From the NCBI GenBank assembly GCA_903929815.1, contig CAIYWD010000142.1:1-34393 (forward strand): a DNA stretch of 34,393 nt, in the 5' to 3' direction. This document shows positions 1 to 34,393 of the stretch, in pieces; position 1 is the first letter of the stretch; every line of letters starts with the position of its first letter. The stretch is from an uncultured beta proteobacterium. Lineage in GTDB: Bacteria; Pseudomonadota; Gammaproteobacteria; Burkholderiales; Burkholderiaceae_C. The notes under the pieces are model-generated. The model did no database searches and was not told the origin of the DNA. It worked only from the letters and a program-made list of their open reading frames with translations. Made by a program: the position numbers and the translations under genes.

Positions 1-34
1 ACTTCGATGGAGTTCACCCTTTGGGTGAGAGCGC

Positions 35-173
35 TACGCACCCGATTGAGCTACTGGCGGCGCGTCTGGGGGTGTTGTTCCTCCTTGCAGGCAGTAGCCT
101 GCAGCGTCGTCACGCCTACCCAGACACGCCGCCAGTAGCCCACTCGGGCGCGTTTAACTGAGGAATCTAGGAT
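35..173 (+). repeat. ~139 bp palindromic repeat element, left copy; inverted copy at right window end
   Basis: Reverse complement of 34255-34393 aligns without gaps to 35-173 with about 11 mismatches. Internal arms CTACTGGCGGCGCGTCTGGG / CCCAGACACGCCGCCAGTAG form a dyad. Confidence 0.9.
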
Positions 174-220
174 AATGCTGCCGTGTTGCACGACACGGGG
201 TCACAATCCGGACACTTGGC

Positions 221-247
221 GCATCTGCATCTGCATCTTCATCCGCA
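221..247. repeat. short tandem hexamer repeat (GCATCT)3 plus degenerate units upstream of dapD
   Basis: GCATCTGCATCTGCATCTTCATCCGCATGG read directly. Confidence 0.7.
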
Positions 248-357
248 TGGTGTTGATTGCTCCTGACTTGTGTCTTGGTACCACACAACGCAACACCCCA
301 TTTTCCCTGAGTCAAAAATTTCGAGTTCATTTTTTCCAATCACTTTAAAAAAAGCAC

Positions 358-1182
358 ATGACCCAAGCATTGCAAACCCTTCTTGATGCCGCGTGGGAAG
401 ACCGCGCCAACCTGTCTGCACAGTCTGCTCCTAAAGCGCTCACCGATGCCATTGAACACGTTATTGTGCAGCTTGATACCGGTCATCTGCGAGTGGCCAC
501 ACGAAAATCTGTCGGCCAATGGACGACGCACCAGTGGATTAAAAAAGCCGTGTTATTGAGTTTTCGCCTGAAGGACAACGCATTGATAAAGGCCGGCGAC
601 ATTGATTTTTATGACAAAGTGCCACCGAAGTTTTCCGGAATAAGCGAATCCGATATGCTGGCAACTGGCGTGCGTGTGGTTCCGCCTGCTGTTGCACGTC
701 GGGGCAGTTTTTTGGCCAAAGGGGTCATTTTGATGCCGAGCTTTGTCAACATTGGCGCTTATGTGGACGAAGCCACCATGGTCGATACCTGGGCTACTGT
801 GGGTTCTTGTGCGCAAATCGGCAAGAATGTTCATTTGAGCGGTGGTGTAGGCATTGGCGGTGTACTAGAGCCTATGCAGGCCGGCCCCACCATCATCGAG
901 GACAACTGCTTCATTGGTGCGCGCTCTGAAATTGTCGAAGGTGTCATTGTGGAAGAAAACTCGGTCATCTCGATGGGGGTGTATATAGGTCAAAGCACCC
1001 CCATTTATGACCGCGCCACGGGCAGCGTCAGCTACGGTCGTGTGCCTGCAGGCTCGGTGGTCATCAGCGGCAGTTTGCCCAAGGACGGTGGCAGATACAG
1101 TTTGTATGCCGCCGTCATCGTTAAACAAGTAGATGCACAAACCCGCGCCAAAACCAGCCTCAACGATTTGCTGCGCGACTAA
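358..1182 (+). CDS. dapD: 2,3,4,5-tetrahydropyridine-2,6-dicarboxylate N-succinyltransferase
   Basis: 274 aa ORF; left-handed beta-helix acyltransferase sequence ([60 protein letters not shown]). Confidence 0.96.
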
Positions 1183-1184
1183 AA

Positions 1185-1211
1185 ATAGGGTCAATAATAA
1201 GTTGACCCTAT
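1185..1211. repeat. short palindrome ATAGGGTCAA-TAATAAG-TTGACCCTAT downstream of dapD, similar to MITE ends
   Basis: Perfect 10 bp stem with 7 nt loop; shares GGTCAATAATAAGTT with the element at 17703. Confidence 0.7.
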
Positions 1212-1272
1212 CCCAAACCTGTCAGAACAAACCTAAAACGCCTGATCTTTAACGGACATTCCAACACATCAA

Positions 1273-2448
1273 ATGGCCACCGTCACCAACAATCCAGGCA
1301 TGGGCACCATGGAGCGCATTTTGCGTCTGATGTCAGAAAAACGTGCCTCCGATTTGTATTTGTCAGCGCATTCACCAGCATTGCTTCGCATCAATGGTGT
1401 GTGCGTTCCCATTAACAGTCAGGTTTTGCCGCCCGATGCGCCACTGAACCTGCTCAAAGAAGTTTTGCCACCTGAACGTATTGAAGAACTCGAAGAGATC
1501 AATGAACTGAACATGGGTATGTCATTGGCGGGTGCCGGGCGTTATCGCATCAGTGCGATGCGCCAACGCGGAACATTTGCTGCCGTGATTCGCTACATTG
1601 CCACCGAAATACCCGCCATGTCCACACTGAGTCTTCCCCCCATATTGGCCGATGTGATGCTGGAAAAACGGGGTTTGGTGCTGATGGTCGGCGCTACCGG
1701 TGCTGGCAAAAGTACCACTCTGGCCTCGATGATCGACCATCGCAACGCCAGTATGTCGGGGCATATTCTGACCATTGAAGACCCTGTTGAGTTTCTTTTT
1801 AAAAACAAGCGTTCCATCATCAATCAGCGTGAAGTGGGCACTGACACGCTGTCCGCCCAAGTGGCTTTGAAAAATGCGCTGCGCCAGGCGCCTGACGTGA
1901 TTTTGATTGGCGAAATTCGTGACCGTGAAACCATGTCTTCAGCGATTGCTTACGCTCAAACCGGACATCTGTGCCTAGCCACCATGCACGCCAACAACAG
2001 CTACCAGGCGTTAAACCGCGTGTTGAGTTTTTACCCGGTCGAGGTTCGCCCAACCTTGCTCGGTGATCTTTCAGCAGCGCTTAAAGCCATCATTTCGCAA
2101 CGTCTGTTGCGCAACATTGCACAAACACGATCGCCTGCCGTCGAGATCATGATGAACACCAAGCTGGTGTCTGATTTGATATCCACCGGCGACTTTGCAG
2201 GCGTTCAGGAGGCCATGGAAAAGTCCATGGCCGAGGGTAGTCAGACCTTTGAGCAAGACATTGCCCGCTTGATTGTGGCTGGCATTATTGACCGCAAAGA
2301 GGGACTGGCCAACGCTGACTCTCCCACCAACCTGATGTGGCGTTTACAAAACGACTTTACGGCGCGTGCCAAACCCACTGTCGTCGTGGATGACGAATTC
2401 GACGACCACGCTACTTTCACCGAAATCACACTGGATGTGCCCCAATGA
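1273..2448 (+). CDS. pilU: PilT/PilU-family type IV pilus retraction ATPase (PilU-like)
   Basis: Walker [16 protein letters not shown] boxes ([39 protein letters not shown]); location between dapD and dapE. Confidence 0.9.
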
Positions 2449-3605
2449 CACCCACCCTAGACCTTGCCCGTCAGTTGATCGCTTGTCCATCTGTGACCCC
2501 TGATGATGGCGGTTGCCAAAAAATAGTGGGTGAAAGACTTTCTCGCATGGGCTTTCAAGTCCAGTTAAGCATGAGCGGTCCTGCTGATTTTTGTGTGCAA
2601 AATTTATGGGCAAAAAGGCCTGGAACGCCCGTCCCATCTGTGCAAGCAGCTTCACAATTGATAGTCTTTGCGGGCCATACCGATGTGGTGCCCACAGGCC
2701 CTGTAGCGCAATGGCACAGCGACCCCTTTACCCCTACCGAGCGCGACGGCCATCTGTATGGACGGGGAGCATCGGACATGAAAACGTCGATCGCCGCGTT
2801 TGTGGTGGCCACTGAAGAATTCATCGCCCAATATCCTGATACGCCGTTGAGCATTGGTTTTTTGCTCACCAGCGACGAAGAAGGCCCCGCCGTCGATGGC
2901 ACCATCAAAGTGGTTGAGGCCTTGCAACAACGCGGCGAACGAATGGACTATTGCATCGTGGGCGAGCCTACGTCAGTCCATCGTTTAGGTGACCAAATCA
3001 AAAATGGCCGGCGCGGTACTTTGTGCGGCAAGCTCACCGTCCGTGGCATTCAAGGTCATATTGCGTACCCCCAACTGGCCAAAAACCCCATCCATCTGTT
3101 GGCCCCTGCTTTGGCTGAACTGGTCACGGTGACGTGGGATCAGGGCAACGATTTTTTTGAACCCACGTCGTGGCAGGTCAGCAACATTCACGCCGGCACG
3201 GGTGCTGTCAATGTTATTCCTGGCACGGTGGGGGTTGATTTCAATTTCCGGTTTGGCACAGCCTCCAGTGTTCAGTCATTGCAAGCGCGTCTGAAAGCAG
3301 TATTCGATCATCACCGTCTGGATTACGACCTGATCTGGACACTCGGTGGTTTGCCTTTTCTGACCCCACCCGGCACACTCGTCGATGCTGTTGCAGCAGC
3401 CATTCATGCTGAAACGGGCATTCACACAGAACTCTCAACCAGCGGCGGCACCAGCGATGCACGGTTTATTGCCAATATATGCCCGCAAGTGATTGAATTG
3501 GGACCGCTGTGTGACAGCATTCACAAGGTTGATGAATCCATCGCTATCGCCGACATCGAGCCACTTAAAAACATCTACTTGCGCCTGCTAAAAAACATCA
3601 CCTGA
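2445..3605 (+). CDS. dapE: succinyl-diaminopimelate desuccinylase
   Basis: M20 peptidase motifs ([61 protein letters not shown]); ATGA overlap with pilU. Confidence 0.95.
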
Positions 3606-3616
3606 GGGACCACACC

Positions 3617-4537
3617 ATGCCAGCATCACCCATCACCCTTTCGCAATGCGTCACACGAGCCGCTGCAAAGTTGACGGCTGCTGGCGTGGTTTTTGGTCAC
3701 GGCGCGACCTGTGCGTTCGATGAGGCCGCCTGGCTGGTTTTGTGGAAAATCGGCCTGCCCCTGGATACCTCGTTGTTGGCCGAAGATGAATCAGCCCATC
3801 GGCCTGTCACCCGCACTGAACAAGCGCAGGTAGCTACACTGATTGAAGCGCGCATCAGCACCCGCAAGCCCGCCGCTTACCTGACCCAGGAGGCTTGGCT
3901 GCAAGGTGTGGCGTTTTATGTGGATGAACGCACCCTCGTGCCACGCTCACTGATTGCTGAAGTGTTGATGGAAGGCAGCCTGGATTATTGGCTCAGTGAT
4001 GAGGTTCATCGGGTGCTGGACTTGGGCACTGGTTGCGGCAGCCTAGCGGTCATTGCCGCCATGGTGTATCCCGATGTCAAAGTGCAGGCCTCTGACATCA
4101 GCGCAGATGCATTGGAAGTGGCACGCATCAACATTAACCGCCACGGCCTGCATGGTCGCGTTGTCTTGCGCCAATGTGACGGTATTCCAAAAACCGGCAG
4201 CCATTACGACCTGATTTTGTGCAACCCGCCGTATGTCAACGCCCAGAGCATGAAAACCCTGCCCCCAGAATACATGGCAGAGCCTGCGTTGGCACTGGAC
4301 GGCAACCGTGCAGGCGGCCAGGACGGCATGGACTTTATTCGCCAACTGCTGTCAGATGCCGCCCTGCAAATGACCAAGGATGCCATTTTGGTGTTGGAAG
4401 TTGGCCATGAACGCGAACATTTCGAGGCCGCCTTTCCTAAACTCGAAGTGGTGTGGCTCGAAACCAGCGCGGGTGAGGACCAGGTTCTGCTTGTTACGCA
4501 GGATGCGCTCGCGGCATTCCGTGCGACTGCCACCTGA
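3617..4537 (+). CDS. prmB: 50S ribosomal protein L3 glutamine N5-methyltransferase
   Basis: SAM motif VLDLGTGCGSLAVIAA and catalytic NPPYVN; PrmB-type sequence. Confidence 0.9.
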   Translation: MPASPITLSQCVTRAAAKLTAAGVVFGHGATCAFDEAAWLVLWKIGLPLDTSLLAEDESAHRPVTRTEQAQVATLIEARISTRKPAAYLTQEAWLQGVAFYVDERTLVPRSLIAEVLMEGSLDYWLSDEVHRVLDLGTGCGSLAVIAAMVYPDVKVQASDISADALEVARININRHGLHGRVVLRQCDGIPKTGSHYDLILCNPPYVNAQSMKTLPPEYMAEPALALDGNRAGGQDGMDFIRQLLSDAALQMTKDAILVLEVGHEREHFEAAFPKLEVVWLETSAGEDQVLLVTQDALAAFRATAT

Positions 4538-4570
4538 TAGATCACGATTCGTTCAGTCGATATCACCAGG

Positions 4571-5911
4571 ATGCCCATGACAACCCTCCACATTCACGAA
4601 CACACCCAAACCCTGGGTTTACAGGCCAAACAGGCTGCAGCCCTGATGGCTAAAGCGTCGGCAGCTATTAAAAACAAAGCACTTCGACACTTGGCGACTT
4701 TGCTTCGTGCCAATGCAAACGTGCTACAACTTGAAAATGCCAAAGACCTAGAACGTGCCACAAGCCTCGATGCACCCCTGTTGGACAGGCTCAAACTCAG
4801 CCCCCATGCGATTGAAACTTGCGCCCTGGGGTGTGAACAATTGGCAGCCATGCCTGACATCATTGGTGAAATCACTGCTTTGCGCCAGCAACCCAGCGGC
4901 ATTCGTGTGGGGCAAATGCGTGTGCCCATCGGCGTATTTGCCATGATTTTCGAGAGCCGCCCCAACGTCACGATTGAAGCAGCAAGCCTGTGCATCAAAA
5001 GCGGCAATGCCTGTATTTTGCGGGGTGGCTCTGAAGCGCTGGACTCGAACAGGGCATTGACTCAACTGGTGCAGCAAGCTTTGCAGATGAGCTGTCTGCC
5101 CATGAATGCGGTGCAATTGGTGCAAACCACAGACCGCGAAGCCGTTGGTCACTTGATTACCATGCAGCAGTATGTGGATGTTGTCATTCCACGCGGCGGC
5201 AAGGGGCTGATTGAACGCATCAGCCGTGAGGCCAAAGTGCCGGTCATCAAGCATCTCGATGGCAATTGCCACACTTATGTGGATGACCCGTGCAACATCA
5301 ATGAGGCCATCACCATCACAGACAACGCCAAAACCCAAAAATACAGCCCCTGCAATGCCACCGAAAGTCTGCTGGTGGCACGCGGTATCGCTCATGAATT
5401 TTTACCCCGCATGGCCACTATTTTTGCCAACAAAGGCGTTGAAATGCGGTGCGACCCCGAGGCCTTGGCCTTGCTGCAAACTTATGAACAAAATAGGCCT
5501 CTAACCCACGCCCATCAAGCGTTGGTAGCTACTCAAAATATAGCAATATCCTTTCAACTGACTTCTGCTACCGAAGAGGATTGGTTCACGGAATACCTTG
5601 CGCCCATCATCAGCATCAAAATTGTGGCCGACGTGAACGAGGCCATTGCCCACATCAACCACTATTCCAGTCACCACACCGATGCCATTTTGACGTGCAA
5701 CCACCAGCATGCCCAACAGTTTTTGCGAGAGGTTGATTCAGGCAGCGTGATGGTCAATACCAGCACCCGCTTTGCCGATGGTTTTGAGTATGGTCTGGGG
5801 GCCGAAATTGGCATCAGCACCGACAAGTTTCATGCGCGTGGTCCCGTGGGCATGGAAGGCTTGACCTCGCTGAAATATGTGGTGCTGGGGCAGGGAGAAG
5901 TACGGAGTTGA
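4571..5911 (+). CDS. proA: glutamate-5-semialdehyde dehydrogenase (gamma-glutamyl phosphate reductase), with in-frame repeat-derived segment
   Basis: [62 protein letters not shown] at 4571 or 4577. Confidence 0.95.
5491..5547 (+). repeat. ~57 bp dispersed repeat copy inside proA (family with 14209 and 25758)
   Basis: AAATAGGCCTCTAACCC...TCAAGCGTTGGTAGCTACTCAAAATATAGCAATA; cf. CAAATCGGCCTATAGCGC...TAGCTTGCATAGTTAGCTATTG at 25758. Confidence 0.7.
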
Positions 5912-5935
5912 ACCTGGATTCCTCGGTTGAAAGCA

Positions 5936-6280
5936 TCAATGCGAATAGTCGCAAGGATCAAAGATACGGTATTGGTTCTTGCCGGCCAGTTTGGCCTGGT
6001 ACATGGCCACATCTGCTTCACGCATTAACGCCTCTGCGGTTTTGCTTTGTTCGTCTCCATAAAAGCTGATGCCTATGCTGGCAGAAACCTGTAGGAAAAA
6101 CGAACCAAATTCAATAGGTTCGGCGGCAGCCACCAACAGACGATCCAGCAGGGGCAGTGCGTTCTGGGCATCTTCCAAGTCCACCAAAACCGCCACAAAC
6201 TCATCTCCGCCATTGCGCGCCAACGTATCGCCGTCCCGCAACGCCTGCTTCCCACTTAACCCATCTTTAACATATGGCAA
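5936..6280 (-). pseudogene. C-terminal half of a GGDEF (diguanylate cyclase) domain, 5'-truncated
   Basis: ARNGGDEFVAVLVDL...SIGISFYGDEQSKTAEALMREADVAMYQAKLAGKNQYRIFD; the usual N-terminal half of the domain is missing. Confidence 0.8.
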
Positions 6281-6536
6281 AAAATAGTAATAAAAATCAA
6301 AGCATTATAGAGATACTGTTTTTTTGTTGTGCAAAATTCGTTTGCAATATGTTGATTTTAAATAATGTTTTTGAGGGTGTTAAACCCAGGTTAAGGCGGG
6401 ACAGGGATGAAGTCAGTTGCATGCGCTTGTTACGGCTAATCAACCAAATGGGTGAGCTTCCCCTGCCAAGAAAACCACGTGAGCGAATCAACCGTAACCC
6501 ATTGATATTGCATTTGTCCCGCCTTAAGTGGGAAGC
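6248..6536. mobile_element. MITE-like / nested inverted-repeat insertion between SBP and GGDEF remnants
   Basis: Outer IR GCTTCCCACTTAA (6248-6260)/TTAAGTGGGAAGC (6524-6536); IR CTTAACCCATCTTTAAC (6257-6273)/GTTAAACCCAGGTTAAG (6380-6396 approx.); IR TTAAGGCGGGACA (about 6391)/TGTCCCGCCTTAA (about 6514). Confidence 0.65.
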
Positions 6537-7208
6537 CGCCAGGGCGTAAGCGTAGGGCGTGATGTGATACGTGCTGTCAGGTACGACCAAACGTGCCCAA
6601 TCGGCATTGGCTAAAAATCGCTGGCTGTAAGGGTAGTCTGTCATAAAGACATCTGCACGTCCTGACTGCACTTCCTGCTCACGCGCAAAAGGAGTATCCA
6701 GCACCATCAATTGTGCCTGCTTGAGTTTGTCTTTCATCACCGGTTCATGCAAAGTGCCTTTGGCCACCGCAACGACCGCACCCGGTTGATCGATGTCGCG
6801 CCAGGTCTTGATGCGACGATTGGTTTTTGTGGTCACACCATAAATGTCGCTGGCCAGATGCGGCTGTGTAAATCGAAGTTTGGTTTGGCGCGCAGGCGTG
6901 ATACCCACTGCGAACATGGCCACATCACAACGATCCTGGGTGACATCATCGATCAACTTGGCAAATGAACTGTCAATAAACCTAACGGCAAGACCCATAT
7001 CTTTACCGAGTTCCAAGGCCATATCAATATCGATTCCCGATAACTGCTGGGTTTTTGGGTTGCGATAGGTGATGCTGTAATAGTCTGGCCAAATGCAGAC
7101 ACGCAGCACTTTGGAGACCATCAAACGATCCAGACGACTCTCTTTAACCTCAGAAGCTACAGACAGGGTGAGACCCACCAGAAAGAAAAAAAAGAACAAA
7201 ATACGCAT
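6525..7208 (-). pseudogene. periplasmic solute-binding (SBP family 3) domain protein, 3'-truncated; the open frame continues to 6297 through inserted sequence
   Basis: Signal-like MRILFFFFFLVGLTLS; VLRVCIWPDYYSITYRNPKTQQLSGIDIDMALELGKDMGLAVRF...; homology ends near YAYALAAS, where the inverted-repeat sequence begins. Confidence 0.75.
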
Positions 7209-7404
7209 GGCAGACTTTCAGGCAAATGGGAACTTGTATTCTGCCATGTTGACCCTATCCTTAAATCGGCGCACATGCCTCTTATTCCCAGAGGGCCACT
7301 GTCATCAGTACAGTGCCAAGTTGTTGCCACAAAGATGACAAACATTCCCGAATGTCTAAAGCTATTGCTTTATGAATCCTGAGGCAATTGTTTGGCTCTA
7401 CTGT

Positions 7405-7995
7405 TCAAAGTACGATATATAGCGTACTGATGCGGTGGACAATGTCTATGCAAACCCGTCGATCTTTTGGCATAAAACGATGAAGTATCACTTTTGCGTC
7501 AAGGCAGTTTGAAGCTAGGTGCCAGTGGCTGCTTGATGCGGGAATAATATTGATATCGTACGATGTCCAGTACGCAAAAAGATGCACATGCCTGAGGCAT
7601 TCTTCAGTCTGTTTCAAATTTTGCAAAAGTTCGCTGCCCGGTCTCATGTCTTTTGCGCCCTGACCTATGTGAAGGTACGCGGTCAGTGTGCCCTTATGAG
7701 GGCCAGATATGGAAAAAAAAGCTTTGGTGCGACGAGCACCGCCAAGTACTTGCATGTATTGGCGCGACACAATGCACCCCATGCTAAATCCGATAATTGC
7801 AATTTGTACATCCGCTTTGATGTGTTTGTCGATGAACGTCTTGAGCTGAATCGACATATCGTGAACGCCTGTCCTGCCATCAGCAGGTTTCAGAGTCGGA
7901 ACCCAGCATTGATGACCGTGCTCTTGAAGCGAACGCACCAAATGTTTGAAATTCGAACCGTTATCAAATAATCCATGAACAAGAACAACATCCAT
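7405..7995 (-). CDS. alpha/beta hydrolase, triacylglycerol lipase-like
   Basis: MDVVLVHGLFDNGSNF, nucleophile elbow GFSMGC; ATG at 7995 preferred over TTG at 8016. Confidence 0.75.
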   Translation of the reverse strand: MDVVLVHGLFDNGSNFKHLVRSLQEHGHQCWVPTLKPADGRTGVHDMSIQLKTFIDKHIKADVQIAIIGFSMGCIVSRQYMQVLGGARRTKAFFSISGPHKGTLTAYLHIGQGAKDMRPGSELLQNLKQTEECLRHVHLFAYWTSYDINIIPASSSHWHLASNCLDAKVILHRFMPKDRRVCIDIVHRISTLYIVL

Positions 7996-8036
7996 CTGGG
8001 CGAACCTAACACTCAAGTCTGAAAAAAACTCTATTC

Positions 8037-8200
8037 AGGATATGGTCAACTATCAGTTGCGCATTTGGCCATCAGAGTTAAAGATTCAATGCCAAGCGCA
8101 AATCGTGCGGTGTGGCCCGGTCACATAAGCGATTTGTAACGACGCAGTACGCCAAAATCTGACAAGCCAAAAGCAAAACTTAGGGTTGACCATATCCTTA
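8037..8200 (-). mobile_element. MITE-like element, copy 1 (~165 bp, TIRs AGGATATGGTCAA.../...TTGACCATATCCTTA)
   Basis: Core reverse complement GTCAGATTTTGGCGTACTGCGTCGTTACAAATCGC...GGGCCACACCGCACGATTTGCGC matches the copy at 17703-17872 in opposite orientation. Confidence 0.85.
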
Positions 8201-8260
8201 GTTTGGCAGGTTGAAAAACATCCACTGCTGACCATTCGTTTGTAATCACGCTGCGATTGG

Positions 8261-8388
8261 GTAATCGTTTAGACCTCATGTCAAATGCCGTCATTCCCGC
8301 GAAGGCGGGATGTTGGTTTACCAGAGTAGAAAGGCAGTCTGGATTCCCGCCTTCGCGGGAATGACGATGGTGGGGTCTAAACGGTTAC
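8261..8388. repeat. palindromic intergenic repeat (CGTTTAGACC / TCATTCCCGCGAAGGCGGGA family)
   Basis: GTCATTCCCGCGAAGGCGGGA (8290-8310) / TCCCGCCTTCGCGGGAATGAC (8345-8365), with outer arms GTAATCGTTTAGACC / GGTCTAAACGGTTAC. Confidence 0.85.
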
Positions 8389-8399
8389 GATAACCGCCT

Positions 8400-9731
8400 T
8401 CAAAGAATATACCGGCTTAAATCTTCGTTCTGGCTCAATTCGGACAAACGAGATTCAACGTAAGGTGCATCAATGGTGATGGTCTGGCCGCCCAGGTTGG
8501 CGGCGTTAAAGCTGACTTCATCGAGCAGCCTTTCCATCACGGTCGATAGCCGGCGTGCGCCAATGTTTTCGGTGCGCTCATTGACATCAAAGGCGATTTG
8601 AGCCAGTCGCCTGATGCCTTCTTCTGAAAATGTAACTGTCACTTGCTCGGTGGCCAGCAAAGCCTGATATTGCTTGACCAAAGAGGCTGTGGTCTGCGTC
8701 AAAATGGCGATGAAGTCTTCAACCGACAGCGATTGCAGTTCGACCCGAATGGGAAACCGACCTTGTAGCTCAGGAATAAGATCACTGGGTTTGCTCAAGT
8801 GAAAAGCACCTGAGGCAATGAACAAAATGTGGTCAGTCTTGACCATGCCGTATTTGGTTGACACTGTGGTGCCTTCGACCAGCGGCAACAAGTCTCGCTG
8901 CACGCCTTGGCGTGAGACCTCAGCGCCACCGGATTCCGATCGTGAAGTTACTTTGTCAATTTCATCAATAAAAACAATACCGTTTTGCTCTAGCATCTGC
9001 AATGCCCGGGTTTTGATGTCATCGTCATTGACCAGCTTGGAGGCTTCTTCTTCCACTAAAACTTTGATGGCTTCGGAAATTTTAAGTTTGCGTGCCTGCT
9101 TTTTGTTTTGGTTGATTTGACCAAACATGCCACGCAACTGCTCTGTCATTTCTTCCATACCTGCCGGCCCCATGATCTCAAGATGGGGGGCTGTTTGCGC
9201 CACATCAATTTCAATTTCACGGTCAGCCAAAACACCTTCATGCAGTTTTTTGCGAAAAATTTGACGTGCTGCGCTTTCGGGTTCATCACCTGGCACGACA
9301 CCAAATTCCTGGCGTGGCTGCGGCACCAGAATGTCCAGAATGTGCTCAAACGCAGCTTCTTCAGCTCGCTCACGCACTTTTTTAGTTTCTTCCTGGCGGG
9401 TTTGCTTAACGGCAATGTCGGCTAGGTCGCGGATGATGGCATCGACATCTTTGCCCACATAACCCACTTCGGTAAATTTAGTGGCTTCGACTTTGATAAA
9501 AGGCGCATCTGCCAGGCGTGCCAGGCGACGTGCAATTTCTGTTTTGCCCACCCCCGTAGGGCCAATCATCAAAATATTTTTAGGCGTGATTTCTGAGCGC
9601 AGATCAATATCTACCTGCTGACGACGCCAGCGGTTTCGCAGTGCAATAGCAACAGCGCGTTTGGCATGCTGCTGGCCTACGATGTGTTTATCGAGTTCCG
9701 ATACGATTTCCTGGGGGGTCAAAGATGACAT
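8400..9731 (-). CDS. hslU: HslU ATPase subunit of the HslVU protease
   Basis: [39 protein letters not shown]; Walker [17 protein letters not shown]-terminal LSRYIL. Confidence 0.97.
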
Positions 9732-9789
9732 AGTGCGAACGTGAAAAAATGTGTAGTAAAAAAATCAGATGCAATGGATACTATTACTA

Positions 9790-10335
9790 TTAGAGCGATT
9801 CAATGGTGTGATTCATGTTGGTGTAAATGCAAATCTCCGCGGCAATTTCAAGGGATTTTTTAACTATTTCCGCCGCAGACAAGTTGGTGTGGTTAAGCAA
9901 GGCAGTGGCAGCAGCCTGAGCGTAAGCGCCGCCTGAGCCAATGGCCACAATACCGTTTTCAGGTTCGAGAACATCGCCATTGCCGGTGATGATCAGTGAG
10001 GCCGAGATATCTGCCACCGCAAGCATGGCCTCTAGCCGACGCAACACGCGATCCGTTCGCCAATCTTTGGTAAGTTCAATGGCCGCCCGCTGCAAGTGCC
10101 CCTGGTGTTTTTCCAGCTTGGCCTCAAAACGCTCAAACAGTGTGAAGGCATCTGCCGTTGCCCCTGCAAAACCGGCTAACACTTTGCCGTGGTAGAGCCG
10201 ACGTACCTTGCGAGCCGTGCCTTTGACCACAATATTGCCCAGAGTGACCTGCCCATCGCCACCAATGGCCACCTGCATGGCCTCTGAAGATTGGCGGCGC
10301 ACACTGATGATGGTGGTTCCGTGAAATTGTTCCAT
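9790..10335 (-). CDS. hslV: HslV peptidase subunit
   Basis: [14 protein letters not shown]...[50 protein letters not shown]. Confidence 0.97.
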
Positions 10336-10347
10336 AAAAATCTTTCA

Positions 10348-12126
10348 TTACATCGTTCTAACAACAACTCGTGCATGTTCGCTGATGCCAATCAGGTTAA
10401 AAAATACTGCCACCAAACGTGCGACATCGATAAACTCAATGTGACAGCCCATGGCTTGCCCCATGGTAGCCCAATTGAGGATGCTACCGGCAGCCGAAAA
10501 ATCGACACGAATCAAATCGGAACAAGAGATGACCATGGTGTGGACGGTTTCGAAATGTTGCTCTGAAGGCAACAAGGTTTGCGCCATATCGCCTAACAGC
10601 TCGCCACCCAGATCAGCCTCAAGCAGTGGCACGGGATCAGGTTCAAGCAAGGATGCAACATGCCCATTTCCACTGACTGATGCCTGCCCTTGCAATGTCA
10701 AAACAGGTACACCAGGTACCAAAGATGTCATGGTCTCCATGTGACAGCAAAGCGCTTCACGCCATGGGGGGGGCGAAACCTCGAACGTCACACAATAATC
10801 AAGCGCTGCCAACTCGTAGTCATCTTGCATTTGCAACATTCGCAACATATCCAGTCGCAAGTACCACCAATGCGCTTCAATTTCATTATTTGACACCGGC
10901 GTAGCCAAACGCAGCAAATTCAGAAGTACGTGGACGGCCTCAAAATGCCATCTGTGCGTTTGTTCACACCACTGTGCCACCAGGTTCGCCAGGGACTGTG
11001 CTGCACTGGGCGCAATCTGAGTCAGGCCTGACCAGTCAATCACCATGACCGACGAATCCGATGCTGCTGCCTCACGCAACGATGCCAACGCCTGCATATC
11101 CAGCAAGGACGGACACTGCCACTGCATACACTGTTCTTGTACCGGAGTCTCCGCCACGGGTTGGCGAACATCTGAACCCTTGGCCCAGCGCTCTGGAATC
11201 GAAAACCACAAAGGAGCAGATTGCCCCCATCGCTGAGCGTAGTCAAGCGCCAGGGCATCAAACTTCGCACGCTGATCGGTGCATCGGTACAGGTCAAACA
11301 AGGCAGCAAACCAGATGTCTCCCACAACTGCATCACCGTCTGATCCCAAGGCTGCTCGCAAAACATCTTCAGCGCCAGCATCGTCGGCGTTGGCAAAGCG
11401 GATGGCTGCCTCTTCAAGCTCAGGATCAGACAGGACATCCTCAGCAGCCGACAGTGTAGAGGGTACGGCCAGGTTGAGATCAAAATCAGACGGAGGTGAG
11501 CGATCAACGTGCGAGTCTGTCTGAGAGTCTAAATATCTGGGGACAGTACTCACTGGTGCAGTGGGCCCCATCCTGGTGGGAACATCGTCCACATCTTCGT
11601 CTGGCTGAGTCAGGATGGTGGACGCAAACGAATCAAGCATCACCTGCGCAGTCGGTCTGGAACGCCAATCGTCAGAGCTTGACGATGTGCCGTCTGAAGA
11701 GGCAGTAGAAGCCGCAAGTACCGCAGGTGCGCTATCCGGATGACCTTTCCACCACTGTTTGGACATTTGCGCTTCAATTTCGTCAATTTTTTTCAGTGTT
11801 CCTGACCGATCATCATCCAGTTCAAAATAGTCCGTGGTGTTGCAAAATGCCTGCGCTACCATATCAGGGGTGATGCTTGAATCGTTGCGGCGCAACTGAC
11901 GCAAATAATCGAACTCTCGCTTGCGAATTTCATCATCATGGCGCTTGCGTTCCACCACATTTTTCAGTGCCTGCCGGTGATTGGTAGATATGGGATCGGA
12001 AGATGCCTCAGACCTCTCCACGGATTTTGTTTCAATTTTGTCCAGGTCAGCCCAATCTGTGGTTGGGTTGCGAACAAATTTGGCAACTTTGTGGAGGAGT
12101 CCCGGTGCTTGAACTGGGGTCGCCAT
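10348..12126 (-). CDS. STAS-domain-containing protein (592 aa), acidic low-complexity N-terminal half
   Basis: Two STAS-like segments (SSVMVIDWSGLTQIAPSAAQSLANLVAQW; TMVISCSDLIRVDFSAAGSILNWATMGQAMGCHIEFIDVARLVAVFFNLIGI); adjacent to hslV. Confidence 0.75.
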   Translation of the reverse strand: MATPVQAPGLLHKVAKFVRNPTTDWADLDKIETKSVERSEASSDPISTNHRQALKNVVERKRHDDEIRKREFDYLRQLRRNDSSITPDMVAQAFCNTTDYFELDDDRSGTLKKIDEIEAQMSKQWWKGHPDSAPAVLAASTASSDGTSSSSDDWRSRPTAQVMLDSFASTILTQPDEDVDDVPTRMGPTAPVSTVPRYLDSQTDSHVDRSPPSDFDLNLAVPSTLSAAEDVLSDPELEEAAIRFANADDAGAEDVLRAALGSDGDAVVGDIWFAALFDLYRCTDQRAKFDALALDYAQRWGQSAPLWFSIPERWAKGSDVRQPVAETPVQEQCMQWQCPSLLDMQALASLREAAASDSSVMVIDWSGLTQIAPSAAQSLANLVAQWCEQTHRWHFEAVHVLLNLLRLATPVSNNEIEAHWWYLRLDMLRMLQMQDDYELAALDYCVTFEVSPPPWREALCCHMETMTSLVPGVPVLTLQGQASVSGNGHVASLLEPDPVPLLEADLGGELLGDMAQTLLPSEQHFETVHTMVISCSDLIRVDFSAAGSILNWATMGQAMGCHIEFIDVARLVAVFFNLIGISEHARVVVRTM

Positions 12127-12207
12127 GGTAGAGACTGGATTCCTTGAAAAGACAAACGCCGCAAAAATCGTTCTGACGAATCACGGATTCATGGTGCCTG
12201 GCTAGTC

Positions 12208-12234
12208 GTCCGTTTCACCAAAATGGTGATATGA
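12208..12234. repeat. 27 bp palindrome-containing repeat, copy 1 (downstream of DksA-like gene)
   Basis: GTCCGTTTCACCAAAATGGTGATATGA; one mismatch to 14524-14550. Confidence 0.85.
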
Positions 12235-12261
12235 CATCCTTTTGATGAAACAAACGACGGG

Positions 12262-13137
12262 TCAGTCACCAAACATTTTTTGTTTGAGTTCGCGGCGCTG
12301 TTGTGCTTCTAGCGAAAGGTGTGCGGTAGGCCTGGCCAGCAATCGACCTACACCAATATTTTCACCGGTCTCTTCACAAAAACCATAAGTACCAGCATCT
12401 ACACTGGCAATGGATTGATCAATTTTTTTCAACAACTTGCGCTCACGATCACGCGTGCGCAACTCCAGTGCGTGTTCTTCTTCAATGGTCGCTCTGTCAG
12501 TGGGATCAGGAACGATCACGGTTTCTTCACGCAGATGTTCGGATGTCTCACCGGCGTTGCTGAGCATGTCAGTTTTTAGCTTGACGAGTTTGAGACGGAA
12601 AAAAGCCAACTGGGTATCGTTCATGTACTCATCGTCTGGCATGGCCAAAACATCAGCGTCTGTCAAATCCTGCACCGGCTTTTTCTTCCAGTTGTGGGCT
12701 AGTTTGTTGTCTTTTTTGATCATGCCTACCATGGGTGGGGTGATAGGCTCAAGGGATGTCATCCGGGTAAAACTGGCCTTGGCAGCATTGGAAGCCACCG
12801 ACTGCGCCATAGAGGGAACCGTCAATTGCACCAGACGCGAAGAGGGACGAGCCGAGCGGACAAGAACATGAGGAACAGGCACATCGGGCAACGTCACGCT
12901 TTTGGGGGCAACGTCAGGCAATGGCGCAGGGACAGGGACAGGGACAGGAATAGGAACAGTTTCCAATTTGGGTTTTCGCCTTGCTTTTTCATCGGATACA
13001 TCTGCAAGAGGATGGGCAGAGACACTGTCTGGCTGGATGGCATCTGGCAATTTGGTGGCAGCTTTTCTCACTTTGAGGGTGGATGATGATGGCACTTCAG
13101 TCTTTGATTCGGTCATTTTGGTAGCAATTTTTTTCAC
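12262..13137 (-). CDS. dksA: DksA/TraR-family RNA polymerase-binding protein with a Pro/Val-rich N-terminal extension
   Basis: YGFCEETGENIGVGRLLARPTAHLSLEAQQRRELKQKMFGD; N-terminal PIPVPVPVPAPLPDV tract. Confidence 0.85.
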   Translation of the reverse strand: MKKIATKMTESKTEVPSSSTLKVRKAATKLPDAIQPDSVSAHPLADVSDEKARRKPKLETVPIPVPVPVPAPLPDVAPKSVTLPDVPVPHVLVRSARPSSRLVQLTVPSMAQSVASNAAKASFTRMTSLEPITPPMVGMIKKDNKLAHNWKKKPVQDLTDADVLAMPDDEYMNDTQLAFFRLKLVKLKTDMLSNAGETSEHLREETVIVPDPTDRATIEEEHALELRTRDRERKLLKKIDQSIASVDAGTYGFCEETGENIGVGRLLARPTAHLSLEAQQRRELKQKMFGD

Positions 13138-13297
13138 AGTGGATCTCCTGACAGATATGTGGAGGGTTTGTTATGTCAAAAGTCAAACGTCATCACAGTC
13201 AGCATCTCGGCTTTAGCATTCAAACATGGAACGAAGCTGTGACGAAGCTGTTGGAAAAGTGCGAGTGTAACGATACCCAGGGCGTTTCAGGCCAGGA

Positions 13298-14479
13298 TCA
13301 TTGACGCATAACCACTAACCCCTTGAGGTATTCTCCCTCGGGAAACGTAAGCGTCATGGGGTGGTCCGGCGCTGCACCCATGCGCTGAAGGATAAACGCA
13401 TCCACCCCCGCATCGCAGCCCGCCGATGCCACAATTTTATGAAACAAATCAGCACTGATGCCACCAGAGCAACTATAGGTGAACAGCACACCACCGGGTT
13501 CGAGCAGCATCAAGGCCAGCCGATTGATGTCTTTGTAGGCACGAGCAGCCCGCTCGGCATGCACCACAGTCGGTGCCAGTTTTGGCGGGTCCAGCACAAT
13601 GGCATCAAACCTTTGGCCATCTGCAAGAAACTTGCGCAAAGACGCATTCACATCCGCATCCATAAAAGTGGCACGATGCGCCGCAAAACCGTTCAATGCC
13701 ACATTGGCGGCCGCTTTTTCAAGCGCTGTGCCTGAGGAGTCAATGGACAAGACATGCGCAGCGCCACCTGTGAGCGCTGCAACGGTAAATCCGCCGGTGT
13801 AGCAGTAGCCATTGAGCACCCGATCAAACCCCAAACGACGAGTCTCCTCGGCAAAACGTTGACGACTGTCGCGCTGATCCAGGTAAAACCCGGTTTTATG
13901 GCCGTGGGCAATGTCAAGTGAGAGTTTCCAGTCGTGTTCTTCCAGCACCAGTTCTACATCGCCCTGACCTTGCAACCAGCCGGTGGACGCTGTTAAACCC
14001 TCCAGGGTGCGGCTGCTGGTGTCGCTTCGTTCATACAGATTAGTTAGGCCTGTGGTAGCCAACAGTGCATCGACAATCGTGTTTTTCCAGCGTTCTACAC
14101 CTGCTGACGTGAACTGTGCCACCAAGGTGTTGCCGTAACGATCCACGATCAAACCAGGCAGTTTGTCAGACTCGCCATGAATCAATCGCATGGCATTGCT
14201 TTTTATGTCAAATCGGCCTCTAGCCCTTATGGCTCTTGCGATGTTAGCTATGAAAAACGAATCATCTATGCGCTGTTCTTCAGAAAAACTCCACACGCGT
14301 GCGCGGATTTTGGAGTGTGGACTAAACGCCGCCCACGCCAGAAACAGGCCTTGATCAGACTCCACGCGAACGGTCTCACCCGCATCCGCAGAACCCCGAG
14401 CAATGGCCGATTCAAAAATCCAGGGATGACGGCGCAAAAGGGAACGCTCTTTGCCAGGACGCAAACGAATGGTTTTCAT
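13298..14479 (-). CDS. rlmI: class I SAM-dependent rRNA (cytosine-C5) methyltransferase, RlmI-type
   Basis: PUA-like N-terminus (RLRPGKERSLLRRHPWIFESAI), RLIHGESDKLPGLIVDRYG, LNGYCYTGGFTVAAL, DAIVLDPPKLAP, FTYSCSGGIS. Confidence 0.85.
   Translation of the reverse strand: MKTIRLRPGKERSLLRRHPWIFESAIARGSADAGETVRVESDQGLFLAWAAFSPHSKIRARVWSFSEEQRIDDSFFIANIARAIRARGRFDIKSNAMRLIHGESDKLPGLIVDRYGNTLVAQFTSAGVERWKNTIVDALLATTGLTNLYERSDTSSRTLEGLTASTGWLQGQGDVELVLEEHDWKLSLDIAHGHKTGFYLDQRDSRQRFAEETRRLGFDRVLNGYCYTGGFTVAALTGGAAHVLSIDSSGTALEKAAANVALNGFAAHRATFMDADVNASLRKFLADGQRFDAIVLDPPKLAPTVVHAERAARAYKDINRLALMLLEPGGVLFTYSCSGGISADLFHKIVASAGCDAGVDAFILQRMGAAPDHPMTLTFPEGEYLKGLVVMRQ
14209..14262 (+). repeat. dispersed ~55 bp repeat copy inside the rlmI-like gene
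   Basis: CAAATCGGCCTCTAGCCC...CTTGCGATGTTAGCTAT aligned to CAAATCGGCCTATAGCGC...CTTGCATAGTTAGCTAT (25758) with identical spacing. Confidence 0.6.
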
Positions 14480-14523
14480 CTATTCAGACCTCTTTGTAAC
14501 CACCATAAAAACATCATCGTGTA

Positions 14524-14550
14524 GTCCGTTTCACCAAAATGGTGACATGA
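14524..14550. repeat. 27 bp palindrome-containing repeat, copy 2 (downstream of FHA-like gene)
   Basis: GTCCGTTTCACCAAAATGGTGACATGA. Confidence 0.85.
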
Positions 14551-14560
14551 AAGAAAGGGT

Positions 14561-17500
14561 TCAATTGCAGTTCCAAAGGTTGAATGCCAGAGATTGATCG
14601 ACCATGCCAGACGTTGTTGCACCAGATTTGACAGGCACAACAACAGGTTCCGTGCGCAGCAACCCAAGTGCCGAAGGTGCCAGGCCGCCACGACCTGATT
14701 GCACCAAAGAGCTGCCACCGGTGATGTGGCACGGACTGCGCCACAATCCACCTGCGTCAATGACTTGAGTGCTTAACCCATTGAGGCTGCCAGAGATGTC
14801 AAGCGCCGGACTGGTCATCTGAACAGTGCCACTCACACCGGTTGGAGCTGCTGCTTGAATCACGTTAAAACCAAAAACGCCAGGTTGAAAGGTGTAAGGC
14901 GTTTGTCCACCCACAAACAAACTTCCGCCGATGGGCACCAGCATCTGGACATTCATGTCAACCATGCCGCCTTTTGCATCTGGTGCGGCGGTATTGGCCT
15001 GGATAAAGCCGGTGTTCATCAACAATGTGCTGGCGCTGATATTAATATTGCCACCATTGCCTGTTAGCCCTTTGACAGACGTGGTGATGTAGGAATTGTC
15101 CATTGTCATCACCTTGCCGCCCTGAATGCTAATAGAGCCACCATTACCCAAGTTGGCGCTGGTGGTGATGCTGCTGGGATCGAGAGACAGTGTGTCAATA
15201 AAATAAATGCAAACATTGCTTGCTGCACCATTACCGGTGGAAGCAGAAGTGATGGACGCATCCTTGAGCGTCATGATGGGTGCAGTGACTGTCAGCGTGG
15301 TTGGAACTATGCGTTCAGGATTGGCGACAGTGGCAAGGTTTGTAATAGAGAGTTTGCCGCCGTTGGAGAGTGTCACACTTTCGCTGGCCGTGACGCTAAC
15401 GCTACCGGGTTGTCCTGATGAACCCTCTCCAGCCCTGGCTCTGATATCGCTTCCAGATTGGTTACCACTTCCATCGACGAGCAAAGTTTTAGCATGCACC
15501 GTTACCGAACCAGCATTGCCAGTGCCATAGGTACTCGCACCAATCGCAGCGCCATTGAGTACCTTCAATTCATCGCTGACTGTCACATCGACAGTGCCAG
15601 CATTGCCGGTGCTGCCCGGATCGGAACTGCTGCCGACAGATGCACCGTTGTCCACGTATTGTCCATCGATGGTCATTGTTTTTGCATTGACCTTGACTGA
15701 CCCGGCATCTCCCTTGGAAAAGGTGCTCGATAAAATTATTCCATCCTTGAGTAATGTCAAGGCACCGCTGGCAGTCACTTCAATACTGCCAGCTTTGCCC
15801 GTGGAATAGGTACTAGAAGAAATTTGTCCACCGTTTAGTATATCCAAGGCATCATGCGTCATGATCTCAATATCGCCCGCTGTGCCGGTACTACCTGAAT
15901 CGGCATCTGTAAAAATACCGGTATTGAAACTACCCTGTCCATCGATAGTGATCACGCCAGCATTCACCTTGACCGAACCTGCATTGCCTGAATAGGTAGA
16001 TGAAGAAACAAAACCACCATTCAATATGTTCAAAGCGCCACTGACCACCATATTGATGGAGCCAGCGTTGCCAGCGCCTGGGGCAGCCAGACTACCAATA
16101 CCAGCCCAATCACCCCGTCCATCAACGGTGACCGTGGCAGCATTGATATGGACCGAACCGGCATGGCCAGACGAATAAGTGTTTGAAGTCATCAGACCAC
16201 CCTGAAGTACAACCAGCGCACCACTTGAAAATACATCAACATCGCCCGCTTTGCCGGTACTACCTTCCCTGGCATCGCTCGTAATACTAGAACCCTGTCC
16301 ATCAATGGAGATCATGCCAGCGTGAACCTTGATCGAACCGCCATTGCCAGACGAATACGTGACTGAAGAAATCTCTCCGCCTGCTTGCATTTCCAGCGTA
16401 TCACTTGCTGTTACGTTGACATTGCCGGCGTTACCGGTACCTGAAACGGCAGCGCTTCCAATACGGGTAAGGAAACTTTTTTCCTGCTGTCCATCAAGAG
16501 TGATTGTGGCAGCATGGATATTGACCGACCCGGCATGGCCAGAAGAATAGGTATTCGATGAAATCTCACCGCCCTGAAGCACTGCCAAAGTTTCGATTGC
16601 TGTCACATCAATATTGCCGGCATTACCTGATCCTGCAACTTGACTCACTATCCCCGAAATTGAATTGGGGTTGCCCATCCTGTCCATTCTGATAATCTTT
16701 GCATTGACTGTCACTGCACCTGCATCACCTTGCGAATAATTGACAGAGCCAATCTCTCCACCATTCACCAAAGTCACAACGCCCGTTGCCATCACTTCCA
16801 CAGGGCCTGCGCTGCCAGAAGCGTCAGTGCGTGCAATGCTGACAACCCCCATATCGCCTCCTTGTGCAACGTCTTTGGCATTCACACTCAGGTTTCCTGT
16901 ACTGACTGCAACACGACCCGCATGACCTTCACCCTCGGCATAAGAGCCGATCACGCCATTGACTATATTGATGTCACCATACGCTGGTAGCAAACTGCCC
17001 GTTAGTTCAACGTCACCCGGTGTTTGGCCAAAGGCAATCACACGGACATCACCGCCCTGTGTGCTGCTGATGCTGCTGTTATTGATTTCAATATCGCTAC
17101 CTACAACACTCATGGGATGTGATGTCCGAGTGGTCAATGATGCACCGTCCTGAAGACTAATTTTTGCCCGCGTCGTCTTCAAAAAACCAAACGCCTGCGG
17201 CGCAGCACTCGAAAAAGTACTTGCCTTTGCAGTATCCGCATAAAAATTCCCATTTGCAAACTTCAAATAATTGGCCGTGCTGACGTGAAACGCACCTGGC
17301 ACATCAATCGACGCGCCGGCCCCAAAAGTAACTCCAGCCGTGTTAATAAAAAAGAAACCCGGAGTACCGCTGACCGGTGTCAATTGCAGTTTCCCGTTGA
17401 TTTGCGATAGGCTGCCACCGGTCACTCGGCTAATAACATTGCCAATGCCAGCCGTATCTGTCGTGAAATGAGCAGATTGCCCACTCAAAATAGTAAAGCT

Positions 17501-17683
17501 TTCGAAGCTGTGAAACAAATTGTTGCCTGACAGTTTGCCATAAGTTTGCGGAATAAGAAAATTGGGACCTGCCAGCGTTCGTGCAGCTTGTCCCAAGCTG
17601 GCATCCGTCCTGATTTGAGCATAACCACCGACAGAAAAAAGAATGACCAGAACACCCAGACAGGTGACAGTGATTTTTTTCAT
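14561..17683 (-). CDS. filamentous haemagglutinin-type (two-partner secretion) exoprotein with tandem ~65 aa repeats
   Basis: Signal peptide MKKITVTCLGVLVILFSVGGYA; TPS domain features; repeats GGxISSxTYSSGxAGSVxVxAxxxTIDGQG; C-terminal SSLVQSGRGGLAPS. ATG at 17683 preferred over TTG at 17689. Confidence 0.88.
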   Translation of the reverse strand: MKKITVTCLGVLVILFSVGGYAQIRTDASLGQAARTLAGPNFLIPQTYGKLSGNNLFHSFESFTILSGQSAHFTTDTAGIGNVISRVTGGSLSQINGKLQLTPVSGTPGFFFINTAGVTFGAGASIDVPGAFHVSTANYLKFANGNFYADTAKASTFSSAAPQAFGFLKTTRAKISLQDGASLTTRTSHPMSVVGSDIEINNSSISSTQGGDVRVIAFGQTPGDVELTGSLLPAYGDINIVNGVIGSYAEGEGHAGRVAVSTGNLSVNAKDVAQGGDMGVVSIARTDASGSAGPVEVMATGVVTLVNGGEIGSVNYSQGDAGAVTVNAKIIRMDRMGNPNSISGIVSQVAGSGNAGNIDVTAIETLAVLQGGEISSNTYSSGHAGSVNIHAATITLDGQQEKSFLTRIGSAAVSGTGNAGNVNVTASDTLEMQAGGEISSVTYSSGNGGSIKVHAGMISIDGQGSSITSDAREGSTGKAGDVDVFSSGALVVLQGGLMTSNTYSSGHAGSVHINAATVTVDGRGDWAGIGSLAAPGAGNAGSINMVVSGALNILNGGFVSSSTYSGNAGSVKVNAGVITIDGQGSFNTGIFTDADSGSTGTAGDIEIMTHDALDILNGGQISSSTYSTGKAGSIEVTASGALTLLKDGIILSSTFSKGDAGSVKVNAKTMTIDGQYVDNGASVGSSSDPGSTGNAGTVDVTVSDELKVLNGAAIGASTYGTGNAGSVTVHAKTLLVDGSGNQSGSDIRARAGEGSSGQPGSVSVTASESVTLSNGGKLSITNLATVANPERIVPTTLTVTAPIMTLKDASITSASTGNGAASNVCIYFIDTLSLDPSSITTSANLGNGGSISIQGGKVMTMDNSYITTSVKGLTGNGGNINISASTLLMNTGFIQANTAAPDAKGGMVDMNVQMLVPIGGSLFVGGQTPYTFQPGVFGFNVIQAAAPTGVSGTVQMTSPALDISGSLNGLSTQVIDAGGLWRSPCHITGGSSLVQSGRGGLAPSALGLLRTEPVVVPVKSGATTSGMVDQSLAFNLWNCN

Positions 17684-17702
17684 AGCCAATTTCCAATCAA
17701 TG

Positions 17703-17872
17703 CTAAGGATATGGTCAATAATAAGTTCCGCATTTGGATCGTCAGATTTGGGCGCACTGCGTCGTTACAAATCGCTGATGTGGCTGGGCCACACCGCACG
17801 ATTTGCGCCTGGCATTGCATCCCAACTCTGACGGCCAAATGCACAACTTATTGTTGACACCATATCCTTAAG
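17703..17872 (+). mobile_element. MITE-like element, copy 2 (~170 bp)
   Basis: TIRs TAAGGATATGGTCAATAATAAGTTccGCATTTGG / CCAAATGCACAACTTATTGTTGACACCATATCCTTA; inner dyad ACAAATCG...CGATTTG. Confidence 0.9.
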
Positions 17873-17884
17873 GTAGTGCCATTG

Positions 17885-17906
17885 CCCCCTTTGAAAAAAA
17901 GGGGGG
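17885..17906. terminator. hairpin CCCCCTTTGAAAAAAAGGGGGG, terminator/REP-like
   Basis: Perfect CCCCCTTT/AAAGGGGG stem. Confidence 0.4.
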
Positions 17907-17939
17907 TAGGGGGAATTTGGATGTCGTACCCAAGCAAAG

Positions 17940-17961
17940 CCACATCACTTTGAAACGCACC
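17940..17961 (-). repeat. 22 bp dispersed motif copy (GGTGCGTTTCAAAGTGATGTGG)
   Basis: CCACATCACTTTGAAACGCACC; one mismatch to the reverse complement of 25681-25702. Confidence 0.8.
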
Positions 17962-18037
17962 CGATTTCGACAGCCTGGGCATCGTGCTGGGTTTATCCAT
18001 GCCACTCTACAATGTGATTTCACAATGCAAGGCCACT

Positions 18038-18325
18038 ATGCGACACCCCCTTCTATTCACACTCTCCCTGATTGGCTCAGGTCTGGTATTTTCCCAAACC
18101 CATGGGCCTGCGCCTGTTGCCTCCAACGCCGCAGGCAGCAACAGCAGCCATCCCATTGAAAAACGTACCGAACGTATTCGTGTGGAAGATGCCGACACCC
18201 GCATTGATGAGTTGCGGGTGGGTGGAGAAACCCAGGCCATCACGGTGCAACCCAAAAGCAGTATGCCAGCCTATCAGGTTGCGCCCAAAACAGGCGAGAG
18301 AAGCTGGAAAATTCTGGGTTTTTAA
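18038..18325 (+). CDS. DUF2782-like small exported protein upstream of thrB
   Basis: MRHPLLFTLSLIGSGLVFSQ signal; EKRTERIRVEDADTRIDELRVGGETQAITVQPK; the ORF is open from 17984 but ATG 18038 gives a signal peptide. Confidence 0.75.
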   Translation: MRHPLLFTLSLIGSGLVFSQTHGPAPVASNAAGSNSSHPIEKRTERIRVEDADTRIDELRVGGETQAITVQPKSSMPAYQVAPKTGERSWKILGF

Positions 18326-18328
18326 GCC

Positions 18329-19324
18329 ATGGCGGTGTTTACGGAAGTCTCATTTGAAGAGGCAGATGCTCTGTTGCATCAATTAGGGCTAGGTGTACTA
18401 CAAGACATGAGTGGCTGCACCGGCGGTATTGAAAACACCAACTACTTTGTATCGACACAGCATCACGGTTTGCGCCACGACTACGTGTTGACACTGTTTG
18501 AGCGCCTGGGTTTCTTGCAGCTCCCTTTTTATTTACGTTTGATGCAGCACTTGGCTCACAAAGGGATTCCTGTGCCAGAACCCCATGCTAATGCGTCTGG
18601 TCATTTGGTGTTTGAACTCAAAGGCAAGCCTGCTTGTGTGGTCAACCGTTTGCGTGGGAAAAACGAGCTTGCCCCCAGCCCTTTGCACTGCACCCAAGTG
18701 GGGTCGATGCTGGCCAAAATGCACTTGGCTGGTCAGGATTTTCTGCAGCATCAGCCCAATTTGCGCGGTCTTGCCTGGTGGAATAGCACTGTCCCCACTG
18801 TTTTACCTTACCTGGATGACAGTCAGTCCCAATTGATTCAGACCGAGCTGGTTTATCAAAATCAGGTGGCAGCACAAATAGAGGATGCCCAACTGCCCAG
18901 TGGTCCTATCCACGCTGATTTGTTTCGTGACAACGTCATGTTTGACACCGTCGATGAACAACCTGTTTTGGGTGGCTTTTTTGATTTTTATTTTGCGGGT
19001 GTTGATACTTGGGTGTTTGACTTGGCCGTGGCTTTGAATGATTGGTGTATTGACCTGGCAACGGGCGAGCATCATGCAAAGCGCGCTCACCATTTTATAG
19101 CGGGGTACGAGATGGTTCGTCCCTTGAACTCTGAAGAGCGTACTTTGTTGCCCGCTCTGTTGCGTGCTGGTGCTTTGCGTTTTTGGATATCTCGCCTGTG
19201 GGACTTTTATATGCCGCGTGAAGCCAGCATGCTCAAAGCCCATGACCCTTCTCACTTTGAACGCATCTTGCGCCATCGCGTTGATGACACTAACGACTAT
19301 CCAACTCTGTTCGCCATACCATGA
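18329..19324 (+). CDS. thrB: homoserine kinase (ThrB, APH-fold type)
   Basis: MAVFTEVSFEEADALLHQLGLG...GCTGGIENTNYFVST, GPIHADLFRDNVMFD, GGFFDFYFAGVDTWVFDLAVALNDWC. Confidence 0.92.
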   Translation: MAVFTEVSFEEADALLHQLGLGVLQDMSGCTGGIENTNYFVSTQHHGLRHDYVLTLFERLGFLQLPFYLRLMQHLAHKGIPVPEPHANASGHLVFELKGKPACVVNRLRGKNELAPSPLHCTQVGSMLAKMHLAGQDFLQHQPNLRGLAWWNSTVPTVLPYLDDSQSQLIQTELVYQNQVAAQIEDAQLPSGPIHADLFRDNVMFDTVDEQPVLGGFFDFYFAGVDTWVFDLAVALNDWCIDLATGEHHAKRAHHFIAGYEMVRPLNSEERTLLPALLRAGALRFWISRLWDFYMPREASMLKAHDPSHFERILRHRVDDTNDYPTLFAIP

Positions 19325-20094
19325 AACTTAATCTGGTCAATGCAGCCACTGGTGCAACGTGGGTCAAGCTGGGCATTCAAACTTTTTTCAAGCGCCCCAT
19401 GGCCATGATTGGACTGTTTCTCATGTTCATGGCCTCGATGTCCGTGCTGACACTGGTGCCTTTGCTGGGGCTACCCCTGGCCATGATGCTGCTGCCTGCT
19501 GCCACTGTGGGTTTGATGTCAGCCACTTTGCAGGTGACTCAAGGCGCATTTCCCATGCCCCTGGTTTTGTTCAGTGCCTTTCGTGCCAACCCCCGCGTGA
19601 CACGCGCCATGCTGATATTGGGCTTGGTTTACTCTGCTGGCTTTCTGACAGCCATGGGCATCACTATTTTGATTGACGGAGGTAGTTTTGCCGGCCTTTA
19701 CCTTGGGGGCAGCCCTCCAACGTCAGAGCTTTTGCAATCGTCTGAATTTCAGTATGCCATGTGGGTTTTTGTCGGTTTGCATCTGCCTTTGTCGCTGACA
19801 GTCTGGCATGCCCCCGCTTTGGTGTTTTGGCATGATGTGCCTGTCTTTAAAAGCTTGTTTTTCAGTTGGATGGCATGCTTTCGCAACTTTTGGGCATTCA
19901 CTGTTTTTGGTGTTCTCTGGATGTCTTTGATGGTGTTGACCGTCTTGTTCATCAGCACACTGTCGGGAGTTTTGGGGCTGTCTGCACTAGGAGGCAGCCT
20001 GATGTTTGGAACACTCATGCTGGTGGCTTCCATGTTTTTTTGTTCCTTGTACTTTACCTTTCGCGATTGTTTTACCGACACCGAACGCAGATAA
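19321..20094 (+). CDS. BPSS1780-family integral membrane protein
   Basis: Multi-TM hydrophobic protein starting MKLNLVNAATGATWVKLGIQTFFKRP; overlaps thrB by 4 nt. Confidence 0.7.
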   Translation: MKLNLVNAATGATWVKLGIQTFFKRPMAMIGLFLMFMASMSVLTLVPLLGLPLAMMLLPAATVGLMSATLQVTQGAFPMPLVLFSAFRANPRVTRAMLILGLVYSAGFLTAMGITILIDGGSFAGLYLGGSPPTSELLQSSEFQYAMWVFVGLHLPLSLTVWHAPALVFWHDVPVFKSLFFSWMACFRNFWAFTVFGVLWMSLMVLTVLFISTLSGVLGLSALGGSLMFGTLMLVASMFFCSLYFTFRDCFTDTERR

Positions 20095-20844
20095 ATGCTC
20101 ATCCAACGCATCACGGATGAGCCATCCTATGTGCTGCACCGCTACGACTGGAGCGAGTCCAGCCTGATTCTTGAAGTTTTTACACGCCATCACGGCCGTG
20201 TGGCACTTGTCGCCAAAGGTGTCAAGCGCCCCAATTCCAGTTTTCGACCGATTTTGCTGCCTTTGCAGCCACTGCACTTGGCATTTGGGGGGAAGTCCGA
20301 AATTCGTACCCTCAAAAGCGCCCAATGGCAAGGAGGGCACACCATGCCCACGGGCGGTGCCTTGATGTCTGGCTACTATCTCAATGAATTGTTGCTCAAG
20401 CTCTTAGCGCGTGAAGACCCCCATCCTGCCTTGTTTGATGTCTATGACGGTGTGGTCAAAATCATTGCCAGCGAACACGGTGCAGCCCTTGAATCTGCCT
20501 TGCGTGCCTTTGAACTTTTGTTACTGCGTGAAATTGGTCTGCTGCCTTTGCTCAATACTCAAACCATGACGCTGCAAGCCCTTCATCCCGATGAACGTTA
20601 TAGCCTGGTGCCTGAAGGGGGACTACGGCAATCTGGTACGCACGATCGTGCCAGCTTAAGCGCAAGACAATGGGTTGCGTTACAACAGGTTTTGGGTGAT
20701 GGTGTTCCCTTGACCGACGTGCTTCGCGCTTGTGCCGAGGTTTCTTCAGCACTCAAAACCCAGTTGCGCAACCTGCTCAATTACCATTGCGGGGTCACAA
20801 CTTTGCGAACACGGCAGATGATGATTGATCTGCAATCGCTTTGA
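20095..20844 (+). CDS. recO: DNA repair protein RecO
   Basis: [78 protein letters not shown]. Confidence 0.93.
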
Positions 20845-20886
20845 ACTTCAGACTTCCTGATCCGCACCAAGCACAGATAGCAACAA

Positions 20887-20965
20887 TGATGGAATCGAGC
20901 ATGGCACCTTGTGGAAGCGGCATCCTGCCGCTTTTAGTTTGTCAATCGCCAAGATGGCGCTTCAA
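20887..20965. repeat. REP-like hairpin region between recO and pdxJ
   Basis: AAGCGGCAtccTGCCGCTT hairpin (20915-20933) plus CTTGTGGAAGCGGCATC / GATGGCGCTTCAACAAAG inverted pair. Confidence 0.55.
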
Positions 20966-21044
20966 CAAAGTGCCATTGGGCATTCCACGCGGATCAGGAA
21001 ATCTGAACTTGGGAGACTTTGTTTCGTTCTTTTTGGAAACTGCC

Positions 21045-21830
21045 ATGATGCACCCCACTCGCCTCTCTGTCAATCTCAACAAAGTTGCGCTGATTCGCAA
21101 TTCTCGCCATCTTGGCATTCCCAGCGTGACTCGTGCGGCCACACTGTGTCTGCAAGCAGGGGCGCATGGCATCACCGTTCATCCACGTCCTGATGCACGT
21201 CATATTTTGACCAGCGATGTCATTGAACTGGCCACCTTGCTGCAAGCCTGGCCGGATCGTGAATTCAACATTGAAGGCAACCCCTTTCATAACCTGATGG
21301 ATGTGGCAGGTGAATTGATGGCTCGCCATTTGCCGGTGCATCAACTCACTTTTGTGCCGGATGACCAAAGTCAATTCACCAGCGACCACGGCTGGAGCTT
21401 TCCGCAAGATGCCACCCGACTGGCTCCCTTGATTCACCAGGCACACACCTGGGACATTCGTGTGAGTCTGTTTATGGACGCTGAAATAGCACCCATGGCA
21501 GCCGCCAAGGCAGCAGGTGCAGATCGCGTTGAGCTTTACACAGAACCCTACGCAAAAGCCTGGAAGACACCGATGCAATCTGAACAATTGGCGCGTTTTG
21601 CTGCTGCGGCACAGTCTGCCTGCCATCTGGGCTTGGGTGTGAATGCAGGGCATGATTTGAGTCGGGACAACTTGACTGACTTTATGGCCGCAGTGCCGGG
21701 TGTGAGCGAGGTATCGATTGGTCATGCCTTCATGGCTGATGCGCTGGAATTGGGCTACGCTGCCACAGTCCAAGCCTATTTATCCTGCATCTGTGCAGGT
21801 CTGTCGGTACAAAGAGTCAATGCACAGTGA
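21045..21830 (+). CDS. pdxJ: pyridoxine 5'-phosphate synthase
   Basis: RLSVNLNKVALIRNSR, AGAHGITVHPRPDARHI, GADRVELYTEPYA, GHAFMADALELG; the longer ORF from 20841 runs through repeat sequence. Confidence 0.92.
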   Translation: MMHPTRLSVNLNKVALIRNSRHLGIPSVTRAATLCLQAGAHGITVHPRPDARHILTSDVIELATLLQAWPDREFNIEGNPFHNLMDVAGELMARHLPVHQLTFVPDDQSQFTSDHGWSFPQDATRLAPLIHQAHTWDIRVSLFMDAEIAPMAAAKAAGADRVELYTEPYAKAWKTPMQSEQLARFAAAAQSACHLGLGVNAGHDLSRDNLTDFMAAVPGVSEVSIGHAFMADALELGYAATVQAYLSCICAGLSVQRVNAQ

Positions 21831-21988
21831 TGCGTTATTCACCGCAGGTTGGGTTTGCAAAGTCGATCGAGATCAACCAACGCGCATCGTGTTCTCAGAT
21901 GTAAACTTATCACGCCCGTGATTTGATGCATGACCTTGTCGGAAGTGTCAATCCGCTGGCATTTTTTAACCCTTTTGGAGTTTTTTTT

Positions 21989-22975
21989 ATGATCAAAAAG
22001 CCTGTTCGCGTCGCCGTCACTGGCGCTGCCGGTCAAATTGGTTACGCCATTCTGTTTCGTATCGCCTCGGGCGAAATGCTGGGCAAAGACCAGCCGGTTA
22101 TTTTGAGTCTGCTTGAGGTTCCCGTTGAAAAAGCACAACAGGCTTTGCAGGGCGTGATGATGGAATTGCAAGATTGCGCTTTTCCGTTGTTGGTGGGCAT
22201 GGAGGCGCACAGTGACCCCATGCAAGCGTTCAAGGATATCGATTACGCTTTGTTGATAGGCTCACGTCCACGTGGCCCCGGCATGGAACGTGCCGAGCTT
22301 TTGTCTGTCAATGGTCAAATTTTTATCGCCCAAGGCAAGGCGCTCAACGCTGTAGCCAGCCGCGATGTGCGTGTTTTGGTGGTCGGCAACCCCGCCAACA
22401 CCAACGCTTACATCGCCATGAAAAGTGCGCCTGATCTGCCACGCAAGAATTTCACCGCCATGCTGCGTCTTGACCACAACCGTGCCTTGAGCCAATTGGC
22501 TTCCAAAACCGGCAAACCTGTGGCTGACATTGCCCATCTGGCTGTTTGGGGCAACCATTCTCCTTCCATGTACGCTGACTATCGTTTTGCCAACATCAAT
22601 GGCGACAGCGTCAAAGACATGATCAACGACCCCGACTGGAACGTCAACACCTTCTTGCCCACGGTGGGCAAACGTGGTGCTGCCATCATTGCAGCTCGCG
22701 GAGTGTCGTCTGCAGCGTCAGCGGCCAATGCCGCCATTGACCACATGCGCGATTGGGTCATGGGCACCAACGGCAAGTGGGTCACCATGGGAATTGCATC
22801 CAACGGAGAGTACGACATTCCCAAAGACACCCTGTTTGGCTTTCCAGTCACCTGTGCCAACGGTGAATACAAAATGGTGGAAGGTTTGGCCATTGATGCC
22901 TTCAGCCAAGAGTACATCAACAAAACGCTCAAGGAATTGCAAGAAGAACAAGCGGGTGTGGCGCACCTGCTGTAA
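21989..22975 (+). CDS. mdh: malate dehydrogenase
   Basis: [47 protein letters not shown]-type segment ([15 protein letters not shown]); GGAG upstream of ATG 21989. Confidence 0.96.
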
Positions 22976-23003
22976 TCATTCTGCTCTGCCTGTCTCCATG
23001 TAT

Positions 23004-23028
23004 GGGCGAATTTATTCGCCCTTTTTTT
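23004..23028 (+). terminator. Rho-independent terminator downstream of mdh
   Basis: GGGCGAATTTATTCGCCCTTTTTTT. Confidence 0.9.
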
Positions 23029-23105
23029 GCTATTTTTAGTACAGTGCCATATCCTTACGCTTACCTGACAAGCGCTAGCGGTGTTTTTTGACCCAGGATT
23101 GAACC

Positions 23106-25697
23106 ATGTTACAAGCCTATCGCACCCACGTTGCAAATCGTGCCACCCTTGGCATTCCAGCACTGCCCTTGAGTGCTGAACAAACCACTGCGTTGGTCGA
23201 ATTGCTTAAAAACCCGCCTGCCGGTGAATCATCATTTTTGCTGGAATTGATCACCTACCGTGTTCCCGCAGGTGTCGATGATGCCGCCCGGGTCAAAGCC
23301 AACTTTCTGGCAGCAGTGGCACACGGCACAGAACCTTGCGCACTCATCAGTCGTGAAAAGGCCACTCAACTGCTAGGCAGCATGCTCGGCGGATACAACC
23401 TGACTCCACTGATTGATTTGCTGGACGACCCCAAAGTTGCGGCTGTAGCAGCGGAGGCTCTTAAAAATACCTTGCTGATATTTGACCAGTTTCATGATGT
23501 CTTTGAAAAAGCAGACCAAGGCAACCGTCACGCCAGAGAAGTTTTACAAAGTTGGGCAAATGCACAGTGGTTTACAAGTCGCCCTGAAGTGCCACACAGC
23601 TTGATCTTGACCGTGTTCAAGGTGACAGGTGAAACCAATACCGACGATTTGTCGCCTGCCCCCGATGCCTGGAGCCGCCCTGACATTCCGCTACACGCTT
23701 TGGCCATGCTTAAAAACAAACGTGATGGCATCACGCCAGATGAAGACGGCCAACGTGGCCCCATCCAGTTGATGGAAAGTTTGCGGGAGCGAGGTCATTT
23801 GGTGGCCTATGTGGGCGATGTGCTGGGCACGGGTTCAAGCCGCAAGTCGGCCACCAACAGCGTTTTGTGGTTCACCGGCCAAGACATTCCCTTTGTACCC
23901 AACAAGCGTTTTGGCGGTGTTTGTTTGGGATCCAAAATTGCCCCCATTTTCTACAACACCATGGAAGACTCAGGTGCTCTGCCCATCGAGCTTGACGTGA
24001 GTCCCATGCAAATGGGAGACACCATCGAGCTTCGCCCTTATGAGGGTAAAGCGCTCAAAGATGGCTTGGTCATTGCAGAGTTCACTCTTAAAAGCGAAGT
24101 GCTGTTGGACGAAGTGCGTGCTGGTGGCCGTATTCCTCTCATCATTGGCCGTGGGCTGACCGCCAAGGCACGCGAAGCTCTGGGCTTGCCCGTCTCAACG
24201 CTTTTTCGTCTGCCGCACAACCCCAGGGGCCATGGTGCAGGCTTCACGCTGGCGCAAAAAATAGTAGGGCGTGCCTGTGGATTTCCCGAAGGTCAGGGTG
24301 TTTTGCCAGGCACTTATTGCGAGCCAAAAATGACCAGTGTGGGTTCACAAGACACCACAGGCCCCATGACGCGCGACGAGTTGAAAGACCTGGCCTGCCT
24401 GGGTTTCAGTGCCGATCTGGTGATGCAATCTTTCTGCCACACAGCAGCCTATCCCAAGCCCGTGGATGTCAAAACACACCACGAATTACCCGTGTTTATG
24501 AGTAAACGCGGTGGTATTTCGCTGCGACCAGGTGACGGCATCATCCACAGTTGGCTCAACCGCATGTTGTTGCCAGACACTGTGGGCACAGGAGCAGACA
24601 GCCACACCCGCTTTCCCCTTGGCATCAGCTTTCCTGCGGGATCAGGACTGGTAGCCTTTGCTGCAGCAACAGGTGTCATGCCTCTGGATATGCCAGAGAG
24701 CGTGCTGGTGCGATTCAAAGGCCAACTGCAGCCCGGTGTGACTTTGCGTGATCTGGTCAATGCCATCCCGCTGTATGCCATCCAGTTGGGGCAATTGACC
24801 GTGGCCAAGCAGGGCAAGATCAACGTGTTTTCTGGCCGAATTCTTGAAATTGAAGGTCTGCCCAACCTGAAAGTGGAGCAAGCCTTTGAACTCAGCGATG
24901 CCTCGGCTGAGCGCAGCGCTGCCGGATGCACCGTTCACCTGAACCAGGAACCCGTGGTGGAATACATCCAAAGCAATATTGTCATGCTGCAATGGATGAT
25001 GGCCAATGGATATTCTGACGAACGCACCATCCGCCGCCGCATCAAGGCCATGCAGGCTTGGCTAGACAACCCGCAATTGCTCCAGGCCGACGCCAATGCT
25101 CAGTATGCCAGCGTGATTGAGATTGATCTGGGCCATATTGTTGAACCCATCGTAGCCTGCCCCAATGACCCCGACGATGTCAAAACCCTGTCGGATGTGG
25201 CGGGTGCCAAAATTGACGAAGTCTTTATTGGATCCTGCATGACCAACATTGGTCACTTCAGGGCAGCATCCAGGCTGCTTGAAAACAGGCGCGATATTCC
25301 CGTCAAACTATGGATGGCACCGCCCACAAAAATGGACGCACAGCAACTGACCGAAGAAGGTCACTATGGCGTGCTGGGCAGCGCAGGCGCACGCATGGAA
25401 ATGCCCGGGTGCAGCCTGTGCATGGGCAATCAAGCGCAAGTCAAAGAAGGTGCTACGGTATTTTCAACCTCCACGCGAAACTTCCCCAACCGCCTGGGTA
25501 AAAACAGCAACGTCTATCTGGGCAGTGCCGAGTTAGCCGCCATTTGCGCCAAACTGGGACGCATTCCAACGCGGCAAGAATACATGGCAGATATGGCTGT
25601 GTTGTCTGCGGGCAGCAGCCAAATTTACCAATACATGAACTTTGACAAAGTAAAAATGTATGCCGATGCTGCGGCGACTGGGTGCGATTCAAAGTGA
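23106..25697 (+). CDS. acnB: bifunctional aconitate hydratase 2 / 2-methylisocitrate dehydratase
   Basis: 863 aa; [77 protein letters not shown]. Confidence 0.97.
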
Positions 25698-25702
25698 TGT
25701 GG
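25681..25702 (+). repeat. 22 bp dispersed motif copy overlapping the acnB stop codon
   Basis: GGTGCGATTCAAAGTGATGTGG; matches 17940-17961 and 33452-33473 in reverse complement. Confidence 0.8.
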
Positions 25703-25757
25703 ATGTGGCAACATTCACCTGTCAAACTGAGAGGACGTGAGTGAGTTTTTTGTATAA

Positions 25758-25816
25758 CAAATCGGCCTATAGCGCACGTCTAGCTTGCATAGTTAGCTAT
25801 TGTTTTAATAGTAATA
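25758..25816 (+). repeat. dispersed ~55 bp repeat, intergenic copy upstream of atpI
   Basis: CAAATCGGCCTATAGCGCACGTCTAGCTTGCATAGTTAGCTATTGTTTTAATAGTAATA. Confidence 0.7.
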
Positions 25817-25980
25817 TAGACCCATAAATTCGCCAAATTTTTTTCCTTGTACGTCCCCATATTGGCTGCTTCATATCCTTTGCATCGGTTCATCCCTCGC
25901 GCCAATAAAGCACGGGCTAGACCATGCACTTGCTCATTGACTCTGGTGATTTGTACGAAATATCTGCGACAGCGCCTGTC

Positions 25981-25986
25981 TATAAT
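25981..25986 (+). promoter_or_regulatory. candidate sigma70 -10 box (TATAAT) upstream of the atp operon
   Basis: CTGTCTATAATGCGGCGC, about 47 nt upstream of atpI; no clear -35 at 17 bp. Confidence 0.4.
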
Positions 25987-26032
25987 GCGGCGCTTTGCAG
26001 ATCGGCTCTTTGTCTTTCTCGCCTGATTATTT

Positions 26033-26536
26033 ATGGTTGAAGACTGTTATTCTGACGAAGAACCCTCACTGGATTTCAATCCTTTGACAGCACAAGAAGC
26101 CCAAGCCTTGCGTACCACACTTCACGTTCTATCACCTTGGTGGGTGATTGCCGCGCAGGTGTTGGTCTCTGCGCTGGCCACGGGTGTGACCGCTGTGTTT
26201 TGGGATGGTCCTACTTCCAGGTCAGTCGCTTGTGGTGGATTGGCAGTGGTGCTTCCGTCGCTTTTGTTTGCTCGCGGCATCATGGGGAGGGTTGGCGCTT
26301 ACCCTGCGGTTTTTCGATTTTTTATTTGGGAATCGGTCAAAATTTTCGCCACGGTGGCTATTTTGTATTCAGCGCACCGTTGGGTGGATCATTTAAGTTG
26401 GCCAGCCATGCTGGTGGGTTTGGTTGTAACAATGAAGGTGTACTGGTTGGCTTTGGTGTTTCATCATCCCATCTGTGCAAAAATAATCGCCTACGGGCAT
26501 CCAACATCTTTGAAAACATCTTTGAAAGTAACGTAA
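26033..26536 (+). CDS. atpI: ATP synthase subunit I (AtpI-like membrane protein)
   Basis: Four-TM small protein directly upstream of atpB. Confidence 0.75.
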   Translation: MVEDCYSDEEPSLDFNPLTAQEAQALRTTLHVLSPWWVIAAQVLVSALATGVTAVFWDGPTSRSVACGGLAVVLPSLLFARGIMGRVGAYPAVFRFFIWESVKIFATVAILYSAHRWVDHLSWPAMLVGLVVTMKVYWLALVFHHPICAKIIAYGHPTSLKTSLKVT

Positions 26537-26539
26537 CGG

Positions 26540-27418
26540 ATGGTTACTCAAGACAACGCTGCACAACAAGGTCTCTCAGCAGGTCAGTACATTACTCACC
26601 ACCTCACGCATTTGCAAACCCACAAGCCATTGAGTGTGATCGACATGTCGGTGCTCAATCTGGATTCCATTTTTTGGTCGGTGCTACTGGGTTGCCTGGG
26701 CTTGTGGGTGATGTGGCGCGTGGCCCAAAGCGTGACATCCGGCGTGCCGGGGCGCTTGCAGGCGGCGGTTGAAATTTTGTTTGAAATGGTCGATACCCAA
26801 GCCAAAGGCATTGTGCATAACGCCCATTCACGCAAGTTTGTTAGCCCCTTGGCGCTTACCGTGTTTGTTTGGGTGTTTTTGCTCAATTCAATGGATTTTT
26901 TGCCGGTTGACTTGTTCAACACCGTGTTGACCGTGACGGGTCTCAATCACTACATCCATGCCCTGCGTGTGGTGCCGACCGCTGATTTATCCACCACGCT
27001 GGCCATGTCCTCTTCTGTCTTGCTGGTGTGCTTTTACTACAACGTCAAAATCAAAGGCGCTCTTGGGTGGGCGCATGAGCTGGTCACTGCCCCGTTTGGC
27101 ACCAGCAAAAATCCTTTCCTTGCCCTGATTTTGGGCGTTCTGAATTTTGGTATGCAAATGATTGAATTCACCGCCAAAACCGTGTCGCAGGGCATGCGGC
27201 TCTTTGGCAACATGTATGCCGGCGAGCTGGTCTTTATGTTGATTGCGCTGATGGGTGCTGTGGGCTTTGGGTCAGTAACAGGCGTAGCCTTGTGGCTAGG
27301 TCATGTGTTGGTGGGAACGGGCTGGGCTATTTTTCACATTTTGATTGTGTCACTCCAAGCCTTTATTTTTATGATGCTGACTTTGGTGTATGTGGGACAA
27401 GCCCATGAGCATCATTGA
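26540..27418 (+). CDS. atpB: F0F1 ATP synthase subunit A
   Basis: NSMDFLPVDL, FGMQMIEFTAKTVSQGMRLFGNMYAGELVFMLIA, LQAFIFMMLTLVYVGQAHE. Confidence 0.96.
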   Translation: MVTQDNAAQQGLSAGQYITHHLTHLQTHKPLSVIDMSVLNLDSIFWSVLLGCLGLWVMWRVAQSVTSGVPGRLQAAVEILFEMVDTQAKGIVHNAHSRKFVSPLALTVFVWVFLLNSMDFLPVDLFNTVLTVTGLNHYIHALRVVPTADLSTTLAMSSSVLLVCFYYNVKIKGALGWAHELVTAPFGTSKNPFLALILGVLNFGMQMIEFTAKTVSQGMRLFGNMYAGELVFMLIALMGAVGFGSVTGVALWLGHVLVGTGWAIFHILIVSLQAFIFMMLTLVYVGQAHEHH

Positions 27419-27457
27419 TGATTTCTTTTTTTAACTTTAATTTGTAGGAGCTTTTGA

Positions 27458-27706
<249 letters not shown>

Positions 27707-27748
27707 TTTTGGCCTTTCATTCCTTTAGAGAGTTAGAGAGGTCTTGTT

Positions 27749-28219
27749 GTGAGTATTAACGCAACATTCTTCGCGCAGATGATGGTGTTTTTTTTGCTTG
27801 TGGTTTTTACGATGAAATTCGTCTGGCCGCCCATTGCAAAAGCACTCGACGATCGCGCACAGAAAATCGCCGATGGTCTGGCTGCTGCTGACAAGGCTCG
27901 CTTCGAACTGTCTTCAGTCCACAAGCAAGTTGAAGAAGAATTGTCAAAGTCTCGCAGCTCATCCACAGCCCATCTGGCTGATGCCGAACGTCTCGCCTTA
28001 GTCATTCTTGAAGAAGCCAAGCAAAAAGCCTCTGTTGAGAGCCGCAAAATTGTTGCTGCCGCCAGAATTGAGGCAGACGTGCAAATTGTCCAGGCACGCG
28101 AGTCGCTGCGCGAACACGTTGCAGCACTGGCTGTCAAGGGGGCAGAACAAATTTTGCGTAGGGAAGTCAACGCCAGTGTTCACGCTGATTTGCTTTCACG
28201 CCTAAAGACTGAGCTGTAA
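27749..28219 (+). CDS. atpF: F0F1 ATP synthase subunit B (GTG start)
   Basis: MSINATFFAQMMVFFLLVVFTMKFVWPPIAKALDDRAQKIADGLAAADKA. Confidence 0.96.
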   Translation: MSINATFFAQMMVFFLLVVFTMKFVWPPIAKALDDRAQKIADGLAAADKARFELSSVHKQVEEELSKSRSSSTAHLADAERLALVILEEAKQKASVESRKIVAAARIEADVQIVQARESLREHVAALAVKGAEQILRREVNASVHADLLSRLKTEL

Positions 28220-28232
28220 CAAGCCCATTACC

Positions 28233-28763
28233 ATGGCCGAACTTGCCACGATTGCGCGCCCCTACGCCGATGCCCTCTTCAAGGTGTGCGGCTCTGACCA
28301 TCGATCCACCTTGCATTGGCTTGAAGAACTGGCTTGTGTAGCACAGCAGCCCCTGTTGCTGGAATTTTCACAAAGTCCAACGGCAACACTCCAACAGGTG
28401 TATGCGGTGGTGACGAGTGTCATGAAAACACAGCCAGACGACCATGCCCGAAATTTTTTGAGACTCATCATCTCCAACCATCGCCTGACTTGCTTGAATG
28501 AGGTATCAGTGCAGTTTCGCGCCTTGGTCAATGCCAGAAGCGGAGTGTGTGATGCCATCATTTACAGTGCTTTTCCCATGGAGGGGAAAGCCTTGGTCGA
28601 AACCACTGAACTCCTTGAGAAGCGGTTTGCACGCAAGCTCCATGTGTCGGTCCAACTGCAACCCGACTTGATTGGCGGCATACGTGTGGTGGTCGGTGAC
28701 GAGGTTCTTGACACATCGGTCAGGGCGCGACTGGAACAAATGAAAGTGGCACTCAGCGTATAA
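28233..28763 (+). CDS. atpH: F0F1 ATP synthase subunit delta
   Basis: MAELATIARPYADALFKV...LIGGIRVVVGDEVLDTSVRARLEQM. Confidence 0.96.
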   Translation: MAELATIARPYADALFKVCGSDHRSTLHWLEELACVAQQPLLLEFSQSPTATLQQVYAVVTSVMKTQPDDHARNFLRLIISNHRLTCLNEVSVQFRALVNARSGVCDAIIYSAFPMEGKALVETTELLEKRFARKLHVSVQLQPDLIGGIRVVVGDEVLDTSVRARLEQMKVALSV

Positions 28764-28818
28764 AACGTTATCAGTTTTGAACTGCCAGCCTTATGAACAA
28801 TGAAAGAATGAAAAAGTC

Positions 28819-30372
28819 ATGCAACTCAATCCCGCAGAAATTTCTGAACTGATCAAAAACCGTATTGAGGGTCTGTCGGTCGATACGGCCATTCGTAACC
28901 ATGGCACGGTAGTCACTGTGACCGACGGCATTTGCCGCATTCACGGATTGTCTGATGTGATGCAAGGTGAAATGCTGGAGTTTCCCGTAGATGCCTCGGG
29001 TGCGCCCACTTATGGACTGGCGCTCAACTTGGAGCGCGATTCGGTGGGTGCTGTGATTTTGGGTGAATACGAGCATATCTCTGAAGGCGATATTGTCAAA
29101 TGCACCGGCAAAATTCTTGAAGTTCCTGTAGGTCCAGAATTAAAGGGTCGCGTGGTCAATGCGCTAGGGCATCCCATTGACGGTAAAGGCCCCATCAACG
29201 CCGCCTTGACCGATGTGATTGAAAAAGTAGCCCCAGGCGTGATTGCTCGCCAGTCTGTTAGCCAGCCCATGCACACGGGTCTTAAGTCCATTGACTCCAT
29301 GGTGCCCATTGGGCGGGGACAGCGTGAATTGATCATTGGCGATCGCCAAACCGGCAAAACGGCTGTCGCCATTGATGCCATTTTGAACCAAAAAGGTCAG
29401 AACATGACCTGCGTTTATGTGGCCATTGGTCAAAAGGCCTCCAGTGTCAAGAACGTGGTGCGTTCACTAGAACGTGGCGGCGCCATGGAATACACCATTG
29501 TGGTGGCTGCCACCGCATCAGAGTCAGCAGCCATGCAATATGTCTCGGCTTATTCTGGCTGCACCATGGGCGAATACTTTCGTGACCGAGGTGAAGATGC
29601 CCTGATCATTTATGACGATCTGTCCAAGCAGGCTGTGGCGTACCGTCAGGTGTCTTTGCTGCTTCGCCGCCCACCCGGTCGTGAAGCCTACCCAGGTGAC
29701 GTGTTTTATCTGCACAGCCGACTGCTAGAACGTGCTGCTCGTGTCAATGTCGCTTATGTGGAAAAATTTACGCAGGGTGCTGTCAAAGGCAAAACGGGGT
29801 CATTGACCGCCTTGCCCATCATTGAAACCCAGGCGGGCGACGTGTCTGCATTTGTGCCAACCAACGTCATCTCCATCACTGACGGCCAGATTTTTCTAGA
29901 AACCAGTTTGTTTAACTCAGGGATTCGTCCGGCCATCAACGCCGGCATTTCGGTGTCTCGCGTCGGTGGTGCTGCGCAAACCAAACTCATCAAAAGTCTC
30001 TCAGGTGGCATTCGCACCGACTTGGCGCAGTACCGTGAACTGGCAGCGTTTGCCCAGTTTGCATCGGACCTAGATGATGCCACCCGCAAGCAGCTTGATC
30101 GCGGTGCGCGCAGCACGGAGTTGCTCAAACAGGCCCAATACAGCCCGCTGCCCATTTCATTGATGGCTGCCACGATTTTTGCCCTGAACAAGGGTTATCT
30201 TGACGATATCAACGTGAATAAAGTCCTGGCTTTTGAACATGGCTTGCACAGCTTTTTGAAAGACAAACACGCAGCGTTATTGTCCAAACTGGAAGCAGAC
30301 AAAGCCATGGACAATGAGGCTGAGGCTGCCATGAACACTGCTGTGACCGCCTTCAAAACAACGTTTTCCTAA
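28819..30372 (+). CDS. atpA: F0F1 ATP synthase subunit alpha
   Basis: [34 protein letters not shown]; 517 aa. Confidence 0.98.
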
Positions 30373-30403
30373 AAAGCCATCTGACGACAACACGGAGACC
30401 ACG

Positions 30404-31300
30404 ATGGCAACAGGCAAGGAAATACGAGCAAAAATCAAGAACTTCGAGAGCACCAAGAAAATCACCAAAGCGATGGAGATGATTTCCGTCTCCAAAATGC
30501 GCAAGGCCCAAGACCGTATGAAGGCAGCTCGACCTTATGCTGAAAAAGTACGCAACATTGCAGCGCACTTGGGCCAAGCCAACCCTGAGTATGTTCACCC
30601 CTTTATGAAAAAAAGCGATGCCAAAGTGGCGGGCATGATTGTGGTGACCACTGACAAGGGTTTGTGTGGTGGGTTGAACACCAACGTATTGCGCGGTGTG
30701 ACCCACAAGTTCCGTGAACTTCAAGCAGAGGGTTTTGGTATTCAGACAGTGGCTATCGGTCATAAAGGTTTTGGTTATCTCAAACGCATCGGGTCCCAAG
30801 TGGTAGCCCATGTCACCCACTTAGGGGACAAACCTCGTTTGGAGCAAATGATTGGCCCGGTCAAGGTTTTGCTCGATGCTTACGCCAGGGGCGAAATCAG
30901 TGCTGTTTATTTGTCTTACACCCGTTTTGTGAACCGAATGAAGCAAGATGTGGTGGTAGAGCAGTTGCTTCCCCTGTCCTCAGCAACACTTCGCGCACAA
31001 AAAAAGGCTTGCGAAGACGAATGCGGTGTTCTGCAGGGTTGGGATTACCTTTATGAACCGGATGCCCAAACCGTGATTGATGACTTGCTGTTGCGTTATG
31101 TCGAGGCCTTGGTCTTTCAGGCGGTGGCTGAAAACATGGCCTCTGAACAGGCGGCGCGCATGGTGGCCATGAAAGCGGCCTCCGACAACGCCGGTCACGT
31201 CATCAGCGAACTCAAACTGGTCTATAACAAAACGCGGCAGGCAGCCATTACCAAAGAGCTGTCAGAAATTGTTTCAGGCGCAGCGGCCATTGCCGTTTGA
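30404..31300 (+). CDS. atpG: F0F1 ATP synthase subunit gamma
   Basis: [57 protein letters not shown]. Confidence 0.98.
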
Positions 31301-32779
<1,479 letters not shown>

Positions 32780-32791
32780 TCCAGGAACACC

Positions 32792-33208
32792 ATGAACACC
32801 ATCCATGTTGATGTGGTGAGTGCCGAAGAATCCATCTTTTCGGGTGAGGCACGTTTTGTAGCCCTGCCCGGCGAAGCGGGAGAACTTGGCATTTACCCAC
32901 GCCATACCCCTTTGATCACGCGCATCAAGCCAGGCTCTGTACGCATTCACAAAGTTGATGGGACTGAAGAATTCATTTTTGTGGCGGGTGGCATCCTGGA
33001 AGTTCAGCCCAATTGCGTGACCGTCCTCTCAGACACAGCCATTCGTGGCAAAGACCTAGACGAAGAAAAAGCCATGGCTGCCAAAATTGCCGCCGAAGAA
33101 GCGCTTAAAAACGCCAAGTCCAACATGGATTTGGAAAAAGCCAGTTCCGAGCTGGTGGTGATGTTGGCTCAAATTTCTGCCTTGCGCAGATTCCGCCAAA
33201 ACAGATGA
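32792..33208 (+). CDS. atpC: F0F1 ATP synthase subunit epsilon
   Basis: [50 protein letters not shown]. Confidence 0.97.
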
Positions 33209-33279
33209 ACGTTGGCAGTGGCGACATGGCGGAATCGAGAATGGCGCTTCCACAATCTTGCAAAAATCATAGCATTATT

Positions 33280-33360
33280 CCTGGGAGCGCGGGCATCTTG
33301 CCCGCATTGGATTGGCTGTCATGGCTGCCTACAGCGGGCAAAATGCCCGCGCTCCCAGGG
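33280..33360. repeat. REP-like long hairpin (CCTGGGAGCGCGGGCATCTTGCCCGC family) between atpC and rpiA
   Basis: CCTGGGAGCGCGGGCATCTTGCCCGC ... GCGGGCAAAATGCCCGCGCTCCCAGG. Confidence 0.85.
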
Positions 33361-33399
33361 TGTTTTTCATGATTCGGGGTGGCAAAACTGGCATGGCAG

Positions 33400-33437
33400 T
33401 TAGGATATTGTTAACTTTATCATAACTTTATCCTTAG
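33400..33437. repeat. short inverted repeat resembling collapsed MITE ends
   Basis: TTAGGATATTGTTAACTTTATCATAACTTTATCCTTA. Confidence 0.45.
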
Positions 33438-33451
33438 TGTCGGTGCAATGC

Positions 33452-33473
33452 CCACATCATTTTGAATCGCACC
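33452..33473 (-). repeat. 22 bp dispersed motif copy upstream of rpiA
   Basis: CCACATCATTTTGAATCGCACC; one mismatch to the reverse complement of 25681-25702. Confidence 0.75.
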
Positions 33474-33556
33474 CTAATCAAATTTTGGCCACGTTCTATT
33501 TCCATGACGGAGATGTCTGCATTTTGGAAAAATTTCAAGCATCACAAGATCAACAC

Positions 33557-34237
33557 ATGTCATTACCTTCGCAAGATCAACTCAAAACCATGGTGGGAAA
33601 GGCAGCATTGCACTACGTCGCGCCGCATGAAGTCATTGGGGTGGGCACTGGCTCTACGGTCAATCAATTCATTGAAGCACTTGCCAGCGTCAAAGACAAG
33701 ATCAAGGGCGCTGTGTCCACTTCAAGTGAAAGCACCGCAAGGTTACAAGCATTGGGCATTGCAGTCATGGATGCCAATGAGGTAAATGAATTGTCAGTCT
33801 ATATCGATGGAGCAGATGAAATTGATCACCAGGGCTTCATGGTCAAAGGTGGCGGCGCAGCATTGACGTACGAAAAAATTGTGGCAGCGCAATCGCGACT
33901 GTTTGTTTGCATTGCTGATGAATCCAAGCTGGTGCAAACGCTGGGCAGGTTTCCCTTGCCCGTAGAGGTGATTCCCATGGCGACGCAGCGCATTATTCGC
34001 CAGTTTCAAGCCATGGGAGGCACATCACAAGTGCGGCTTAACAAGGGTATGCCGCTTATCACGGACAACGGCCAACACATCATTGATGTTGCCGGTTTGC
34101 AGATAACGAACCCGATGGCGTTTGAAACCTGCGTGAGCCAATGGCCAGGGGTGGTGACAGTTGGCGTGTTTGCATGGCAAAAAGCGCAGGTGTGTTTGCT
34201 GGGCACTGCCGAAGGTGTCAAAACACTCCGTTTTTAA
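33557..34237 (+). CDS. rpiA: ribose-5-phosphate isomerase A
   Basis: VGVGTGSTVNQFIEAL, VYIDGADEIDHQGFMVKGGGAALTYEKIVA, FVCIADESKLV; the ORF is open from 33437 but ATG 33557 fits the family N-terminus. Confidence 0.95.
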   Translation: MSLPSQDQLKTMVGKAALHYVAPHEVIGVGTGSTVNQFIEALASVKDKIKGAVSTSSESTARLQALGIAVMDANEVNELSVYIDGADEIDHQGFMVKGGGAALTYEKIVAAQSRLFVCIADESKLVQTLGRFPLPVEVIPMATQRIIRQFQAMGGTSQVRLNKGMPLITDNGQHIIDVAGLQITNPMAFETCVSQWPGVVTVGVFAWQKAQVCLLGTAEGVKTLRF

Positions 34238-34254
34238 GGATATGGCAGCCATTC

Positions 34255-34393
34255 ATCCTGGATTCCTCAGTTGAACGCGCCCGAGTGGGCTGCTGGCGGC
34301 GCGTCTGGGTAGGCGAGACGACGACGCAGGCTACTGCCTGCTAGGAGGAACAACACCCCCAGACGTGTTGCCAGTAGCTCAATCGGGTGCGTA
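34255..34393 (-). repeat. ~139 bp palindromic repeat element, right copy (inverted relative to 35-173)
   Basis: ATCCTGGATTCCTCAGTTGAACGCGCCCGAGTGGGCTGCTGGCGGCGCGTCTGGG...CCAGTAGCTCAATCGGGTGCGTA. Confidence 0.9.

Follow-up and report, generated by a model that had tools for sequence, protein, structure and literature searches.

Motif copies in the window and in the genome

The window, that is, the whole stretch of 34,393 nucleotides that was analysed, contains a proA gene in which one segment of the protein linker is a copy of a dispersed DNA motif of about 58 bp. The first-pass annotation had located this segment at 5491-5547, in frame inside proA, and its position and translated peptide were both correct. 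Three copies had been counted in the window, including a match at 25758 that proved real; repeat finding together with a motif model (R1) gave five (Table 1). R1 was built from 14 sequences: 11 proA linkers of relatives, the linker of the window, and the window copies at 14210 and 25758. The copies in the ProA N-terminus and in the prmB-like gene were absent from this training set, yet they scored 26.6 and 22.4 bits. The window copies are about 58 bp long with 38-56% GC. A near relative (L081) carried the same three copies at matching sites, and no indel of 6 or more bases, as expected for an insertion polymorphism, was found across a 5-kb alignment with it.

Run on 413 kb of the window's own genome (G000), R1 found 72 matches at E≤1; with the sequence reversed, a single weak match (E=0.24) was left. 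An iterated model found 76 matches of at least 14 bits in the same 413 kb and none in the reversed sequence. The density was one copy per 5.4 kb, which extrapolates from 413 kb to about 480 copies per genome; the assembly is fragmented into 283 contigs and 97.5% complete. A complete genome of the same genus (G010) had one copy per 6.9 kb.

Table 1. Positions of the motif copies and associated features in the window
Feature	Position	Strand	Remarks
Motif copy within a prmB-like methyltransferase gene (3617-4537)	3798..3849	+	22.4 bits; corresponding site filled in G010
proA, gamma-glutamyl phosphate reductase, 446 aa	4571..5911	+	PDB 4ghk E=1e-150; structural match to 4ghk
Motif copy in the conserved ProA N-terminus, in place	4633..4681	+	26.6 bits; no indel vs homologues
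Motif copy in the ProA linker, phase 2, ProA residues 307-326	5490..5546	+	51.7 bits (R1); length gain; 0/400 synonymous resamples equal its score
Motif copy antisense within an rlmI-like gene (13298-14479, - strand), in place	14210..14265	+	45 bits
MITE-like unit of ~212 bp holding the copy at 25758	25680..25891		perfect left TIR GGGTGCGATTCAAAGTGATGTGG, degenerate right TIR
Intergenic motif copy inside the MITE-like unit	25758..25814	+	43.8 bits

The genome scan bore out the multi-copy family that had been expected. About 37% of the copies are intragenic (28 of 76 in the own-genome sample and 22 of 58 in G010). The motif is depleted in genes, and the copies between genes are enriched at convergent pairs and depleted at divergent pairs. 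All 28 sense copies lie in the only stop-free sense frame of the motif. The motif is long, composite and AT-flanked, and no replication-strand polarity was seen in G010 (33:25). Two short palindromes in the consensus can pair (H2 0.87, H1 0.62), but convincing covariation was found in neither hairpin, and the copies pair essentially no more than column composition predicts. Folds of single copies as RNA were not unusually stable, and a search of Rfam returned no relevant family, just a sub-threshold microRNA match elsewhere.

The motif is distributed patchily inside one genus and one family. Of 61 same-genus genomes, about 20 gave at least 91 scored matches with R1, and many of the rest had none or very few. 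Matches were present in 22 of the 61 genera of the family and in none of 79 genomes of other Burkholderiales, drawn evenly across the order.

Many intergenic copies (type-A) of the own genome lie inside a unit of about 211 bp with 23-bp inverted ends, and units with both ends were found at 2105-2315 of L066 and in L078. The terminal inverted repeats (TIRs) of this unit gave 33 matches in 413 kb of the own genome and none in 400 kb of the motif-rich G010, so the MITE-like unit is a secondary carrier. The motif differs from MITEs in being abundant in G010 without TIRs, and its coding copies lack MITE ends. Within the window, MITE-like TIRs were observed at 17940-17962, 25680-25702 and 33452-33474, and the one at 25680 overlaps the final codons and the stop of an aconitase gene (end 25697).

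Other repeats were also present. The contig ends (35-173 and 34255-34393) form a 139-bp inverted repeat, 92% complementary, probably a dispersed repeat at which the assembly broke off. A further inverted-repeat family of about 160 bp was found at 8037-8201 and 17703-17863 and is common to L081 (7498-7660). Two hairpins, at 8289-8366 and 33280-33359, possibly represent further REP families; their stems are 22 bp and perfect (CGTCATTCCCGCGAAGGCGGGA) and 26 bp with the arms GCGGGCA..TGCCCGC. At 5936-6300, a gene that is continuous in L081 (5230-5400) is broken near 6250, apparently by inserted or rearranged sequence.

Coding copies in ProA and in other genes

The linker copy coincides with a gain in protein length. 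Measured anchor to anchor, the ProA linker is 53-55 residues in the repeat-less short form (motif-poor same-genus genomes and Pseudorhodoferax) and 73 residues in the window, and the stretch is missing from Burkholderia ProA (4ghk), in line with the shorter linker that the first-pass annotation had given for ProA homologues. The gain is about 19 residues, or 57 nt, which is one motif unit; it is in frame and restricted to a lineage. Linkers with a recognised repeat, in same-genus genomes and named relatives, were 67-82 residues long, and a third group of intermediate or long linkers (60-74 residues) had no recognisable repeat. The linker repeat was found in 19 of 23 motif-rich and 2 of 25 motif-poor genomes, complete genomes among its carriers. 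In the predicted structure, residues 307-326 follow the helix at 296-308 and form a surface-type loop of low confidence (block means 53 and 66), while the rest has the fold of 4ghk. Neither of the contrary outcomes named beforehand, an equal linker in repeat-less orthologues or a motif that is not multi-copy, occurred.

In the ProA tree the repeat-bearing linkers did not form one clade (9 changes, at least 5 of them forced), which is compatible both with a single gain followed by losses and with several gains. In two relatives, L023 and L087, this linker holds another, unlike repeat (VRAELVEA / VRPELVEG), also in frame. The loop thus tolerates foreign sequence and is a repeated landing site.

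The two ProA copies share their codon phase; the N-terminal one lies in place, and the one in the linker comes with the length gain. The N-terminal copy is present in motif-rich genomes and missing from motif-poor orthologues of equal length; at the peptide level, this conserved region resembles the motif very well. Other genes gave comparable results. All 25 RlmI orthologues recovered from the genus, and a further 16 from the family's other genera, had a segment of 44 residues, and the NadE segment was 73 residues in 30 of 30 orthologues. At the motif sites, E. coli RlmI differs by 2 residues and Burkholderia NadE by 3. Motif score followed the motif load of the genome at RlmI (Spearman 0.91 in the same genus and 0.85 in other genera), NadE (0.86) and the ProA N-terminus (0.79, 50 genomes), but motif-rich and motif-poor genomes are related within their classes, and across four independent pairs no association was significant, the ProA N-terminus being in the expected direction in all four.

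The coding copies therefore form two classes, one with extra length (ProA linker, TlyA and DprA) and one without (RlmI, NadE and the ProA N-terminus). Alignment with PDB homologues leaves gaps of about 21 residues at the TlyA copy and about 25 at the DprA copy; copies in MurI, EarP, ThiL and DapE are intermediate, their lengths departing from those of PDB homologues by a small amount, about 3 to 11 residues. Constant length at RlmI, NadE and the ProA N-terminus indicates that the motif there was not inserted but either arose by rewriting in place or was retained while other genomes lost it; the orthologue comparisons fit both directions, whether motif-rich lineages gained the motif or motif-poor ones lost it. 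Hence the motif family does not consist simply of exonised insertions. The Rickettsia-like exonisation that the first-pass annotation had proposed agrees with the length gain in the ProA linker and, given the three sites of unchanged length, finds no support as a general mechanism.

Synonymous sites and genome dialects

When synonymous codons were resampled with the proteins kept (400 resamples), nearly all intragenic matches were erased; the copy in TruB and a weak one in G010 were among those whose scores resamples reached. The similarity therefore resides in the DNA. Chance similarity and protein-level convergence were rejected, by resampling and by the empty reversed controls, for the copies in RlmI, NadE and the ProA linker.

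Synonymous conservation was examined along the same genes. Of 372 windows in RlmI, the motif window ranked first in motif-rich genomes and 113th in the motif-poor group. In NadE, the best window of motif-rich genomes started at 272, adjoining the motif, whereas in motif-poor genomes the motif window ranked 557 of 566. The ProA linker ranked 24 of 436, and conservation at the ProA N-terminus was weakly raised (163 of 441).

The consensus form of the motif differs between G000 and G010. Matrices were made from the non-MITE intergenic copies alone and applied to held-out intragenic copies, and in these two genomes the intragenic copies followed the dialect of their own genome (p=5e-7). The difference of medians was 17.2, compared with a mean of 0.4 and a maximum of 11.8 in a letter-permuted control (500 permutations). 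The same sites in RlmI, NadE and the ProA linker also differed between the two genomes in the expected direction. That the motif can fill codons already present while protein length stays the same points to a process that maintains it by acting on the DNA itself, and we have moderate confidence in such DNA-level maintenance.

Explanations and known repeat systems

On balance, the proA segment is probably one of several hundred copies of a motif that is maintained at the DNA level, in the manner of an uptake sequence, in some Comamonadaceae-type genomes, and it is part of this same judgement that the function of ProA itself is probably not the target. A genome-wide force would create and refresh copies in place. 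The candidates are biased DNA uptake with recombination, as for the DUS of Neisseria and the USS of Haemophilus, or short-tract gene conversion between copies. In ProA the copy would have arrived with the 57-nt length gain in a variable linker and, read in its only stop-free sense frame, would add a tolerated surface segment of about 19 residues. We infer the uptake function by analogy, because a genome-wide, coding-tolerant force that follows the local consensus matches how uptake sequences behave. Counting against this explanation, the motif is far longer and sparser (1 per 5-7 kb) than known uptake sequences. The uptake channel gene comEC was found in nearly all genomes, whether rich or poor in the motif, so motif load does not go together with competence. 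Nor would evolution purely in place lead one to expect the length gains seen with the ProA, TlyA and DprA copies.

An in-frame insertion of selfish palindromic elements of the RPE type, with the copies in conserved genes being old insertions trimmed or eroded by selection, would account for the ProA gain of one unit, the gaps in TlyA and DprA, the uniform frame of the sense copies and the two palindromes. We consider it rather unlikely, since at RlmI, NadE and the ProA N-terminus no homologue, E. coli RlmI and Burkholderia NadE among them, is shorter by a matching amount, neutral fossils would not give synonymous conservation and dialect tracking, and the hairpins lack covariation. Short-tract ectopic gene conversion between copies, without uptake, would spread and homogenise the motif, replace similar coding stretches and occasionally insert a whole unit; it is also one of the two forces in the preferred explanation. 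It accounts jointly for indel-free replacement, genome-specific dialects and occasional insertions, but donor tracts would have to anneal at modestly similar sites, and no candidate conversion machinery was found. The own genome gave no RAYT-type transposase, and the presence of such transposases does not follow the copy number of the motif. By itself, gene conversion is unlikely to a similar degree.

From its sequence features, the motif could also be the binding site of a chromosome-organising or regulatory protein under ordinary selection. Its long, composite, AT-flanked build and its placement between convergent rather than divergent genes would fit, but the lack of strand polarity in G010, the patchy presence inside one genus and family and the lack of a candidate protein make this improbable. 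Chance similarity, or convergence of amphipathic helices at the protein level, might explain the TruB copy and the weak G010 copy; nearly all remaining intragenic copies were never reached in 400 resamples and the reversed controls were empty, and this explanation is barely credible.

The motif is apparently undescribed. No match to the consensus strings was found in the literature searched, the genome paper of Rhodoferax ferrireducens mentions CRISPR repeats as its sole repeats, and the GTAG/CGTC REP and RepRanger papers do not name the genera with the motif. It is possible, and we propose it tentatively, that the motif is a genome watermark of Comamonadaceae-type bacteria, written and rewritten in place by biased uptake or gene conversion in genic and intergenic positions, with genome-specific dialects, and sometimes lengthening essential enzymes such as ProA. 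Insertion is the usual reading of repeats in bacterial coding genes. Here, at three or more sites, the repeat occupies existing codons of conserved proteins and their length is kept. These sites, together with the coding copies that follow the dialect, make a DNA-level force separable from protein-level selection and directly testable. Biased uptake, if true, would extend self-recognition sequences to one more bacterial lineage, with a motif that is much longer; gene conversion, if true, would offer a new picture of the spread of short repeats through essential genes.

Several known systems share part of these properties. Like Rickettsia palindromic elements, which are about 150 bp (PMC10969869), the motif has many dispersed copies, a large part of them in frame in unrelated metabolic genes with a tolerated extra peptide. 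It differs in being about 58 bp, in the in-place state of several coding copies, in its genome-specific dialects and in its lineage; coding copies of RPE are insertions, which holds at the ProA linker and fails at RlmI, NadE and the ProA N-terminus. REP/RAYT elements (PMC8266576, PMC2817692) are palindromic, as the motif is in its consensus, and likewise short, high-copy and often intergenic, but about 37% of the motif copies are inside genes, with no tie to RAYT presence: the RAYT family PF01797 (Y1 transposase) had no match in the own genome and was present in motif-poor relatives. The Bordetella BRE is also a betaproteobacterial dispersed repeat with some copies in coding sequences, and it has been reported from Rhodoferax and Polaromonas. 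Its description (about 90 bp, about 69% GC, at most 29 copies per genome; PMC3110155) sets the motif apart, which is about 58 bp, AT-richer and present in hundreds of copies.

Uptake sequences, such as the USS of Pasteurellaceae, are by published accounts no insertions; they are under-represented in coding sequence, and molecular drive can make them accumulate (PMC7811141), and the DUS of Neisseriaceae have dialects (PMC3630211). They are 10-32 bp long (12 bp or about 31 bp for DUS and USS) at about 1 per 1-2 kb, whereas the motif, known here from sequence alone, is about 58 bp at 1 per 5.4 kb in the own genome and 6.9 kb in G010, and some of its copies come with insertions. In-place evolution was seen at RlmI, NadE and the ProA N-terminus and not at the ProA linker, TlyA or DprA. 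The motif resembles DUS and USS in being dispersed, under-represented in genes, evolving in place at some sites and having dialects between related genomes, the genome-wide dialect being present in the two genomes compared.
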